64,000 nucleotides of DNA from Lactiplantibacillus mudanjiangensis (GTDB lineage: Bacteria > Bacillota > Bacilli > Lactobacillales > Lactobacillaceae): assembly GCF_005405385.1 (NCBI RefSeq), contig NZ_BJDY01000005.1, forward strand, positions 1 to 64,000, given 5' to 3'. The translations under genes were made by a program, and so were the position numbers. Each line of letters opens with the position of its first letter. Position 1 is the stretch's first letter. Positions 1 through 64,000 of this stretch are shown here, piece after piece. The notes beneath the pieces were generated by a model. That model did no database searches and had not been told where the DNA came from. It saw only the letters and a program-made list of their open reading frames with translations.

Positions 1-41
1 GGCTCACCTTGACTAACATAACGTTTTTTTATCAATTCCAA
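1..41 (-). CDS. Start of a phage gene, possibly terminase small subunit (partial)
   Basis: Thirteen codons are visible from a TTG start at 41, preceded 8 bases upstream by a good AAGGTGG ribosome site. The residues read M-E-L-I-K-K-R-Y-V-S-Q-G-E. In this kind of phage the first gene after the tRNA and late-promoter region is normally the small terminase subunit, and a short Lys/Tyr-rich start fits that, but the visible part is too short to prove the family. It follows the terminator at 79-105, so it may depend on read-through or on its own promoter. Confidence 0.4.
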   Translation of the reverse strand, partial: MELIKKRYVSQGE

Positions 42-78
42 TGTTTTAGCCACCTTCTGTCAATTTTAATTTATGTAT

Positions 79-105
79 AAGAAAAGCCCGGCGCATACTC
101 CGAGC
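79..105 (-). terminator. Rho-independent terminator after the tRNA/giant RNA unit
   Basis: On the minus strand GCTCGG pairs with CCGGGC (6 bp, one G-T) around an 8-base loop and is followed by TTTTCTT. It marks the likely 3' end of the tRNA-Asn, tRNA-Ser, structured RNA and tRNA-Trp transcript. Confidence 0.7.
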
Positions 106-136
106 TATCCTAGAAGACTAATCTAATCAACGATTA

Positions 137-183
137 CCAGTGGTTGAGAGAGGAACACATTACCTCCAATTATTTACCACTGG
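137..183. repeat. Inverted repeat, hairpin near the 3' end of the giant RNA
   Basis: CCAGTGGT (137-144) pairs with ACCACTGG (176-183), with an inner GAGG/CCTC helix, giving a two-step hairpin. It lies between the tRNA-like element and the terminator and is probably part of the same RNA fold. Confidence 0.6.
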
Positions 184-187
184 CTAA

Positions 188-252
188 GCGGACAATGAGA
201 ATCGAACTCATATAACACTTAGGCTGCCGTTCTACCATTGAACTACATCCGC
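188..252 (-). pseudogene. tRNA-like element with a shortened anticodon arm
   Basis: Read on the minus strand it has a 7-bp acceptor stem (GCGGATG with TGTCCGC, two G-T pairs), a D arm GTTC/GAAC with the AATGGTA loop, and a perfect T arm ATGAG/CTCAT with loop TTCGATT. Between D and T arms only 17 bases are left where 22-23 are needed, so no normal anticodon stem-loop forms. It is either a decayed phage tRNA or a tRNA mimic that is a structural part of the giant RNA. No amino acid identity can be given. Confidence 0.65.
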
Positions 253-1064
253 TTTAACAGGCTGAGAATACACCCATCAGCAGCAGTCTTTAACGACCTT
301 ATTCAGTTAGTCGCGTTTCCACCCGGTTCCCCGAGTAACTGCCATGGTCGGTGGACAAGGGTACCACCATTACAATCCATTCATTACTCAGCAACTTTCG
401 ATCCATCAAATGGGAGCTACCCACTCAACTGCACTACTTACTACTGAACTGGCTCGCCTTGTGAGCTTGTCAGCACTCCATTACCTATCTCAGGCTGGAG
501 CATTAGACCACTTTCATGAATAGATGGCGAAGACTTTTACTTTTTTGATTTTATAATTAACGGTGTAATAGCCCGTTCCATATAGTAATGGAACTAATCT
601 TTCTTGAAATCCAGTGCTTCGCCAGAAGTTCCGGTACCTTTTGAGTATCAAAATGCTTCACTGGACCGATAGGCTTTGGCTGTCACGCTACTAACCATAC
701 TTGAATCACATTAGGGACTAGCGATCATTTCCCCATACGATTCAAATTGGCAACCGCCCTTGTCTGACAAACTCGGACTAATCACCTTACTTGCTAAAAT
801 CATTCACTACACCAGCTAGCCGTTATGTCGCTACCCGCATTACGGTTTGAGCACTTGCCGCCGCCGTTTACTGGTTCGTTTCTGATTGAACGCCCTCACA
901 GACGCTTTAATAGCTTGCATTGCATGAATTGCCATTACTGGCGGCTAATCGTCAAGTCAACTAACCTTTGGGCTACATCACTGTAGCTTAATGTGTCATG
1001 CCACTAAATTTTATGATGGGCTGTTGAAAAGTGCGCATGCTTCCATGCAAAACTTACCCATCAA

Positions 1065-1135
1065 CACAGACAGCAGGAATCGAACCCACGTTAACGGCTT
1101 TGGAGGCCGCTCATCTACCATTGAATTATGTCTGT
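1065..1135 (-). tRNA. tRNA-Trp (anticodon CCA)
   Basis: Acceptor stem ACAGACA/TGTCTGT is perfect, the anticodon stem is GCGGC/GCCGT with loop CTCCAAA (anticodon CCA), the T arm is GTGGG/CCTGC around TTCGATT, and the discriminator is G as usual for bacterial tRNA-Trp. The D stem is weak. No CCA end is encoded. Structured RNA lies directly on both sides, so this tRNA appears to be embedded in the giant RNA transcript and would have to be released by tRNA processing. Confidence 0.92.
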
Positions 1136-1288
1136 AAATATCGCCTAGTTTTCCGAGCTAAGCGATAGTAAAGCAATCAGGCTGGTAATTGTTGTTTCAA
1201 ACTCTTAACGGCTTAAGTGTCTGCAATACCTGTTTGCTTTGAACTAGCAAAGGGTTATACCGCGTTGAGGTTAATGCCACTGCTAGTA

Positions 1289-1375
1289 CGGAGTGAGCTG
1301 GACTTGAACCAGCAACTCAACTAGTGAGTAACGGTTTAGTAAACCGCTGCAGTACCAAATTATGCTTACCACTCC
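1289..1375 (-). tRNA. tRNA-Ser with anticodon ACU
   Basis: Class II tRNA of 87 nt with acceptor GGAGTGG/TCACTCC, discriminator G, a long variable arm and T arm loop TTCAAGT. The anticodon arm is GCGGT/ACCGT with loop TTACTAA, i.e. anticodon ACU where the standard tRNA for AGU/AGC serine codons has GCU. The rest of the arm matches the GCU type. A34 is rare in bacterial tRNAs other than Arg-ACG. The tRNA lies 2 bases from tRNA-Asn, in the same transcript. Confidence 0.9.
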
Positions 1376-1377
1376 AA

Positions 1378-1450
1378 CGTAGCCTGTTGGACTCGAACCA
1401 ACGACAACCTGATTAACAGTCAGGCGCTCTACCAACTGAGCTAAGGCCAC
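1378..1450 (-). tRNA. tRNA-Asn (anticodon GUU)
   Basis: Canonical 73-nt cloverleaf: acceptor GTGGCCT/AGGCTAC, D arm GCTC/GAGC with loop AGTTGGTA, anticodon arm CCTGA/TCAGG with loop CTGTTAA (anticodon GTT), T arm GTTGG/CCAAC, discriminator G, no encoded CCA. It is the first tRNA of the late transcript. Confidence 0.95.
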
Positions 1451-1451
1451 A

Positions 1452-1497
1452 GATTGATGAACGGGATACCGAGCGGGGTGGCTCATATCCATCAATC
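1452..1497 (-). other. Leader hairpin at the 5' end of the late transcript
   Basis: GATTGATG pairs with CATCAATC (8 bp), then GGATA with TATCC and GAGC with GCTC, giving a long, nearly continuous hairpin of 46 nt. It lies between the presumed start site and tRNA-Asn. It may protect or shape the 5' end; no known family is recognised. Confidence 0.55.
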
Positions 1498-1582
1498 AAC
1501 AATATAATAATAATCCCCATTTCCGAGCTTTTTCCGCACATACCTCGCACGTTTGTCGCAGATTTACCGCGAAAACCTCGCA
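1498..1582 (-). promoter_or_regulatory. Late promoter with five 11-bp tandem activator repeats
   Basis: On the minus strand the pattern [TC]GCG[AG] recurs at exactly 11-base steps: TGCGAGG at 1582, CGCGGTA at 1571, TGCGACA at 1560, TGCGAGG at 1549 and TGCGGAA at 1538, with a weak sixth CTCGGAA at 1527. An AT-rich -10 region (TATTAT / TATATT, about 1503-1511) follows without a clear -35. This is the layout of an activator-dependent promoter with helically phased sites. The ArpU-like gene ends 7 bases away, so its product is the obvious candidate activator. Confidence 0.6.
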
Positions 1583-1589
1583 CACTTTT

Positions 1590-2069
1590 TTAACTCCACT
1601 CAATTTCAGGCGTTTTAACTGGTTTGTACTTGTGCACGATCAAATCTTCGACCGCATCCGGGTACACTTCAGCAAACATTAGCAGCGCTTGCCGGTGATA
1701 CTTATCAAACGTCCGATCAGGTAGGTTATCCAGTAACCGTGCACATTTGACGTTGGTATAATGCTTGATATATTTGAATTCTAGTAACTTTGAATAGACC
1801 GCAGTCCCTTCATCCACTTCAATTGCAGCAATCACGTTGGTGACCAAACTCGCCATAAACTCCGCATTCACCTTATTAACGTGTTTCTCCTCAATATGAT
1901 TGCCGTATGACGGACTTTTAGGCATGCCATCCATAGTTGGGCTTTGCAAGCTAAAACTCACCCTACGCGCTCTTAGCACCCATTTACGATAGTCACCTAG
2001 TACCCGCTTAGCGTTCTCAATCGTTCGATCTTCATCCACATTCTTAAATATGCTTTTCAAAGTCGCCAC
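1590..2069 (-). CDS. ArpU-family phage late transcription regulator
   Basis: 159 residues, usual size for ArpU/late-regulator proteins, which are small activators that switch on packaging, structural and lysis genes. The protein is basic at the N-terminus, has a helical middle, and ends in a pattern (TNVKCARLLDNLPDRTFDKY, then YHRQALLMFAEVYPDAVEDL) typical of the sigma-like C-terminal helix-turn-helix of this family. It is the last gene of the early operon and sits beside the tandem-repeat late promoter and the first late gene, as expected. The GTG at 2069 gives 159 aa, but the AAGGGG ribosome site fits the TTG at 2060 better. Confidence 0.75.
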   Translation of the reverse strand: MATLKSIFKNVDEDRTIENAKRVLGDYRKWVLRARRVSFSLQSPTMDGMPKSPSYGNHIEEKHVNKVNAEFMASLVTNVIAAIEVDEGTAVYSKLLEFKYIKHYTNVKCARLLDNLPDRTFDKYHRQALLMFAEVYPDAVEDLIVHKYKPVKTPEIEWS

Positions 2070-2115
2070 CCCTTATACTTGACTGTGCTATAATTTGATT
2101 GCTGAGCAAATCGTG

Positions 2116-2144
2116 GCACTGCCTTACGAGGTAGCGCTTTTTTT
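2116..2144 (+). terminator. Plus-strand terminator upstream of the ArpU-like gene
   Basis: GCACTGCC pairs imperfectly with GGTAGCGC over a 6-base loop and is followed by seven T on the plus strand. There is no plus-strand gene before it, so it would stop transcription entering the early operon in antisense or end an antisense RNA to the regulator gene. Confidence 0.5.
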
Positions 2145-2391
2145 ATTCTAGATAGTCGTCATAAATCGTAATACATATAACGTCATCTTCTAAACGTGGC
2201 TTGCTAATAATTACTTCCTCGTCTACAGCGCTCATTAAATCAGGCACTCTTGAAAAATCAAAGTTCGTAATAAATGTTCTTCTATGACACTTACCTTTTT
2301 CAACTTCTAGCTCGAATCCAGCTTTTTTAAGTGCCTTCCCATAACCAAGCGTCACATCACAAGAGCTCGCTGCATCAATTTGAATTTTCAT
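2143..2391 (-). CDS. Small phage protein, function unknown
   Basis: 82 residues, acidic at the C-terminus, no membrane segment or motif recognised. It starts with ATG at 2391 and lies 12 bases after the 77-residue gene in the early operon. Such small hypothetical proteins fill the distal early region of lactobacillus phages. Confidence 0.7.
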   Translation of the reverse strand: MKIQIDAASSCDVTLGYGKALKKAGFELEVEKGKCHRRTFITNFDFSRVPDLMSAVDEEVIISKPRLEDDVICITIYDDYLE

Positions 2392-2403
2392 CTTTCTACC
2401 CTT

Positions 2404-2637
2404 CTACCCCCTCATTCTGGCTTGTATGTCCGAAAACAAAAAACTAATTACCGCATTGGCTAACACTTCGGGGAAGCCTGATCCCATCCATGTCGAAACT
2501 TCATATACTCCGACCGCATCACTGTCCACACTCGCATGAATGTCATTGAACTGATCAACAATCACTACCCGATCTGACTCAACTTTAACTTTGCAGTCAT
2601 AAACTGCTGCTAATTTTTTTAGAACACTGATACCCAT
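2404..2637 (-). CDS. Small phage protein, function unknown
   Basis: 77 residues; the middle reads DQFNDIHASVDSDAVGVYEV. The string GVYEV also appears in the preceding gene product (2638-3096), so the two may share a small beta-rich domain. The gene starts right where the upstream gene stops (2637/2638), which suggests translational coupling. Confidence 0.7.
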   Translation of the reverse strand: MGISVLKKLAAVYDCKVKVESDRVVIVDQFNDIHASVDSDAVGVYEVSTWMGSGFPEVLANAVISFLFSDIQARMRG

Positions 2638-3096
2638 TTACTTACCCTCCAATTTGTTAGCATCCTCTTTAAGACTTTTAGCTCTTTTTCTAAGCCAATT
2701 CGCTCGCTTGGCCTTGAAGTCTTTAATCTCTTTCTTGGTTGCCACACTCAAAATACCGTAGTCATGAACAATAAAATGTTCATCTTTGTAACTAGCCACG
2801 CCTATTTCGCCATCCGCTATGCTTACTCCTGAGTCCGTTACCTCATAAACTCCAATCACATCAGATCTCCCATATCGATCTTCAATGAACCAGTACTTAT
2901 TTGCTGAAAATAGGTTTTTCTTGATCCGATAAACTGATTTTTCACTAGACAATTTATGATCACTTAGCTTAACTTCTAGCTCGTGCAAATAATCATCATT
3001 GCTGTCTAAGCGTTTTGTAACTAGCCGATAGTAAATCAACCCGCTTATTGTTCCAATAACTCCGCCAATTAAGGCGCCGCCCAATAATTGCCACAT
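2638..3096 (-). CDS. Membrane-anchored phage protein, function unknown
   Basis: 152 residues. One N-terminal membrane segment (about residues 4-24, glycine-rich) is followed by charged helical sequence, a central domain with SDVIGVYEVTDSG, and a very basic, Lys-rich C-terminal helix (about 125-152). Predicted to be attached to the inner face or outer face of the membrane by the N-terminus; no signal cleavage site is evident. Part of the early operon. Confidence 0.7.
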   Translation of the reverse strand: MWQLLGGALIGGVIGTISGLIYYRLVTKRLDSNDDYLHELEVKLSDHKLSSEKSVYRIKKNLFSANKYWFIEDRYGRSDVIGVYEVTDSGVSIADGEIGVASYKDEHFIVHDYGILSVATKKEIKDFKAKRANWLRKRAKSLKEDANKLEGK

Positions 3097-3108
3097 TACT
3101 TTTTCACC

Positions 3109-3300
3109 TCATCTTTTTTTATGAATCTCTAGTGCCATCTGAATACAACAGATCAAATAGAAAATCGCAATGGCAAATGAAATAAACATTCCAATTGCTG
3201 TTAACCAGCTAAAGGTCGTAGAAAACAAGCTCAATCCGCTCATAACCGATATGCCAGCACCAATGAATAGAAGCAACGCGGGAAAATACTCAATCAGCAT
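3109..3300 (-). CDS. Small two-helix membrane protein
   Basis: 63 residues with two hydrophobic segments (about 6-27 and 33-52) and a short Lys/Arg tail. It overlaps the start of the next upstream gene by 7 bases (3294-3300). Function unknown; not a recognisable holin because it lies in the early region. Confidence 0.7.
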   Translation of the reverse strand: MLIEYFPALLLFIGAGISVMSGLSLFSTTFSWLTAIGMFISFAIAIFYLICCIQMALEIHKKR

Positions 3301-3542
3301 GCTGGCTCAATCCTTTCAGGAATTTTAACTACGGAATACAACTTAAACTTGCCGTCAACTTTAAACCCATCTTCTTCTTTAACTTCAATATGAAGCCCCG
3401 CAAAACTTTTATCCCAACCATTATTGGAAACACTGAAAATTTCATAGAACTGATCTGCCAAAGTTTGATTAACCGCTATCGTGATCTTTTCATCCCTTAG
3501 CCTTTTCCAATTCGAACGATAGAAAGTGAACTCATAGGTCAT
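3294..3542 (-). CDS. Small phage protein, function unknown
   Basis: 82 residues from ATG 3542, the start coupled to the end of the upstream gene (overlap of 4 bases); an upstream in-frame start at 3575 lies inside that gene and is less likely. Beta-rich with KVDGKFKLYSVVKIPERIEP at the C-terminus. No family recognised. Confidence 0.65.
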   Translation of the reverse strand: MTYEFTFYRSNWKRLRDEKITIAVNQTLADQFYEIFSVSNNGWDKSFAGLHIEVKEEDGFKVDGKFKLYSVVKIPERIEPAC

Positions 3543-3964
3543 TTGTCGTCCTCCACTTGGTAACCATCCAACCATGCGCGGGCAACCAATTCAAAATGTT
3601 TGCATACCCATTCGGAATCAATATCTTTTTTGCTTTGCACCGAAATTCGGAAAAATTCAAAAAGACTAAGATCATAGTTATGCGCTGTCTTGATATAATT
3701 TGCGACCATTTTAGGAATCACCGGCAACTCAGTATTATCTCGTTCAAAATCCGCGTTATTAATTGGTCCGTAGATTCCATCAGGCTTTGAAATAAACCAA
3801 TCACCAATATGAAACTCAAACAATCCATTTTTAGTCACCCATGAATTACTGGACGGTTCTGGGACATTCTTTGGAACCGGGTGAGCATATTTTCTGATCA
3901 TTTTTTGGCTACCATCAAACTGTTCTGCCTGAATTGTTGCCGTTTTACGATAAGTTTTAATCAT
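3539..3964 (-). CDS. DUF1642-like phage protein
   Basis: 141 residues from ATG 3964 (ribosome site GGTGAGGAGGCGTAGC). The N-terminal part (KTATIQAEQFDGS, then FEFHIGDWFIS and YGPINNADFERD) is the common phage domain that resembles tape or base-plate accessory proteins, and the C-terminal part (LSLFEFFRISVQ, ARAWLDGYQVE) is the DUF1642 signature. This two-part protein is frequent in early operons of Lactobacillales phages; function unknown. Confidence 0.75.
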   Translation of the reverse strand: MIKTYRKTATIQAEQFDGSQKMIRKYAHPVPKNVPEPSSNSWVTKNGLFEFHIGDWFISKPDGIYGPINNADFERDNTELPVIPKMVANYIKTAHNYDLSLFEFFRISVQSKKDIDSEWVCKHFELVARAWLDGYQVEDDK

Positions 3965-3965
3965 G

Positions 3966-4145
3966 CTACGCCTCCTCACCTAGGATGTCATAGCCCCATT
4001 CAAAGTGCTGCATGGCCGTTTCTTTAGCCTCAGCTTCAATTTGGGCATCACTTGCATCGACATCAACCTCAATTACTTTATGCCCACCTTCACCAGCTAG
4101 TAACGGGTCCCACCAAACATCTACTTTGATTGTTTTCTTATCCAT
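3966..4145 (-). CDS. Small phage protein, function unknown
   Basis: 59 residues, start at ATG 4145 behind TAGGAGGTGCAGC. Reads as one small alpha/beta unit, acidic, ending HFEWGYDILGEEA. The stop overlaps the region of the next start by a base or two. No family recognised. Confidence 0.65.
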   Translation of the reverse strand: MDKKTIKVDVWWDPLLAGEGGHKVIEVDVDASDAQIEAEAKETAMQHFEWGYDILGEEA

Positions 4146-4155
4146 GCTGCACCTC

Positions 4156-4320
4156 CTATTCATTTTTAATTCGTTGGTTATGATCTTTTACCCAACTGCG
4201 GACTCTGAATTTTTTATATCCATGACTCCTGAAGTCTTCACGAATCGCTTGATACATTTTTCGTTTAGCATCAGGCAACAAACTGTGTAGGTAGGCTTTT
4301 TTAAACTGACGTTTCTTCAT
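4156..4320 (-). CDS. Small basic phage protein
   Basis: 54 residues from ATG 4320 with ribosome site GGGGGCGGCACG; very basic (many Lys/Arg), beginning MKKRQFKKAYLHSL and ending KDHNQRIKNE. Its stop codon TAG overlaps the AGGAGG of the next gene, the tight packing seen throughout this operon. Could bind nucleic acid; function unknown. Confidence 0.65.
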   Translation of the reverse strand: MKKRQFKKAYLHSLLPDAKRKMYQAIREDFRSHGYKKFRVRSWVKDHNQRIKNE

Positions 4321-4348
4321 CGTGCCGCCCCCATATCTTATTTGACGT

Positions 4349-4576
4349 TTATAAATTCATCAGCACATTTTCTATCTCAGCTGACGTCTTATTTTCCATG
4401 CCATCAAGTTCTTTAAATCTGACTGCTCTGATATCAGTCCACGATTCAGGATCAATTTCATATCCACATACATCTGGCTGGTACGCTTTAGTTTTAGCGG
4501 CAGATACAGAGTTCGCAAACACAATCGCATTGCCTGCGTCCGGGAAATCGTAAATTGATAGCCTATATGCTTTCAT
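4349..4576 (-). CDS. Small phage protein, function unknown
   Basis: 75 residues from ATG 4576 (TAGGAGGCACGCC upstream). The stretch AGNAIVFANSVSAAKTKAYQ followed by a WTDIRAVRFKELDG segment is seen in small phage proteins of unknown role. No motif that gives a function. Confidence 0.65.
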   Translation of the reverse strand: MKAYRLSIYDFPDAGNAIVFANSVSAAKTKAYQPDVCGYEIDPESWTDIRAVRFKELDGMENKTSAEIENVLMNL

Positions 4577-4602
4577 GGCGTGCCTCCTATAAATCAGAAA
4601 TT

Positions 4603-4869
4603 TTATTTGAGTTTTCGACCACATATTGGGCAAAATCCAATTTGAATACCGGTACCTTTGCCATCACAATTTATAATCATGTGAACCCCATATGCTATGC
4701 GAACCTCTAGCCCTTTCTTATCAAATATAGGAAACTTTTTAAGGCAATACTTGCATCCGGCTCTTTTATCTTTATACAGCATTGGCCCAAACCATTTATA
4801 TGTGCTAAATGATCCCACAACAATTCCGGGGATAACACTTACTAGGAACAAAAGGTATATATATCCCAC
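4603..4869 (-). CDS. Membrane-anchored zinc-ribbon protein
   Basis: 88 residues from GTG 4869, chosen because GGAGG lies 7 bases upstream; the longer ATG frame from 4908 would include the ribosome site. One N-terminal membrane segment (about 3-22) precedes four cysteines in two pairs, CKYC and CPIC near the C-terminus (FCPICGRKLK), a zinc-ribbon pattern. Probably a small membrane-tethered metal-binding protein; role unknown. Confidence 0.65.
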   Translation of the reverse strand: MGYIYLLFLVSVIPGIVVGSFSTYKWFGPMLYKDKRAGCKYCLKKFPIFDKKGLEVRIAYGVHMIINCDGKGTGIQIGFCPICGRKLK

Positions 4870-4911
4870 GGAGCCACCTCCTCGTATTATATAAAGTAGT
4901 ACTTTCATTTA

Positions 4912-4954
4912 TCTGCAGATTTATTGCAGGAATTCAGCAGATAACCTGCAGATA
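4912..4954. repeat. Cluster of CTGCAG-type short repeats
   Basis: ATCTGCAG and CTGCAGAT lie as an inverted pair (also each nearly self-complementary) with further partial copies TGCAGG and CAGCAGAT between them. It lies in the gap upstream of the zinc-ribbon gene and could be a protein-binding site or a weak hairpin. Confidence 0.4.
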
Positions 4955-4968
4955 CTTTTAGTTAGCTC

Positions 4969-5223
4969 CTACTTAATGTCATTTAGAATTCCTTGAAGAT
5001 CCCGCTTAACATTAATGATTTGATCATGAATAACCTTAGCGCTGGCTTCTGGCTTATCCTTGGTAAATTCAGCTACATCGGCAATCTCTACAAGTAATAA
5101 ATCTAATAACGTCCCCAAGTCATTAAGGTTATGGACGCTATCAAGGTCATAATTAGTATCGCCAAAAAAATTGATATGACCGATTAGTTCTAGTACTAGC
5201 TGTTCAACTGAATACTTTTTCAT
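4969..5223 (-). CDS. Small phage protein, function unknown
   Basis: 84 residues, acidic and helical, beginning MKKYSVEQLVLELIGHINFF. Ribosome site TGGAGGCAGCAAA precedes ATG 5223. No family recognised. Confidence 0.7.
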   Translation of the reverse strand: MKKYSVEQLVLELIGHINFFGDTNYDLDSVHNLNDLGTLLDLLLVEIADVAEFTKDKPEASAKVIHDQIINVKRDLQGILNDIK

Positions 5224-5241
5224 TTTGCTGCCTCCAGCAAC

Positions 5242-5718
5242 TTAGTTAATTGTTCTTAAATCCTTGCCAATGTATACCGTTTCCATACCGTCATAGTCAT
5301 CAATTTTGTAGTCATAGCCGTCTGGCACCTCAACGATCTCAAGTTCAGACACTCGGGTATTAGCAGCATCACCATCCGCCAGAATAGTCGCAATCAAATC
5401 CTTGTCAGTCCGGTTTTTATCAGGTTCCCACTTCCAGGGTTTAAATTTTTGTATATATCCATCCCAGTCGGTGGACATGTCTTTCAACACAAATTGATCA
5501 ACTTGGGGGTCTTTTTGAAATAGTTCCAATTGATCAAATGTTTCTTCGGCGAGGCCGGTGTACTTTATAAACGTTTTAGTCATGTCCATATAATCCGCCC
5601 TTGAAAATAGCTTTGAAATATATGGGTAAACCTTGATACCTTTACGCTCAGCAACGTGGATCTGTGAAGCCATCGACAGCCGAAATCCGCCAAATTGCCT
5701 ATTAATAGCTAGTTTCAT
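5242..5718 (-). CDS. Phage protein, function unknown
   Basis: 158 residues, ATG 5718 with GGAGGACTAAAA upstream. Soluble, rich in Asp and aromatic residues, C-terminal part acidic (YDYKIDDYDGMETVYIG). Situated between the 22-residue ORF and the 84-residue gene in the early operon. No motif recognised. Confidence 0.7.
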   Translation of the reverse strand: MKLAINRQFGGFRLSMASQIHVAERKGIKVYPYISKLFSRADYMDMTKTFIKYTGLAEETFDQLELFQKDPQVDQFVLKDMSTDWDGYIQKFKPWKWEPDKNRTDKDLIATILADGDAANTRVSELEIVEVPDGYDYKIDDYDGMETVYIGKDLRTIN

Positions 5719-5720
5719 TT

Positions 5721-5789
5721 TTAGTCCTCCCCGAAAAGTTCAAACGCTTGCCGCCGCAATTCATCGGTCGGCTCTTTGACTTCAATCAT
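5721..5789 (-). CDS. Very small phage ORF
   Basis: 22 residues (from ATG 5789; GTG 5792 also possible) reading MIEVKEPTDELRRQAFELFG and ending in EED-like acids. AGGAG lies at a proper distance and the frame overlaps nothing else downstream, so it fills the gap between two certain genes. Too short to be sure it is real. Confidence 0.4.
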   Translation of the reverse strand: MIEVKEPTDELRRQAFELFGED

Positions 5790-6258
5790 CACTAACTTCA
5801 TCTCCTGGCACCTCTTCCAAAGCCTTGTCCCAAGAAATATTAAAGTCGCCATTACTTCGTAATCTATCAACTTCTGATTTCGTGAAAATGTCTTTAACCC
5901 CATATGAAGCCGCACTATAATTTTTGACACCATTTTCATCACAAAATATATACCCACTTCGCAGACGTACTAAGCGTTGACGATTCATCCCATTGCTAAT
6001 AAAGACACGAAAATTTTTCTCGTCTTCACGCTCTTCGGCAGGCGTTTCGTGCAGCGCATAAAGCAACTTGATAGATTCGTAGGGAACTTCGTCTGCTTGA
6101 TACGTTATCAAGACTTTTTCGGAGTCATCACTCATCCACATAGAATTACGACCGGACTGTCTCAGCACAACGCCATGACCATCACTCATATCGGCTTCAA
6201 TAAAATCAATTGAGGTGTCCCAACCCCTTACTCGCTTATTCGCTTCACTAAGTTTCAT
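5782..6258 (-). CDS. Phage protein, function unknown
   Basis: 158 residues, ATG 6258 overlapping the end of the upstream gene by 11 bases. Soluble, mixed alpha/beta, acidic at the C-terminus. No motif or family recognised; part of the early operon. Confidence 0.7.
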   Translation of the reverse strand: MKLSEANKRVRGWDTSIDFIEADMSDGHGVVLRQSGRNSMWMSDDSEKVLITYQADEVPYESIKLLYALHETPAEEREDEKNFRVFISNGMNRQRLVRLRSGYIFCDENGVKNYSAASYGVKDIFTKSEVDRLRSNGDFNISWDKALEEVPGDEVSDD

Positions 6259-6691
6259 TCCGCATCACCTTATCCATTTCATTAGCAATTCTTTGAGTGT
6301 CCTTAATCACAGCTTCACGACCTAGTGTTTCAATGTGGTTATCATCAAATCCGATTACATAAAAATATGGTTGACCATCAACTAATGCTTTGCCTTTGCC
6401 ATTTAATCCTTTAATGCAGTGCTCATAATCAAAATTTCCTTGCATTTGGTCTTGCATTCTGGGTGAAATCATCACTTGACCACCTTGATACTCGACGTTA
6501 GGGAAAACGATTCCTGAATAGGTTGCGCCACACCAGAAATTGAACTGATCATAAAATTTATCAGAATAATCGTGTGGTGCATTATTTGGCACTTCAATAT
6601 AGCCATTTGTAAATTCACCCATTCCTAATGACGATTCATCGACCGTAAAATAGCGGCGCCCTAATTTAGTTGTCTTGATTTCAAAATTCAT
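6248..6691 (-). CDS. Phage protein, function unknown
   Basis: 147 residues with aromatic- and Asn-rich sequence (YSDKFYDQFNFWCGATYSG). ATG 6691 overlaps the preceding stop by 4 bases (ATGA type). No family recognised. Confidence 0.7.
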   Translation of the reverse strand: MNFEIKTTKLGRRYFTVDESSLGMGEFTNGYIEVPNNAPHDYSDKFYDQFNFWCGATYSGIVFPNVEYQGGQVMISPRMQDQMQGNFDYEHCIKGLNGKGKALVDGQPYFYVIGFDDNHIETLGREAVIKDTQRIANEMDKVMRNET

Positions 6692-6960
6692 TCCGCACCC
6701 TCCTCAACTAAGGTTGGATTGACCATAAGGCGATCAGTCGGCTGCCAACAACAATTGGCAAGATCATCTAACGTTTTATAGCAAATTCCAATATCTTCCC
6801 CATCTCTTAAATTGATTAGATGATATTCCTTTTCACACTCAAACTCTGTAGTCATGCTAACAACTAATCTAGCCCCATTGGCATCTGTAACGATCACGTT
6901 ACCAACCTGATAGAGGTCATACTTTTCCTGACCTGTGTTATCTCTTAATTTGACCTTCAT
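6688..6960 (-). CDS. Small phage protein, function unknown
   Basis: 90 residues from ATG 6960, preceded by AAGGAGAAGCGTT. Probably beta-rich (KYDLYQVGNVIVTDANGARL). An upstream in-frame start at 6984 lacks a ribosome site. Function unknown. Confidence 0.65.
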   Translation of the reverse strand: MKVKLRDNTGQEKYDLYQVGNVIVTDANGARLVVSMTTEFECEKEYHLINLRDGEDIGICYKTLDDLANCCWQPTDRLMVNPTLVEEGAE

Positions 6961-7010
6961 AACGCTTCTCCTTGATATCCTCATACCGGCCCATTCAGTG
7001 ACGGCATGTT

Positions 7011-7166
7011 TCAGCCGTCACTCCAATCTTTAGTAACCACGTACGGTGCGCTGTGTAAGTTGCTACGACCTTGTTCCGTCTTACTGTGCTCCATCGCGTG
7101 TTGACGCATCCGCCGCTTTTTCTTACGCATCGTTGACTTCTTGGTATGTTTCCGCTGCTTAGTCAT
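7011..7166 (-). CDS. Small very basic phage protein
   Basis: 51 residues from ATG 7166, which overlaps the end of the preceding gene. The first half is almost wholly Lys/Arg (TKQRKHTKKSTMRKKKRRMR), which suggests nucleic-acid binding. No family recognised. Confidence 0.55.
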   Translation of the reverse strand: MTKQRKHTKKSTMRKKKRRMRQHAMEHSKTEQGRSNLHSAPYVVTKDWSDG

Positions 7167-7551
7167 TCTGACCATCCATTTCTGGTTCAACATAGTGACG
7201 ATCCTTGACATACTTAAGCAAGACACCTTGAACTTCTTTAGCAATTGGCTTAGATAAATGCGAGCTTAAAAACATGATTGCTTCAAAAGCGGCCTCGTTA
7301 TGATCATCACCGGTGTCATCAATTTCCATACCCACAGACTCAACAAGCAGTTTAACTGCCTTGATTGGCTTGATATTCATTTCTGACAGTCCGTGTTCAC
7401 CAATCAGAACTAGCGGCTCAATACTGTTGGCCTTTACGTCATCAACAAAGTTATCCAGCTTTTTATTTAACTTCTCATCATCGGTTAAGCCCTGATCAGC
7501 AATTTCCTTTAGTGCTGCTATTAAAATGTCGCTTAAACTTGGTTTACTCAT
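7159..7551 (-). CDS. Phage protein, function unknown
   Basis: 130 residues from ATG 7551 behind GCAGGAGACTAATT. Helical and acidic. The pattern SKPSLSDILIAALKEIADQG followed by helical repeats resembles a small all-alpha fold. No known domain recognised. Confidence 0.65.
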   Translation of the reverse strand: MSKPSLSDILIAALKEIADQGLTDDEKLNKKLDNFVDDVKANSIEPLVLIGEHGLSEMNIKPIKAVKLLVESVGMEIDDTGDDHNEAAFEAIMFLSSHLSKPIAKEVQGVLLKYVKDRHYVEPEMDGQND

Positions 7552-7568
7552 AATTAGTCTCCTGCTTT

Positions 7569-8060
7569 CTAAATTAAATCGGTCCAACTGTAATTGACGT
7601 TACTTGTCACTAACGGTTCTTTTTTGCTCTTAGTCGTGCCTTGAAGCTTAACCTTGAAGTCATATTTGCGTATCACAACCGCTTCAACTGGTATTCCCTC
7701 ATTCAGTGCAAACAGCTTGAATCGCAACCTAACGGCTCTATCAATGCCGTAATCGCCAAAACTATTTTTAACATCGTAAACATGCATGATATTGCCGTCC
7801 TTGTCATATACAATAAAATCTGGTGTATACGCAATGGCCGCAATCTTGGCCGGCCCAATAATAGTCTGGCGAGTGAGCTGATATCGTGGGTGCACATCAT
7901 AGTCATACCCACAAGACTTTATAAAACGCTCGTAGAAGTCTGCTTCTTTACGACTGTCAAATACATAGCCATCCAAGTGAACCTTTGTCCCGCGTTTATT
8001 CATGGCCGTAGGAGAGCCACCGTTTCTAATCACTTTGTCTAACCCCCGTTGCCAACTCAC
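7569..8060 (-). CDS. DUF1064 family protein (nuclease-fold, resolvase-like)
   Basis: 163 residues. Contains the DUF1064 pattern: FDSRKEADFYERF near residue 34, then YTPDFIVYDKDGN and VYDVKNS around 77-100. The spaced Glu, Asp and Asp-x-Lys residues are those of the PD-(D/E)XK nuclease fold, so a Holliday-junction or flap nuclease role in phage recombination is probable by family. It overlaps the preceding HTH gene by 35 bases. Confidence 0.8.
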   Translation of the reverse strand: MSWQRGLDKVIRNGGSPTAMNKRGTKVHLDGYVFDSRKEADFYERFIKSCGYDYDVHPRYQLTRQTIIGPAKIAAIAYTPDFIVYDKDGNIMHVYDVKNSFGDYGIDRAVRLRFKLFALNEGIPVEAVVIRKYDFKVKLQGTTKSKKEPLVTSNVNYSWTDLI

Positions 8061-8277
8061 GGCCTGTTGCCGTTAAGCTTAATGCCCGTGGCGTATTTTT
8101 CATTCGTTTAATGAATCCAGCTTCCTCTAGTTTTTCCAGACGTATAAAGACTGTGCCCTTTGAGGTCAAGCCAGTTTTTCGACCAATCTCTTCGATACTT
8201 GGTGCCCAACCAAAAGCCACCGTATATTGATAAATACAATTCAATATCTGTAGATCCGTCACTTTTCGCCTAATCAT
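8026..8277 (-). CDS. LexA-type winged-helix DNA-binding protein
   Basis: 83 residues from ATG 8277. The layout of LexA N-terminal domains is visible: a first helix (DLQILNCIYQYTVAFGWAPS), the recognition region IEEIGRKTGLTSKGTVFIRL, and the wing EAGFIKRMKNTPRALSLT. There is no protease domain, so it is a stand-alone DNA-binding module, probably a regulator of early genes. Start overlaps the previous gene's stop by 8 bases. Confidence 0.75.
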   Translation of the reverse strand: MIRRKVTDLQILNCIYQYTVAFGWAPSIEEIGRKTGLTSKGTVFIRLEKLEEAGFIKRMKNTPRALSLTATGRELATGVRQSD

Positions 8278-8764
8278 GAATCCGTTCCTTCTTTCTAATC
8301 CTATAGCCCAAAACGATTCCATTTGTATGAATAACCTGCTTGATCACTGTGACTGGTGCGCCTAAAAGTTGTGCCATGTCATTAGCCGTACAAGTCTGAA
8401 TCTTACGACCACTCTTATCAATTCTTTCAGCTTCCCAAAGCTCGCGTTTTCGCAGATTATACGTCGAGCTTAAGCGCCTTGCCTGGCTGTAAGTTAACTC
8501 TGTCGCATCCGAAATCTGTTTTAACGTTTTATTGCCTGCTCGATAAGCGGCCTTAAACATTTTAATCATGTCTGTTTCAGTAGGCCCCTTGCTCAGGGTC
8601 GCGTAATACCCCTCATCATCATTAAATTTGGTTTGGTTACTAACGATTGCAACGGGATACTGCCATTCACCGTTCAACCTTTTTGCGTAAATTTCACGCG
8701 AAAGCTCGGCATGAGAGCCCTCAGCCAGAACAGGGTGCCCATGAACTGCTTTAATTGCAATCAT
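8270..8764 (-). CDS. Phage HTH-containing protein, function unknown
   Basis: 164 residues from ATG 8764 (GGAGG 7 bases upstream, inside the antirepressor stop). The N-terminal domain resembles small phage proteins with a QTKFNDDEGYYATLSKGPTE segment; from about 75 two HTH-like helices appear (LKQISDATELTYSQARRLSS and MAQLLGAPVTVIKQVI). Probably a DNA-binding protein of replication control; not assigned. Confidence 0.65.
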   Translation of the reverse strand: MIAIKAVHGHPVLAEGSHAELSREIYAKRLNGEWQYPVAIVSNQTKFNDDEGYYATLSKGPTETDMIKMFKAAYRAGNKTLKQISDATELTYSQARRLSSTYNLRKRELWEAERIDKSGRKIQTCTANDMAQLLGAPVTVIKQVIHTNGIVLGYRIRKKERIHD

Positions 8765-8766
8765 CT

Positions 8767-9501
8767 TCACCCCTCCTGTGCGACCGGCTTATTAGCCAAA
8801 AACTTGTTAGCAAAGTATTCTTGGCCCTTACCAGTAATCAACGGCGTATAGCGTGTCTTAACGCCATGATTAGTTGTTACAACGGTTGCGCGAACCTCCA
8901 TAATGCTTAACTCCATCGCGCGCTGTGTAGGCGAGTTGTAACGGTTGCCCAGTGCAATTAAGTAGCCATGAGTACGTAGCCACTCAAACAGACGGTTTTG
9001 GCCGATCTTAACGCCCCTTTGCCTTAAAATCTTAGCGAAGGTACCGACATTAACCGAAGTCTCTGAGCCAGCTACTGCATCACCCAATACAGCAGGTATC
9101 TGTAAACGCTCATTTTCAAGCTTTAATTGTTCGTTCTCCTTCATCAGGTACCCATAACCGCGCTTCACAACTTCAAGCGGACTGTTCCATTGATTTTCAA
9201 CTGCTAAAAAATAGCTTCGGAAACGGCTACCAATCGCATTTCTAGGCATCATTGCTAACTGTTTTGCCATATCCACGGTGATTACATAGTCTTGTATTTC
9301 CTGCTTTTTTCCTTCCGGGTGCCTTGAGTTATAGGGGGTACTCTTGGTACTCCCTATAAAATCAACGCCTTCTTCAAACAACGGAAAATTATTAGTCACC
9401 CATTTGCTGAATCGTTGTGAAATCTGAAGGCCCTTATAAAGCTCTCTGGCAGAAACCACTTGTTGATCACCTTTTACCGAAATTTTAATTAGCTCATCCA
9501 T
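8767..9501 (-). CDS. Phage antirepressor (AntA/AntB domain plus KilAC domain)
   Basis: 244 residues. N-terminal AntA/AntB domain (about 1-110: VVSARELYKGLQISQRFSKW, then VDMAKQLAMMPRN), a coiled linker (KENEQLKLENERLQ, about 115-130), and a C-terminal KilAC domain (about 140-240: VGTFAKILRQRGVKIGQNRL, YTPLITGKGQEYFANKF). Proteins of this build inactivate the lysogeny repressor or act with it in the switch. Lies beside the replisome gene. Confidence 0.9.
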   Translation of the reverse strand: MDELIKISVKGDQQVVSARELYKGLQISQRFSKWVTNNFPLFEEGVDFIGSTKSTPYNSRHPEGKKQEIQDYVITVDMAKQLAMMPRNAIGSRFRSYFLAVENQWNSPLEVVKRGYGYLMKENEQLKLENERLQIPAVLGDAVAGSETSVNVGTFAKILRQRGVKIGQNRLFEWLRTHGYLIALGNRYNSPTQRAMELSIMEVRATVVTTNHGVKTRYTPLITGKGQEYFANKFLANKPVAQEG

Positions 9502-9503
9502 AT

Positions 9504-10412
9504 CTACGCCTCATTTCTTGTCGTGTCTAGATTAGCAACGCGTTCAGCTAACACTTGCCGTTCTGCATCGGTTAACTGTTTTCCTGTGAGACACTTAGAG
9601 TCCGCCTGTGACTCGTCATTTTTTGCCCACTTCGGCACAATTTCTTTTCGACCAGAATTCTGTCTATAACCAGGCTTATTACGGTTGGCAGCCCGTTGCT
9701 CATGCTCTGCTGCGGCTTTCTTTGCCTGATCTAGCGAACTAATTTTTCTCTTTTTCCAGCCGCCAATAACTGCTCGCATGTAGTTCAATGCCCCCCTGGA
9801 CTGCACATCATGCTCACCGGCAATCTGAATTGCAAAGTCAATCACCTCTGGCTTAAAATCTGTTAGCCACTCATCAATTTCAGGAATAGCAACTGCATTT
9901 GGAAATCCCCAAAGGGCTTGCCATTTTTCGAACACGTTTTCGCGTGTCACCCCGTCATCATATAAGTCAGTATCAGTTAGGTCAGGGTCAGTAATAGTAA
10001 GATCTTTATGTCCTACTGGTTGACCTCCACCTTGCCCAACTGGTTGGCCTACTTCATCTAAACCGGTTGGGCTACTTTTATCATTCGTAGTTGGGTTACT
10101 GGTTGGGTAACCGGTTGTCCTACTATAAAGATTCGTAATTTTATATTCAGGCGGCTTCACATTTTTCTTGCCTTTAACGTACTTTATTAATCCAAGTTGA
10201 ACTAGTGAGTTACGTGCTTTATCGAGGCCAGGTTCGGATAGTCCTGTCAGACTAAGCAGAGCCGAATTTTTCATGCGAAACTGAACGTCCAACTTACCTT
10301 CATCGTTCGCGTAGTCTAGTAACTCGCGATACAGATTATTTTGGCCGTTAGAGACACTCGCTTCATACATTTTAAAATTGCGGTACGCCCGTCTTTGTTT
10401 GAAGTAATCCAA
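9504..10412 (-). CDS. DnaD-like replisome organizer (replication initiation protein)
   Basis: 302 residues. An N-terminal winged-helix region (about 1-95) is followed by a low-complexity linker (about 100-140) coded by the iteron repeats, then a DnaD-like C-terminal domain (about 160-225: VFEKWQALWGFPNAVAIPEI, FAIQIAGEHDVQSRGALNYM) and a basic tail. Such proteins bind the phage origin, melt it and load the helicase. No helicase-loader gene of DnaC type is seen next to it in the window, so host DnaI may be used. Confidence 0.85.
   Translation of the reverse strand: MDYFKQRRAYRNFKMYEASVSNGQNNLYRELLDYANDEGKLDVQFRMKNSALLSLTGLSEPGLDKARNSLVQLGLIKYVKGKKNVKPPEYKITNLYSRTTGYPTSNPTTNDKSSPTGLDEVGQPVGQGGGQPVGHKDLTITDPDLTDTDLYDDGVTRENVFEKWQALWGFPNAVAIPEIDEWLTDFKPEVIDFAIQIAGEHDVQSRGALNYMRAVIGGWKKRKISSLDQAKKAAAEHEQRAANRNKPGYRQNSGRKEIVPKWAKNDESQADSKCLTGKQLTDAERQVLAERVANLDTTRNEA
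10015..10119. repeat. Iterons in the replisome organizer gene, probable phage origin
   Basis: ACTGGTTGAC (10015), ACTGGTTGGC (10039), ACCGGTTGGG (10062), a partial CGTAGTTGGG (10086), ACTGGTTGGG (10098) and ACCGGTTGTC (10110). Spacings are 24, 23, 24, 12 and 12 bases. In related phages the origin lies as iterons within the replisome organizer gene, which binds them. The repeats code for short QPVG/PTGL-like linker units. Confidence 0.6.
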
Positions 10413-10423
10413 ATCCTCACCTC

Positions 10424-11278
10424 CTAAGCAATAAGATCATCCGCGCTAATCACATTATCAAGGCACTTAGTTGAGCGGCAGTAATCGCAATGCTCGCAAC
10501 GTGTGGGCTTATCTTCACCAGTGATAACTCGCTGAATGTGTTCTTGCGCTTCTAATACTTGATTCATAGCGTTTGTAAGCCGATACTCTGGCAAGTCGAT
10601 AACTTGTTTATCTGGTTCAGCTTGTTTGCTAACGGCCACGATATATGGCTTACAATTAATACCGAATTGCTGTTTAATTAATTCTTGGTAAACTGCCATT
10701 TGAAGCTGGTAGTTGTACTCATATACAAATGATTTATCATACTTGTGTGTTTCGGCATTGTAATAGCCTTTGTAAATATCGGCAGTCGTCTTTAAATCGG
10801 CAAAGTAGCCACGTTCTAAATTCAAACAATCAATTTTGCCTTTCCACAAATAGCCGCCGATCTTGCCAGTAACGATGACTTCTTTGTCACCTTGATAAAA
10901 TTTTTTGAACATATCGTCGTTATCTAAAGTGTCAATCATGTTTTCAGCAACTTTAAATGCTTTTTTTAATCGTCCTTTAGTAGTGCCTCTACTTGAAATA
11001 GCTTCCGGATGTTCGCTTACAAACCTTTCATGTGCTGCTTCACTTTCAAAGAAACTATGCAGCCAATTGCCAACCACTAAAGCGGTAGGATCGTTTTCAG
11101 GCTTCCAAGACTGTTTTAATTCGGCTATTGCCTCTGCTTCACACGCTAAAAACTTTTTAAACCATGTCGGTGACATGTATTGCCAATCGGTCTTAATGTC
11201 GTAATAATTACTCGGCGTCAACGTCATCAAGGTTCGTGAATAGTTCTGTTTGTCCATCTGCCCCAGCGTCTTCATCAT
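10424..11278 (-). CDS. RecE-like PD-(D/E)XK exonuclease (DUF3799 type)
   Basis: 284 residues. Motifs of the RecB/RecE nuclease fold: GNWLHSFFE (about 68), GKIDCLNLERGYFADLKTTA (about 140-160, with catalytic Asp and Asp-x-Lys) and the YNYQLQMAVYQ helix (about 188). A Cys cluster CEHCDYCRSTKC near the C-terminus may hold a metal or iron-sulfur cluster. It makes 3' single strands for RecT. Start at 11278 (GGAGG 9-10 bases upstream) overlaps recT by 71 bases. Confidence 0.85.
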   Translation of the reverse strand: MMKTLGQMDKQNYSRTLMTLTPSNYYDIKTDWQYMSPTWFKKFLACEAEAIAELKQSWKPENDPTALVVGNWLHSFFESEAAHERFVSEHPEAISSRGTTKGRLKKAFKVAENMIDTLDNDDMFKKFYQGDKEVIVTGKIGGYLWKGKIDCLNLERGYFADLKTTADIYKGYYNAETHKYDKSFVYEYNYQLQMAVYQELIKQQFGINCKPYIVAVSKQAEPDKQVIDLPEYRLTNAMNQVLEAQEHIQRVITGEDKPTRCEHCDYCRSTKCLDNVISADDLIA

Positions 11279-12089
11279 TTAGCGTAGCCTCCTCGTTGTT
11301 TGGCTCAATTGGAGCCTCATCCGTAATATCTGGCTCTGCTGCTACTTGGCCCTGCTGCTCGCCAACATCGGCCATCAAAGACCGCTTAGGCGGCGTCACA
11401 TCTTTAGGATCGTCTTCATACTCGTCATTAGTTGTGTTATTAACGGCTTGCACAAATAAATCATTATCAGAACTGGAATTAATGAAGAACTTAGCTGCAC
11501 GATTAATAATGGTGCGTTTAGCCATTTCTTCCGGAAATTCATTTTGTACATTCTTAGTTTTTGCATGGCTCCAGCTCATGTCTATATCTTTCTTTGTCAT
11601 AACCGTATAAGTGCGGTTGCCATCGTTATCTTCAACCCAAGCGAACGCCCCAATGATTGGCTTGTCTAGGTTTTCAAAACTAGGTTCAAACTTTTTAACG
11701 ACTAACATGCCGTCAACACCACCAATTTCAAATACGTCATCTTTATGAACAATTTGAGCCTGAATGTCTTTCACGTTTGATAGACGCTTCACCACTGAAA
11801 TAGAACCAAAATAAGAACGTTGCATAACCAATTGAGTACCGTAAGGAATGAAATAACATTGATTTTTAGCCGGTGACAATCCTTGGATAGCCATATTCAT
11901 CAATGCTTTAATTACAGAACCTTGGTCGCATCTTTCCAACAATGGTTTTCCCTTGGACGTATCACTAAGAATTAAGTAAGCACTATTTAACGCATTCCCT
12001 ACCGAATAATCAGGAGGCAATGATAGGCCCTCATTTTGCTTCATATCCATAATGTTTTCGTTAACGGTCGTAACTAATTGATTACTCAT
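11208..12089 (-). CDS. recT: RecT single-strand annealing protein
   Basis: 293 residues, usual for RecT. Family features: GNALNSAYLILSD, ALMNMAIQGLSPAKNQCYFI, GTQLVMQRSYFGSISVVKRL and the KTIINRAA-like helix near 190. The last 70 residues are an acidic, Glu/Asp/Pro-rich tail. It anneals homologous single strands in phage recombination, paired with the nuclease encoded next. Its start overlaps the upstream gene by 8 bases. Confidence 0.93.
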   Translation of the reverse strand: MSNQLVTTVNENIMDMKQNEGLSLPPDYSVGNALNSAYLILSDTSKGKPLLERCDQGSVIKALMNMAIQGLSPAKNQCYFIPYGTQLVMQRSYFGSISVVKRLSNVKDIQAQIVHKDDVFEIGGVDGMLVVKKFEPSFENLDKPIIGAFAWVEDNDGNRTYTVMTKKDIDMSWSHAKTKNVQNEFPEEMAKRTIINRAAKFFINSSSDNDLFVQAVNNTTNDEYEDDPKDVTPPKRSLMADVGEQQGQVAAEPDITDEAPIEPNNEEATLNDEDAGADGQTELFTNLDDVDAE

Positions 12090-12519
12090 GGTCTACATCC
12101 CCTCCTACTGCAAGCTTGATATCATTCAAATCAAACGAAAATGACTCATTTAATTGGTCAATTTCGTTTTGCGTTACTTGAAAACGTCTGGGGCTCTCAA
12201 AAAGAAGGCATTTCATAATATTTCCATCAGCGCCAATAAAAACGTTCGGAAACGACTTTTTCAACGCCAGATAGTATTTCTTTTCTTCATGTCGTTCATC
12301 AATTGGAGTGACCGCGTATTCGGCTGCAAGCATGTAAGCTTGGTGACTAAATGGTAATGAATTTGTTAACTCACTAATAAAGATAAATTGGTCAACTTCG
12401 CTAACTTTAAGAACTGGTTTGTGTTTGTACCGTACCATTGCTAGACTTTCAACGAAGTCAGTCACTTCGTAATGCTTGCTTAGTGATTCAATCGCTGATT
12501 TAAATTCGTTAAATTTCAT
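12082..12519 (-). CDS. Phage protein upstream of recT, function unknown
   Basis: 145 residues, mostly helical, beginning MKFNEFKSAIESLSKHYEVT. It overlaps recT by 8 bases and the upstream gene by 4 bases, so it is translationally coupled to the recombination genes. No domain recognised. Confidence 0.7.
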   Translation of the reverse strand: MKFNEFKSAIESLSKHYEVTDFVESLAMVRYKHKPVLKVSEVDQFIFISELTNSLPFSHQAYMLAAEYAVTPIDERHEEKKYYLALKKSFPNVFIGADGNIMKCLLFESPRRFQVTQNEIDQLNESFSFDLNDIKLAVGGDVDHE

Positions 12520-12722
12520 AAGATATCCGCCTCTTTACCTTCTGCTTTGATTGTTTGCGCAACTATTGGCTTCCATTCTTTGAACTCGTCAAGGACGGCT
12601 TCTAGCTTCATACGCTCGTTATTTGATAAGTTGGTTGAATTGAGCCTCGTTTCTAACTCGTTCACCAAGTCAATATACTCAGCGTAGTTGCTAACCTCTG
12701 ATTTAATTCTTAATTCGTGCAT
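12516..12722 (-). CDS. Small helical phage protein
   Basis: 68 residues, predicted as two amphipathic helices (YAEYIDLVNELETRLNSTNL, NERMKLEAVLDEFKEWKPIV). Start and stop touch the neighbouring genes. Function unknown. Confidence 0.7.
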   Translation of the reverse strand: MHELRIKSEVSNYAEYIDLVNELETRLNSTNLSNNERMKLEAVLDEFKEWKPIVAQTIKAEGKEADIL

Positions 12723-13051
12723 TAGCGTTCCTCCCCAACCGATTGCTCGGTAAACCAGGCGTCAAACTTCACTAGCTCGGCGTTGTAGTCGTCTCTGAGC
12801 ACGTCATAAGGATTACCGTACTCATCAGCCTGGTAGCCATGGGAACTCAGCCAGCCACTTACAATATCGGGATCATTGGGTATGAAGTCATCGTCACCGT
12901 AGTAGCCGGTTAGCTTCCAATATCTAACGTTAGCAACAACCGGTTCACCCTCAATATCAACCATGCCTCCGTTTAAGGGCTCGTCAGGGCCTGCCATTAG
13001 CATTGAATCTTCTGCTGCGTTTAATCGGTCTAGCTGGTCAATAAAACTCAT
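12722..13051 (-). CDS. Acidic phage protein, function unknown
   Basis: 109 residues, strongly acidic and rich in Asp, Tyr and Trp (GYYGDDDFIPNDPDIVSGWL). ATG 13051 has AGGAGGCGGCAAC upstream. No known family recognised. High acidity recalls DNA mimics, but that is only a thought. Confidence 0.65.
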   Translation of the reverse strand: MSFIDQLDRLNAAEDSMLMAGPDEPLNGGMVDIEGEPVVANVRYWKLTGYYGDDDFIPNDPDIVSGWLSSHGYQADEYGNPYDVLRDDYNAELVKFDAWFTEQSVGEER

Positions 13052-13072
13052 GTTGCCGCCTCCTATTCATTT

Positions 13073-13189
13073 TTAGACGTTGCAATAAGTTTGGTTTGGG
13101 CATAAAATAGATACATAAATATTTTTGTAATACATCCAATTGTGTCGTGCGGGTACTACCAATACCTGTGCGACTTTTTTCATACCCAT
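13073..13189 (-). CDS. Doubtful small phage ORF
   Basis: 38 codons from ATG 13189 (or ATG 13183) reading MGMKKVAQVLVVPARHNWMY and onward. A second overlapping frame (13038-13217) is equally open, so only one, or neither, is used. The gap between two certain genes (13051-13198) makes a small gene here likely, but the frame cannot be settled by eye. Confidence 0.3.
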   Translation of the reverse strand: MGMKKVAQVLVVPARHNWMYYKNIYVSILCPNQTYCNV

Positions 13190-13197
13190 AAACCGCG

Positions 13198-13317
13198 TTA
13201 CTTGTTGGCTTCTTCATAAATGTTTTTGGCCTCCTTAGCGATTGCAACGTTCATATCGTGTTTGCTAACCTTGTCGTAACGTTTGTTGCCTAATGTGAAT
13301 GTGTATGTTTGGTTCAT
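13198..13317 (-). CDS. Small phage protein
   Basis: 39 residues from ATG 13317 with GGAGGAAATATC upstream; reads MNQTYTFTLGNKRYDKVSKH then a short helix. Good ribosome site and position in the operon support it. Function unknown. Confidence 0.6.
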   Translation of the reverse strand: MNQTYTFTLGNKRYDKVSKHDMNVAIAKEAKNIYEEANK

Positions 13318-13328
13318 GATATTTCCTC

Positions 13329-13517
13329 CTAAGCTGTATGCTTACTTTTTAAGTTCTTCATGTAAATCCGCTTAATGCCTTCTGCAAAGGCTGGAATTTT
13401 GAACGCTTGATCACTCAATGCGTCAAGGTGATTCATAAATTCCTCATCAGTATGAATGGACCCATCTAAGAACTGGTGATCAACTACTGTGATATGACCC
13501 TGTTTCCGTTTTGCCAT
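13329..13517 (-). CDS. Small phage protein
   Basis: 62 residues from ATG 13517 (AGGAGTGATTGAA). Basic start MAKRKQGHITVV, then helical. Function unknown; follows the HTH regulator by 12 bases. Confidence 0.65.
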   Translation of the reverse strand: MAKRKQGHITVVDHQFLDGSIHTDEEFMNHLDALSDQAFKIPAFAEGIKRIYMKNLKSKHTA

Positions 13518-13528
13518 TTCAATCACTC

Positions 13529-14089
13529 CTAAACGATTTGATATTTGTGACGTTTTAAGTAAGCCTCACGCTGTAAACAACGTGCCTGAATATCTGCGGT
13601 GTCCCAGCCAAGATAGTCACCAATAACGATTTCTAGCATCAATCCGTACTTGATCAGATCAAACATCTGGTTAAAGGCTTCTTCTGGATCATGTAAATCT
13701 TTAACCACGCTAACTGGGCTGCCAAACTCATCAAGTGAATCAGTAATTGCTTTGATAGCTTGCTGAGCTTCCTCAATCACCCTGTTATCCATGCTGCTAG
13801 CGTTTAAGAAGATATACTTGCTATCAACCGTTGACGGTATCAAACCGCCTGACACTTGATGAAGGATATCAATTAGCAGATACCCGCTTTGTTTCGGTAA
13901 AGCCTCAAGCAGCGGCTCAATTTGTTCAAACTGCAGCTTGGCTTTACCGGTTCGCAGTTTTGAAATTAATGGCTGCGAATAATCCATTTTCTTTGCCAAC
14001 GTGACCGTTGACATTTTGTTTGCCCACATGGCCGTTGGTAATGTTTTGTTGACCATCGCTGTCCGACTCATGATTAAATTGACTGTCAT
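13529..14089 (-). CDS. HTH phage regulator, first larger gene of the early operon
   Basis: 186 residues. A lambda-like HTH is seen at about 20-60 (MSTVTLAKKMDYSQPLISKL, with a small KTGKAKLQFEQIEPLLEAL extension), followed by a helical domain of unknown type. It probably binds DNA and regulates early genes. Located just after the divergent gene cassettes. Confidence 0.7.
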   Translation of the reverse strand: MTVNLIMSRTAMVNKTLPTAMWANKMSTVTLAKKMDYSQPLISKLRTGKAKLQFEQIEPLLEALPKQSGYLLIDILHQVSGGLIPSTVDSKYIFLNASSMDNRVIEEAQQAIKAITDSLDEFGSPVSVVKDLHDPEEAFNQMFDLIKYGLMLEIVIGDYLGWDTADIQARCLQREAYLKRHKYQIV

Positions 14090-14100
14090 AAACTTTCCCT

Positions 14101-14271
14101 CTAAACATTTAAAATAACGTGCTCTCTTACACGGTCCTGCATTGAATTGACTACCGTATGAAACTCAGTTCGTAATGATTGATCATCCATGGCCTCGTAA
14201 AAGGCTCGCGGTGCATCAGGATTGACTTTCATCAACGAGTCAACCAGCGTCTTACGTGATATACCTGTCAT
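14101..14271 (-). CDS. Small phage protein of cassette A
   Basis: 56 residues from ATG 14271 with AAAGGAGCGAGAAGC upstream. Helical, beginning MTGISRKTLVDSLMKVNPDA. It lies divergent to the plus-strand gene at 14329 and shares with it the 58-bp intergenic region that recurs in cassettes B and C. Function unknown. Confidence 0.65.
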   Translation of the reverse strand: MTGISRKTLVDSLMKVNPDAPRAFYEAMDDQSLRTEFHTVVNSMQDRVREHVILNV

Positions 14272-14328
14272 GCTTCTCGCTCCTTTCGTTCCTCCTTATG
14301 AGATAATTAGGTAAAGGAGGTGATATGA
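14272..14328. promoter_or_regulatory. Divergent promoter unit, cassette A
   Basis: Contains CTCCTT blocks (minus-strand ribosome sites), an extended -10 TGAGATAAT on the plus strand at about 14299-14307, and the plus-strand site AAAGGAGGTGA. Closely similar blocks occur at 15130-15184 and, in part, at 15613-15715 and near 16350. Confidence 0.55.
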
Positions 14329-14904
14329 TTGATTCTTTTGGCAGCCAGTACAAATGAATATTGGCTTAATGAAGTAGACTGGAAACTTATTGGGGTCTAT
14401 GTTGTACCGGTACTGAGTGCCATTGCTAGTTACGTTTTAGGACGACTTTCCAATTCTATCGGTCAAAAACAGAAAGTTAGAGCCGAAAGATATGAGAAAG
14501 TCTATTTACCCATAATTCAAATTTTATTAGAACGAAAATACTGGCAGATTCCACCACACAAGGCTCATAGAACAATTGTTACCGATTTTTATCCTATTCT
14601 TTCGAAAAATCTTGGGCTTCTTGGTAAAAAATCAGCGTTAAACTTTTCTAATTTTGTAATGCCACTCTTTACCCACAAGATTGACCTTGGCATTAAAGAA
14701 GATGAAATGCATCCGAATCCGATTGAAGGGAAATCCAACAGAATTTATCAGATTCCAGAAGAACACCTGAAAGAATACGACAAAACATTTAATGAACTGG
14801 TATTATCCCTACTCCGAGAAGGTAGCCGATTATCAAGAAAGCTAAAATATCCAAACATATCAAAAACCATTTTAAGAATGTATTCTGAACAAGAGCATGA
14901 ATGA
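14329..14904 (+). CDS. Membrane protein of cassette A, possible lysogenic gene
   Basis: 191 residues from TTG 14329 placed 5 bases after AAAGGAGGTGA; the ATG at 14325 is in another frame that closes soon. One membrane segment (about 18-40) is followed by a cytoplasmic, basic and helical domain. It runs against the early operon and has its own promoter, so expression in the lysogen is likely. Function unknown; superinfection exclusion is possible but unproved. Confidence 0.65.
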   Translation: MILLAASTNEYWLNEVDWKLIGVYVVPVLSAIASYVLGRLSNSIGQKQKVRAERYEKVYLPIIQILLERKYWQIPPHKAHRTIVTDFYPILSKNLGLLGKKSALNFSNFVMPLFTHKIDLGIKEDEMHPNPIEGKSNRIYQIPEEHLKEYDKTFNELVLSLLREGSRLSRKLKYPNISKTILRMYSEQEHE

Positions 14905-14955
14905 ATAAACCAGTAAATCCAAATGCCAAGCTAACTAATTGAACCTCTAGAACAT

Positions 14956-15129
14956 TCATTTATTCACCCACATCTTATATTTGCTTTTTTCTAGGCTAAT
15001 CAAGTATTGACTGATCGCTAACATTTGACCGGATACTTCAGCTAATTCACCTTCGCCACAATCTTTTGAATACTCGCTAAGTAACTGCAATTGCTTAGCG
15101 AGTATTTTTTTAATTTTCTTTTCACTCAT
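14956..15129 (-). CDS. Small phage protein of cassette B
   Basis: 57 residues from ATG 15129 with GGAGGCGAGAGG upstream; helical, beginning MSEKKIKKILAKQLQLLSEY. A longer frame to 15252 crosses the promoter unit and is unlikely. Same ribosome-site sequence as in cassette C. Function unknown. Confidence 0.65.
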   Translation of the reverse strand: MSEKKIKKILAKQLQLLSEYSKDCGEGELAEVSGQMLAISQYLISLEKSKYKMWVNK

Positions 15130-15184
15130 CCTCTCGCCTCCTTTCATCCTCCTTATGCGATAATCAGGTAAGGAGGTGATTAAT
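15130..15184. promoter_or_regulatory. Divergent promoter unit, cassette B
   Basis: Second copy of the unit seen at 14272: CTCGCCTCCTTTCATCCTCC, then TATGCGATAAT (extended -10) and AAGGAGGTGATTAAT leading into the plus-strand start at 15185. Confidence 0.55.
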
Positions 15185-15439
15185 ATGAAAATTAGTTCTA
15201 AAGATTTAAATGGCTCAATTTCAAAATCAGTATCAGATTCCCTGGAAGGCATTGATATTGACGCTGAATTAGAAACATTTAAAAAGTTTTATTGGGAAAC
15301 AAAGCATACTCATTTGACTTGGGAAAGAGAGATCATTACTGAAATTCTTAACAAGGCTCAACAAGAATCCGTTAAGGCATCACTTACAGCAACTGTTTCT
15401 CTTTTAAAAGATTTAGGTTTAATTGATGTTGAGGATTAA
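15185..15439 (+). CDS. Small soluble protein of cassette B
   Basis: 84 residues from ATG 15185 (AAGGAGGTGATTAAT upstream). Hydrophilic, helical, beginning MKISSKDLNGSISKSVSDSL. Runs convergent with the minus-strand gene of cassette C, overlapping its end by 4 bases. Function unknown. Confidence 0.6.
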   Translation: MKISSKDLNGSISKSVSDSLEGIDIDAELETFKKFYWETKHTHLTWEREIITEILNKAQQESVKASLTATVSLLKDLGLIDVED

Positions 15440-15612
15440 TCATCAATCCAACCTTTCAAACCAGTAAAAACTTCTGAGCTACCGAGGACTATATTTTCCT
15501 TGATGGCTTTTTTTTCAAAAGTTTCATCAATGAATTGCTTAAGCGTGTTCCAATCAGATTTGTTTAATCCATCTAAACTATCAGCAATCAAATGCAACTT
15601 TCCTGCTTCCAT
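15436..15612 (-). CDS. Small phage protein of cassette C
   Basis: 58 residues from ATG 15612 with AAAGGAGGCGAGAGG upstream, the same leader as cassette B. Reads MEAGKLHLIADSLDGLNKSD then a helix. Function unknown. Confidence 0.6.
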   Translation of the reverse strand: MEAGKLHLIADSLDGLNKSDWNTLKQFIDETFEKKAIKENIVLGSSEVFTGLKGWIDD

Positions 15613-15778
15613 CCTCTCGCCTCCTTTCATAGTTGATAGCGTTCCATAACCTGCCCAGATAATTTCTAATCAATCTATCCATTCATATGAGATAATTATC
15701 GTAAGGAGGTGATTAATTATCATTACTATACTTACGCTTATCTTTGCTGGAATTTCTGCCATAGGTGTAGTCATTCAA

Positions 15779-16135
15779 TTGATAATGGCAATAATCGATA
15801 ATATCGGGCATATTCAAATTCAAGAATTTCAAGCAAGAAAATCAGTTCAAAACATCGGTCAGTTGAACTTCTATCTTAAAAATGTTGGTAACAAAACTGT
15901 TCTACTTACTGATATTTGCTTCCTGTGTAATGGTCAGAAAACACATTTGAAACCAAGGCGCGTTTACAATCAGTTCTTAAATCCCACTAGATTTGATGCA
16001 GGTGGTTCTCTCTTGCTAGGATATGAATTTGAGCCTGACTTGAACATTACCGAAATTCTTATCACTTCAACAAGTTCGATAAACGGTTTGAAACGACAAG
16101 CATCATTTCCGATAACTCTTAACTTTAATAATTAG
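15779..16135 (+). CDS. Membrane-anchored protein of cassette C, start uncertain
   Basis: 118 residues from TTG 15779, but the same frame is open back to an ATT at 15716 set 6-9 bases after AAGGAGGTGATTA. That extension (about 21 residues, hydrophobic) would be a membrane segment, and the ribosome site fits only there. In cassette B the matching position has ATG. So either ATT is used or the start codon was lost by mutation. The soluble part looks beta-rich. Function unknown. Confidence 0.55.
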   Translation: MIMAIIDNIGHIQIQEFQARKSVQNIGQLNFYLKNVGNKTVLLTDICFLCNGQKTHLKPRRVYNQFLNPTRFDAGGSLLLGYEFEPDLNITEILITSTSSINGLKRQASFPITLNFNN

Positions 16136-16192
16136 TAATACGATATTTCCTAATGCTGAAATTCCCATCAGCACACACAATGCTAAATCCAT
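16103..16192 (-). CDS. Tiny membrane peptide
   Basis: 29 residues from ATG 16192 with CGAGGAAATGATAA upstream: one hydrophobic helix (about 3-23) and a Lys/Arg tail (KVKSYRK). Size and build are those of holin-like or type I toxin peptides, but no antitoxin RNA is identified. It overlaps the 3' end of the plus-strand gene, so the two mRNAs would be antisense. Confidence 0.45.
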   Translation of the reverse strand: MDLALCVLMGISALGNIVLLIIKVKSYRK

Positions 16193-16206
16193 TTATCATT
16201 TCCTCG

Positions 16207-16341
16207 TTAATATAGATTAAGTGTTAATTTGTAGGATTCTGTGATGGCTGCAACCATTACAGAATTTTCTTTTCCGAATAAATGATTTGCTTGGTCGATT
16301 CTTTGCCTAACTCCTCTCCGCCCATCAATCACTTCTTTCAT
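16207..16341 (-). CDS. Small phage protein after cro
   Basis: 44 residues from ATG 16341 (GGTGGATGCT upstream), reading MKEVIDGRRGVRQRIDQANH and a helix. It sits first after the Cro-like gene on the leftward operon. Function unknown. Confidence 0.45.
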   Translation of the reverse strand: MKEVIDGRRGVRQRIDQANHLFGKENSVMVAAITESYKLTLNLY

Positions 16342-16401
16342 AGCATCCACCGATCCATAACCGCGCTCCGTGTGATAATTAAGTTGTTGGGAATTACGAA
16401 A

Positions 16402-16650
16402 CTAGTTTACGTCTTGAATTCGTTTCGATTTTCTCAACGTTTTTGAGAAAAAATTTTTGAAATCAATCTCTATTCCTAATGCTTCTGAAATAATTGGAAT
16501 TTCTGTTGACTTAAAATTAATCTCACCATTCTCACGTTTGTTATAGCTTGATCTGCCTTCTAGCCCTAGCAGATCAGCCATCTGTTTTTGAGTAAGTCCC
16601 TTTTGTATCCGTCTTGACTTAACCAATTTTAAATTAATTTCGTAGTCCAT
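16402..16650 (-). CDS. Cro-like HTH regulator
   Basis: 82 residues. HTH of the XRE family at about 8-62: LVKSRRIQKGLTQKQMADLL, then RSSYNKRENGEINFK. Transcribed away from the CI-like gene from a strong promoter with an operator inside it, as a Cro protein or early regulator should be. It heads the leftward lytic operon. Confidence 0.85.
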   Translation of the reverse strand: MDYEINLKLVKSRRIQKGLTQKQMADLLGLEGRSSYNKRENGEINFKSTEIPIISEALGIEIDFKNFFSKTLRKSKRIQDVN

Positions 16651-16660
16651 TGCATCACCT

Positions 16661-16801
16661 TCTTTGTTTCGTTTATCTCAACTTTCATAATTCATTATAC
16701 GTTTCTAAAATCGAAACGTCAATACTTTTGTTTCTATTTTTTCAACTTTTGGTATCTTTTTTAGCAACACTGCTAGAATATAGTTGTAAAAACAGAAACG
16801 A
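16661..16801. promoter_or_regulatory. Switch region: divergent promoters and GTTTC/GAAAC operators
   Basis: The leftward promoter is near perfect: TTGACG (minus strand, 16722-16717), 17-bp spacer, TATAAT (16699-16694). A palindrome CGTTTC-N7-GAAACG (16700-16718) fills the spacer. More half-sites: TTGTTTCG (16664-16671), TTGTTTCT (16728-16735) and AGAAACGA (16794-16801). The rightward promoter has a -10 at about 16774-16782 and then AGGAGG before the CI start. Binding in the spacer should block the leftward promoter. Confidence 0.75.
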
Positions 16802-16814
16802 TAGGAGGAACAGC

Positions 16815-17156
16815 ATGGCTGATAGTAAACTTGCTAATAAGATTATTAATCTACGTGAACGTAAAGACATGAAGCAATCAGAACTGGCACGTCGCCTAGG
16901 TTTGGACAAATCATCAATGAGCAAAATTGAAAACGGCACGCGTAAAGTTTCAAGCGACGAGCTAAACAAGCTCGCTGATATATTCGAAGTGACTGCAGAT
17001 TATCTATTAGGCAGAAAAGTTGATTTAGGTGACGTTCCGGTCGCCGCCCATATTGATGGCGAATTTGATGGCTTGACCGAAGAAGAACGCCAAGAAATTA
17101 TGGACTACATTGAGTTCAAGAAAGCTCAATATAAAAAGCGTCACGAAAAGGACTGA
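16815..17156 (+). CDS. CI-like lysogeny repressor (XRE family)
   Basis: 113 residues from ATG 16815 behind AGGAGGAACAGC; a longer frame from 16650 crosses the operators and is rejected. HTH at about 8-62 (IINLRERKDMKQSELARRLG, KSSMSKIENGTRKVSSDELN). The rest is short and helical, without the peptidase domain of long CI proteins, so control by ImmA/IrrE-like or antirepressor action fits better than RecA-driven self-cleavage. Confidence 0.87.
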   Translation: MADSKLANKIINLRERKDMKQSELARRLGLDKSSMSKIENGTRKVSSDELNKLADIFEVTADYLLGRKVDLGDVPVAAHIDGEFDGLTEEERQEIMDYIEFKKAQYKKRHEKD

Positions 17157-17162
17157 GGCTGA

Positions 17163-17564
17163 TTGGATAAATTGGAAAGTCTGATGTCGCAATATCCAAA
17201 CATTACGTTTGATTTTGAACCAATGCCCATGAAACTTGGCGGGCTTACAGTAGATAAAGAGATTACTATTAATAGTAATAAGACCAAAACTGAGCAGTTT
17301 CAGTGGCTCTTAGAAGAACTTGGCCACGTTGAAACATCGGTTGGGGATATTAGCGACTACAACGAGATTACAAGTATGCGGCAAGAACATGCTGCACGAA
17401 AATGGGGATTTACACACTACCTATCCGAGAAAGATTTAAAGGATATCGTTAAGGAGCATCCCGAAAATGATTATGAGGTTGCTGAGGACTTGGGGTTACA
17501 GATTCCGTACCTACATGAAATTGGATTTACATACGGATTTAATTTTAAGCACGCAACCGACTAA
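17163..17564 (+). CDS. ImmA/IrrE-like protein downstream of the repressor
   Basis: 133 residues from TTG 17163, 6 bases after the repressor gene. The family's HExxH zinc motif appears as EELGH (about residues 56-60), with the later RQEHAARKWGFTHYL segment in the place of the third ligand. The first His is Glu, as in a phage-specific branch of the family. It is the natural partner of the repressor, either as protease or as inactive binder. Confidence 0.8.
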   Translation: MDKLESLMSQYPNITFDFEPMPMKLGGLTVDKEITINSNKTKTEQFQWLLEELGHVETSVGDISDYNEITSMRQEHAARKWGFTHYLSEKDLKDIVKEHPENDYEVAEDLGLQIPYLHEIGFTYGFNFKHATD

Positions 17565-17593
17565 CTTAATTTTTTTACCTTGGAGGGTTTTAA

Positions 17594-17842
17594 ATGGAGA
17601 TTAAGAAGCCTAACAATATGGCAATGATAATGTTAGATATTATCGCTGTTGTATTAATGCTTTTATACTTTGTACCAGCATTATCATATAGAGCGTTCTA
17701 TATTATTTTAAGTGTAGCAGCCACACTTTTTGCCTATCACAATAGTAAGAACTCAATCAGTTTGATCATAATGATTATTGGAATTCTATTCCTTGTCTAT
17801 GTACTTTTTACTGGCAGCTACTATTTGTTGTATGCCTGGTAG
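17594..17842 (+). CDS. Small membrane protein, accessory
   Basis: 82 residues with three hydrophobic segments (about 9-27, 30-47, 52-75). ATG 17594 follows TTGGAGGGTTTTAA. Lies at the start of the accessory run between repressor and integrase. Function unknown. Confidence 0.7.
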   Translation: MEIKKPNNMAMIMLDIIAVVLMLLYFVPALSYRAFYIILSVAATLFAYHNSKNSISLIIMIIGILFLVYVLFTGSYYLLYAW

Positions 17843-17878
17843 GTATTAATTGATCAGTAAGATTGGAGAATAAAGATT

Positions 17879-18511
17879 ATGAAATATTGTCAACAGTGTG
17901 GTAACAAATTGAATTCTGGTTCTATATTTTGCGATAAATGTGGTACTCAAGTAGCAGATATCGAAAAGGTAGCCACAATGTTTTGCACAAATTGTGGTAC
18001 TAAAATACCTGCAACTTCAAATTATTGCACAAATTGCGGGTTCAGTACTAATAACTCAAACAATAGCAATCCAGCACCGGCCTTGAAGGACATTGCCTAC
18101 AATGAATCTAAAGATCCAGATCCAATTACATCTTTTGCTTTAATTTTCCGCGACACATTCAAGGTCTCAAAAAGATTGGGACGAGCTGATTACTGGTGGG
18201 CCCGCTTAACTACTCTCGTAATAGGATCGTCACTAAGCATTTGTTGGATTGCTTTGCTTAGTCAATTTAGTGGCTATGATTTACCAAGCAGTAACATTAG
18301 ATGGCTCGCTTTCCTACTTATTGGCCTAAGCATTCTTTTCGCCGTTTGGGGATTGATTGCCTTAATAACTGCGGGCATTCGAAGACTACATGATTTAGGA
18401 TATTCTGGCGCGTTAATGCTACTCATCCTATTACCAACCTTGGGCGATTTAATCATACTAATCTTATGCATGTTACCGTCCAAACAAAACGGCAACCGCT
18501 ACATTAATTAA
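17879..18511 (+). CDS. Double zinc-ribbon plus DUF805 membrane protein
   Basis: 210 residues. Two zinc ribbons at the N-terminus (CQQCGNKL..CDKCG at about 4-22, CTNCGTKI..CTNCG at about 36-55), then a linker, then a DUF805 domain (about 80-208) with membrane helices and the RLGRADYWW and GIRRLHDLGYSG signatures. Such proteins occur in phage accessory regions and chromosomes; role unknown. Confidence 0.8.
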   Translation: MKYCQQCGNKLNSGSIFCDKCGTQVADIEKVATMFCTNCGTKIPATSNYCTNCGFSTNNSNNSNPAPALKDIAYNESKDPDPITSFALIFRDTFKVSKRLGRADYWWARLTTLVIGSSLSICWIALLSQFSGYDLPSSNIRWLAFLLIGLSILFAVWGLIALITAGIRRLHDLGYSGALMLLILLPTLGDLIILILCMLPSKQNGNRYIN

Positions 18512-18555
18512 CTTATTAAAATGGGGTATTTTTACTAATTGGAGGGATTTTTGAA

Positions 18556-19389
18556 ATGAAAAAAGTAGTTACGGGGATTATTACAGGATTGGCGTTAATA
18601 ACGTTGGCTGGGTGTGGCACCAGTAGTAGTACTAAATCTGAATCTGACAACTCTAGTCAAGCTGTGGCAAGTTCAAAAAAGGCAGCCATTGATAACGCCG
18701 AGGCCGCAGTCATTAGTTTGTTTAATGACCAAGAGCAAGACCATATCGCAAAAAATCTTAGTTTATCTAAAGTCGCTAAAGTCAAAGCAATTGTTGATAG
18801 TTTACCTTCTGGCAAAGCTAAAAATGAGATGTTAAAGAGTATAAAAAATGCAAAATCGCAAGTAATTGCTGCTGCTGAATTTTCTGAAGACAATAAAAAG
18901 TCTAATGCATCTGAGTCTAAGCGAGAAGCCAGTAAAGAGAAAGAAGCATCAATTTCCCAATCGCAGTCATTTGCTTCGCACAAAAGTTCAGTAGCCGCCT
19001 CAAAGTCTAAAAGCAAGGCTAAAAAGTCATCAACCGCCACTACTTCTGTAAAATCTCGTTACAAGAAGATTTCTCTTGAGGATTTTGCCACTAATCCTGA
19101 AAAATACGAAGGAAAAGACATCGAAACGAGTGGGCACGTCACCTACGTTCAGAAAAAGCCTGACGATCCAGACGTTTATTACGTTGCAATCCTTCCAAAA
19201 GATAACTATTCATCATCTGGTTACTCTTTTGGATCAGTAACTGAGGTTAACATTGATACCATGCAAGAAACACCTATTCATGTAGGCGATAACATTACTG
19301 TTCGTGGTAGCGGATTGACTGGTGGAGTCCAGTTTAGAGGAAAAACATTGCGTGCAGATATCGTTGTAGATGATGTCACGATCAATTAG
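18556..19389 (+). CDS. Lipoprotein with low-complexity linker and C-terminal OB-like domain
   Basis: 277 residues. A signal peptide with lipobox LAGC (Cys at residue 20) is followed by a Ser-rich spacer, a helical part, a Ser/Lys/Ala-rich linker (about 110-165) and a beta-rich domain (about 170-277: EDFATNPEKYEGKDIETSGH, then VHVGDNITVRGSG-like strands) that looks like an OB fold. A phage-coded lipoprotein between repressor and integrase recalls Ltp of TP-J34, which blocks superinfection; that role is inference. Confidence 0.75.
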   Translation: MKKVVTGIITGLALITLAGCGTSSSTKSESDNSSQAVASSKKAAIDNAEAAVISLFNDQEQDHIAKNLSLSKVAKVKAIVDSLPSGKAKNEMLKSIKNAKSQVIAAAEFSEDNKKSNASESKREASKEKEASISQSQSFASHKSSVAASKSKSKAKKSSTATTSVKSRYKKISLEDFATNPEKYEGKDIETSGHVTYVQKKPDDPDVYYVAILPKDNYSSSGYSFGSVTEVNIDTMQETPIHVGDNITVRGSGLTGGVQFRGKTLRADIVVDDVTIN

Positions 19390-19414
19390 GTGACTTTCCA
19401 TCGGAGGCAAACTA

Positions 19415-19507
19415 ATGAAATTCGGTTATCGTACACTAAGTCTTCAAAAAAATCGGTAATCGCTACATCGACTGACTTACTAAAACGGGTATTTTTATAA
19501 TTTGGAG
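19415..19507 (+). pseudogene. Chimeric gene remnant
   Basis: A start with GGAGG opens MKFGYRTLSLQKNR and stops after 14 residues. MKFGYRT-type starts belong to a common small phage protein. From about 19446 to 19507 the DNA repeats, with changes, the end of the DUF805 gene and its downstream spacer (18486-18546). So a deletion seems to have fused the start of one gene to the end of a DUF805-like gene. Confidence 0.55.
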
Positions 19508-19517
19508 GAATGACATA

Positions 19518-19913
19518 TTGTTCAAAGAAAAAATATCAAATATATTTATATGTGATGTGAATGAAAAACCTGTAACCACCATCAGCCTTACAAATACGAG
19601 TAGTACACGGATTGCTATACGCTTCTCTTTTTTAAACGTTCTACTCGGGAAACCATATACAATTAGTATTGCAATCTTGGATTCTAACAATGATGTTCTA
19701 TTTACGAATACAGGGCCATTCGTGCACAGTGATTCAAATAATGACCACCCGGATGGCATGATAAACATGCATAATTATTTCACGCCTCTAGTTGAAGATT
19801 TAAAAAATGATACTTACTGCCTAAAAGTTTCCTTGATGACTGACAATTATGTTTCTTTAAGCCAAAGCACAACATATTTTTCTGTAAAGCTGGTTACCAC
19901 TGATGAAAAATAA
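19518..19913 (+). CDS. Accessory protein, function unknown
   Basis: 131 residues from TTG 19518, 9 bases after GGAGG. Beta-rich (NIFICDVNEKPVTTISLTNT, then a VTTDEK end), similar in style to small immunoglobulin-like or MG2-like domains, without a signal peptide. Probably cytoplasmic. Function unknown. Confidence 0.6.
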   Translation: MFKEKISNIFICDVNEKPVTTISLTNTSSTRIAIRFSFLNVLLGKPYTISIAILDSNNDVLFTNTGPFVHSDSNNDHPDGMINMHNYFTPLVEDLKNDTYCLKVSLMTDNYVSLSQSTTYFSVKLVTTDEK

Positions 19914-20040
19914 CTCGAATGAAAAAGTCATCAGTATGTCGCCTTCAAATGAACAATATCTTCCCCCTGACAATAAACATGATTTGCCCAATCAATACCA
20001 TACAACCTATAATGGAAACAAAAATGGTGGAGGTGGCAAC

Positions 20041-20313
20041 ATGAATAAAGATTATGTTACTCATGAAGAGTTAAACCATGCTGTAGACAGATTATCAGAT
20101 AAGATGGATCTCATTGATTCTCATATTGATACTAAATTTGAAAAAGTTAATACCAAGTTTGAAGAAGTCAATACAAAATTTGAAGAAGTTAACACCAAGT
20201 TTGAAACAGTTAATGCCAAACTAGCCATGCAGGAAACTTCAATGCACAAATGGATCATCACTGTAGTTAGCGTAGCAGTTGCAGTAATTGGTATATTAAT
20301 TAAATTTCTTTAA
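20041..20313 (+). CDS. Coiled-coil protein with C-terminal membrane anchor (XhlA/Bdr-like)
   Basis: 90 residues from ATG 20041, chosen for GGTGGAGGTGG upstream; an open frame from 19903 has no ribosome site. After a short N-terminal part, a heptad region repeats F-E-x-V-N-T-K four times (about 35-62), and the protein ends with a membrane segment (about 70-89). This build is that of XhlA and Bdr-like phage proteins. It may sit in the membrane and form oligomers. Confidence 0.7.
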   Translation: MNKDYVTHEELNHAVDRLSDKMDLIDSHIDTKFEKVNTKFEEVNTKFEEVNTKFETVNAKLAMQETSMHKWIITVVSVAVAVIGILIKFL

Positions 20314-20316
20314 GAT

Positions 20317-20343
20317 AACGGCCCTCTAACGGGCTTTTATTTA
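20317..20343 (+). terminator. Terminator after the accessory run
   Basis: GCCC pairs with GGGC over a 6-base loop and is followed by TTTTATTT. It separates the accessory genes from the integrase unit. Confidence 0.5.
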
Positions 20344-20397
20344 AAGCCTAAAAAGAACATACGTTTGTAATTTTAATAATAATTGGAGGAATTAAGC

Positions 20398-20646
20398 ATG
20401 ACAGAAAATAAGAAATTTACCTGGGACCCAATCAAGATGGCTGAACCGACAGAATTTATGGACTACGAGCAACTCATGGAACGCTTAAAAAAAGATCTGG
20501 GTATCAAGGATAAAAGCTTCTGGGTATTCGATATGCAGGTTCCTCATAACGAAGCCGAATATCAAGAAAGCTTAAGAGTCGTGCGTATGATACGAGGTAT
20601 GGCTACTAAGGCCGTAGATAAACGAAAGGATGATTCAATTGACTAG
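20398..20646 (+). CDS. Small protein in front of the integrase
   Basis: 82 residues from ATG 20398 (TTGGAGGAATTAAGC upstream). Helical and charged, beginning MTENKKFTWDPIKMAEPTEF. It overlaps the integrase start by 17 bases. The position suggests an excision or directionality factor, which for serine integrases is often a small unrelated protein, but this is inference only. Confidence 0.6.
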   Translation: MTENKKFTWDPIKMAEPTEFMDYEQLMERLKKDLGIKDKSFWVFDMQVPHNEAEYQESLRVVRMIRGMATKAVDKRKDDSID

Positions 20647-22117
20647 AAGCGTTGGCATTTATGTACGTGTCTCAACTGAAAATCAGGTTGATGACGGTTA
20701 CTCAGTCGGTGAGCAAACCGACAAGTTGAAAAAATATTGTGAAATCAAGGACTGGAGCGTCTATAACGTTTATACGGATGGTGGCTGGTCGGGTTCAAAC
20801 ATCAAACGCCCCGGCATGGAAATGCTGGTTAAGGACGTTAAAGCTCATCAAATAGACACCGTTCTGGTGTACAAATTAGACCGCCTATCGCGTTCTCAAA
20901 AGGACACCTTATATCTGATCGAAGACGTATTTAACGCGAATGACGTGGCCTTTATAAGCCTCAACGAGAACTTTGACACCTCCACTGCATTCGGTAAAGC
21001 CATGATCGGGATTCTTTCTGTGTTTGCTCAATTGGAACGTGAACAGATCACTGAACGCATGCGTATGGGACGTATTGGACGCGCTAAGGCCGGTTACTTT
21101 AAGGGTGGCCCTCATTCGCCCTTCGGATATGACTACGTTGATGGCGAGCTAAGGATCAACTTAGTACAGGCTGAAATCGTAAAACAGATTTTCACCGAGT
21201 ATGATAACGGGCTGTCACTAAACAAGTTAACGCGCAAACTAAACGCTGAGGGACACATTGGCAAAGATATAAACTGGTCTTACCGAACTGTTCGTCAGGT
21301 GCTGGATAATGATGACTACATCGGCAAAGTTCACTATTTAGGTGTTTCCTACGAGGGTAACCATCAAGCCATCATTTCAACTGAGCTTTATGAGCACGTC
21401 CAAAAAGAATTAAAGCGGCGGCAAACAGCGGCTTACAGCAAATTTAACAATCCGCGGCCATTTGTTGCCAAGTATATGCTTAGCGGACTGCTCCGCTGCG
21501 GACGCTGTGGATCAAGCATGAGCGGCCAAGCCAACTCAACACAGAAACAGATCGCGGCAGCAAAGGTCAAACATCAAGCTAGCTACTACATCCGCTATTA
21601 CTGTGTATCAAGTCGTCCATCAAAGCTGCACGGGGCCATATCCACACGGCGCAAAGACACTTGCGATTTACCAACGTATTCTGCAATCGAGCTAGAAACC
21701 AAGGTACTAGCCAAAATTGAGGACATGTCAAAGCACCCCGAAAAGGTTGCCCGGCTATTTCAACGCAAATCAGTCCAGATTAATACCGAGCCTCTAAAGA
21801 AACGACTAGTCGACATTGAAAATCAGATTGAGCGTTTTATGGACTTGTATGGATCTGGAACAATCTCAATTGATAAGATCAATGCGCGGATCGTCAAACT
21901 CAATGACGAAAAAGAAGCATTGCAAAATAAATTAGACCAGGCTGCTGACAAAGGACCCGAAGTAGCCGCTGCCAAAATGAATGAAGCCTTAGCCAGTGCC
22001 TCGGAGATTATTGCAAGTGACGATTACACGGAGCAAACAAGACTTGTGCGGTCACTCATCGATAAAGTCATTCTTAACGGTAACCGGATGACCATCAAAT
22101 GGAATTTAGATTGGTAG
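20630..22117 (+). CDS. Large serine recombinase, phage integrase
   Basis: 495 residues. N-terminal resolvase domain (about 7-150) with catalytic Ser in YVRVSTENQ, and YKLDRLSRSQKD; recombinase domain (about 165-275); zinc ribbon CGRCGSSM..C..C (about 290-345); long coiled coil (about 370-440). Integrates the phage by attP x attB recombination without host factors. It lies at the very end of the prophage, 14 bases from the stop of the split comGC. Confidence 0.95.
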   Translation: MIQLTRSVGIYVRVSTENQVDDGYSVGEQTDKLKKYCEIKDWSVYNVYTDGGWSGSNIKRPGMEMLVKDVKAHQIDTVLVYKLDRLSRSQKDTLYLIEDVFNANDVAFISLNENFDTSTAFGKAMIGILSVFAQLEREQITERMRMGRIGRAKAGYFKGGPHSPFGYDYVDGELRINLVQAEIVKQIFTEYDNGLSLNKLTRKLNAEGHIGKDINWSYRTVRQVLDNDDYIGKVHYLGVSYEGNHQAIISTELYEHVQKELKRRQTAAYSKFNNPRPFVAKYMLSGLLRCGRCGSSMSGQANSTQKQIAAAKVKHQASYYIRYYCVSSRPSKLHGAISTRRKDTCDLPTYSAIELETKVLAKIEDMSKHPEKVARLFQRKSVQINTEPLKKRLVDIENQIERFMDLYGSGTISIDKINARIVKLNDEKEALQNKLDQAADKGPEVAAAKMNEALASASEIIASDDYTEQTRLVRSLIDKVILNGNRMTIKWNLDW

Positions 22118-22145
22118 TATTTTGCCGATATTAGGAGAGTACGAT
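22118..22145. other. Right prophage junction (attR/attL) in comGC
   Basis: The comGC frame (minus strand) is sound to about GTACTC at 22135-22140 (codons 24-25) and then meets a TAA at 22131-22133, while normal ComGC would continue its hydrophobic helix. The crossover core must lie within a few bases of this point. The other half-site is left of the window. Confidence 0.8.
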
Positions 22146-22211
22146 TTCTATTAACGTGAAGCCTTTTCGTGGTGCCGAAGTTTTTCGTAAAACACGTTTT
22201 AATTTCATCAT
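22131..22211 (-). pseudogene. comGC: comGC 5' fragment, cut by the prophage
   Basis: 26 codons from ATG 22211, overlapping the comGB stop as ATGA. The residues include the prepilin peptidase site K-G-F-T-L-I-E, cut between Gly and Phe, then the first residues of the N-terminal helix, and a stop supplied by phage DNA. ComGC is the major competence pseudopilin; without it DNA uptake fails. Excision of the prophage would restore the gene. Confidence 0.9.
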
Positions 22212-23257
22212 TTGATAATCTCCCCCATTGATTGATACATCGGTAATAAAATACTCAAATAAGTCCCTACAATAACCACGGCGATCACCATAAACATCAG
22301 TGGCTGAATCCAACTAATTAATCGGTTCAAATCACGAACTAAGCGGTTATATTGTAAGGTTGCAAAATAAATCAATTCTTTCCCCAATTGATTGGTTGGA
22401 CTCTGCTTGCCAACTAAGACCGCCAACTCATTTGGTAGCAAACGATCTGTTCGAATAATGTCTGGAAGTGCTTGGCCCTTCAGCAATGCTTGTTCAACAA
22501 ACGTACTTTGTTGTTGAATCAACGATTGGCTTTGAAAATGCTGACTGACTTCACAAATCGCTTGTAATCCTAAGCCACCGGATAACAGCATCCCCGCATT
22601 TAAGGTTAAATAATAACCACAATACAATCGGACTAGCGAACCCACAATCGGCCACCGGGTTAACTGTCGGTACCGGTCACGCACAGGAAGCCGTTTTAGC
22701 TGACCACCAATCAGTAGGACCCCTAATCCTAAAATCGTGGCTAAGCTGCCTAAGATAAGCTGCCAGGAGATTGATTGTGCGGGAGCTGTGGTTGCTTGAT
22801 CAAAATTTGGCAGAATTGTGGTTTTCACCACCACTAATGTCCCAACTAACAAAGCCAATAACACCAATGGATACTGCAATAATCGGCGAATTTGTTGCTG
22901 TTGCGTTGCCTTGGTTCGCATTAGTTGCCCCGCCTGGATTAGCGTTGCAGTTAACTCACCATGCGCCTCAGCAATCAACAACTGATAATACAAATCCACG
23001 GCCACAAAAGGCTGTAAGGCTGTGGCCAGCCCATCTCCAGCGGCTAACTTGGTAATGACAGGCTTCAATAGTCGAAATTGTCGACCTTGCACATCAACGA
23101 CAAAGCGCATCGCCGCTTGCAGCGAAAAACCGTTATTAATCAAATCAGCCAATGTTTCAAACAAAAATGCCTGCTGCTTAATCGTTAATTGCCCTTTTCT
23201 AGCCAAGCGTTGCGGCCACTTGCGGACTAATCCGCCCGATGTTTTGCTGTTCTTCAA
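22208..23257 (-). CDS. comGB: ComGB, competence pseudopilus membrane platform protein
   Basis: 349 residues, normal for the T2SSF/PilC-like family. Two T2SSF domains with three membrane segments (about 115-140, 170-192, 318-342). Typical segments include FFETLADLINNGFSLQAAMR-like start (residues about 28-45). It is the inner membrane platform for assembly of the DNA-uptake pilus. It overlaps comGA by 59 bases, so a later start is possible. Confidence 0.93.
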   Translation of the reverse strand: MKNSKTSGGLVRKWPQRLARKGQLTIKQQAFLFETLADLINNGFSLQAAMRFVVDVQGRQFRLLKPVITKLAAGDGLATALQPFVAVDLYYQLLIAEAHGELTATLIQAGQLMRTKATQQQQIRRLLQYPLVLLALLVGTLVVVKTTILPNFDQATTAPAQSISWQLILGSLATILGLGVLLIGGQLKRLPVRDRYRQLTRWPIVGSLVRLYCGYYLTLNAGMLLSGGLGLQAICEVSQHFQSQSLIQQQSTFVEQALLKGQALPDIIRTDRLLPNELAVLVGKQSPTNQLGKELIYFATLQYNRLVRDLNRLISWIQPLMFMVIAVVIVGTYLSILLPMYQSMGEIIK

Positions 23258-24170
23258 TCAAGGCCCTCCATTCTGACGTCATGAGTTGTGCTGGCTGCGT
23301 CATTAAGGTCGTTGGATCAGTCACAATATCGAATAAGGTGGCCTGACGCCCATCTGTTAGTGGCACTAACCGTTGATAACTCACAGCAGCTAAGGCCTGT
23401 TGCAAGGTCTGTTGATCAACCCCTAATTGTTGCAATCGCGGGCTCACCCCATAAACCCCACGCGCATGGATAGTACTCAATACCAGATGCCCACTAAGTG
23501 CCGCTTGGATGGCAATTTTAGCGGTCTCAGCATCACGAATTTCTCCGATAATAAAGATTTCCGGGTGATGCCGTAACCCCACTTTTAATAAATCCGCATA
23601 AGCCATTTGAGCCGATGGATTCACTTGTAACTGTAAAAAATCAGGTTCAAAAATTTCAACCGGATCTTCAATAGTCATCACCACTTTTTGTCCACCAAAC
23701 GGCCGTACCAAATCGTACATGGTTGTCGTCTTCCCTGATCCCATCGGGCCTGAAAATAAAACCAACCCGCTATGCTGTAAAACTTGCACGAGTTGTTGAC
23801 GCTGTGTTGGTACTAGGTATTGCAAGTTAGTCTTATCGTTTTGATACAAGAGCCGTAAAACCAATGATTCACGTCCCAAAAAGTCCCCCACCGTTGAAAT
23901 CCGTAAATTCAAATCGACGCCTTGCACTGTCATGACCATTGCGCCTAATTGCGGCCGTCGATGGTCGCTAATGGCCATGTTACTCCGATATTTAATATGA
24001 TTAATCAATTGTTGGCCAACCACGGTCGTGACAGTAGCCAGTGTTGTCATTTTTCCGGCACTTTGACTCATGATTTGATATGATGTTTCAGCCGGTAACC
24101 AATAAATATCACTAGCCTGCTGATCCATCGCAGTTTGAACCAACTCAGTTAACTGTTGTGAAATTGCCAT
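23199..24170 (-). CDS. comGA: ComGA, competence pilus assembly ATPase
   Basis: 323 residues from ATG 24170 (GGGG ribosome site 5-8 bases upstream; a longer TTG start at 24194 lacks one). Walker A GPMGSGKTTTMY (about 133-145), the Asp box TIEDPVEI, Walker B IIGEIRDAETAKIAIQ and His box LSTIHARGV. It is the hexameric ATPase that powers pseudopilus assembly. First gene of the comG operon. Confidence 0.95.
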   Translation of the reverse strand: MAISQQLTELVQTAMDQQASDIYWLPAETSYQIMSQSAGKMTTLATVTTVVGQQLINHIKYRSNMAISDHRRPQLGAMVMTVQGVDLNLRISTVGDFLGRESLVLRLLYQNDKTNLQYLVPTQRQQLVQVLQHSGLVLFSGPMGSGKTTTMYDLVRPFGGQKVVMTIEDPVEIFEPDFLQLQVNPSAQMAYADLLKVGLRHHPEIFIIGEIRDAETAKIAIQAALSGHLVLSTIHARGVYGVSPRLQQLGVDQQTLQQALAAVSYQRLVPLTDGRQATLFDIVTDPTTLMTQPAQLMTSEWRALIEEQQNIGRISPQVAATLG

Positions 24171-24220
24171 AGGTGCCCCCCTTTCACTCAGCAACTCCGC
24201 AGCTGCAGTTATTTTGAACG

Positions 24221-24260
24221 AAAAAAAACACCATCTTTAATCATTAAATTAAAGATAGTG
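24221..24260 (-). terminator. Terminator of rbsK
   Basis: CACTATCTTTAAT pairs with ATTAAAGATGGTG (one G-T) and is followed by eight T on the minus strand. It separates rbsK from comGA. Confidence 0.85.
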
Positions 24261-24286
24261 CTCACAAATTTTCAATTATTTTACGT

Positions 24287-25207
24287 CTAAGCGCGTTCTG
24301 CTGCTTGAATCTCAGCCTTAGTTGGAATCGATGGTTGGGCACCCAATTGTTGCACAGCTAATGAAGAGGCCCGGTTAGCCAAACGAACCGCTTCAGCTAA
24401 ATTACTAAAATCAGTCTTCAAAACGGAACTCAATGCCCCGATGAAGGTATCACCAGCCGCAGTCGTATCAACGGCATGTACTTTGTAAGCTGGCACAAAA
24501 CCATGGTCTTGATCACGCATCCAAAAAGCACCTTTGCTTCCGACAGTGATGATAATCGTTTGAATGCCCTGTGCCTGCAATTTTTCCGCAGCTTTGATCA
24601 TCGAATGTTCATCGGTAATATGAATCCCAGTCAATGTCTCGGTTTCAGTTTCGTTAGGCACAATCAAATCCGTCAAAGCTAACAAGTCAACCGGCACCGC
24701 ACTGGTTGCGGGAGCCGGATTCAAGATCGTTCGGCGCTTTGCCGCATGCGCCAGTTCAAACCCTTGAATGGTAGCCGCAATCGGCGTTTCAAACTGCGCA
24801 ATTAAAAAGTCACTCGCTTCAATAGCTGGTTGCGCAGCTTTAACATCGTCGGTTGTCACTTGTTGATTCGTCCCACCATCAATAAGAATCCGATTCTCAC
24901 TACTACTATCTAATAGAATGAATGCCGAACCCGTCGCAGCCTCATCACTATGGATGACGTATTGATCATCAACCCCACTATCAGTGAGTTGTTTGACCAT
25001 AAAGTCGCCTTCTTGGTCTTGACCAACTTTGCCGATAAACGTCGTCTGAGCCCCCGCACGTGCTGCCGCAATCGCTTGATTAGCGCCTTTGCCACCACCA
25101 GCAATACTTTTACCAGCTAGCGGTAAAGTTTCGCCTGGTTTGGGGAACCGTTTAAATCGCAAGATCGTATCAACATTTAAACTTCCTAATACGGTTACTT
25201 TATTCAT
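24287..25207 (-). CDS. rbsK: Ribokinase
   Basis: 306 residues, PfkB family. N-terminal motif GSLNVD and GGGKGANQAIAAARAGA, C-terminal motif DTTAAGDTFIGAL with the catalytic Asp. Phosphorylates ribose at O-5 with ATP for the pentose phosphate path. It stands alone here, without rbsD or transport genes nearby, so it may serve nucleoside salvage. Confidence 0.9.
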   Translation of the reverse strand: MNKVTVLGSLNVDTILRFKRFPKPGETLPLAGKSIAGGGKGANQAIAAARAGAQTTFIGKVGQDQEGDFMVKQLTDSGVDDQYVIHSDEAATGSAFILLDSSSENRILIDGGTNQQVTTDDVKAAQPAIEASDFLIAQFETPIAATIQGFELAHAAKRRTILNPAPATSAVPVDLLALTDLIVPNETETETLTGIHITDEHSMIKAAEKLQAQGIQTIIITVGSKGAFWMRDQDHGFVPAYKVHAVDTTAAGDTFIGALSSVLKTDFSNLAEAVRLANRASSLAVQQLGAQPSIPTKAEIQAAERA

Positions 25208-25310
25208 TCGTCATCTGTCCTTTCGCGTCTTTGCTGCCCTAATTTTAGCAAACCCCCGCGCCAGACACCAGCTAGAACCCAATTTATTAGCAATAATTAA
25301 CCTAGAATAT

Positions 25311-25347
25311 AAAAAAACGGTTATTACCATCAAGGCAATAACCGTTT
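25311..25347 (-). terminator. Terminator of yebC
   Basis: AACGGTTATT pairs with AATAACCGTT, followed on the minus strand by seven T (25311-25317). The stem is symmetric, but only the minus strand has the T run. Confidence 0.85.
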
Positions 25348-25359
25348 AAGTTGACTGAA

Positions 25360-26088
25360 TTAGTCTGGAAAGTTAGCCGTATCATAAACTTCAGATACAT
25401 CATCGTTATCTTCAAGTTCATCAATCATGTGTTGTAACTTTTCAGCTTTGTCAGCTGGAACATCAGTTAAGTTTTCAGGGATCATGGTTAATTCAGCGGT
25501 TGCCAAAGTATAACCAGCTGCTTGTAAAGCATCCCGAACTTGAGCCAATTGCTTAGGATCAGTATAGATTTCGAAAGCTTCGTCACTAGATTGTAAATCA
25601 TCGCCACCAGCATCCAAAACATCCATTAACATCGTATCTTCATCCGTGTCTAAATCTTCACGAGAAATAACGATGTAACCTTTCCGATCAAACATGTAAC
25701 TAACCGCACCAGTAGCGGCTAAGGCACCACCATGATGAGTGAAAGCTGAACGAACTGCTGCAGCAGTCCGGTTCTTGTTGTCAGTTAATGCGTGAACCAG
25801 AACAGCGATACCACCAGGGCCGTAGCCTTCGTAAGTAACTTCTTCGTAGTTTTCCGCACCGGAGCCACTACCTTTATCAACCGCCCGTTTAATATTATCT
25901 TTAGGCATGTTGGCAGCTCTAGCCTTATCCATGATCAAACGCAATCCAGCGTTAGAATCTGGATCAGGACCCCCGGCTTTTACAGCCATATAAAGTTCGC
26001 GAGAGATCTTTTGGAAAATCTTCCCACGTTTAGCATCTTGAGCGTTTTTACGCCCTTGAATGTTATGCCATTTACTATGTCCTGACAT
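25360..26088 (-). CDS. yebC: YebC/PmpR family translation or transcription factor
   Basis: 242 residues, full length. Begins [20 protein letters not shown], the family hallmark, followed by three-domain sequence and [21 protein letters not shown]1/YebC proteins are described as transcriptional regulators and as factors that ease ribosome stalling at proline stretches. Single gene with its own terminator. Confidence 0.95.
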
Positions 26089-26294
26089 TGTGACTCCTTC
26101 TTTCTTAATTTATTCGATTTATGATTAAACATACGTAAGGTATCATATCAAATAAAACGGTTTAATTCAAGGTCTAGACCCGATTTGACCGAAGCACAAG
26201 TAGCCTTTTGAAAATTTCATATAATGGCGTTTTCTATTCTTTAATGTCACTTAGTCTATTCATTGTTTTTCATATAGTTGCATGGCTCTAACTT

Positions 26295-26839
26295 CTATTT
26301 AAGCATATCCTTTAAAAAGAAATCGGTCTTAACTAAGCTGGCCTTACTAGTTATTTTCAATCCTTTTAAACTAGTCGGTTTCGCTGTACTTATTTGACCA
26401 AACGAATGAAATTTATGTCCATTTAGATGAATCTCACCACTATAAGTTCCCCGATAAAGATGTGGAATCTCATACGTATGCTTACCGGTCCGTTAGATAG
26501 TTAGCGTGCCATAATCCTTATAATAATTATCTTTAATCTGACGACCATCTAGCCTCATAGTTAGCTCATTACCACTGACTCGCTGACTCATAATTCGATA
26601 ACTTATTGAAGAGGTACTTCGACCTGCTATCGTAAACATTTGAATCTTTTTATTGCCACGCAGTCGTAGCACAATCCCCCCACTAACATTTTTCGCCATA
26701 TATTTATTTTTATGGTTCAAAATTTTTTACTAATCTTATACGTCTTAGCACTGGCCGTTGTCGGTGTTGCAGTCATCACTAGTGGTGCCACCGTGACAGC
26801 CATTAACGTCATAGCCCCTAATTTTGTTAGTAATTTCAT
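26295..26839 (-). pseudogene. Decayed gene for a small secreted protein
   Basis: ATG 26839 follows GGAGGAGTATGAC and opens a signal peptide (MKLLTKLGAMTLMAVTVAPL, cut after TASA) but stops after 40 codons at TGA. The frame then shifts in an A/T run (about 26720-26735) and goes on for 75 residues (NHKNKYMAKNVSGGIVLRLR) to an in-frame TAA at 26493, after which 65 more residues are open (HTYEIPHLYRGTYSGEIHLN) to TAG at 26295. One frameshift plus one nonsense change explain all. The family is unknown; a beta-rich surface protein is likely. Confidence 0.75.
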
Positions 26840-27004
26840 GTCATACTCCTCCATTATTTCTAAAAGTCATTTATCCATATCCCAAACAATCTTGTTTGTC
26901 TCACATAGCATCTAATAGGCCAATGGTACAAAATACGTTGTAATTTCATCTTCCCCTTTAGATTTTATTAAAACCGCCATTACACCACTTGTCTAAGCAC
27001 TCCT

Positions 27005-27013
27005 ATTATAGCA
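27005..27013 (-). promoter_or_regulatory. Extended -10 promoter inside the candidate switch
   Basis: TGC-TATAAT on the minus strand, a perfect extended -10 element; the -35 is poor. It would transcribe leftward across the left inverted repeat to the gene at 26839. Inversion of 26996-27281 would turn it away. Confidence 0.5.
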
Positions 27014-27021
27014 ATCGTCAA

Positions 27022-27052
27022 TAAAAAAGCCGTAGCGTTAGTCATCGCCACG
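27022..27052 (-). terminator. Terminator upstream of the switch promoter
   Basis: CGTGGCG pairs with CGCTACG (one G-T), followed by GC and six T on the minus strand. It would insulate the promoter at 27005 from upstream transcription. Confidence 0.55.
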
Positions 27053-27145
27053 AGCTTACTGTCATTATTTCTTGCTCCACCACATTTACCAACTATCCTT
27101 TAACCGTTCGTCAGCTTGCATTTCTAAAATTTAACTGCAAACTAC

Positions 27146-27180
27146 AAAAAACGACCGTTAATTGGAGCTAACGGTTGGTA
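27146..27180 (-). terminator. Terminator, minus strand
   Basis: ACCGTTA pairs with TAACGGT, followed by CGTTTTTTG on the minus strand. It is near enough to serve the invertase gene. Confidence 0.6.
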
Positions 27181-27186
27181 AAAAAA

Positions 27187-27231
27187 ATAACTCGTCTTAA
27201 AACCTAATCTAGCGGTTTTTAAACGAGTTAT
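27187..27231. repeat. Strong inverted repeat
   Basis: ATAACTCGT and ACGAGTTAT with inner TTAAAACC/GGTTTTTAA-like pairing form a long hairpin within the candidate switch; on the minus strand a T run follows, so it also can act as a terminator. The short sequence CTACAAAAAACG occurs on both sides of it (27143 and 27261). Confidence 0.55.
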
Positions 27232-27328
27232 GAGGATTATAAATTAGCTATGTATTGGTACTACAAAAAACGGTCGTTTATTAGACAAGTGGCCTAACTT
27301 AGTCCACTAATTATATTATCATAATTAA

Positions 27329-27952
27329 TTAACGATTAGTCAAGGTTAACTTACGCTGACTGAGATGATTTCGCTTAGCGACATTATAGACGGTCGATAC
27401 TGATACACCGCACACTTTGGCGATATCGTTCACGGGGTAGTCTAAGATGCAATATAACTTACAAATCTTTTGTTCGACATCTGTAGATAATCTTGGTCGC
27501 CCCAGCGTTTGCCCGTGCTGTCTTAACTCAGCAAGCGCATCACGGGTCCGTTGTCGAATCGTATTCAGTTCATATTCACTGAATGTCGCTAGAATCTGAT
27601 ACTGTAAGATCCCCGTGGGCGTTGACATATCGAGCTGTTCCCGTAGCGAGACAACTTGCACTTGATGTTGGGTCAAATCATCGATCGTGGTGATCATCTT
27701 CACCGTTCGACGTGATAATCGGTCTAGTTTGTAAACCATAAACTTAACCTGCCACCCAGCCGCCGCTTTACGCTTCGCTAATTTTACGGCATGATTGAAT
27801 TCCGGCCGTTCATCATCACTACCAGATAGCTGATCCGAAAAAATCAATTGGCAATGTTGAGACTCTAACGCACGGATTTGTAACTCCAACCCCAATTCTT
27901 GTCGATTTTCGGCCGTTGAAACCCGTGCATAACCTATGCTTAATTGTTGCAT
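27329..27952 (-). CDS. Serine recombinase of the resolvase/invertase family
   Basis: 207 residues from ATG 27952 with AAGGAGTGAAGAA upstream. N-terminal catalytic domain (about 4-140) with IGYARVSTAENRQ (catalytic Ser), VYKLDRLSRRTVK and FSEYELNTIRQRT; C-terminal HTH_7 domain (about 150-195: GRPRLSTDVEQK, VNDIAKVCGVSVSTVYNVA). Acts as DNA invertase or resolvase. It stands next to the inverted repeats, with no transposase gene nearby, which favours a local inversion role over a transposon. Confidence 0.9.
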   Translation of the reverse strand: MQQLSIGYARVSTAENRQELGLELQIRALESQHCQLIFSDQLSGSDDERPEFNHAVKLAKRKAAAGWQVKFMVYKLDRLSRRTVKMITTIDDLTQHQVQVVSLREQLDMSTPTGILQYQILATFSEYELNTIRQRTRDALAELRQHGQTLGRPRLSTDVEQKICKLYCILDYPVNDIAKVCGVSVSTVYNVAKRNHLSQRKLTLTNR

Positions 27953-27959
27953 TTCTTCA

Positions 27960-28320
27960 CTCCTTATCAGTGAAACCTTCATAGTTGACCACAATTAATT
28001 GTGAGTTTTACAAAATTTAATAGTACCCAACTATTCTGACAATTGCATAAAAAAACACCTTCCAGTTTTGGGAGATGCGTCTGTCCTCAAAGATCTTTAT
28101 TCTTTACCGATAGTCCGCGCACCACTCATCTAATACTAACTGGTAGTCTCAAATACTTAAGCTAGTTGTACCATCCTTTAAATGCCAATAGATATCACAT
28201 CTCGATTGGCATTACTTCATTTTAATTTTTAAATTAGTTGATATGCATAAATCATTTGAATTAGTTTATTATTCGATGATCATTGTAGCAAAATTAGCTG
28301 CTAAATAACATATTTGCTTA
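27960..28320. other. Intergenic stretch, little recognised
   Basis: About 360 AT-rich bases. A weak minus-strand terminator-like hairpin lies near 28048-28078 (CTCCCA with TGGAAG, then seven T). No open frame, promoter or repeat stands out otherwise. Confidence 0.4.
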
Positions 28321-28323
28321 GAC

Positions 28324-28359
28324 AAAAAAATCTCGTTGATCGTAACTTATCAACGAGAT
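28324..28359 (-). terminator. Terminator of the DsrE-like gene unit
   Basis: ATCTCGTTGAT pairs perfectly with ATCAACGAGAT and is followed by seven T on the minus strand. Confidence 0.9.
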
Positions 28360-28395
28360 CAAAATGACAATTAAGTTTTTTACTGACACTAATCA

Positions 28396-28716
28396 CTAAG
28401 GCTTCAAATAACTAAACCCTTGTGTTTCCAATTCAACGATTCTTACCACCCCAGCGGGCACAACTTTAGCACCGGCAACTAGATCAGTTGTTGCGATTTG
28501 ATGACTACGCAAGGCATTTTGACACGCATCAACTTCCACCATCGGATTAGCCTGCAAAAAAGCCGTCCATTTGTCGCCAGTTAACGTGGTCACCGCAGGA
28601 CCATTGACCACCATCACGATTTCACTAGTCGGCATCGCTGCTAGCAAGTTATGCACGTTGCCTTGAGCCATCGTCACTTTATCGACATCATCGACATGAA
28701 CCACCACTTTAGCCAT
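28396..28716 (-). CDS. DsrE-like protein
   Basis: 106 residues from ATG 28716 (GAGG 8 bases upstream); an in-frame TTG at 28737 is less likely. DsrE fold pattern: VVVHVDDVDKVTMAQGNVHN, SEIVMVVNGPAV, then a CQNALRSH segment with the conserved Cys near residue 68. Family members handle sulfur or act as small regulators; the partner proteins of true sulfur relay are absent, so the job is unknown. It overlaps the next gene upstream by 8 bases. Confidence 0.75.
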   Translation of the reverse strand: MAKVVVHVDDVDKVTMAQGNVHNLLAAMPTSEIVMVVNGPAVTTLTGDKWTAFLQANPMVEVDACQNALRSHQIATTDLVAGAKVVPAGVVRIVELETQGFSYLKP

Positions 28717-29578
28717 TGACTGTGCCTCGACTTTCAATCAGTTTCGTTTCCAAGTTACGTAAATAATGATAGCTCGACAACATATTGGCACAAGTCGCAT
28801 CGGTTTCATCCGGCACTTCATAAATCATGCTGGCAGTCGGGTTCAATTCACCCAACACTCGTTGCCAGTCAATTAATCCAGTTCCTAATGGCAAACTATC
28901 GTGTTGTTGCCCCAATGAATCCACTAAATGGTAATGTTTAATCAATGGTTTTAGCCGTTTCAACGCTAACATCGTTAATTCCATATCACCATGCAACCCA
29001 ATAAAAACGTGACTAATATCGCAAACTAATGGCAATTGATGATGAATAATCTGTTCATCTAATTGCGGATCGCCATACATAAAACTGGGCGTAATCCCAT
29101 TTTCAATCATCACATGACCGTTACCTTGACGAACAAGCGTATCTAAGCGTGCAAAGACCGTTTCACGGGCGGCGGTAATTGACTCATATTCTTTAATCAA
29201 CGTAGCACTATCGCTCCCATAGCCCCCGTGAATCAGGACTCGGATATTTAAATCAGTGGCTAAGTCTAACAAGTCACTCGTTGATTTTTGCAAAAAGTTA
29301 TAGGCGACCGTTTCGCGTTGTGGATCTAATAACTGATCCAAATGAATCCCTTGATAACTCATTGGATGATGCACCACAATATCAGTCGTCACATTTTTAG
29401 CGACAAACGTAATGGCCGTTTTCAAATTTTTAAACGCGTCTGGTTCAAAATCAGCCGCACTCGTGAAAAATTCAAAGGTTTTTGGCCGATATTGCAGCCG
29501 ATTCATTAGTTGTTTTGGTGTTTGGGCCGCTTTTAGCCCTAACTGAACAAATCCTGGTCGTTTTGGTAATACAAGCAT
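28709..29578 (-). CDS. Sugar phosphate isomerase/epimerase family protein (TIM barrel)
   Basis: 289 residues. Xylose isomerase-like TIM-barrel pattern: IVVHHPMSYQGIHL, VLIHGGYGS, VMIENG with metal Glu, LVCDISHVFIG, KHYHLVDSLG and IYEVPDE. The His, Glu and Asp metal ligands are present. The substrate is not known. Translationally coupled to the DsrE-like gene. Confidence 0.75.
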   Translation of the reverse strand: MLVLPKRPGFVQLGLKAAQTPKQLMNRLQYRPKTFEFFTSAADFEPDAFKNLKTAITFVAKNVTTDIVVHHPMSYQGIHLDQLLDPQRETVAYNFLQKSTSDLLDLATDLNIRVLIHGGYGSDSATLIKEYESITAARETVFARLDTLVRQGNGHVMIENGITPSFMYGDPQLDEQIIHHQLPLVCDISHVFIGLHGDMELTMLALKRLKPLIKHYHLVDSLGQQHDSLPLGTGLIDWQRVLGELNPTASMIYEVPDETDATCANMLSSYHYLRNLETKLIESRGTVNG

Positions 29579-29669
29579 CTGTTAATCATCCTTTCAACGC
29601 ATTCTGGGCGGGATATTACTATTTTTATTGTCGAAACGTGCTCACTAGCAAACCGGCTTGCCTCACTCT

Positions 29670-29702
29670 CTACAAAAAAAGCCCAGAACCAAAGTTCTAG
29701 AC
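29670..29702 (-). terminator. Terminator of the oxidoreductase gene
   Basis: On the minus strand TAGAAC pairs with GTTCTG over a short loop and is followed by GGC and seven T. Confidence 0.6.
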
Positions 29703-29741
29703 CTAGTATAACGCTATTTAGATTTTTACTGTTACCCATTA

Positions 29742-30686
29742 CTAAACAGTTTGATTAACATTAATAATCAACTTTCCAGCACTATGGCTAGCTTCGCTAT
29801 AACGATGCGCCGCCTGAACACCAGCCGTGGTAAATGGAAAGACTTGGTCAATAATGATATGCAAGTGTCCTTGAACCGCTAAGTTAGCTAAAATCGCTAA
29901 TTGTTTCCCATTCGTTTGCAACCACCAGCTAGACACCTCTGGGCCTTGTTGCTGCTGAGCCTCTGTAGGCTGACCATCAATAGTGACCAAACGGCCAGTT
30001 GGCTTCAAAATTGCCAAGCCATCATCGATTGCATTGATGGTATCAAAGACGGCATCATAATCATGCAACACTTCTTTAATATCGGTCGTATGATAATCGA
30101 TTACCTGATCAGCTCCGATTTCAGTTAACAGCTCACGATGATTTTCACTCGCGGTCGTGGCTACTTCGGCACCAAAGTATTTTGCCAATTGAATGGCATT
30201 CAATCCAACACCACCCGCACCAGCTTGAATCAACACTTTTTCGCCGGCTTTTACTTGTAACCGATCGTGGATCACTTGATAAGCTGTCAGTCCGGCTAAC
30301 GGTAATGCCGCAGCTTGCTCAAAAGACAATTCAGCTGGTTTCAGTGCTAGTTTGTCCGCCTTAACCGCCGCATATTGTGCATAGGTCCCTCGACGACCAT
30401 CAGTATAAATATCTGGCCGGGCAAAGACCTCATCGCCAACTTTGAAATCACGGACATCTTTCCCCGCTTCAACAATCGTCCCAGCAACGTCCCAACCTAA
30501 TACGACTGGGAACTGCCAATCATACATGCCTTTTAATAGGCCTTGCCGGGCCTTCCAATCAATTGGATTGATACTCGTTGCGCGAACAGCCACCAACACC
30601 TCATCACTGGCAATTTCAGGACGGTCGATGTCTTGCATTTGAAGTTCTTCCGGACCACCATATTGATTAATCACAACTGCTTGCAT
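29742..30686 (-). CDS. NADP-dependent quinone oxidoreductase-like MDR protein
   Basis: 314 residues. GroES-like N-terminal domain (INPIDWKARQG, GWDVAGTIVEAG, VGDEVFARP) and Rossmann domain with AGAGGVGLNAIQLAKYFGAE (about 145-165). No catalytic zinc cysteines, so it belongs to the zinc-free quinone/enal reductase group. Probably reduces electrophilic carbonyls. Own terminator. Confidence 0.85.
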   Translation of the reverse strand: MQAVVINQYGGPEELQMQDIDRPEIASDEVLVAVRATSINPIDWKARQGLLKGMYDWQFPVVLGWDVAGTIVEAGKDVRDFKVGDEVFARPDIYTDGRRGTYAQYAAVKADKLALKPAELSFEQAAALPLAGLTAYQVIHDRLQVKAGEKVLIQAGAGGVGLNAIQLAKYFGAEVATTASENHRELLTEIGADQVIDYHTTDIKEVLHDYDAVFDTINAIDDGLAILKPTGRLVTIDGQPTEAQQQQGPEVSSWWLQTNGKQLAILANLAVQGHLHIIIDQVFPFTTAGVQAAHRYSEASHSAGKLIINVNQTV

Positions 30687-30782
30687 TTAAATAACCTCCA
30701 GAAAAAAAATAGATGAGAACAGCTTAGCATTTCTAATCAACCTGACGCAATTAATTAGCTTCCAACTTAAAATCAAAGGACT

Positions 30783-30809
30783 AAAAAAGACTCCGGAAAC
30801 CCGGAGTCT
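30783..30809 (-). terminator. Terminator of ccpA
   Basis: AGACTCCGG pairs with CCGGAGTCT over a 4-base loop and is followed by six T on the minus strand. Confidence 0.9.
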
Positions 30810-30822
30810 TAGGTTATTTAAC

Positions 30823-31833
30823 TTATTCGGCAGATTTAGTCGAAGCACGGCGAACGATCCCATATGGTAAGGTCACAGTCTTTTCGTCTAATTCTTTATC
30901 GTTCATTAACTTAGTTAACATCCGCATCGCTACGGCACCAATATCATACAATGGTTGTGTGATCGAGGTGATCGCTGGCCGCGTAATTTGAGTAATGATC
31001 GTATCATTACTGGTAATCACTTCTAAGTCATCTGGCACACTAACGCCGGATTCCATGCTGGCATTGATAATTCCAGCAGCCATTTCATCATCACCAACGA
31101 AAACAGCGGTCGCACCACTATCAGCGATAACCGGTTGTAACTTCGTCCCAGCATCATATGAGTAACCAGCTTCATAAACCAAGCTATCATCATATGGTAA
31201 CTTCGCTTTGCTTAAAGCCCGTTTGTAACCCGCCAAGCGGTATTCCGCATTGATTGATTGTGACAAGGGTCCTAAGGCCAAAGCAATCTTAGTGTGGCCA
31301 CGCTTGATTAATGCTGTAATCGTTTCTTCAACCGCTGCAGTATAATCGATGTTAACACTTGGCGTATCGCCTTCTGGATCAACCGTCCCAGCTAATACAA
31401 CTGGTGCCTTGGCCCGTTTAAATTCAGCCCGTAATTGATCATCGATGTGATTACCCATGAAGATGACCCCATCAACTTGCTTAGCCATCAACGTGTTTAA
31501 CACGTTAACTTCTTGTTCGCCAGCATCATCTGAGTTCGTCAAAATGATGTTGTATTTGTACATCATTGCAATATCATCAATCCCACGTGCTAACGCCGCA
31601 AAGTAAATATTGGTCACATCGGGAATAATCACCCCAACCGTCGTTGAGCGCTTACTTGCTAAGCCTCGCGCAACGGCATTTGGCCGATAATCTAAGCGTT
31701 CGATAACTGCCAAGACCTTCTTACGAGTTGCTGGCTTGACATTGGGATTCCCATTAACGACCCGTGAAACTGTGGCCATTGAAACCGCCGCTTCGCGTGC
31801 CACATCATAAATCGTTACTGTTTGTTTTTCCAT
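30823..31833 (-). CDS. ccpA: Catabolite control protein A
   Basis: 336 residues from ATG 31833; frames from 31863 only add leader sequence. LacI-type HTH (about 3-57: TIYDVAREAAVSMATVSRVV), hinge helix NAVARGLASKRS, periplasmic-binding-like core with HPr-Ser-P contact region. Global regulator of carbon use, binds cre sites with HPr-Ser-P. Divergent from pepQ, the usual arrangement in lactobacilli, with a cre between them. Confidence 0.96.
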   Translation of the reverse strand: MEKQTVTIYDVAREAAVSMATVSRVVNGNPNVKPATRKKVLAVIERLDYRPNAVARGLASKRSTTVGVIIPDVTNIYFAALARGIDDIAMMYKYNIILTNSDDAGEQEVNVLNTLMAKQVDGVIFMGNHIDDQLRAEFKRAKAPVVLAGTVDPEGDTPSVNIDYTAAVEETITALIKRGHTKIALALGPLSQSINAEYRLAGYKRALSKAKLPYDDSLVYEAGYSYDAGTKLQPVIADSGATAVFVGDDEMAAGIINASMESGVSVPDDLEVITSNDTIITQITRPAITSITQPLYDIGAVAMRMLTKLMNDKELDEKTVTLPYGIVRRASTKSAE

Positions 31834-31938
31834 ATAAAATAGCCCTTTCTTACTTGGTATCATTTGTTTTCATTCGTTTTCATGCAACATCAACCAATAT
31901 AGCAAAATAACGGATGAGTTGCAACTAATGACGGACGT

Positions 31939-31952
31939 TGAAATCGCTTTCA
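31939..31952. promoter_or_regulatory. cre site between ccpA and pepQ
   Basis: TGAAATCGCTTTCA fits the cre consensus TGWAANCGNTNWCA at every position. It lies upstream of both genes and points to ccpA autoregulation and carbon control of pepQ. Confidence 0.85.
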
Positions 31953-32052
31953 TGAAAATAATACCTTAATTTTTTCAAAAAAACAACTTTTTACACAGCA
32001 TATTCTGATTTTTTTCAGTAACGAAACACACGAGCATTTCCAACCTAACAGC

Positions 32053-32096
32053 GCTATACTAAAAGATATAGCTAAATATCTTTTAAGGAGTGTTCT
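32053..32096 (+). promoter_or_regulatory. pepQ promoter -10 and leader hairpin
   Basis: TATACT at about 32055-32060 is followed by a short hairpin AAAGATAT/ATATCTTTT and the ribosome site AAGGAGTG before ATG 32100. Confidence 0.5.
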
Positions 32097-32099
32097 GTA

Positions 32100-33206
32100 A
32101 TGGATTACACCAAACTGCAACAAGTCCGTCAATGGACCGTCGATAACCACGTTGATGTCACCTATGTCAGCGACTTTCACACGATTTCTTATCTAACTGG
32201 GTTCGGGAGTGACCCGATCGAACGCACTCTAGCCCTCTTTGTATTCGCTGAAGACGAACCATTCTTGTTCGCCCCAGCCCTCGAAGTCGAAGCCATCAAA
32301 GGTACTGGCTGGCCATATCGCGTTTACGGTTACTTGGATCATGAAGATCCTTACGCCTTAATCGCGCAACACATTCAAGAACAACTCACTGATCCAAAAG
32401 TTTGGGCCTTAGAACAAGGCAATTTAACGTTGGACCGTTTCAATGCGATCAAGACGCAATTTCCTGCCGCCCACTTTGACAAGAACTTATCACCCATGAT
32501 TCAACAACTGCGTCTCGTTAAAACACCCGACGAATTAGAAAAATTACACGTTGCTGGTAAATGGGCCGACTTTGCCTTTGAAAAAGGCTTTGCCGCCGTT
32601 AAAGCTGGTCGGACTGAACAACAAGTTGCTGCTGAACTCCAATATGCCTTAATGCAAAAAGGCGTCATGGAAATGAGTTTTGGTACGTTGATTCAAGCTG
32701 GCGCCCACGCTGCTGAACCTCATGGTGCCACCAACCAAACTCAAATCAAGCCAAACGAATTAGTCTTGTTTGATTTAGGAGTGATGTGGGAAGGCTATGC
32801 TTCTGATGCCTCACGGACCATTGCTTACGGTCAACCAACCGACAAACAAAAGGAAATCTATGATGTTTGTTTGGAAGCCCAATTGACCGCTCAAGCTGGC
32901 GTTAAACCTGGCATGGCCGCTGAGGACGTGGATAAACTTGCCCGCGATGTCATCACCAAAGCTGGTTACGGCGAATACTTTATTCACCGTTTAGGTCATG
33001 GCCTCGGTCAAACTGACCATGAATTCCCATCAATTATGGAAGGCAACCACATGCCATTAGTTGAAGGCATGTGCTTCTCCATTGAACCTGGGATTTACAT
33101 TCCAGGCGTTGCCGGTGTCCGGATTGAAGACTGTGGGGTTGTCACTAAAGATGGCTTTGATCCATTTACCCATACACCAAAAGACTTAAAGATTTTAGAC
33201 ATTTAA
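32100..33206 (+). CDS. pepQ: Xaa-Pro dipeptidase PepQ
   Basis: 368 residues. Creatinase-like N-terminal domain and M24 pita-bread domain with metal ligands: LFDLGVMWEGYASDASRTIA (two Asp), HRLGHGLGQTDHE (His), SIEPGIYIPG (Glu) and VRIEDCGVV (Glu). Splits dipeptides with C-terminal proline. Divergent from ccpA. Confidence 0.95.
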   Translation: MDYTKLQQVRQWTVDNHVDVTYVSDFHTISYLTGFGSDPIERTLALFVFAEDEPFLFAPALEVEAIKGTGWPYRVYGYLDHEDPYALIAQHIQEQLTDPKVWALEQGNLTLDRFNAIKTQFPAAHFDKNLSPMIQQLRLVKTPDELEKLHVAGKWADFAFEKGFAAVKAGRTEQQVAAELQYALMQKGVMEMSFGTLIQAGAHAAEPHGATNQTQIKPNELVLFDLGVMWEGYASDASRTIAYGQPTDKQKEIYDVCLEAQLTAQAGVKPGMAAEDVDKLARDVITKAGYGEYFIHRLGHGLGQTDHEFPSIMEGNHMPLVEGMCFSIEPGIYIPGVAGVRIEDCGVVTKDGFDPFTHTPKDLKILDI

Positions 33207-33218
33207 ATCCGATATTAA

Positions 33219-33264
33219 AGGCACGTCAGGCCATCAATTATTGATGATCTGGCGTGCCTTTTTG
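33219..33264. terminator. Bidirectional terminator between pepQ and the GW hydrolase
   Basis: AAAGGCACGTCAGGCCATCA pairs, with a few mismatches, with TGATGATCTGGCGTGCCTTT; T runs lie on both strands. It serves both convergent genes. Confidence 0.85.
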
Positions 33265-33269
33265 TGTGA

Positions 33270-34688
33270 TTAATAAACGATTTGTTGAACACGCTTGGTA
33301 ATCTGTTTAACCTTACCAAAACCGGTGTAACCACTGATGCCACCAAAGTTGGCGGGTTGTGGTTGCCAGGTCAAAACGGCTAATAAATAGCGTTGCCCAT
33401 TTGGTAGCGTCACAATCCCCGCATCATGATGATAGAGTCGATTATAATCGCTCAAAAAACCAACTTTATCTTGAACGGTCGTTCCGGCTTTAGCTTGTTT
33501 AACCCCGGCTGGCATCCCGGTCCGATAAACTTGTTGACCCATCAAGCTTAAAATATGTGCGCGGTCTTTTTTATTCGTAAATGCGCCCTTGCCTAGTTCC
33601 AAGTCGCGTAACACTTTAACCAAACTATTGGCTGTTGTCACTGAATCATGAGTTGCACTAAATGGTGCGCCATAATAGCCTTGTGTCCCCAACCAATGAT
33701 TAATCTTAGCTCGACCGTATTTGTGCAAGACACTAACTGGATAGTCATTAGCACTGATCACAATCATCCGCCGCATCCCAGCCGTATTCGCTTTCGTCCA
33801 ACTGAATTGATGTTGTTGCTTGAGGTGCATCAAATAGGCCGCAATATATAACTTGTAAGTACTGGCCGACACAACCACTTGATGACCACGGGCATTAGTT
33901 GCTAGCTTGCCTTGCGTATAAACTTTGGCGTCCTTGGCTTTAGCTGCTTGACTACCCACTTTAGGCGTCAAATTATAGAATGAAACCATACATGACCCAT
34001 CTTTGGTCACGCCATCAAGATACGTTTGTAGGCGTTGCTTAATTTTCGCTTGTTGTTTAGTCGCATCATAATAAGTCCCCGCTTTTAAGCCGTTATGCCA
34101 AACCCAGCCTTTCGTCCCATTCTTACTGGATACGTGCACGTATAAATACTTCACGCCGTGCCGATAATAATAGCGTTGCTGCGTCACTCGATACGTCTGC
34201 TTGGCACTTAGTTTTTGGCCTTTAACTAACTGCATCGCCGCCCGAGTGCCTTGTAGCTGATACACCTTACCTGTTCGCGCTTTGATATAATTTTTGGCCG
34301 GCCGTTTCACTGGCGCATCCGTTTGATAGTTCCGACCAGGGGTTAGATCAGTCTGTGCAATCCAGCCTTGCACCCCATCCTGGGCATTTTTCACTTGAAC
34401 ATAGCGGGTAGCCACGCCCTTAGCGGTTGTCACTACCGTTTGTCCAGTCACTAGCCACGTTGTTTTCGCGTACGTCTTAAGGGCCTTTTGGGGTGTCACC
34501 GTCACCTGATTGAGATCACCAGATAATTCAACTAAGTCACCCGTTTTTCCCGAATAACATGGCTGAGCCGCCTGTGTTACCGTTGCCGTCCGCGTTGTGG
34601 TCGTCGCAGCGTGTACCGGTAGACTTAAGCCCCAACTAGCTAAACCGATCAAACTCCCTAATACAACTTTACTTGTCACTTGCATCAA
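33270..34688 (-). CDS. Secreted serine hydrolase with GW-type cell wall repeats
   Basis: 472 residues. Signal peptide (about 1-28, cut after VHA). Two or three GW/SH3_8 modules (about 45-230, each with a GW and a TRxxKVYQL-like strand) bind the cell wall. A class A beta-lactamase-like domain follows (about 235-470) with the SxxK motif S-T-Y-K, S-A-N-D in the place of SDN, and a K-V-G strand near 415. Probably a wall-active peptidase or a non-catalytic relative, not an antibiotic enzyme. A second such hydrolase is at 47189. Confidence 0.8.
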   Translation of the reverse strand: MMQVTSKVVLGSLIGLASWGLSLPVHAATTTTRTATVTQAAQPCYSGKTGDLVELSGDLNQVTVTPQKALKTYAKTTWLVTGQTVVTTAKGVATRYVQVKNAQDGVQGWIAQTDLTPGRNYQTDAPVKRPAKNYIKARTGKVYQLQGTRAAMQLVKGQKLSAKQTYRVTQQRYYYRHGVKYLYVHVSSKNGTKGWVWHNGLKAGTYYDATKQQAKIKQRLQTYLDGVTKDGSCMVSFYNLTPKVGSQAAKAKDAKVYTQGKLATNARGHQVVVSASTYKLYIAAYLMHLKQQHQFSWTKANTAGMRRMIVISANDYPVSVLHKYGRAKINHWLGTQGYYGAPFSATHDSVTTANSLVKVLRDLELGKGAFTNKKDRAHILSLMGQQVYRTGMPAGVKQAKAGTTVQDKVGFLSDYNRLYHHDAGIVTLPNGQRYLLAVLTWQPQPANFGGISGYTGFGKVKQITKRVQQIVY

Positions 34689-34811
34689 AAAAGACCCCTT
34701 TTCATTAAAAACTCCTCCAAATTAATCACTTACGCGGTTAATCATGCTTTTAAGTTTAATAAAGTCAATCTAAAAAGTAAACGGTTACTTTTTAAACGAT
34801 AAGATTTTCCA

Positions 34812-34846
34812 ACTAAAAAAGCGGCCCGGTTAAAGGTCGCTTCTCA
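34812..34846 (-). terminator. Terminator of the aldo/keto reductase gene
   Basis: AAGCGACC pairs with GGCCGCTT (one mismatch) and is followed by six T on the minus strand. Confidence 0.65.
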
Positions 34847-34855
34847 TAATTAAAC

Positions 34856-35809
34856 TTATGGCAAATCATTCCCGGCAGCAAAGTAAACATCATACCATTC
34901 CTGGCGTGTTAATGTCACATCAGTTCCCGCAATACTTTCATTTAAATGTTCTGGATTCATTGAGCCTAAGATCACTTGCATCTTCGCCGGATGCCGTAAA
35001 ATCCAAGCAGTCGCAATCGCATTTTTAGTCACGTGATAGCGATCAGCCAATTCTTGTAATTTGGCATTTAACTCTGGGAACTTCGGATTATCAATAAAGG
35101 TTCCTTCGAATAATCCGTATTGATATGGTGACCAAGCTTGGATCGTCATGTCGTGTAACCGTGAATATTCAATGATCTCACCATCATGATTAATGCTGGC
35201 CGCATCTTGCATATTGGTATGCAAACCAAACTGGATCGGTCCGGTGTGCATTACACCAAATTGTAATTGATTAATGATTAACTTTTGATTCAAGTCTGCT
35301 TGCAACATCTCAACTTGCATCGGGTTAAAGTTAGACACCCCAAAGTGGCGAACTTTACCGGTAGCTTGCAAAGTATCAAATGCCGCGGCAACTTCATCAG
35401 TTTCCATCAACGCATCTGGACGATGTAATAAGAAAGCATCCAAATAATCTAGTTGCATCCGTTGTAAAATGCCATCGACAGCCTCAATCAAATGCTGTTT
35501 AGAAAAGTCATAGCGTTGACCAAAAACTAACTCACCACTACTCTTTTCTGGATCTAAGACGATCCCACCTTTAGATTGGATGAAAAAGTCAGCCCGATTC
35601 AAGCTAGATTGTTTCAACGCCTGACCAAAGACTCGTTCAGAATCACCATTACCGTAGATATCAGCTGAATCAATGTAGTTAATCCCATCTTGATGAACTG
35701 TTTCAAGCACATTGGTCGCTTGATCAACATCTAAGCGGACCATTCGCATAATGCCCAAAGCTACAGCTGAAACATCTTGCTGGGTAGAACCTAATCTAAT
35801 TGTTTTCAT
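34856..35809 (-). CDS. Aldo/keto reductase
   Basis: 317 residues, (beta/alpha)8 fold. Tetrad residues visible: Asp and Tyr in YIDSADIYGNGDSE, Lys in DFFIQSKGGI, His in DAFLLHRPDA. C-terminal cofactor segment VILGSMNPEHL fits NADPH. Related to YdhF. Its promoter is of MerR type and the MerR gene lies directly upstream, so it is probably induced by electrophiles or a similar stress. Confidence 0.88.
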   Translation of the reverse strand: MKTIRLGSTQQDVSAVALGIMRMVRLDVDQATNVLETVHQDGINYIDSADIYGNGDSERVFGQALKQSSLNRADFFIQSKGGIVLDPEKSSGELVFGQRYDFSKQHLIEAVDGILQRMQLDYLDAFLLHRPDALMETDEVAAAFDTLQATGKVRHFGVSNFNPMQVEMLQADLNQKLIINQLQFGVMHTGPIQFGLHTNMQDAASINHDGEIIEYSRLHDMTIQAWSPYQYGLFEGTFIDNPKFPELNAKLQELADRYHVTKNAIATAWILRHPAKMQVILGSMNPEHLNESIAGTDVTLTRQEWYDVYFAAGNDLP

Positions 35810-35852
35810 TATTTAAACTCCTTTAACATCTAATTACCGATCAACGATTTAA

Positions 35853-35883
35853 AGAATAGTCCTTAGAGCCAACTCTAAGTCAA
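35853..35883 (-). promoter_or_regulatory. MerR-type promoter with 19-bp spacer
   Basis: On the minus strand TTGACT (35883-35878), a 19-base spacer and TATTCT (35858-35853). The spacer holds the dyad CTTAGAG-TTGG-CTCTAAG. Overlong spacer with a central palindrome is the mark of MerR activation. Confidence 0.8.
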
Positions 35884-35902
35884 GCGTTCTAACAAAACTT
35901 TT

Positions 35903-36361
35903 TTATAATTGCTGTGTTTCTTCATATTCACGAACTTGTCTTAATAAGTCACTCGCCGTCCGTTTTGGAATATAATCACAATCAACTTGCGCTTCACTAC
36001 CGAGTTCACAAGCTCGACGGTAAGAATCAATCTTATGATTAACCTTACGCAAATTAAGTAAAGATTGATGAACCTGATCTAAAACGGCTTCCCGTTGTTT
36101 TTCAAACATCGTTAATCGTTCAGGCAAAGTCTCATCACCGCCATCACACCAATGAACAAATTGGCGAATATCTTCTAACGGCATCCCCGTTTGTTTAAGG
36201 CATCGGATTAGGCCTAATGACTCTAGCCCGTCATCATCAAAAACACGTTGACCACGATCATCGCGTTTGACAAAGGGCGTTAATCCCGCTTTATCGTAGT
36301 AACGTAGCGTATAACTTGAAATGCCAGTCTTCTTGGCTACAGCGCCAATGGAATATAACAT
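35903..36361 (-). CDS. MerR family transcriptional regulator
   Basis: 152 residues from ATG 36361 (GGAGG 7 bases upstream). Winged HTH at about 1-70 (YSIGAVAKKTGISSYTLRYY, DDRGQRVFDDDGLESL), dimer helix (about 80-120) and a short C-terminus with one or two Cys (RRACELG, VDCDYIP). Likely belongs with the AdhR/NmlR group that senses aldehydes. Activates the next gene through the promoter at 35853. Confidence 0.9.
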   Translation of the reverse strand: MLYSIGAVAKKTGISSYTLRYYDKAGLTPFVKRDDRGQRVFDDDGLESLGLIRCLKQTGMPLEDIRQFVHWCDGGDETLPERLTMFEKQREAVLDQVHQSLLNLRKVNHKIDSYRRACELGSEAQVDCDYIPKRTASDLLRQVREYEETQQL

Positions 36362-36387
36362 GTGTGTACCTCCAGTCATTTTTGGCT

Positions 36388-36415
36388 AAATAAAAAGCCA
36401 TGTTAAGAACCCATG
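36388..36415 (-). terminator. Terminator of the YtxH-like gene
   Basis: AGTCATG pairs with CATGGCT over a 9-base loop, followed by TTTTATTT on the minus strand. Confidence 0.55.
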
Positions 36416-36445
36416 ACTTTCACATTTAATTCGTTTAAATCGATT

Positions 36446-36964
36446 TTATTCTGGTTGATCAGTAGCGCTGTCAGCCGCACTCGTCGCTTCACTGTCAGCA
36501 GAATCAACGGCTGAATCAGTTTCCGAGGTTGCTTCCGCATCAGCACTTGTCGCCGCTGATTCATCGCCAAAAGCAGTCGCACTATCAATAACGATATCAT
36601 CGTTAGCGTCTTCATCAGCATCAGCTTCAACTTGTGCTAATTCAGAACGTAAACTATCGGTTGCTTCGTCTAAACTAGAACTGAAGCTAGCGCCACCTTC
36701 ATTTTTAGCAGCTTGATATTGGTCAGCAAAGTCAGCGACTTTGTCTTTAGCCAAGTCAAATTGCTTACTTGCTTCTTCTTTGAAATCAGCAGCGGCATCA
36801 TTAGCGTAGAACGCATAATCGATGGCCCGATCTTTAAAGTCAGCCAAGCCTTGTTGCGCTTTGGCCTTTAATTCAGCTTTCTTATCTTCATCCATCTTCA
36901 TAGCAACCCGTGCAATCGCGGCGCCACCAACGGCTAAACCAAATAGAAATGCTTTTTTCGACAT
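36446..36964 (-). CDS. YtxH-domain envelope stress-type protein
   Basis: 172 residues. N-terminal membrane segment with glycines (AFLFGLAVGGAAIARVA), a long helical YtxH-like region (about 25-110) and an acidic Ser/Ala/Asp/Glu tail (about 115-172) with repeats such as SADAEATSE. Paired with a DUF948 gene 4 bases upstream, as in many Firmicutes. Probably a membrane-bound structural or stress protein. Confidence 0.8.
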   Translation of the reverse strand: MSKKAFLFGLAVGGAAIARVAMKMDEDKKAELKAKAQQGLADFKDRAIDYAFYANDAAADFKEEASKQFDLAKDKVADFADQYQAAKNEGGASFSSSLDEATDSLRSELAQVEADADEDANDDIVIDSATAFGDESAATSADAEATSETDSAVDSADSEATSAADSATDQPE

Positions 36965-36967
36965 ATG

Positions 36968-37381
36968 CTAGTCCTCCTCGTTATTCTTGTTCCGACGATT
37001 CCGATAAACGTCAAATGCGGCCTTACCAACTTTAGAAGCACTCGTAAACCGACTCTTCTTTTCGTTGCCCTTACCGACTTTAGCGGTTAATTCCCGCGTT
37101 GCCGCATTCAAATCAGAAACACTTTGCCCTAAATCACCCATCGCTTGAAAGGCTGGGTCAATTGAAGCGACCTTACCATTGACATCCTTCAATAATTCAT
37201 TGGCATTGGCCATAATCTTTTCAGTTTCATGTGATAAAGCATCGACATCATTCGTGATGGAACTTAAGCTCTTATTGACTTCCCCCATCGTTTTAGTGAT
37301 CCGAACTAAGAAAATACTAATAAAGACCACTAATAATAACAACGCAATGGCGGCAATAATCCCCGCAAGATGTGCAATCAT
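36968..37381 (-). CDS. DUF948 membrane protein
   Basis: 137 residues from ATG 37381 (GGAGG upstream). One N-terminal membrane helix (about 5-27), then a coiled coil (about 30-110: TMGEVNKSLSSITNDVDALS) and a basic tail. DUF948 proteins pair with YtxH proteins and are thought to act at the cell envelope. Same operon as the next gene. Confidence 0.85.
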   Translation of the reverse strand: MIAHLAGIIAAIALLLLVVFISIFLVRITKTMGEVNKSLSSITNDVDALSHETEKIMANANELLKDVNGKVASIDPAFQAMGDLGQSVSDLNAATRELTAKVGKGNEKKSRFTSASKVGKAAFDVYRNRRNKNNEED

Positions 37382-37559
37382 GTTAAATTCCTCCTTCAAC
37401 AGCTGGTAACATTAAAATAAGCATAGCATTGTCTAAAAAATACTGCAACGAAAAAAGTGCTTACATCGCATGAGATTACGGTTAGTCCCGTTTGGCTATT
37501 GGTTCTCACGACTTATTCTGATAAACTAGTATTCAGCAATTTAAAACGAGGGTGACACG

Positions 37560-38447
37560 ATGTCTTTTCCAATACTATTGGGGGTTACCACCCCGACGAA
37601 ACAAGTTTCCATTTGGATGAAACTTGCCGCTAAAATCGATTGGCAACAAATACTCATTAATTTTGGCGGTAAGATTTTAGAAATTATCTTTTTTTGCGTC
37701 TTATTCTGGATCATTGATCGTTTAGGCAAACGGCTCTTGCATCATATCTTTGTCACTAATGCCAATACCAGTCTAACCGCCTCTAATCGGGTTTCAACAA
37801 TCTTTACGTTGGCCCTCAATATCTTTCATTATACAGTGATGTTTTTCGGTATTTATGCCGTCTTATCTGTCCTTGGCGTGCCAGTCGGAACCTTAATTGC
37901 CAGTGCCGGAATCTTCAGTGTGGCGTTAGGTTTAGGGGCTCAAGGCTTTGTAAGCGACATTGTCACTGGCTTCTTCATCTTACTAGAAGATCAAATTGAT
38001 GTTGGCGACTATGTCACGATTGATACCGTTGAGGGGACTGTTTCCGCAATTGGCTTACGCACCACCCAAGTCACTAGCCCAGACGGATCATTAAACTTTA
38101 TTCCTAATCGTAAGATCATGGTCATTAGCAATAAGTCTCGTAACGATATGCGTGTTTTAATCGATTTAGTGATTACCACCAGTACCCCAATCGATCAGTT
38201 GACAACGGCGGTCAAACAAGCCAATCGGACGTTAATTCCACAATATCCGGATATTATTGGTGATCCAGATATTCAAGGGGTGACCACCCAACCAGACGGC
38301 ACACTCGTCTTTCGGGTACAATTCTACGTCAAAAATGGCATGCAGGCCACCATTCAACGTGACTTCTTAGCCGCTTACCTAACCGCAGCTAAACAAGCCG
38401 GCATCACCTTACCATCACCAACACTAAATTTCCATAGTCCTAAATAA
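37560..38447 (+). CDS. Small-conductance mechanosensitive channel (MscS family)
   Basis: 295 residues. Three membrane segments (about 38-60, 82-105, 113-132). The pore helix is ASAGIFSVALGLGAQGFVSD, followed by the beta domain with FFILLEDQIDVGDYV and PNRKIMVISNKSR. It opens under membrane tension to release solutes. Single gene with its own ATG after GAGGGTGACACG. Confidence 0.93.
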   Translation: MSFPILLGVTTPTKQVSIWMKLAAKIDWQQILINFGGKILEIIFFCVLFWIIDRLGKRLLHHIFVTNANTSLTASNRVSTIFTLALNIFHYTVMFFGIYAVLSVLGVPVGTLIASAGIFSVALGLGAQGFVSDIVTGFFILLEDQIDVGDYVTIDTVEGTVSAIGLRTTQVTSPDGSLNFIPNRKIMVISNKSRNDMRVLIDLVITTSTPIDQLTTAVKQANRTLIPQYPDIIGDPDIQGVTTQPDGTLVFRVQFYVKNGMQATIQRDFLAAYLTAAKQAGITLPSPTLNFHSPK

Positions 38448-38748
38448 CTAAAAGTTACTTTTTAGCCATAAGCATCGATATGACAAGTATTCATTGATCA
38501 AAAGTAGACTTACTTGTCACCTACCGTTCGCCCATATTGAGCCGGAACGCTGTGGGCGGACCGGTTCAGCCAGTGATGGCGCCGGCCGTGCAAACATCAT
38601 TAGTCTGGACGGTTTTGCCGGACTTTACGATGTGGACGACTTTTAAGACTAACGGATTTGGCCAGGCTCAAAAGCGAGGTGGAAGCCCGCACTTTGGCTG
38701 GAGCCGGTTCCACAGCCGGCAGAATTACTGGCTGACGTAGGTGGCTAA
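38446..38748 (-). repeat. Mosaic intergenic repeat, copy 1
   Basis: About 300 noncoding bases. One end carries AGTTACTTTTTAGC and ACAAGTATTCATTGATC, then CTACCGTTCGCCC; the other end is GTAGGTGGCTAAT. The inner part (38570-38740) matches copy 3, the outer part matches copy 2. Rich in short GC stems. In inverted orientation to copies 2 and 3. Confidence 0.8.
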
Positions 38749-38765
38749 TTTAACCCTTAAATACG

Positions 38766-38815
38766 AAAAAGATGACCGCTATTTGCTATTACAGCAAGTA
38801 GCGGTCATCTTTTAG
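38766..38815. terminator. Bidirectional terminator
   Basis: AAAGATGACCGCTA pairs with TAGCGGTCATCTTT around a loop that has its own small stem; A/T runs on both sides. Likely ends the deacetylase operon and possibly the MscS transcript. Confidence 0.8.
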
Positions 38816-38822
38816 TGATGCG

Positions 38823-39974
38823 TTATTTTTGTAATTCATTTCGATGCGTCAAAAAGCCATTCATGGCATTAACACCAGCCATAATTGCACTGGTATCAGG
38901 CACCATGTGTTCTGAATGTAAGGAATAAGGGCTATCCACCCCTAACCAAAACATCGTCCCAGGAATTTGTTGAATCAAATAACCGAAATCTTCACCCGTC
39001 ATTGCTGGCTGAGTTTCGATGAAGTTTACATCGTCTTTAGCCTGCATATAATCAATGAAGTCGGCGGTAATTGCGTCATTATTTTCAACGGGATAATAGC
39101 CGCCTTGATGCAAGGTTAAATCAATATTGCAATCATAGGCCAACGCAATCCCTTCAGTAATAGTCCGTACCCGCCGTTGGATATGCGCGTTCATCTCTTG
39201 GGTCAATGCCCGGATCGTCCCATCAATTTGGGCTTCACCCGCAATGACATTACCAATCGTGCCGGCCGTAAAATGACCTAAAGTGACCACACCACTTTGA
39301 ATCGGATCAACATTACGCGACACAATCGTTTGTAATTGTTGGACCAACGCTGAACCAGCGACAACCATATCATTGGCATTGTGTGGAAAAGCCGCATGAC
39401 CACTCTTCCCCGTCAAATGCGCATGAATTTCACACGTTCCGGCAAACAACGTCCCTAACCGACAGCCAATGGCGCCAGCCGGTAAGTCCGGATTATCATG
39501 AAAGGCAAAAATTTCATCAGGCATCCAATCATCCAGTGCCCCACTCTCATAGAGCCGTTTCCCACCAGACGCATTTTCTTCAGCCGGTTGAAAAAGGAAA
39601 ATCATATCCGTTTCCGGTTGATTTTCAGCAAAGTAACTGAGAATGCCTAACGCCACTGTCATATGAATATCATGACCACATGCATGCATTTTACCCGGAT
39701 GCTTAGAAGCAAATGGTAAGTCGGTCGCCTCAGTGACTGGTAAGCCATCAATATCGGTCCGATAACCGATCCGATAATCATGTTTGTGCCCACTGACTTT
39801 AACCAAAAGCGCCGTTGGCACAGCTGCCACTTTTTTGACAGTCAAAAAGTCTTGTGGCATTTGACTAATCAGTTGTAGCAAATAGGCTTGGGTTTCATGT
39901 TCTTCTAATCCCAATTCAGGAATCTGATGAAGATGTTGATAGATTGGAATCAGCTCTGCTTGTTGTAACGCCAT
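38823..39974 (-). CDS. N-acetyldiaminopimelate deacetylase (M20 family)
   Basis: 383 residues. M20 peptidase pattern: YRTDIDGLPV, KMHACGHDIHMTVALG (metal His, Asp), FQPAEENASGGKRL (Glu pair), and C-terminal MTGEDFGYLI and HSEHMVPD. Next to dapH, so it most likely removes acetyl from N-acetyl-LL-diaminopimelate in the acetylase branch of lysine and mDAP synthesis. Confidence 0.9.
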   Translation of the reverse strand: MALQQAELIPIYQHLHQIPELGLEEHETQAYLLQLISQMPQDFLTVKKVAAVPTALLVKVSGHKHDYRIGYRTDIDGLPVTEATDLPFASKHPGKMHACGHDIHMTVALGILSYFAENQPETDMIFLFQPAEENASGGKRLYESGALDDWMPDEIFAFHDNPDLPAGAIGCRLGTLFAGTCEIHAHLTGKSGHAAFPHNANDMVVAGSALVQQLQTIVSRNVDPIQSGVVTLGHFTAGTIGNVIAGEAQIDGTIRALTQEMNAHIQRRVRTITEGIALAYDCNIDLTLHQGGYYPVENNDAITADFIDYMQAKDDVNFIETQPAMTGEDFGYLIQQIPGTMFWLGVDSPYSLHSEHMVPDTSAIMAGVNAMNGFLTHRNELQK

Positions 39975-39991
39975 TGATGATTCCTCCCGTC

Positions 39992-40702
39992 CTAAAGTTG
40001 ACGCAAGGCGGACATTAATTCAGTCTTGTCTTTCGTCTTGTCATCGATATCTTTGAGTTTCCGAGCAGGGGTCCCACCGACAACAGTATAAGGCGCCACA
40101 TCATCTAAGACAACCGCACCGGCACCTACAACGGCACCTTTACCAACGTGCACGCCTTCAACAACGACTGCATTGGCACCAACTAACACATCGTCATCAA
40201 TCCGGACAGGATCAGCCGAAGGTGGTTCTACCACACCAGCTAACACGGCACCGGCACCAATATGACAGTTGTTTCCAACTAACGCCCGGCCACCTAAAAC
40301 GGCACCCATATCAATCATTGTGCCACTACCAATTTCGGCACCAATATTAATCACGGCACCCATCATGATGACTGCATTGTCACCAATCAAGACTTGGTCA
40401 CGAATCGTTGCGCCTGGTTCAATCCGTGCATTGTATTGTTTTAAGTCAGTCATTGGCACTGCTGAATTACGAGCGCCATTTTCTAATTCAGTATCTTCAA
40501 TCTTATCGGCATTTGCCTTTAAGAATGGTTCAACATCATTCCAATCGCCAAATAAAACGCCGGCGTTACCGCTGAAGAACGTTTTAATGCCAGCTGGAAC
40601 GTCTAATTGGTCAAGTTGACCTTTCACGTAAACTTTCACTGGGGTTTTTTTCTTTGCATTCCCAATGTAATTAATAATTGATTGTGCATCTAATTTTGCC
40701 AT
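39992..40702 (-). CDS. dapH: Tetrahydrodipicolinate N-acetyltransferase
   Basis: 236 residues from ATG 40702, the family's normal length. An N-terminal helical domain (about 1-85) precedes a left-handed beta helix of hexapeptide repeats (about 90-225: [40 protein letters not shown]). Acetylates tetrahydrodipicolinate. Located 17 bases upstream of the deacetylase; together they feed mDAP to peptidoglycan. Confidence 0.95.
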
Positions 40703-40722
40703 TAAGACAGCCTCCATATAAG

Positions 40723-41214
40723 TTATTTAGCTATTGAGCTATTGGAAAAATCCTTCTCAATCATATCATATTGTCTCCCAATTTCGTGCGTTAGGAAGTT
40801 AAAACTCTTCATAAACTCGCGCCGCGTAATGATCCCCTCAAACATATTAGCTGAATCGACGACCGGTACAAACGGATTATCCACCATTAAGTGAAGTGTC
40901 TCCTCAACATCCCCCACTGATTGCACCGTTCTAATATCAGTATCCATAACCTCACTCACCCGACATTGCATTAAAATATCGGTGTTTAGTTGGTCAAAGC
41001 CCAACATTTTTTCGGTAATCAGTGGTAATGAGACTAACCCTTCAAAATGACCGGCGTGATCCAGCACCGGAATCCGCGAATACTTAATCTTCGTCAAAAC
41101 TAAAAAGGCATGGTACAAGTTATTATCAGTTTGAACGTTGGCCACAATGTCAGCTGGAATTAAATAATGGTCGGCATTGCGCAGCAACATCTCTTCAACT
41201 GGTTTAATTAGCAT
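40723..41214 (-). CDS. CBS-pair protein, CbpB/DarB-like
   Basis: 163 residues from ATG 41214 behind AAGGAGG. Two CBS domains (about 20-75 and 88-145: [56 protein letters not shown]). Small stand-alone CBS proteins of this build (DarB in Bacillus, CbpB in Listeria) bind cyclic di-AMP and adjust Rel and pyruvate carboxylase. Here it heads the dap operon, a usual place in lactobacilli. Confidence 0.82.
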
Positions 41215-41283
41215 CGTCCAAAATTCCTCCTTGCGTATCACTCATATTAACCATTCTACCTGAAAGCGGTCTCGATGCGTGTT

Positions 41284-41802
41284 TTAATACTCAAAATGAA
41301 ATTTTAGCGTGGGTACTGGTTGTTGTTGGCGATCATAATACTGAACATCAATTGCGGTATCGTTCGTTTCAACGATCGCATATGTCCCGCCGATTCGAGC
41401 AAACTCTCCCCGTGGATAACTAATACTCCCGGGGTTTAAGCATAGGATGCCATCATGTCGTTCCACACCTAATTGATGCGTATGCCCAAAGAAAGCCAGC
41501 TGGGCGTGATGTTGTTGCGCATTAGCTAATAAATGGTCTAATGAAAAGTTAACCCCGACCAAATGTCCATGAGTCATATAAACCGTCGTATCAGCCACGG
41601 TTTGGACGACTTCTTCTGGTAGCTGACTGTCAAAGTCCATATTGCCTTGAACAACCGCCATTTGTTTAAAAACGTCATCATCGACCGTTAATTCAGAATC
41701 ACCACAGTGAAAGAAAGCATCGACTTTGCCTTGATACGCCGCTAAAAGATCACCTAAAATTTGCCGATCACCATGACTGTCACTGACAACTAAACATTTC
41801 AT
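41284..41802 (-). CDS. YfcE-type metallophosphoesterase
   Basis: 172 residues from ATG 41802, overlapping the rdgB stop. Motifs of calcineurin-like enzymes: VVSDSHGD, FFHCGDSE, VQGNMD, MTHGH and GHTHQLG. Manganese-type phosphodiesterase of unknown natural substrate. Lies in the murI-rdgB-yfcE operon found across Firmicutes. Confidence 0.9.
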   Translation of the reverse strand: MKCLVVSDSHGDRQILGDLLAAYQGKVDAFFHCGDSELTVDDDVFKQMAVVQGNMDFDSQLPEEVVQTVADTTVYMTHGHLVGVNFSLDHLLANAQQHHAQLAFFGHTHQLGVERHDGILCLNPGSISYPRGEFARIGGTYAIVETNDTAIDVQYYDRQQQPVPTLKFHFEY

Positions 41803-42407
41803 TAAGCTTCCCACCATTCTTCAAATTTTGGCATCAATTGACGTAACGCCGCGCCACGATGGCTAATTGAATTCTTCTGGGCATCCGTTAATTGTGCAAG
41901 TGACTTTTGAAACTGGTCTGACCAAAATAGCGGATCATAGCCAAAGCCGTTGTCCCCACGTGGGGCAATTAAAATTCGTCCTTTAAGTTCACCATCAACG
42001 ACTAACTTTTGACCAGTTGGTTTTAACGCCACCAACGTGGTATGAAAAGTGGCCGTTCGCTTAGCTTCTGGGACACCACCTAAATTCGCTAATAACTTAG
42101 CGTTATTGGCCGCGTCATTGTGGTCACCAGCATACCGAGCCGACAAAACACCAGGGTCGCCATGTAAGGCATCCACCATTAAGCCAGAATCATCCGCAAT
42201 GGCGGGTAAGCCCGTGGCATCGACCACGGCCTGCGCCTTAGTTAACGCATTTTCTTCAAAAGTAATCCCATTTTCGACAATTTCTGGAATCTCAGGGAAA
42301 TCAGCTAACGTTTTAATCGTTAAGCCGTATGGGTGTAACATTTCGGCAAATTCCCGCGCTTTGCCGGGATTATTGGTCGCAATAATTAAAGTTTGTGGTT
42401 CAGTCAT
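41802..42407 (-). CDS. rdgB: dITP/XTP pyrophosphatase (RdgB/HAM1)
   Basis: 201 residues from ATG 42407 (GTG 42416 adds three). Family motifs: IIATNNPGKAREFAEML, ADDSGLMVDALHGDPGVLSA, and PRGDNGFGYDPLFW. Cleans the nucleotide pool of deaminated purines. Overlaps murI. Confidence 0.95.
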   Translation of the reverse strand: MTEPQTLIIATNNPGKAREFAEMLHPYGLTIKTLADFPEIPEIVENGITFEENALTKAQAVVDATGLPAIADDSGLMVDALHGDPGVLSARYAGDHNDAANNAKLLANLGGVPEAKRTATFHTTLVALKPTGQKLVVDGELKGRILIAPRGDNGFGYDPLFWSDQFQKSLAQLTDAQKNSISHRGAALRQLMPKFEEWWEA

Positions 42408-43221
42408 TACTTTCACCGCCTAAATCAATATGAGTTGCTTGAAAATCAGGTTGATCGAGCCAATCACGCGCAATGGTCGCAAATGCGGTGGCCGATCCAG
42501 TTGTTTGAAAACGATCAGGATAGTACTTGGTGGCACTCGTGTTGGCAATATCTAAATAATCTAACATAAAGGAAACCCCGTTCACCGTCTCAGCGCCTGA
42601 GTCAATCAAGGTGACATCGGGACCGACTACATTTTGAATCAATGGTCGTAGTAATGGATAATGTGTACAGCCTAAGACCAAGGTATCAATACCGGTTCCC
42701 TTCAATGGCCGTAATGATTCTGCGACCACCCGTTTGGCTACGGTTGAACGATACTCGTTTGACTCCACTAATGGCACAAACTTGGGACAAGCTAGCGAAA
42801 ATACTTTGGCATCGGGATCTTTAGTCATAATCGCCTCGCGATAGGCATTGCTTTTAATCGTGCCTTCCGTCGCAATCACGCCAATCCGATGATTCTTTGA
42901 GGCTTTAATCGCCGCCCGCGACCCCGGTGAAATCACACCAATGACTGGAATAGCCAGTTTTCGCCGCAAATCCGGTAATGCCGCCGCCGTAGCCGTATTA
43001 CAAGCAATGACTAACATCTTAATGTCTTGTCGAAGCAAGTAATTCGCCATCTGCCAACTAAACGTCTTAACTTGTTCACTAGGACGCGGACCATAAGGAA
43101 GTCGCGCCTGATCACCAATAAAGGTCACCGTTTCACGTGGCAGTTGCTTGATGGCTTGTTTAACCACCGTTAAGCCGCCAACGCCAGAATCCATAAAACC
43201 AATTGCATGTTCATCTGCCAT
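42400..43221 (-). CDS. murI: Glutamate racemase
   Basis: 273 residues. Both catalytic cysteines are seen: VIACNTATAAAL (about 74) and VLGCTHYPLLRP (about 186), with DSGVGGLTV at the start. Makes D-glutamate for peptidoglycan. First gene of the murI-rdgB-yfcE operon. Confidence 0.96.
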   Translation of the reverse strand: MADEHAIGFMDSGVGGLTVVKQAIKQLPRETVTFIGDQARLPYGPRPSEQVKTFSWQMANYLLRQDIKMLVIACNTATAAALPDLRRKLAIPVIGVISPGSRAAIKASKNHRIGVIATEGTIKSNAYREAIMTKDPDAKVFSLACPKFVPLVESNEYRSTVAKRVVAESLRPLKGTGIDTLVLGCTHYPLLRPLIQNVVGPDVTLIDSGAETVNGVSFMLDYLDIANTSATKYYPDRFQTTGSATAFATIARDWLDQPDFQATHIDLGGESND

Positions 43222-43421
43222 TATTTTACGCTCCGTTCACTTAATTCTGAACCTTAATTATCGCCTTTTTTGAAACTGATTTCAAGCGACGGCTTACTGC
43301 CAATATTTCGTTAAATTTTAATTTAAATTGGAAAAAGTTCCGCCCCGACGCTGAAACAAGGTATAATAATGAGTATTAAGCGGCAAAAAACGCTGCGATT
43401 TTACATCGGAAAGGATCTATC

Positions 43422-43934
43422 ATGACGAACGCCTTTTATTCTCAATTTGCAGCTAACTCAGTCAAGACTTCCGTTTTAAGCGTTGAAATCTTGCGGGACG
43501 CTTTGCTCCCACGCCTCCTCGGTGATGACAGTAGTGGGATTCTTTACTGGGCTGGTAAAGATCTCGCCCGCCAATTCCCGATCGCTAGTAATGACGACCT
43601 TTGTACCTTCGTTGAACAAGCTGGCTGGGGCCATCTTGTTGTGACTAGCGAAACAAACAACTTACTCACTTATGAGCTCACCGGCGAACCAGTCGCTCGT
43701 CGTAACGCGGCTGTTAAGGAACCTGACTACATGCTAGAAACTGGTTTCTTAGCTGAACAAGCTGCTCAACGGTTTAACTGCGTCAGTGAAGCCAAAATCA
43801 CGGCCAGCAAACGACTCAAGATTCAAATTGCAGTCACGGTTGATCATAATCAAGCTTTGACGAACCATGACCCCGCGACACCCATTGAGGTCGTGCGGCC
43901 TCAAGTTACGGATGATACTGAACAAACCGACTAA
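43422..43934 (+). CDS. YslB-like protein (DUF2507)
   Basis: 170 residues. DUF2507 pattern: LRDALLPRLLGDDSSGILYW-like N-terminal part with the WAGKDLARQFP segment, and YMLETGFLAEQAAQRFN. A small V4R-like fold protein of unknown role, common in bacilli and lactobacilli. Divergent from murI. Confidence 0.88.
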   Translation: MTNAFYSQFAANSVKTSVLSVEILRDALLPRLLGDDSSGILYWAGKDLARQFPIASNDDLCTFVEQAGWGHLVVTSETNNLLTYELTGEPVARRNAAVKEPDYMLETGFLAEQAAQRFNCVSEAKITASKRLKIQIAVTVDHNQALTNHDPATPIEVVRPQVTDDTEQTD

Positions 43935-43935
43935 A

Positions 43936-43966
43936 AAAACGACCCCCAAATGGAGGTCGTTTTTTT
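43936..43966. terminator. Bidirectional terminator between yslB-like gene and trxA
   Basis: AACGACC pairs with GGTCGTT with A runs to the left and seven T to the right; works for both convergent genes. Confidence 0.9.
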
Positions 43967-43969
43967 GAA

Positions 43970-44287
43970 TTAATCAGCTAAATATTGATCTAGCGTCTTT
44001 TTAATTTGTTCTTTGGAATGGTAACCAACCAAAGTATCAACCACTTCACCGTCTTTTTTAACTAATAAAGTTGGGATACTCATGATGCCGAAGCTGCTAG
44101 CCGTTTCTGGGTTAGCATCCACGTCCATCTTGTTAAAGGTGACTTGGCTACCCATTTCACTGTCTAATTGTTCAACGACTGGTGATTGCATCCGACAAGG
44201 ACCACACCAAGTTGCCCAAAAATCAGTCAAAGTGACCCCTTTAGCAGTATCGCTTTCAAACGTCTTATCTGTAGTTGCTACGACCAT
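43970..44287 (-). CDS. trxA: Thioredoxin
   Basis: 105 residues from ATG 44287 (GAGGAGG 9 bases upstream); the open frame upstream is not coding. Active site WCGPC in TDFWATWCGPCRMQSP and cis-Pro in MSIPTLLVKK. General disulfide reductant. Follows mutS2, as in other lactobacilli. Confidence 0.95.
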   Translation of the reverse strand: MVVATTDKTFESDTAKGVTLTDFWATWCGPCRMQSPVVEQLDSEMGSQVTFNKMDVDANPETASSFGIMSIPTLLVKKDGEVVDTLVGYHSKEQIKKTLDQYLAD

Positions 44288-44381
44288 TTCGATCGGCCTC
44301 CTCATATTTTGACTATTTACTAATAGTAAGTATATCAGTTTCACTTTAAAGCACAACTTTTTCGCTCGCCTACAATTTAAT

Positions 44382-46745
44382 CTATTTAAATTGGACTTCA
44401 GTTGCCCCGTTACCACCATGATTAGGCGCTGCAAAATGGAAGGACTTGACTTGGCGATTACCTTGCAAATATTCGGTAATCCCTTGCCGCAATGCCCCCG
44501 TCCCTTTCCCATGCACAATCGTCACGGATGGATAACCGGCTAAGAGGGCTGCATCGATATAGCGATCAACTTGCATCATCGCATCTTCATACCGCACACC
44601 TCGTAAATCCAGATTAGGCGAGACGTGGCTGGCATTGGCACTTTGAACCGTTGCTCGTGCGCGCTTTGGTTCCGCTTCGGCTTGAGTGCGTTCCATATCG
44701 GCTTCATTGATTTTCATCTTCAAAATACCGAGTTGAACTTCCCAAGCGTGGTTACCCATTTTCTGAACCAAGACACCACGTTGCCCATAAGATTTGACCA
44801 ACACATCGTCACCTTTGTGGAAGTCTTGCTTAGCTTTGGCACGCCGCAATACCCGATTCTTTTTGAGTTTAGGCTGTTGTTCTAAGGCGTTTAACGCCCC
44901 TTTAGCATCGATCAACTCATTTTCCTTGATGTTGGCCCCAGTAGCTAATTGCTTCTTACGTAAGTCACTAATAATGGCATCAGCTTGCGTCTTGCTCTTT
45001 TCAACAATGGCATTAGCTTCAACCTTAGCCTCTTCCATTAATTGATCTTTTTGTTGTTGGTAAGCGTTGAATTCACTCTTCAATTGCTTATGCAATTTTT
45101 CAGAGTCTTCAACTTCAGCCTTCAGTTGAATTTGGGCATCTTCAACTTGCTTGCGTTTAGTCACTAAGTCCGCGATCATCGCATTCAAATCTTGACTATC
45201 CGTATCCGTTAACGACCGCGCTTGATCGACAATGGCTTGAGGAATACCTAACCGTTGTGCAATATCTAGCGCATTACTTCGTCCAGGAATCCCCACTAAT
45301 AAGCGATACGTTGGTTTTAACGTGGCTTCATCAAATTCCATGCTAGCGTTGATCGTTTCAGGACGATTAAACCCATAAGCCTTCAATTCAGGATAGTGGG
45401 TCGTCGCCACGACTTGGGTGCCATGCCCACCAATCGCATCCAAGATGGCAATCGCTAATGCGGCCCCTTCTTGCGGATCGGTCCCGGCACCTAATTCATC
45501 GACTAAGACTAAACTATGGTCATCGATTTGCTTCAAGAAACTTTCAATGTTTTCCATATGTGACGAGAACGTACTTAAGTTTTGTTCAATTGATTGTTCA
45601 TCACCAATATCGGCAAAAATCTCATGATAAATCGCAATCCGACTCCCCATGTCAACTGGAATAAATAAGCCAGATTGACCCATTAATTGAAGAAGTCCAA
45701 GGGTTTTTAATGTGATGGTTTTCCCACCAGTATTAGGCCCAGTAATGACAATCGCTTGATAGTCTGTCCCTAACGCAATATCGTTAGCAACGACTTTCTT
45801 TTGATCGATTAATGGATGCCGCGCTTGTCGCAATAAGACTTCATTAGTCGTTGACACCGCTGGTTCATTGGCATGCATTGCCCGCGCGTAACGGGCTTTA
45901 GCGTTGATAAAATCAAAATGACCTAAGATCGCCGCATTTTCTAGGATCTCATCTTGATAAGGCGCAATCAAATTAGATAATTCTTCTAAAATGCGTTGTT
46001 CTTCTTGTTTTTCAGCCACTTGATTTTGACGCAAACGGTCATTTAGTGCCATTACTGCTTGAGGTTCGATGAATAACGTTTGCCCACTAGCACTTTGGTC
46101 ATGGACAATCCCACCAAAACGACCACGATTCTCGGCTTTTACCGGAATGACATACCGATCATTACGAATGGTAATAATCGGATCACTCAAATACTTAGCT
46201 TCTTTACCATGAGTATAACGTTCCATCCGTGACCGAATTTCGCCCTCAGTTTTACTGATATGGCTGCGAATACTTGCTAATTCTGGTGACGCATTATCCG
46301 TGATATGCCCGTCACCTTCAATAGCAGTCGCTAAGCGTTTAGTGACTTCTGGTAACGTCACTAACGTTTGAACTTCATCAAATAAATGACGGATATCATT
46401 TTCTGGCGCATCGGCTAAAAGTTCTTCAAAGAAGCGGGTAATTGCCCGTGTCGTCTTTAAGACCCGACCGACTTGGCCGAGTTCACTTCCATTCAAGGTC
46501 GCGCCGATCGCTAAACGCTTCATGTGTGGCGTAATATCCGCTAATCGGGCGACTGGAATACCACCCTTTAGGCGGTACACCTCAACGCCGTCGTTGGTTT
46601 CGTCCAACGCATATTGAACTTCTGCCAGCGTCGTCATTGGCTGCAAGGCACTTAATTCTTTTTGACCAGCCGCTGACACCAAATATGGTGCCAATTGCTG
46701 TTTAACTTGTTGATATTCTAATGTTGCTAATACTTTGGGATTCAA
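44382..46745 (-). CDS. mutS2: MutS2 / RqcU, ribosome rescue and anti-recombination ATPase
   Basis: 787 residues, complete. Walker A GPNTGGKTITL (about 333), FADIGDEQSIEQNLSTFSSH, LVDELGAGTDPQEGAALA, then coiled coil, KOW-like part and a C-terminal Smr domain (about 712-787: LDLRGVRYEDAMMQ, IVHGKGTGALR). Family work shows binding to collided ribosomes and suppression of recombination. Lies between zapA and trxA. Confidence 0.96.
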   Translation of the reverse strand: MNPKVLATLEYQQVKQQLAPYLVSAAGQKELSALQPMTTLAEVQYALDETNDGVEVYRLKGGIPVARLADITPHMKRLAIGATLNGSELGQVGRVLKTTRAITRFFEELLADAPENDIRHLFDEVQTLVTLPEVTKRLATAIEGDGHITDNASPELASIRSHISKTEGEIRSRMERYTHGKEAKYLSDPIITIRNDRYVIPVKAENRGRFGGIVHDQSASGQTLFIEPQAVMALNDRLRQNQVAEKQEEQRILEELSNLIAPYQDEILENAAILGHFDFINAKARYARAMHANEPAVSTTNEVLLRQARHPLIDQKKVVANDIALGTDYQAIVITGPNTGGKTITLKTLGLLQLMGQSGLFIPVDMGSRIAIYHEIFADIGDEQSIEQNLSTFSSHMENIESFLKQIDDHSLVLVDELGAGTDPQEGAALAIAILDAIGGHGTQVVATTHYPELKAYGFNRPETINASMEFDEATLKPTYRLLVGIPGRSNALDIAQRLGIPQAIVDQARSLTDTDSQDLNAMIADLVTKRKQVEDAQIQLKAEVEDSEKLHKQLKSEFNAYQQQKDQLMEEAKVEANAIVEKSKTQADAIISDLRKKQLATGANIKENELIDAKGALNALEQQPKLKKNRVLRRAKAKQDFHKGDDVLVKSYGQRGVLVQKMGNHAWEVQLGILKMKINEADMERTQAEAEPKRARATVQSANASHVSPNLDLRGVRYEDAMMQVDRYIDAALLAGYPSVTIVHGKGTGALRQGITEYLQGNRQVKSFHFAAPNHGGNGATEVQFK

Positions 46746-46782
46746 GACTAACCCTCCCCGATTGACTGAAACTGTGTGAGCA

Positions 46783-46812
46783 AAAAAAATGACGCTTAAG
46801 CTTCAGCATCAT
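46783..46812 (-). terminator. Terminator at the 3' end of zapA
   Basis: ATGATGC pairs with GCGTCAT over a 10-base loop, followed by eight T on the minus strand. The upper stem lies within the last zapA codons. Confidence 0.7.
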
Positions 46813-47047
46813 TAGCTTGCATTTTTAACAGTTCCGCTTGTTTATCTACCTGATCTGAAATCGCGTTAAAGGCCAATAAAATGGCGATTTGTTCACTCGT
46901 TAAGTCTGGTGATAATTTTTTTAACGTTGCAATTTGTTCATTCATCATGTTCGTCACCGTTTGCATGTGACGATCGGAGGCACTTCCGATAATCGTATAA
47001 TCGTGCCCGTCAATTTCCGCTTTAAAGCGGCGTTTGCTGGCTGCCAT
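46796..47047 (-). CDS. zapA: Cell division protein ZapA
   Basis: 83 residues. Compact head (FKAEIDGHDYTIIGSASDRH) and a coiled-coil tail. Stabilises FtsZ bundles at midcell. Position before mutS2 matches other Firmicutes. Confidence 0.9.
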   Translation of the reverse strand: MAASKRRFKAEIDGHDYTIIGSASDRHMQTVTNMMNEQIATLKKLSPDLTSEQIAILLAFNAISDQVDKQAELLKMQANDAEA

Positions 47048-47145
47048 GGTCCGTTCAGCTCCTTTTCAATAACAGTTAATATTTTAGCATGTTGGCAGGG
47101 TTTATGCGACTTTTGGGGACTAAATTAGGAGTTAATGCCAAAACA

Positions 47146-47185
47146 GAAGGTGAAATTTATCAGTTATCAGATAAGTTTCACCTTC
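47146..47185 (-). terminator. Terminator of the second serine hydrolase
   Basis: GAAGGTGAAACTTATC pairs with GATAAATTTCACCTTC (one mismatch) followed by TGTTTT on the minus strand. Confidence 0.75.
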
Positions 47186-47188
47186 CAT

Positions 47189-48106
47189 TTATTTCGCTAA
47201 TTCCCCATTTGTTGCTTGGGCTAACTGGTTCACCAAAGCAATTCCATGGCTTTCATCGACATTATTATTTGTATAGATTGACATTAAATAGCCTTTTTTA
47301 GACGTTTTTTCAACGACTCGACCAACACTGTTAACCGCCCAATGTCCATTATCATCCGCATCCAGCCAGCCATTCTTCAACTGATAACTAGCTGCGCCTT
47401 TAGAAACACCCCACGCCTGATCAGACGCCACGTGTCCCATTAAGCCTTGCATATAAGTCTGCGACGCTTTCGACAAGTAATGATTAGGCGTAAAAATAAC
47501 CTTTAACAGTTTTAACTGATCCACCGCTGTGGTCGTCGTTAAGCCCCAATAAATAGGCGCAGCATGACTATGCGACATCCCTAAGTTCTGATACAAACTC
47601 GTTAACGCGGCACTACCACCTAACCGATGAAACAACAAAAAGTCAGCTGCGTCATTATCACTTTGCTCAATCATTTGAGTGGCTTCTGCCTGATCATTGC
47701 TCGTCAAGCTTAATGCGCCTTGATCGCGTTGGTGCAAGAGTTGTACCAAAATACCCACTTTAACCGTGCTAGCTGCCACATACGTGGTTTGTGCCGTCCG
47801 GTTGGTATATTGATACGTTTGCTTGGTTTTAGGATCATAAACCGCTATCGCAACTTTAGCCTTCGTTCCAGCTGTCGTTGTTGCCCAAGTTTTTGCCAGT
47901 CGCGTTTTTAGTGGGACGACTTTGGGCTTGACCACTTTTTTGACGGCTTTAGTCGATGACGCTGTTTTAATCACTTTGGCCTTATTGGTTTGACTGGCAT
48001 GACTCAACGTACTTTGCCATAACCAACCACCAGCAATCCCAATGATTAAGACAATACTTAATCCGACAACCCAGCCTTTGAGTCGTCGCTGTCTATTAAA
48101 ATGCAC
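47189..48106 (-). CDS. Membrane-anchored serine hydrolase (class A beta-lactamase fold)
   Basis: 305 residues. N-terminal anchor (about 12-34), a Lys/Val-rich linker (about 40-70) and a hydrolase domain: SxxK as S-T-V-K in AASTVKVGILVQ, S-D-N-D in place of SDN, and K-N-G-W near 240 in place of KTG. Probably acts on the wall or is a non-lytic relative. Shares fold with the enzyme at 33270 but lacks GW repeats. Confidence 0.82.
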   Translation of the reverse strand: MHFNRQRRLKGWVVGLSIVLIIGIAGGWLWQSTLSHASQTNKAKVIKTASSTKAVKKVVKPKVVPLKTRLAKTWATTTAGTKAKVAIAVYDPKTKQTYQYTNRTAQTTYVAASTVKVGILVQLLHQRDQGALSLTSNDQAEATQMIEQSDNDAADFLLFHRLGGSAALTSLYQNLGMSHSHAAPIYWGLTTTTAVDQLKLLKVIFTPNHYLSKASQTYMQGLMGHVASDQAWGVSKGAASYQLKNGWLDADDNGHWAVNSVGRVVEKTSKKGYLMSIYTNNNVDESHGIALVNQLAQATNGELAK

Positions 48107-48297
48107 GAACTACACCTCTGACACCCGTTCCCCCAATTGAATCGCGTGATTCGTTACTAAGGCGCTTCTTTTTTAATAACTCCGCATTAAGCTTATCATA
48201 AATATTAAATAATTTGTTAACTTTAATTACTAAACTAGAAGTTTCAAGTTAATTATAGTGGCAGAATTCATATCAGTATTGGCTCAAGTTAGGATAA

Positions 48298-48625
48298 ATT
48301 AGCCACCTACACCAGCCAGTGATTCTGCTGGCTGACTCCGGTTATACTGTTCATCAATTTGGTGATCACCAGTATAACCGAGAGTGAGTCCACATTGAGC
48401 CCAGCCGTGGGGGCTCTAAGCGATTTATCGCTTAGAGCCTGGCGCTTTTGAAACACGTGTTTAGTGGTTCAAAACGACGGTTCAGACCGCTTTTTGGCTG
48501 AACCGGATCTTCCCACAGCGTTCCGGCTCAATGTGGGCGAACGGTAGGCGGCAAGTTCATCTATTTTCAATCGTTGAATACTTGCCGTATCAACGATTAT
48601 TGCTAAAAAGTAGCTTTCAACTTTT
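48298..48625 (+). repeat. Mosaic intergenic repeat, copy 2
   Basis: About 330 noncoding bases from ATTAGCCACCTAC to CTAAAAAGTAGCTTT. Contains perfect hairpins: GCTCTAAGCGAT/ATCGCTTAGAGC (about 48414-48440) and CGGTTATACTG/CAGTATAACCG (about 48342-48381). The left end and GAGAGTGAG...CAGCCGTGGG part match copy 3; the right end matches copy 1 inverted. The 190 bases between it and the hydrolase start (48107-48297) hold nothing else recognised. Confidence 0.8.
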
Positions 48626-48645
48626 AATTACTAAAATTAAGGCAC

Positions 48646-48687
48646 AAAAAAAGTGGCGCTAATCATTACTGATTAACACCACTTCTA
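48646..48687 (-). terminator. Terminator of the alaS-ireB-ruvX-yrzB operon
   Basis: AGAAGTGGTGTTAATCA pairs with TGATTAGCGCCACTT (few mismatches) and seven T follow on the minus strand. Confidence 0.85.
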
Positions 48688-48697
48688 GGGATTAAGT

Positions 48698-48994
48698 TTA
48701 TTGCATGCCGCCATCATCGGCTAAGAATGTGTTTAAAACTTGTTCAACCATATCCCATTCGTCATCGGATTCGATTAACTTCAATTCACCGTTATCGCCA
48801 TCTTCTGGATCAAAGATGTAGGCTTGAATGTCCACTTCTTCATCAGCTGGAGCATCGGCTGGATAAATTAAAATATATGAGTGACCGAAATCTTCTGAGT
48901 CGAACGTGAATAAAATGTTAAATAACGTTTCATTACCTTCGTCATCAACTAAGGTGATCACTTCTTGGTCTTTATTACTTTTGTTTTGGCTCAT
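48698..48994 (-). CDS. DUF1292 protein (YrzB-like)
   Basis: 98 residues, very acidic. DUF1292 pattern: ITLVDDEGNETLFNILFTFD, YILIYPADA, IQAYIFDPED. Function unknown; nearly always after ruvX in Firmicutes, as here. Confidence 0.92.
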   Translation of the reverse strand: MSQNKSNKDQEVITLVDDEGNETLFNILFTFDSEDFGHSYILIYPADAPADEEVDIQAYIFDPEDGDNGELKLIESDDEWDMVEQVLNTFLADDGGMQ

Positions 48995-49006
48995 GCTAGT
49001 TCCTCG

Positions 49007-49441
49007 CTATCCTTGTGTGAGTTTTCCGTGGCGATCCAAGTAGTTTTGCAAGATTAAACTTGCCGCTAGCTTATCAATCACTTTTTTGCGTTTCTTTCGG
49101 GACGTATTCGCTTCTTCAATCAACATCCGTTCGGCTTCAACGGTCGTCAGACGTTCATCTTCAAAGTCAATGGGTAAGCCGAAACGTTCTTTCAAAAGCT
49201 CGCCATAATGTTGTGAGGCTTCGGCGCGTGGTCCCAAAGAATTATTCATATTCTTTGGTAAACCAAGGACAAAACCGCCAGCATCAAGTTCTTTAACTAA
49301 CTCTGCCACCCGTTCAATCCCAAACTCGCCTTCATCTTCATTAATTCGAATAATTTCGACTGCTTGTGCCGTCCAGCCAAAGGCATCGCTAATCGCAATC
49401 CCAACTGTTCTGGACCCAACATCTAACCCCATTAACTTCAT
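49007..49441 (-). CDS. ruvX: RuvX/YqgF, pre-16S rRNA nuclease (RNase H fold)
   Basis: 144 residues. Motifs [34 protein letters not shown] and [13 protein letters not shown]. Listed as a putative Holliday junction resolvase; in E. coli YqgF matures the 16S rRNA 5' end. Overlaps ireB by 4 bases. Confidence 0.94.
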
Positions 49442-49707
49442 GCATTAACATCCTTATCTGCCTTCAAGTATGACTTGACCAGCTCTTCGATAATTTCATC
49501 ACGTTGGTGCTTACGAATTAAATTCCGAGCATCCTTTAAACGCGGGATATAAGCCGGGTCCCCTGATAGTAAGTAACCCACAATCTGGTTAATCGGATTA
49601 TATCCTTTTTCTTGTAGCGCTTCGTAGACCGTTGTCAACGTGTCATGAACATCTTTAACGTTGTCATTATCGAAGTCAAAATACATGGTTTTGTCTAATG
49701 TACTCAT
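49438..49707 (-). CDS. ireB: IreB family regulatory phosphoprotein
   Basis: 89 residues from ATG 49707 (GGGAGGTGCTTTAT). Family signature [40 protein letters not shown] and [12 protein letters not shown]. In Enterococcus a substrate of the kinase IreK with a role in cephalosporin tolerance. Standard place in the alaS-ireB-ruvX-yrzB operon. Confidence 0.93.
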
Positions 49708-49807
49708 ATAAAGCACCTCCCGCTAGTTTCCGCTTCTAATCTATTTTACTAAATGCTTATATGAAGTACAATCAATCGACTTTGATGTAACACATTCGTA
49801 ATAAAAC

Positions 49808-52450
49808 CTATTGTTCGTTTAACCAGTCATGAGCGGCAGTTAATGCATCCGGTAACCCAGCTGGGTTCTTCCCACCAGCTTGAGCCAAGTTAGGACGGCC
49901 GCCACCGCCACCACCAACTTTAGGGGCAATGGCTTTGATTAAGTCCCCAGCTTTAAGACCGGCTTTGACCTTATCATCACTGACCGCAACTAATAAATTA
50001 ACTTTTTCGCCAACGACCGCGCCTAAGACTAAGACGTCTGACGCTTGCTTGTTCTTCCAAGTATCGGCTAATTGTCGTAATTGATCCATCCCGGCAACTT
50101 GTACAGCTTGGGCGATTAAACTCGTGCCATTCACTTCATCAACTTGTTCAAAGACTGAACCGGCTTGTTGCTTAGCTAATTTATTTTCTAAGTTAGCGGC
50201 TTTTTGTTGGGCGGCCTTTAAGTCAGCTTGCAATTGGCTAACTCGATCAGCAGTATCCGCTAATTTTGGTGCCTTAACTTGTGCGGCGATGGTCTTTAAC
50301 CAGTTTTCTTCATTGGATAAGAGTTCGAAGGCTTCTTTTGACGTTACGGCTTCAATCCGACGAACACCAGCACCAACCCCAGCTTCAGAAACAATCTTGA
50401 ATAAACCAAGTTCGCTACTGTTCTTCACGTGGGTCCCACCATCAAATTCAATGGAGTAATCGCCAATCGAAACGACCCGCACGATCTTGCCATATTTTTG
50501 GGTGAAGACCGCGATGGCCCCCATCTTGTGACCCGTTTCTTGGTCCGTTTGAATGGCGCTAACGGGTAGGGCTGCCCAGATCTTGTCATTAACAATCTGT
50601 TCAACCTTGGCTAACTCTTCATCACTGACTTGACCGAAGTGGTTAAAGTCAAAACGCAAGTAGCCTGGTTCCACTAACGAACCGGCTTGTTGCGTATGTG
50701 GTCCTAAAACATCGCGCAAAGCTTGGTCAAGCAAATGCGTTGCCGTATGGTTCTTTTCAACCTTAGCATGGAAGGCCAAATCTACGTTTAGCGTATACGT
50801 GGCATCCTTGTGCATTGGTTTTAAGACTTCCACCGTATGCAGATGTTGTTTATTAGGGGCATTTTGGACATCAGTCACCTTGGCAACCGTTTGACCATCG
50901 GCATCTAAAATCACCCCACGGTCGGCCACTTGACCACCCATTTCCGCGTAAAATGGTGTCTTACTAAAGATCATTTCCGCGGTACCACTCGTCACTTCAT
51001 CAACCAGCTTTTCGTCGACAATAATGTCTTTCAAATCGCCATGAACGTCAGTTAATTCGTCATAACCGACATATTCACTAGGCGTCTTAATATCAATTAA
51101 GAGACTGCGTTGAACGCCCATTGATTTGTCACTGCTCCGCGCATTACGGGCCCGATCACGTTGCGCTTTCATTTCAACTTCAAAGCCAGCCTCATCAACT
51201 TTCAAACCTTCATCGCCTGCGTATTCAGTGGTTAATTCCAATGGGAAACCGTACGTATCATAAAGCTTGAACGCATCGACCCCTGGTAACGTGTCTTGCT
51301 TAGCGGCTTTGGTATCCGCAATTAATTGGTTCAATAAATTCAAACCATCATTTAAGGTTTCATTGAAGCGACTTTCTTCAGAGCTGACAATCTTTTCGAT
51401 ATAATCTGCATTCTTCAAAACGTCTGGGTAATGTGATTGCATGATTTCCCCAACGATTGGCACTAATTGGTCTAAGAATGCTTCAGTTAGGCCTAATTTT
51501 TGACCATGTAAAATGGCCCGCCGAATCAAACGACGAATGACATAGCCACGGCCTTCATTAGATGGCAAAGCACCGTCACTGATGGCAAATGTAATCGCGC
51601 GGGCATGGTCTGCAATCACTTTAAAGGAAACATCATCTTGGGCATTGTCCCCATAATGTTTACCAGCACTCAAGGCTTCCGTCTTGCGAATAATTGGCAA
51701 AAACAAGTCGGTTTCAAAGTTAGTTGGCGCATTTTGGAAAATGGAAACTACCCGTTCAAGTCCCATCCCCGTATCAATGTTTTTCCGTGGTAATGGTTCG
51801 TAAGTGCCCTCGGCAGTATGGTTGAATTGCGAGAACACAATGTTCCAGACTTCTAAATAACGTTCATTTTCGCCACCAGGATAATTTTCAGGATCATCAT
51901 CAGCTAAGTTATTGAAGGCCTCGCCACGATCATAGAAAATTTCAGAATCCGGACCAGAAGGGCCTTGACCGATATCCCAGAAGTTATCTTCCACTTTAAC
52001 AATATGACTTGGCTTAACGCCAGTTTCTTCCCAGAACTTGGCTGCATCAGTATCCTTAGGATAAACCGTCATATAGAGCTTTTCAGGATCCCAACCGAAC
52101 CATTTTGGTGACGTTAAGAGTTCCCATGCCCAGCTGACAGCTTCTTTTTTGAAGTAATCCCCAACAGAGAAGTTTCCTAGCATTTCAAATAAGGTATGAT
52201 GACGCGCCGTCCGACCGACATTTTCAATATCGTTGGTCCGGATACTCTTTTGTGAGCTAGTCATCCGAGGATTGTCTGGAACCACAGACCCATCAAAATA
52301 TTTCTTCATGGTCGCTACCCCAGAGTTGATCCACAACAAGGTTGGATCATCATTGGGGACTAATGACGCACTGGGCACAATCGTATGACCTTTTTCATGG
52401 AAAAAGTCTAAATACATTTGCCGAATCTCACTACTGCTTAATTTCTTCAT
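49808..52450 (-). CDS. alaS: Alanyl-tRNA synthetase
   Basis: 880 residues from ATG 52450; a frame from 52498 crosses the T-box terminator. Class II core (RQMYLDFFHEKGHTIVPSAS, motif with NFSVGDYFK), editing domain HTATHLLDQALRDVLG plus GGTHVKNSSELG, and C-Ala domain ending PKVGGGGGGRPNLAQAGGK. Charges tRNA-Ala and clears Ser/Gly errors. Controlled by the T-box upstream. Confidence 0.97.
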   Translation of the reverse strand: MKKLSSSEIRQMYLDFFHEKGHTIVPSASLVPNDDPTLLWINSGVATMKKYFDGSVVPDNPRMTSSQKSIRTNDIENVGRTARHHTLFEMLGNFSVGDYFKKEAVSWAWELLTSPKWFGWDPEKLYMTVYPKDTDAAKFWEETGVKPSHIVKVEDNFWDIGQGPSGPDSEIFYDRGEAFNNLADDDPENYPGGENERYLEVWNIVFSQFNHTAEGTYEPLPRKNIDTGMGLERVVSIFQNAPTNFETDLFLPIIRKTEALSAGKHYGDNAQDDVSFKVIADHARAITFAISDGALPSNEGRGYVIRRLIRRAILHGQKLGLTEAFLDQLVPIVGEIMQSHYPDVLKNADYIEKIVSSEESRFNETLNDGLNLLNQLIADTKAAKQDTLPGVDAFKLYDTYGFPLELTTEYAGDEGLKVDEAGFEVEMKAQRDRARNARSSDKSMGVQRSLLIDIKTPSEYVGYDELTDVHGDLKDIIVDEKLVDEVTSGTAEMIFSKTPFYAEMGGQVADRGVILDADGQTVAKVTDVQNAPNKQHLHTVEVLKPMHKDATYTLNVDLAFHAKVEKNHTATHLLDQALRDVLGPHTQQAGSLVEPGYLRFDFNHFGQVSDEELAKVEQIVNDKIWAALPVSAIQTDQETGHKMGAIAVFTQKYGKIVRVVSIGDYSIEFDGGTHVKNSSELGLFKIVSEAGVGAGVRRIEAVTSKEAFELLSNEENWLKTIAAQVKAPKLADTADRVSQLQADLKAAQQKAANLENKLAKQQAGSVFEQVDEVNGTSLIAQAVQVAGMDQLRQLADTWKNKQASDVLVLGAVVGEKVNLLVAVSDDKVKAGLKAGDLIKAIAPKVGGGGGGRPNLAQAGGKNPAGLPDALTAAHDWLNEQ

Positions 52451-52488
52451 TAACTTGGCACCCTTTCTCACGATTCCTATTTTTAGGC

Positions 52489-52697
52489 AAAAAAACACCG
52501 TTGCTAGTAAAGACGCTGTTAACGCGGTACCACTTTACTTGCAACGATGTGTTCGTTTACCTCTTGAGCTCATTAACGCTGAGACACGGACTGGTTAGCC
52601 AGTCATTGGTTATTCGGTAGCATTCAATCGACACCGCACTTTTTCCAGCAACCAAAGCGTTTCTAAACAGATATGTCGACTTGAATATATCCTTACT
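52489..52697 (-). promoter_or_regulatory. T-box leader for alanine
   Basis: The T-box core AAGTGGTACCGCG is at about 52550-52538 on the minus strand. Terminator: GTTGCAAGTAAAG pairs with CTTTACTAGCAAC (one mismatch), then GGTGTTTTTTTG (T run 52495-52489). In stem I a GCT triplet (GAATGCTACCG, about 52622-52612) is the probable alanine specifier. Uncharged tRNA-Ala would favour the antiterminator. Confidence 0.93.
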
Positions 52698-52703
52698 CTG
52701 CAA

Positions 52704-52732
52704 AGTATAGAAAACTTAGACCTAGTTGTCAA
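52704..52732 (-). promoter_or_regulatory. alaS operon promoter
   Basis: TTGACA (52732-52727), 17-base spacer, TATACT (52709-52704) on the minus strand, directly before the T-box leader. Confidence 0.85.
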
Positions 52733-52740
52733 CCAACCGA

Positions 52741-54084
52741 CTAGGATTTCCGATCTTTCCGAGCCTTTCGAGCTGAAGCCCGCTGTTCGATCCGACGCTC
52801 CATCCGAGCTTTATCCGCAATTTTGGTTCGAATACGGCGTTTGTAACCTGGTTTGACCTTTTTCTTAGCCTTTTTCACATAGCTAATCAATGATGGATCG
52901 ATCTTATCTTGGCGATGTCCCCGATTAACACGGCGGTTACGATCATAAGAATCGACAATCTCACCATCTCGAATGGCCTTAGGTTTAAACTTAATGCCCA
53001 TCGCTTCAACCGCGCTGACTTTGTCTTCTTCACCAGGACTGTAAAGGGTAATCGCCGTTCCGGCCATTCCATTCCGGCCAGTCCGGCCAACTCGATGAAC
53101 AAAGAATTCCAAATCAGTTGGGATATCGTCATTAATGACGTGTGAAACCCCTTCGATATCAATCCCACGAGCAGCCAAATCCGTAGCGACTACAAATTGG
53201 TATTTCAAGTCCTGAACGTCACGCATCACCCGTTTCCGTTCGCGTGGTTTAATATCACCGTGAATCATCGCTACTGTTAACCCTTGCTGCTTCAAATAAC
53301 GAGTAATTTCTTGCACCCGTTCCTTGGTATTCGCAAAAATCAAAACCAAGTAAGGTTCACCAATCGTGAGTAAGCGATAAATAATACTATTCTTGTCGTG
53401 ACTCTTGGTTGAGATCAACCAGTTATCGATCGTTGGACTAATGACCGATGCCACTGGAATAGCTTCCATTACTGGATTATTCATGTACTTTTTCAAGAAC
53501 GGTGTTAGTTTTTGTGGCATCGTTGCCGAGAAGACCAACATTTGTAGCTCGGCCGGCATCCGCCCAGCAATTTGGTCAACCACATTCAAGAATCCTAAAT
53601 CCAAAGTCATGTCTGCTTCATCAACGACTAATTGAGTCGCGGTATGCACATCTAACGCTTGCGACCGAATTAGATCTAAAATCCGACCAGGCGTCCCAAT
53701 GATCAATTGTGGTTGATGGCGATTCAACTTATTAATTTGGTCTTGCTTATCAGTCCCACCAACATATAACCCAATGTGAATTGGTTTAGGACTATGTTGA
53801 ACCAATTGCTTAGCCGCTTTTTGAATCTGATAAGCCAATTCCCGACTCGGTGTCGTAATCACAACTTGAACCCGGCGTTCGTCAGCATTTAGCTGATTAA
53901 TCAATGGCAACAAGAAGGTGTGGGTTTTCCCACTCCCAGTTGCAGATTGTCCAATGACGCTACGTCCAGCCATAATCACAGGGATCAATTTTTCTTGCAC
54001 AGCGGTTGGTGTCTGGAAATTAATTTCTTTTAAGGCATCCATTAAAAATGGTTTTAATTTAAATTCTTCAAAACTTGCGGTCAT
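52741..54084 (-). CDS. DEAD-box RNA helicase (CshB-like)
   Basis: 447 residues from ATG 54084 (AGAAAGAGG upstream). Motifs: Q (PTAVQEKLIP), I (GQSATGSGKT), Ia (TPSRELAYQI), II (VVDEADMTLDLG), III (SATMP), VI (HRVGRTGRNG). Basic tail (about 390-447) for RNA binding. The size and DEAD variant fit CshB, a cold-shock and ribosome-assembly helicase. Follows nrnA at 1 base. Confidence 0.9.
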   Translation of the reverse strand: MTASFEEFKLKPFLMDALKEINFQTPTAVQEKLIPVIMAGRSVIGQSATGSGKTHTFLLPLINQLNADERRVQVVITTPSRELAYQIQKAAKQLVQHSPKPIHIGLYVGGTDKQDQINKLNRHQPQLIIGTPGRILDLIRSQALDVHTATQLVVDEADMTLDLGFLNVVDQIAGRMPAELQMLVFSATMPQKLTPFLKKYMNNPVMEAIPVASVISPTIDNWLISTKSHDKNSIIYRLLTIGEPYLVLIFANTKERVQEITRYLKQQGLTVAMIHGDIKPRERKRVMRDVQDLKYQFVVATDLAARGIDIEGVSHVINDDIPTDLEFFVHRVGRTGRNGMAGTAITLYSPGEEDKVSAVEAMGIKFKPKAIRDGEIVDSYDRNRRVNRGHRQDKIDPSLISYVKKAKKKVKPGYKRRIRTKIADKARMERRIEQRASARKARKDRKS

Positions 54085-54085
54085 T

Positions 54086-55042
54086 TTAAACCTCTTTCTG
54101 ATCAGCCTGATCAACTTGATCGAGCTCACGCACGACCGCTTCAATTTCGGCTTGATCCTTTGCTTTAGCGCCACTGGCTAAGGGGTGACCACCACCGCCA
54201 TGTAACTTGGCGACTTCATTGATTGCCGGTCCCTTTGACCGTAACCGAATCCGATAGTCGCCTTCCTTTTGTTGGACAAAAATGGCCCATGATTTAACCG
54301 TGTCAATCCGACCAGGGAGTGGCACGACGCCGGCCGTACTAGCATCCCCAATTTCAAACGAATCCATAATTTCATTCGTCAAAATGACATAAGCAGCCCC
54401 TGATTCAAGCTGAGTTAAATGCTCGTAGACATAGGCAGATAACCGCGCTACCGGTAGCGTAATGGTATCTTCAATCCGATTAACTTCTGGGGCATTTGCG
54501 CCAGCTTCCATCAACGCAGCGGCGACCCGTAACGTACTTGGATGAGTTGCATCGTATAAGAAACGTCCCGTATCGCCAACGATCCCCGCATAAAGTAACC
54601 GCGCCGCATTAGCCGTTAGTGTCAGCGCTGCTTCATTAGCAGCATAAAATTGATACACTAACTCGCTTGTACTTGACGCATCCACATCAACCCATTGAGG
54701 ATCGCCGAACGCATCATCATTTGGATGATGATCGATCTTAACGAGTTGCTTGCCAGTATTGTAGTATTCGCCATCCACGCGTGGTTGGTTAGCGGTGTCT
54801 AAGACGAGTACTAAGGCGTCTTCATAGTCCGCTTCAGTGACGGTATCCATTTGGCCTAACCAGTCAAAGCCATGGTACTGTTTACCAGGTGCTAAAACTT
54901 TTTTGTCAGGAAAACTGGTCTTAATAATCTCAGCCATTCCAAGTTGACTCCCAATCGCATCGGGATCAGGACGTTGGTGTCGATGAATAATAATCGTTTT
55001 TGCTTGTTTAATTAAGTTGAAAATTTCTGTTTGGACGGTCAT
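54086..55042 (-). CDS. nrnA: NrnA, nanoRNase and pAp phosphatase (DHH family)
   Basis: 318 residues. DHH motifs: IIIHRHQRPDPDAIGSQLG, VLVLDTANQPRVD, LVKIDHHPNDDAFG (DHH), and DHHA1 end GGGGHPLASGAKA. Degrades 2-5 nt RNAs and 3',5'-pAp. Operon with the helicase. Confidence 0.93.
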   Translation of the reverse strand: MTVQTEIFNLIKQAKTIIIHRHQRPDPDAIGSQLGMAEIIKTSFPDKKVLAPGKQYHGFDWLGQMDTVTEADYEDALVLVLDTANQPRVDGEYYNTGKQLVKIDHHPNDDAFGDPQWVDVDASSTSELVYQFYAANEAALTLTANAARLLYAGIVGDTGRFLYDATHPSTLRVAAALMEAGANAPEVNRIEDTITLPVARLSAYVYEHLTQLESGAAYVILTNEIMDSFEIGDASTAGVVPLPGRIDTVKSWAIFVQQKEGDYRIRLRSKGPAINEVAKLHGGGGHPLASGAKAKDQAEIEAVVRELDQVDQADQKEV

Positions 55043-55132
55043 AAATAGTCCTTCCTATTTGTTCAAAATTTGCTGATGGCTTTAAAACTGCCATAGTACT
55101 CTAGTATACCGAACAATACGGCTTACGCCAAA

Positions 55133-56281
55133 TTAATTCGCCGCTAAGTCTTCATTCGGGTATAACGGTAACGTGAGGTTCTCAAAAGCCAGTGGTGCTA
55201 ATCCCGTCATCGTGATCCCCAACAAGCGAATCCCCGAATCAAAGTGTTGATCAACCACATCCTCAAATAACTCCTCCGCATATTGTTCAAACAGTCCGGC
55301 GTCATTTGGCAAAAATTCTGTCAGCGTCCGGCGCTTGGTGATCGTCACAAAATCCCCATAGCGTAGTTTCAACACCAGCGTTTTACCATGACGTTGATGA
55401 TCTTGCATCGTTTCACTCACCATTTGTGCCAGTTGTTTTAAATGCGCCTGGACGTCTTCACGCGTCTGGAGAAATGGGCCAAAAGTGCGTTCTTTCCCAA
55501 TCGACTTTCGTTCTCGTAAATACTCAACGGGCCGATCGTCACTCCCTCGCACCCGGCGGTATAAAATATAGCCCAACTTACCAAAATGTTTAATCAAGTC
55601 TAATTCCGTTTGGTCATATAAATCTTGCCCCGTTAAAATACCTAGATCATGCATTTTTGGAACAGTCTTCTTACCGACACCGCGAAATTTTTCAATCGGT
55701 TCTCGTAGTAAGAAAGCTTCCGCATCTTGTGGCAACACAATTGTGACACCGGCTGGCTTGCGATAATCCGAGGCCAATTTGGCAATGAATTTATTATATG
55801 AAATACCCGTTGAACACGTTAAGTGAGTCTTTTGCCAGATTTCTTGTTGAAGTTGATGGGCAAGTTGAACAGCACTATGCATCTTGGGTTTATTCTCCGT
55901 AATATCTAAATAGGCTTCATCAAACGCAATCGGTTCAATCTTATCCGTATACTCATGAAAAATCTCGTGAATTTGGGCCGAAACTTGTCGATATAACGGA
56001 AAGTCGGGCGTTTTAAAAACGGCTTTCGGGCACAATTCTAACGCTTTTTGAGCCGGCATCGCCGAATGCACCCCATATTGACGGGCAACATAATTGGCAG
56101 TGGTCACGACACCGCGACCCCCAGTTTGGCGTGGATCATGAGCGATCACTAAAGGTTGCGTCCGATACGCTGGATGCTCACGTTCTTCAATCGATGCATA
56201 AAACGCGTCCATATCTACATGAATAATTTTACGTCCGGTCTCGACATTAATCGGTATTGCACTCGTCGTTTTCGTCATCAC
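55133..56281 (-). CDS. dinB: DNA polymerase IV
   Basis: 382 residues. Y-family motifs: [44 protein letters not shown], and the little finger with [14 protein letters not shown]. Error-prone bypass polymerase. Length normal. No LexA box noted in front of it, though that was only checked by eye. Confidence 0.95.
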
Positions 56282-56352
56282 TCACACCATCCTTTCCGTT
56301 GCATTAGGTAATTCAATTATACACGAACGTGCGTTCAGACACCAAAATTAAC

Positions 56353-56394
56353 CCTAAAAAAATAAGCCAACATTCAATGAATGTCAGCTTACTT
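56353..56394 (-). terminator. Terminator of yajC
   Basis: AAGCTGACATTC pairs with GAATGTTGGCTT (one G-T) over a 3-4 base loop, then ATTTTTTT on the minus strand. Confidence 0.88.
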
Positions 56395-56403
56395 CAAAGT
56401 TCA

Positions 56404-56820
56404 TTATTTAGCGGCAGAATCTGCTTCGCTATCGGCACTCGTTGCTTCACTTTCAGCAACTGGCGCTTCACTAGCAGCTTCAGATTCAGCAGCGGCACCA
56501 CTAGCTGGGGCCACAGCAGCACCACCATCAGCAGGCGTTACTTTAGCTAAAGCTGATAAATCGAAAACTAAGAAAATCCCATCACAATCAAGCGTAACGG
56601 TCTTTTCAGCTTCGTTAACTTCATCGACAACCCCATGTAAGCGGCCAATCGTGGTAACTTTGTCGCCACGTTTAACTTTGCTTAACATACTTTGATGTTG
56701 TTGTTGTTGTTTCCGTTGTGGCCGAATCATAAAGAAGTACAAGAACGCGAACATCACAACGATGAACACGATTGACATAGTTGAGCCACCAAAAGCAGAT
56801 GCTCCAAGTAATAAATTCAT
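56404..56820 (-). CDS. yajC: YajC, Sec translocase accessory subunit
   Basis: 138 residues. One membrane helix (about 13-32: IVFIVVMFAFLYFFMIRPQR), then the conserved QQQQHQSMLSKVKRGDKVTT and a short beta domain. The tail (about 100-138) is an Ala/Ser/Glu-rich repeat (SEAASEAPVAESEATSADSE) longer than usual. Assists SecDF. Follows tgt, as in most Firmicutes. Confidence 0.93.
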   Translation of the reverse strand: MNLLLGASAFGGSTMSIVFIVVMFAFLYFFMIRPQRKQQQQHQSMLSKVKRGDKVTTIGRLHGVVDEVNEAEKTVTLDCDGIFLVFDLSALAKVTPADGGAAVAPASGAAAESEAASEAPVAESEATSADSEADSAAK

Positions 56821-56892
56821 TTAAAAATCGCTCCTAATCTTTGTTTGACTATCTTTAACTTTAACAAATTACACCTAAGATTACTAGTATCC

Positions 56893-58140
<1,248 letters not shown>

Positions 58141-58150
58141 TCAATTGTAC

Positions 58151-59185
58151 TTAGTGAATGAACATTGCATCGCCAAAACTGAAGAACCGATACTTTTCAT
58201 CAATGGCATGTTGGTAAGCGTTCAAGATCATGTCCCGACCCGTAAAGGCTGCCACTAACATCACTAACGTTGATTTTGGTAAATGGAAGTTAGTGATAAA
58301 GGCATTGACGACTTTCCAGTCATAGCCAGGTTTGATGAAAATATCCGTCCAACCAGAGTCAGGTTTGATTTCGCCATCAAACTTCGAGCCAATCGTTTCA
58401 AGTGTCCGAATCGACGTCGTCCCAGTCGCGATAATCCGACCACCATTAGCCCGAACTTCATTTAACGTCTTCGCTGCATCGGCATCTAAACGATAAAATT
58501 CACTGTGCATTTTATGATCTTCGATATTATCTTCTTCAACTGGACGGAATGTCCCAAGTCCAACGTGTAACGTTAAATAAACGAGCTTAACCCCTTTATC
58601 CTGCACCTTTTGTAATAAATCTTTGGTCCAATGCAAGCCAGCCGTTGGTGCCGCTGCGGAACCATTTTCTTTGGCGTAAACCGTTTGGTAACGATCAGGA
58701 TCATCTAACTTAGCCTTGATGTATGGTGGCAATGGCGTTTCGCCTAAGCTTTCCAAGATTTCCATGAAGATACCATCGTAATGAAATTCGATCATTCGAA
58801 TCCCATCTTCTTTTTCACCAGTAACCGTGGCCGTTAACTTCCCATCACCAAATGAAATAACCGTCCCAACTTTGGCTCGTTTAGCTGGCTTCATCAAGGT
58901 TTCCCATTCGTCACCTTCAGTATTGTGTAATAACAAGACTTCGGCATGACCACCAGTTTCAGGTTTTACCCCGTATAACCGTGCCGGCATAACCCGTGAA
59001 TTATTCATAACCACCGCGTCACCAGGATTTAATTGGTCAATAATGTCATAGAAATGCTTATCTTGCATTTCCCCCGTTTCTCGATTTAAATCCAGTAACC
59101 GGGACGTATCACGTTCCTTAATCGGCGTTTGCGCGATTAATTCATGTGGCAAATCATAGTCAAAATCTTCAAGTGTTAAGCTCAT
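58151..59185 (-). CDS. queA: S-adenosylmethionine:tRNA ribosyltransferase-isomerase
   Basis: 344 residues. Family motifs: [60 protein letters not shown] and [16 protein letters not shown]. Converts preQ1 in tRNA to epoxyqueuosine. In the ruvA-ruvB-queA-tgt-yajC order typical of Firmicutes. Confidence 0.96.
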
Positions 59186-59208
59186 TGCTCGTAACCTCTT
59201 ATCTTCAT

Positions 59209-60219
59209 TTAATTTTGGGGCGGATAGGGTAATCCTAAATGTTGATAGCCCTTAGCGGTGACCACCCGTCCCCGTTGTGTTCGTTTCAAATAACCAATTT
59301 GGAGCAAATACGGTTCAACCATTTCAGCAATAGTATCCGTCTCTTCGCCAATATTGGCTGCTAACGTTGACAGGCCAACTGGACCGCCATCGTAAAAATC
59401 TAACATCGTCCGTAATAACTTATTATCGGTTTCATCCAAGCCATCATTATCAACCCGTAGATAAGTTAATGACCGATCAACAATCGGTTCATCAATCGCC
59501 GCCTGCTCAGCGACTTCGGCAAAATCGCGAATCCGTTTAAACAACCGATTGGCAATTCGCGGCGTCCCACGTGACCGACGTGCAATTTCATGAGCACCTG
59601 ATGGTTTAATCGAGGTTTGAAAAATGTCCGCTGTCCGTTCAACAATATCTTCCAAATCTGCGACTTCATAATAGGCCATGTGTTCGACAATCCCGAAACG
59701 ATCCCGTAACGGCGCCGATAACATCCCGGCTCTGGTCGTGGCTCCAATGAGTGTAAACGGTGGTAATGGAAAATGGACCGGATGAGCAGTTGGCCCTTGC
59801 CCCACCACAATATCGACATAGAAATCTTCCATCGCCGAATATAGCATTTCTTCAACGATTTTTGGTAGACGATGAATCTCATCAATAAATAAGATATCAC
59901 CTGGCTCCAGTTCATTCAAGAGTGCAACGAGATCACCTGGCTTTTCAATCGCTGGACCACTCGTTGTTCTAATCTGAACATGCATTTCATTGGCAATCAC
60001 CATCGCTAAAGTCGTTTTCCCTAACCCCGGTGGCCCATAGAGTAACACATGATCGAGTGATTCTTCACGTTTACGCGCCGCTTCAATATAAACGCCAAGC
60101 TCATGTTTAACGCGCGTTTGACCGATATACTGGGCGAGCGTTTGTGGCCGCAGCGATTTTTCTAATGAGGCTTCCGCCGCATCGACATTGTCACCCGATA
60201 ATAATTGATCGTCGTCCAT
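59209..60219 (-). CDS. ruvB: Holliday junction helicase RuvB
   Basis: 336 residues. Walker [13 protein letters not shown], Walker [13 protein letters not shown], sensor [18 protein letters not shown], arginine finger region, and C-terminal winged helix [15 protein letters not shown]. Drives branch migration with RuvA. Starts 12 bases after ruvA. Confidence 0.97.
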
Positions 60220-60231
60220 CGAATCCCTCCT

Positions 60232-60846
60232 CTACTTCGTCAATAACCGCAACCCTTCACTTAATAGGGCATTGGTATTGGCATGTTGTACTTGTTGATA
60301 AGCTTCCAATTTTTTCGTAATTCGTTTGACTTCACGTGGCGAATAGCCTAATGCCGTTAACGCCGCTAATGCATCGGCTAACGCTCCATCAACAGCGGGA
60401 GTCTCAACATCCAGTGACGTTTGACCCGTCATAGACACATTGAGATCATTAAGTTTGCCCTTTAAATCTAACACAATTTGTTGAGCAGTCTTTTTGCCGA
60501 CCCCTGGGAAACTGGTTAAATAAGTGGCATTTTCTTGATTGATCGCTTGGATTAAGCCTGAGTGATCATTATTGGCTAAGATCGCTAATGCCGACTTAGG
60601 ACCAATTCCCGACACATTTAATAACTTTTCAAATAACGCCTTTTCATCAGCATCGTAAAAACCAAAGAGTGACATCCCGTTTTCACTAACCGCTTGATGG
60701 ATATACATTTTAACGGGATCGTTGCCGACCTCATAACGATACGGATTGGCCGTTAACACTTTGTACCCAATCCCCGCAACTTCGATGACCACAAAGCTGG
60801 GGGTAACATCAGTGATTTGGCCTAAAAAATATTCATACACGGGCAT
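60232..60846 (-). CDS. ruvA: Holliday junction DNA-binding protein RuvA
   Basis: 204 residues. OB domain at the N-terminus, two helix-hairpin-helix motifs (LLNVSGIGPKSALAIL, LTSFPGVGKKTAQQIV) and a C-terminal RuvB-contact domain (ALTALGYSPREVKRI). Complete. Confidence 0.97.
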   Translation of the reverse strand: MPVYEYFLGQITDVTPSFVVIEVAGIGYKVLTANPYRYEVGNDPVKMYIHQAVSENGMSLFGFYDADEKALFEKLLNVSGIGPKSALAILANNDHSGLIQAINQENATYLTSFPGVGKKTAQQIVLDLKGKLNDLNVSMTGQTSLDVETPAVDGALADALAALTALGYSPREVKRITKKLEAYQQVQHANTNALLSEGLRLLTK

Positions 60847-61001
60847 TAAACTCCTTTAATCAAAACGTATGTTTGCTTGCTAAATTGTACCATAAATCGC
60901 CCGTAACTTAACACTACCGACTTGATAATTTAACATGATCGCAGAAAACTTGCTGCTAAATGTCAAAACATGCTATGCTCATAGCCAAAGGAAGTGTCCT
61001 C

Positions 61002-61517
61002 ATGCAAGTAGAACCTTTTATCGCCACACTACCCACAACTAGTGGCTTACAAAAAATTCAAACTGGCGATCTTAATTGGACCGCTGAAGATACTGAAAAA
61101 CAAACAACACCTGGTTATTACTGGCACGAATTGACGTTAAATGGGCAACACCAATGGCGCCTAGTTGCTGCTTGGGCAACGACCCCGGCCACGGTGACCA
61201 CAATTACCCCGGCACCACTTAATACGGTTCTATATACCCGGCAACCAGTCATTGAAATGCTGATTGATGATTGGGTGGGTCATTTTGATCGAGAGCTCGA
61301 AGTGACTACGCCAGATAACATCACACATCGACTCTGGCAAGTGACAGATTTGGACGTTCAAGCAGATATCACCGATGTTATGACCAATGTTACCCCACGT
61401 CAAACTTGGCTCACAACGGCACCGACACCATTAATCAGTCTAGTCACCGATACCGAATGGACCAAATTCACGGAACCATTAGCAACTCCAGCTCATTTAA
61501 TTGACCGCGCTGATTAA
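61002..61517 (+). CDS. Protein of unknown function, lactobacillus-type
   Basis: 171 residues from ATG 61002 (AAAGGAAGTGTCCTC upstream); an ATG at 60960 would add 14. Soluble, Thr-rich, beta-type sequence (LVAAWATTPATVTTITPAPL, VIEMLIDDWVGHFDRELEVT), no signal or membrane segment. Divergent from ruvA. No family recognised. Confidence 0.65.
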   Translation: MQVEPFIATLPTTSGLQKIQTGDLNWTAEDTEKQTTPGYYWHELTLNGQHQWRLVAAWATTPATVTTITPAPLNTVLYTRQPVIEMLIDDWVGHFDRELEVTTPDNITHRLWQVTDLDVQADITDVMTNVTPRQTWLTTAPTPLISLVTDTEWTKFTEPLATPAHLIDRAD

Positions 61518-61540
61518 CAGCTTTAAATAGTATCAGCTTG

Positions 61541-61896
61541 ATTAGCCACCTACGTCAGCCATTGATTCTGCCGGCTGTGGGACCGGCTCCAGCCAAAGTT
61601 CGGGCTTCCACCTCGCTTTTAAGCCTAGCCCAAACCACTAGTCTTAAAAGTCGTCCACAGCGTAAGCCCGGAAGATCACCGGACTAACGCTGTTTTCACG
61701 GCCGGCGCCATCACTGGCTGACTCCGGTTAGTTCACGGATACTAATTAAGTTTTTGATCACTCATATAACCGAGAGTGAGCTCACATTGTGCTCAGCCGT
61801 GGGCCTTCTTAGCGATTTATCGTTTAGAACTCGGCGCTTTTAAAACAGTTGAGCTACTTTCGATCAATAATTCTTGCTAAGAACAGCCTTCAATGT
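61541..61896 (+). repeat. Mosaic intergenic repeat, copy 3
   Basis: From ATTAGCCACCTACGTCAGCC onward; its first 190 bases match copy 1 (inverted) closely, the following CCGAGAGTGAG...GCCGTGGG and TTAGCGATTTATCG parts match copy 2. The end (CTACTTTCGATCAAT, TTCTTGCTA) is a decayed form of the other copies' end. Confidence 0.8.
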
Positions 61897-61904
61897 AATA
61901 GCAC

Positions 61905-61945
61905 TAAAAAAACGACCTTGAGACGTCATCTCAAAGTCGCTTTTT
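61905..61945 (-). terminator. Terminator of the YfhO-like gene
   Basis: GCGACTTTGAGATG pairs with CGTCTCAAGGTCGT (some mismatches), followed by seven T on the minus strand. Confidence 0.8.
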
Positions 61946-61947
61946 GA

Positions 61948-64000
61948 TTACAGCCGGTGACGCCAATAACGCCAACCTAAATAACCACCCAATAGAACCA
62001 CACTTAATCCAGTAATCAACGCCCCAACCAAAAGGCCGGGTGTCCGATAAACCAGCTTGATATGATGACGGCCAGCCGTTAGCTTGGCTCCCACAAAACC
62101 AGTGTTTACCACTTGGGTCGCTACATTTTGACCATCAACTTGTAAATGCCAACCGGTCGAATACGGAATCGAGGTCGTTAAGACTTGAGCCTGCGTCTGA
62201 TTAGTCGTCCCCGTCACTTGATTATTAGTGACTTTCAAATGCTGCAAGCCTTGTTGTTGCAGTTGCCTAGTTTGTCGATCATACGTCTGACCGAAGCGTA
62301 CCGCTACCAACTTCGCGGTTTTAAAATGAATACCTTGAATATCAGCTAAGTTCAAATCAATCGTTTTCCGCAGACGATCACTATAGCCAAGATTGAAAAC
62401 CGCCGTTTTCCGTGGTTCATAATCCGACATATTGGTCGTCCCTAGTTGATTAAAATCAACTGAACGATCAACCGTTTTTGCCGTTAACGTATATCCACTC
62501 GCGCTCAAACTATCCTTCAAGCCATCACGCCAACGGTTTAGCTGATCTACCTTTGTATTTGGCCGACCACTAAAAATACTGTTATTGCCACCAATCGTTA
62601 GTTGTTGACTGATTGATGAGCGATCATAGGTAATGCCAGTCAATGATAAGTAAAGCTCCGTGTGTCGATAATTCTCTGGATGCTTTATCGTGAGCTGCAA
62701 TGGCATTGGTTGTCCCTGCACGTCACTCGTTAACGTCGTAAGCCCATTTTTGTTCGCTTGATTGGTCTGGCTAACCAGTTGTTGGTTTTGCTTAATCAAC
62801 TGTTTAAGCGCCGTGGTTGGCTGTTGTAGTCCGGTAGCTGGTGCTAATGTTTGCCGCTCAGTTGCAGTTAGCTCAGTCGTCTTAGCCGGCAGACTTAGAT
62901 CACCATTAGACGTTCCACTGGCATGTTGTACCCGATAAATCATGACTTTATCCAAACTATCTAGCACCGACGTATTGTCCACTTGGGCCGAATAAGCGAC
63001 TGACTCACTAGTCTTAGTCGGTGTAGCTGTTTTGACACCGGCCATGGTGGTGGTCGTCACAGCACCTTGTAACATTGCCTGTTCACGATCAACCGGTGAC
63101 AACTTTTGGTACGCCGCGGTAGTTAATTGTTGTGCTTGCGTATACACCAACGGTAAGGCATGCGTTGAGCGTAATAATACCGTACCCGTGTGATTACTCA
63201 AGCCATAAACATATTTATCGGGATAAACCTTAACTTGCCCCCCTGCCGTTTTAACCGGCGTGTATCCCGCTGGCAACGACTGCTTCTTCAACTCATCCGC
63301 ACGGGCAAACATGTAGGTCACACCCAACAAATTATTCAAAGTTGTTCGCGAATTTAGCGTCCCTAATGGCGCATTCATGGCGTAGTCTAAGTTACCTACC
63401 GATTGGCTCAATTGACCAACCGCACCACTTTGTACCGAATAGTATGAAGCGACACTATGGGTATTTAAGAGCATCGGAATATCATTACCAGCGGATCGTT
63501 GGGTATAATAATCCGGCGTATAATTGGTTCGATAAAACCCCGTTTTAGGTAACCCCTTTTGGGCGTCATCAAAGTAATGCTTTGCCCAGGTTAATGCCGT
63601 GCCCCGGCGCAATTGTTCCGCACTGCCAGCTGTGGTATTAATACTCAACCAACCAAGGCCGTTGGTAATTAAGTTAAGCATCACTAATCCCAATAAAAGA
63701 CTGACGAATTGTCGGCGGGTTAAGTTTAATTGTGCTTGCAAGATGACAAAAATCACCACTGCTAAAATCACTAAGTAAGTGGCAATATCGTGCTTGCGAA
63801 TATTCATGTAAAAGCCGTTGACCACCCAGATTAGTGCAATAAGTCCCAGACTAAGTCCAGCCAACCATTTTAAATCGGTCGTCGTTAGCTTGGTTAACTG
63901 ATCGACAAAAATCATCGTCGCATAGGCAAAAACCAACGTTGCCAACAGTAACCAGCGATTGGATGGTGACGATAAAACATTAAAAGTCGCCGCAAAACCT
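61948..64000 (-). CDS. YfhO family membrane protein (5' end outside the window)
   Basis: The frame is open from 61948 through base 64000, so the visible 683 residues are the C-terminal part of a protein that in this family has about 850-900. Several membrane helices at the start of the visible part (with SSPSNRWLLLATLVFAYATM), a long extracellular region (about 100-640 of the visible part) and one last membrane helix with a basic end (WRYWRHRL). YfhO-type proteins are GT-C-like and linked to glycosylation of lipoteichoic acid or wall polymers. Confidence 0.88.
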   Translation of the reverse strand, partial: GFAATFNVLSSPSNRWLLLATLVFAYATMIFVDQLTKLTTTDLKWLAGLSLGLIALIWVVNGFYMNIRKHDIATYLVILAVVIFVILQAQLNLTRRQFVSLLLGLVMLNLITNGLGWLSINTTAGSAEQLRRGTALTWAKHYFDDAQKGLPKTGFYRTNYTPDYYTQRSAGNDIPMLLNTHSVASYYSVQSGAVGQLSQSVGNLDYAMNAPLGTLNSRTTLNNLLGVTYMFARADELKKQSLPAGYTPVKTAGGQVKVYPDKYVYGLSNHTGTVLLRSTHALPLVYTQAQQLTTAAYQKLSPVDREQAMLQGAVTTTTMAGVKTATPTKTSESVAYSAQVDNTSVLDSLDKVMIYRVQHASGTSNGDLSLPAKTTELTATERQTLAPATGLQQPTTALKQLIKQNQQLVSQTNQANKNGLTTLTSDVQGQPMPLQLTIKHPENYRHTELYLSLTGITYDRSSISQQLTIGGNNSIFSGRPNTKVDQLNRWRDGLKDSLSASGYTLTAKTVDRSVDFNQLGTTNMSDYEPRKTAVFNLGYSDRLRKTIDLNLADIQGIHFKTAKLVAVRFGQTYDRQTRQLQQQGLQHLKVTNNQVTGTTNQTQAQVLTTSIPYSTGWHLQVDGQNVATQVVNTGFVGAKLTAGRHHIKLVYRTPGLLVGALITGLSVVLLGGYLGWRYWRHRL

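Follow-up and report, generated by a model that had tools for sequence, protein, structure and literature searches.

The window (the whole 64,000-nt stretch of Lactiplantibacillus mudanjiangensis DNA analysed here, which is the start of contig C5) opens with a region that raises two questions: which RNA is encoded there, and how might this RNA obtain its ends among the tRNA genes around it? A preliminary description had pointed to a GOLLD-like giant RNA with embedded tRNAs under a phage late promoter. According to one report, GOLLD levels go up during lysis and the RNA forms a cage of 14 chains; this cage was observed in vitro for GOLLD env-38, which is located downstream of a Met-tRNA (PMC12286853). 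In L. brevis, GOLLD was dispensable for phage production, according to a second report (PMC7567579), and GOLLD is therefore called accessory here. The features of the locus were as follows.

1-53, minus: presumed late gene start, cut by the contig end (open frame from GTG; identical in locus L194)
85-106, minus: hairpin resembling an intrinsic terminator, with a T-rich tail (7-pair stem; similar hairpins in relatives)
140-186, minus: spacer hairpin with an inner GGAGG...CCTC stem (copy in L194; similar in L175, L176 and L178 by eye)
187-252, minus: tRNA-like element with a defective anticodon arm (Rfam tRNA, 44.2 bits, anticodon arm skipped; missed by ARAGORN)
256-1014, minus: very probable GOLLD cassette, 759 nt (gap against the empty site in G000:C10)
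259-668, minus: conserved 3' domain of GOLLD (Rfam RF02032, 217.5 bits)
669-1014, minus: variable 5' domain of GOLLD, 346 nt (border from the empty site; 18-nt exact stretch common to L188)
1015-1063, minus: tRNA spacer hairpin, outside GOLLD (present without GOLLD in L194)
1064-1136, minus: tRNA-Trp(CCA), without an encoded 3' CCA (ARAGORN and Rfam; a tRNA-Trp at the same place in G000:C10)
1137-1287, minus: structured spacer with three strong hairpins (fold z -4.69, 0 of 200 shuffles as good)
1288-1376, minus: tRNA-Ser(ACT) (ARAGORN and Rfam)
1377-1451, minus: tRNA-Asn(GTT) (ARAGORN and Rfam)
1453-1498, minus: leader hairpin containing GCCACCCC (also in this position in relatives)
1501-1514, minus: AT-rich -10-like stretch (read from the sequence; relatives have TATTAT or a similar sequence in this position)
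1520-1585, minus: six 11-nt repeat units (cores including TGCGA, CGCGG and CTCGG), presumed activator sites (lag-11 identity 0.46)
1590-2069, minus: late activator gene of the presumed ArpU/RinA type, 159 aa (PHROG 248 'transcriptional activator', E 4.2e-28)

Identity and occurrence of the RNA

The minus strand at 259-668 matched Rfam RF02032 (GOLLD) with 217.5 bits and E 3.4e-60, against a cut-off of 150, and the match spanned model positions 1-416 of 416. With the gathering score exceeded and the whole model covered, the proposal of a GOLLD copy was borne out, and we regard the identification at 259-668 as nearly certain. The check that had been suggested, running the Rfam GOLLD and ROOL covariance models on the minus strand, gave this GOLLD match and none to ROOL. 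ROOL is, as described in PMC12286853, also a large, cage-forming phage RNA near tRNAs; it differs from the RNA of the window in that it was not among the six Rfam matches obtained for 1-2200 with E of 1 or lower, and a ROOL identity was dropped on this ground. A protein gene was likewise discarded, in agreement with the earlier statement that no credible gene is present, because the longest open reading frames lying entirely within 79-1582 (minimum length 30 aa) reached only 70 aa (1283-1495, minus strand, over the tRNAs) and 69 aa (238-447, plus strand). The minus-strand helices that had been noticed were recovered in folds with z -2.37 for 253-1063 (0 of 20 shuffles as good), -2.59 for 669-1063 (1 of 100) and -4.69 for the tRNA-Ser/tRNA-Trp spacer at 1137-1287; for this spacer, Rfam gave no match with E of 1 or lower.

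The RNA has both parts of a GOLLD, the conserved 3' region (259-668) and a variable 5' region (669-1014), and it lies near three tRNAs in a prophage whose late half is cut off where the contig ends. The genes to the right comprise a late-activator homologue (phrog_248), an anti-repressor, DnaD-like and RecT-like genes, and an integrase (20630-22117) that also matches DNA invertases and is thus probably of the serine type.

One GOLLD match was found in the genome of the window. Counting this genome, the rate was 2 of 251 genomes in the family and 2 of 21 in the genus, one of the latter two being below the cut-off. GOLLD alone had no similarity match to plasmids (query, window 200-720) and one short Mycobacterium phage match among phage sequences. 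In Mycobacterium phage SlimJimmy (H61, OQ995428, 57261-57309), a short match to GOLLD falls in an unannotated stretch. A similarity search with the whole stretch returned 747 phage records, and the 30 listed were short matches, at tRNA genes where annotated, with a few unannotated. A genome-wide pattern scan yielded 51 stretches; Rfam, run on two of them, identified L155 (Mycobacterium) as GOLLD and L145 as not, and we take the remaining stretches to be mostly chance.

The GOLLD of the window is an ordinary new member of its family, and its setting is the notable part. It shares with RF02032 the whole 3' model, the conserved UCUCAGCCU end, the prophage location and the tRNA neighbours, whereas it has no called linker tRNA, its borders are fixed by an empty site, and a defective tRNA-like element follows directly on its 3' side.

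A second prophage with an empty site

When the tRNA-like element was used as the query, a 94% identical copy was found in the same genome, at G000:C10:14881-14946. This 15-kb contig (L194) looks like a second prophage in the same bacterium, and stretch 3370-4633 of L194 is without GOLLD. The order in G000:C10 is activator, repeats, leader hairpin, tRNA-Phe, tRNA-Trp, spacer hairpin, tRNA-like element, hairpin, terminator-like hairpin and late gene start. From tRNA-Trp to the contig end, 349 of 379 aligned positions were identical to the window (92%), and the alignment contained one large gap, of 759 nt, at window positions 256-1014. This single gap against the empty site suggests, by sequence comparison, that GOLLD is very probably a discrete cassette with these borders, and it places the hairpin at 1015-1063 and tRNA-Trp outside GOLLD. 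The earlier notion of embedded tRNAs did not hold, since the empty site puts all tRNAs outside the cassette, as flanks; a tRNA-Trp inside GOLLD was dropped because tRNA-Trp is present in G000:C10 at the empty site. The linker of the window also has no called tRNA, unlike that of 8 of the 79 GOLLD loci compared below. A tRNA within the GOLLD linker was reported previously (PMC12286853).

Upstream of tRNA-Trp, blastn gave no alignment between the leaders of the two prophages, and as read they had only the motif GCCACCCC in common. The two contigs terminate at the identical base, at the same point of the presumed late gene, as expected where the assembler met a repeat. Both cassette junctions carry CAGCC, which would fit loss of GOLLD via short-repeat recombination as one possible direction of change.

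The 5' end of GOLLD appears to lie near the cassette border, because TAAGCTACAGTGATGTAG is common to the 5' domain of the window and the 5' part of the stand-alone GOLLDs (in L188, as an exact stretch of 18 nt), although it is missing in L189. The 5' part of L188 is 338 nt by reading, compared with 346 nt in the window, and about 740 nt extend from its promoter-like site to the Rfam end. The stand-alone GOLLDs L186-L188 scored 224-226 bits, with no tRNA called. We also observed a promoter-like site of its own in each of L186, L187 and L188, and a terminator-like hairpin was scored in two of the three.

In a third prophage of the genus, G278, a shortened GOLLD match (172 nt, 78.9 bits, below the cut-off) adjoins an HNH-like reading frame; tRNA-Met lies 9 nt past it, and an anticodon-less tRNA-like element about 1 kb upstream. 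At about 3270-3440 of L190, a shortened GOLLD runs out of an HNH-like reading frame, and tRNA-Met follows 9 nt on.

Activator gene and probable repeat promoter

The product of 1590-2069 matched the phrog_248 profile and had no match in Pfam. Some of its homologues are annotated as ArpU in Lactobacillus phages; the designation ArpU/RinA is our assumption, based in part on homologue annotation. For the window and five relatives (L174, L175, L177, L184 and L185), whose repeat stretches were excised by eye, lag 11 was the top of lags 5-19. The lag-11 identity of the window was reached in 1 of 2000 dinucleotide shuffles and its best of lags 8-14 in 3 of 2000; for the five relatives, in the order given, the lag-11 value was reached in 0 of 2000 shuffles each and the best of lags 8-14 in 2, 0, 0, 0 and 0 of 2000. 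L194 also gave 0 of 2000 at lag 11, with lag 21 slightly higher. L175, L176 and L178-L182, nearly identical at the promoter, were counted once, and L183, which resembles L177, was counted with it. Repeats spaced by about 11 nt directly after the activator gene were present in all six other phages tested (these five and L194), and this architecture supports the late promoter proposed in the preliminary description. The repeat cores differ between most of the phages compared, those of L175 and L177 being alike.

A consensus scan for a sigma-70 promoter at the repeat region found none, as would be expected if the activator is needed. The activator of G000:C10 also matched phrog_248 (E 5.3e-15). 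Between the two prophages, the activators share 29% identity over 150 positions, against 92% for the shared stretch, and the repeats differ: activator and operator differ together. This joint divergence matches what a specific activator-operator pair predicts, and binding is predicted from these sequences. We consider an activator-driven promoter quite probable.

The late leader

ARAGORN called tRNA-Asn, tRNA-Ser and tRNA-Trp in the leader, and the fourth Rfam tRNA match was the element at 187-252. The motif GCCACCCC of the leader hairpin recurs in the corresponding position of L174-L176, L178-L183 and L194; L177 has GTCACCCC instead, and a reading of L184 and L185 did not show the motif. This hairpin, with which the late transcript begins in many relatives, might steer termination or stability. 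By eye, spacer hairpins with an inner stem of the GGAGG...CUCC type recur between or after the tRNAs of L174-L183. The late leader of L174 contains two tRNA-like halves, apparently nested, at 4858-4974. At 5140-5210 of L175, L180 and L181, a tRNA-Trp-like gene has a shortened anticodon loop, to which ARAGORN assigns a two-base anticodon.

For the terminator that had been placed at the end of the unit speak the 7-pair stem at 85-106 and the relatives' hairpins there (by eye), but terminator-like sites in 1-2100 numbered 3 versus 1.6 expected, so the site is weak alone. Because this hairpin precedes the late genes, they would need read-through or another promoter.

The tRNA-like element at the 3' border

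The element at 187-252 begins 6 nt past the Rfam 3' end of GOLLD. Its body, which we take to be tRNA-Gly-like, lacks the complete cloverleaf of a tRNA, with a 5-pair anticodon stem and U33; the anticodon stem has four weak pairs in the fold. Elements of this type were found in 1 of 21 genus genomes, the window's own only, and exact patterns of the element and of its spacer hairpin had no matches in viral contigs.

Could the element be a working amber suppressor, with a Gly-type body and a CUA anticodon, for readthrough of late-gene stops? CUA is present in both copies, a change from G-U to A-U leaves the 4-pair anticodon stem intact, and ARAGORN called tRNAs with a cta anticodon in some GOLLD loci, e.g. 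L010 and L111. However, tRNAs carry U33 in the anticodon loop, and here the loop has C at that position, next to a stem of four weak pairs. Moreover, ARAGORN rejects the element, and other phages have elements entirely without an anticodon arm. We consider a suppressor function highly improbable.

Alternatively, the element may be a decaying tRNA-Gly, and GOLLD would obtain its own ends from its fold and exonuclease trimming; the tRNAs would be mere neighbours of GOLLD, since phages gather both in one non-coding late leader. The element does look degenerate, and its isolated fold did not stand out from shuffles (z -0.81, 46 of 200; copy, z -0.69, 55 of 200). Nevertheless, it is kept in two prophages, and the two copies show 4 differences, all outside the acceptor and T arm, which are identical.

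GOLLD in Mycobacterium tRNA clusters also has tRNAs up- and downstream, as described in PMC6582537. There a pseudo-tRNA was reported inside GOLLD, whereas in the window the defective tRNA is outside, at the 3' border, in the late leader of a temperate phage.

tRNAs around GOLLD at other loci

We compared 79 GOLLD loci, all of them matched by Rfam, which fall into 33 clusters at 90% identity. L028 and L112 were kept just under the cut-off (149.6 and 148.8); L094 (partial, below the cut-off), L155 and L121 were excluded; L189 and G203:C5, with the same length and score, were counted as one record; and the cores of L035, L037, L062 and L065 are truncated where their available DNA ends. One exact-motif scan gave 119 viral stretches, 75 with a GOLLD match, and their 3' ends are alike by selection.

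On the 3' side, 78 loci had at least 100 nt downstream. A called tRNA started within 100 nt of GOLLD in 24 of them (9 of 33 clusters), and 28 had a terminator-like site within 150 nt (counted without a shuffle control), 4 of these also with a tRNA. Neither was found at 30 of the 78, including the window, L054 and L042, which have tRNA-like elements, and L084, where ARAGORN missed a tRNA-Met. A reduced tRNA at L084 was dropped, as the reading is a divergent tRNA-Met, and it was excluded from the count. tRNA-Met occurs at +9 (L051, L068) or +16/17 (the L018 cluster, L019), in three clusters, and the +5 position of L054 holds a 47-nt element with acceptor and T arms. The stretch GTGACTCC...GAGTYWAAA was seen past the Rfam 3' end in L005, L015, L051 and L055, with tRNA-Met before it in L015 and L051.

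Of the 79 loci, 62 extend for at least 600 nt upstream of the Rfam start. Within this distance a called tRNA was present at 6 of the 79, located 395 nt away in the window, 418 in L014, 437 in L189, 451 in L010, 459 in L042 and 537 in L006. A 43-nt armless element of L189 ends 346 nt before the Rfam start, and the 5' domain of the window is also 346 nt. A scan for acceptor-plus-T-arm elements gave 49 hits in 103,068 bases versus 1.6 in shuffles, a few of the 49 looking like chance.

These data bear in both directions on a GOLLD that makes its own ends. The distances of the 3' tRNAs, from 9 to over 80 nt, are in its favour, as are the stand-alone GOLLDs L186-L188, which, having no called tRNA, indicate that tRNAs are not required for GOLLD. 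On the other hand, a tRNA or reduced tRNA stands at +5 to +17 in separate GOLLD clusters, and anticodon-arm-less elements recur and covary elsewhere, as described below. We consider self-made ends beside incidental tRNAs rather unlikely.

A family of anticodon-less tRNA-like elements

A 60-nt element that has acceptor, D and T arms but lacks an anticodon arm occurs in relatives in which GOLLD is absent (L196-L315, L122, L175, L179). A scan with its D-arm sequence defined a set of at least 120 viral contigs; complete elements were found in at least 119 contigs, with at least 47 distinct sequences, and ARAGORN called 0 of the 119 listed. The D-arm pattern was present in 8 of 21 genus genomes, the window's own not among them. 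In the 47 sequences listed, the tRNA shape pairs in 98.7% of cells, one T-stem pair being broken in 6 of 47; columns 7-29 of the alignment are fixed by the pattern and carry no information. Changes affecting both sides were seen for four pairs (10 of 500 shuffles) and for 14 cells (0 of 500), of which 13 belong to the T stem; in both cases the shuffles ignore relatedness. The minimum-energy fold of L197, which has another shape, was dropped, with 1 both-side-changed cell (132 of 500 shuffles).

At 65 of 114 listed loci, a promoter-like site precedes the start of the element by 50-59 nt, and 43 of the 114 have no such site within 300 nt. GCCACCCC was found within 1500 nt upstream at 9 of 119 listed loci, and a called tRNA within 800 nt upstream at 41 of 119.

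Such tRNA-like elements could act in trans, e.g. as decoys for tRNA-modifying or tRNA-cutting enzymes, GOLLD being an unrelated passenger. This would agree with how common the anticodon-less elements are without GOLLD, whose end motif TCTCAGCCT occurred in 0 of the 119 listed loci. However, the position 50-59 nt after a promoter-like site also suits cutting of the transcript, and we give action in trans very little credence. More tentatively than for the locus itself, we propose that anticodon-arm-less tRNA-shaped RNAs may be cutting signs in the late leaders of temperate phages of lactic acid bacteria, GOLLD being one released cargo. The 60-nt element is the clearest sign for this proposal, because it is common in these prophages, its structure appears to be under selection, and ARAGORN does not see it.

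Proposed release of GOLLD

For the window, we somewhat favour a model in which GOLLD is a cassette in an activator-driven late leader and is released by tRNA-processing enzymes. From the observed identity, cassette borders, layout and repeats, the model predicts activator binding, co-transcription, cleavage sites, a cage and a role. An ArpU/RinA-type activator would bind the 11-nt repeats and turn on one late transcript, comprising the leader hairpin, tRNA-Asn, tRNA-Ser, tRNA-Trp, a spacer hairpin, GOLLD, the tRNA-like element, a second spacer hairpin, the terminator-like hairpin and the late genes. Host RNase Z would cut after tRNA-Trp, which has no encoded CCA, and set the 5' side of GOLLD; host RNase P would cut at the 5' end of the tRNA-like element, so that the 3' end of GOLLD would lie a few nt beyond the conserved UCUCAGCCU. 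Both enzymes read the acceptor and T arms, so the anticodon arm would be free to decay; the tRNA-like element would need these two arms, and decoding would be unnecessary. Late in lytic growth, the freed GOLLD would then form a cage of several RNA chains and serve as an accessory factor. By analogy, cage formation here is likely; we see an even chance for tRNA-type processing. Points against the model are the stand-alone GOLLDs, the small number of loci with a called tRNA on the 5' side, the 30 loci with neither tRNA nor terminator-like site on the 3' side, the dispensability reported in L. brevis, the unremarkable fold of the isolated tRNA-like element, the place of the terminator-like hairpin ahead of the late genes, and the restriction of this type of element to one genome of the genus.

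Processing by tRNA punctuation operates in mitochondria, where tRNA-shaped elements also flank another RNA, as they do here, where they would mark its cuts. In the present case, however, cutting is predicted from sequence, and some of the markers have no anticodon arm. In the titles and abstract openings of mostly non-subscription literature, we found neither tRNA-type processing of GOLLD nor anticodon-less tRNA-like elements in Lactobacillus phages. Late expression of this GOLLD should follow from what PMC12286853 states.

The two prophages of one genome, with and without GOLLD in a common setting, offer a ready comparison that bears on how GOLLD gets its ends, when it is made and what benefit it brings. 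The neighbouring tRNA-like elements suggest that a class of phage RNA, not called by ARAGORN, has been overlooked.
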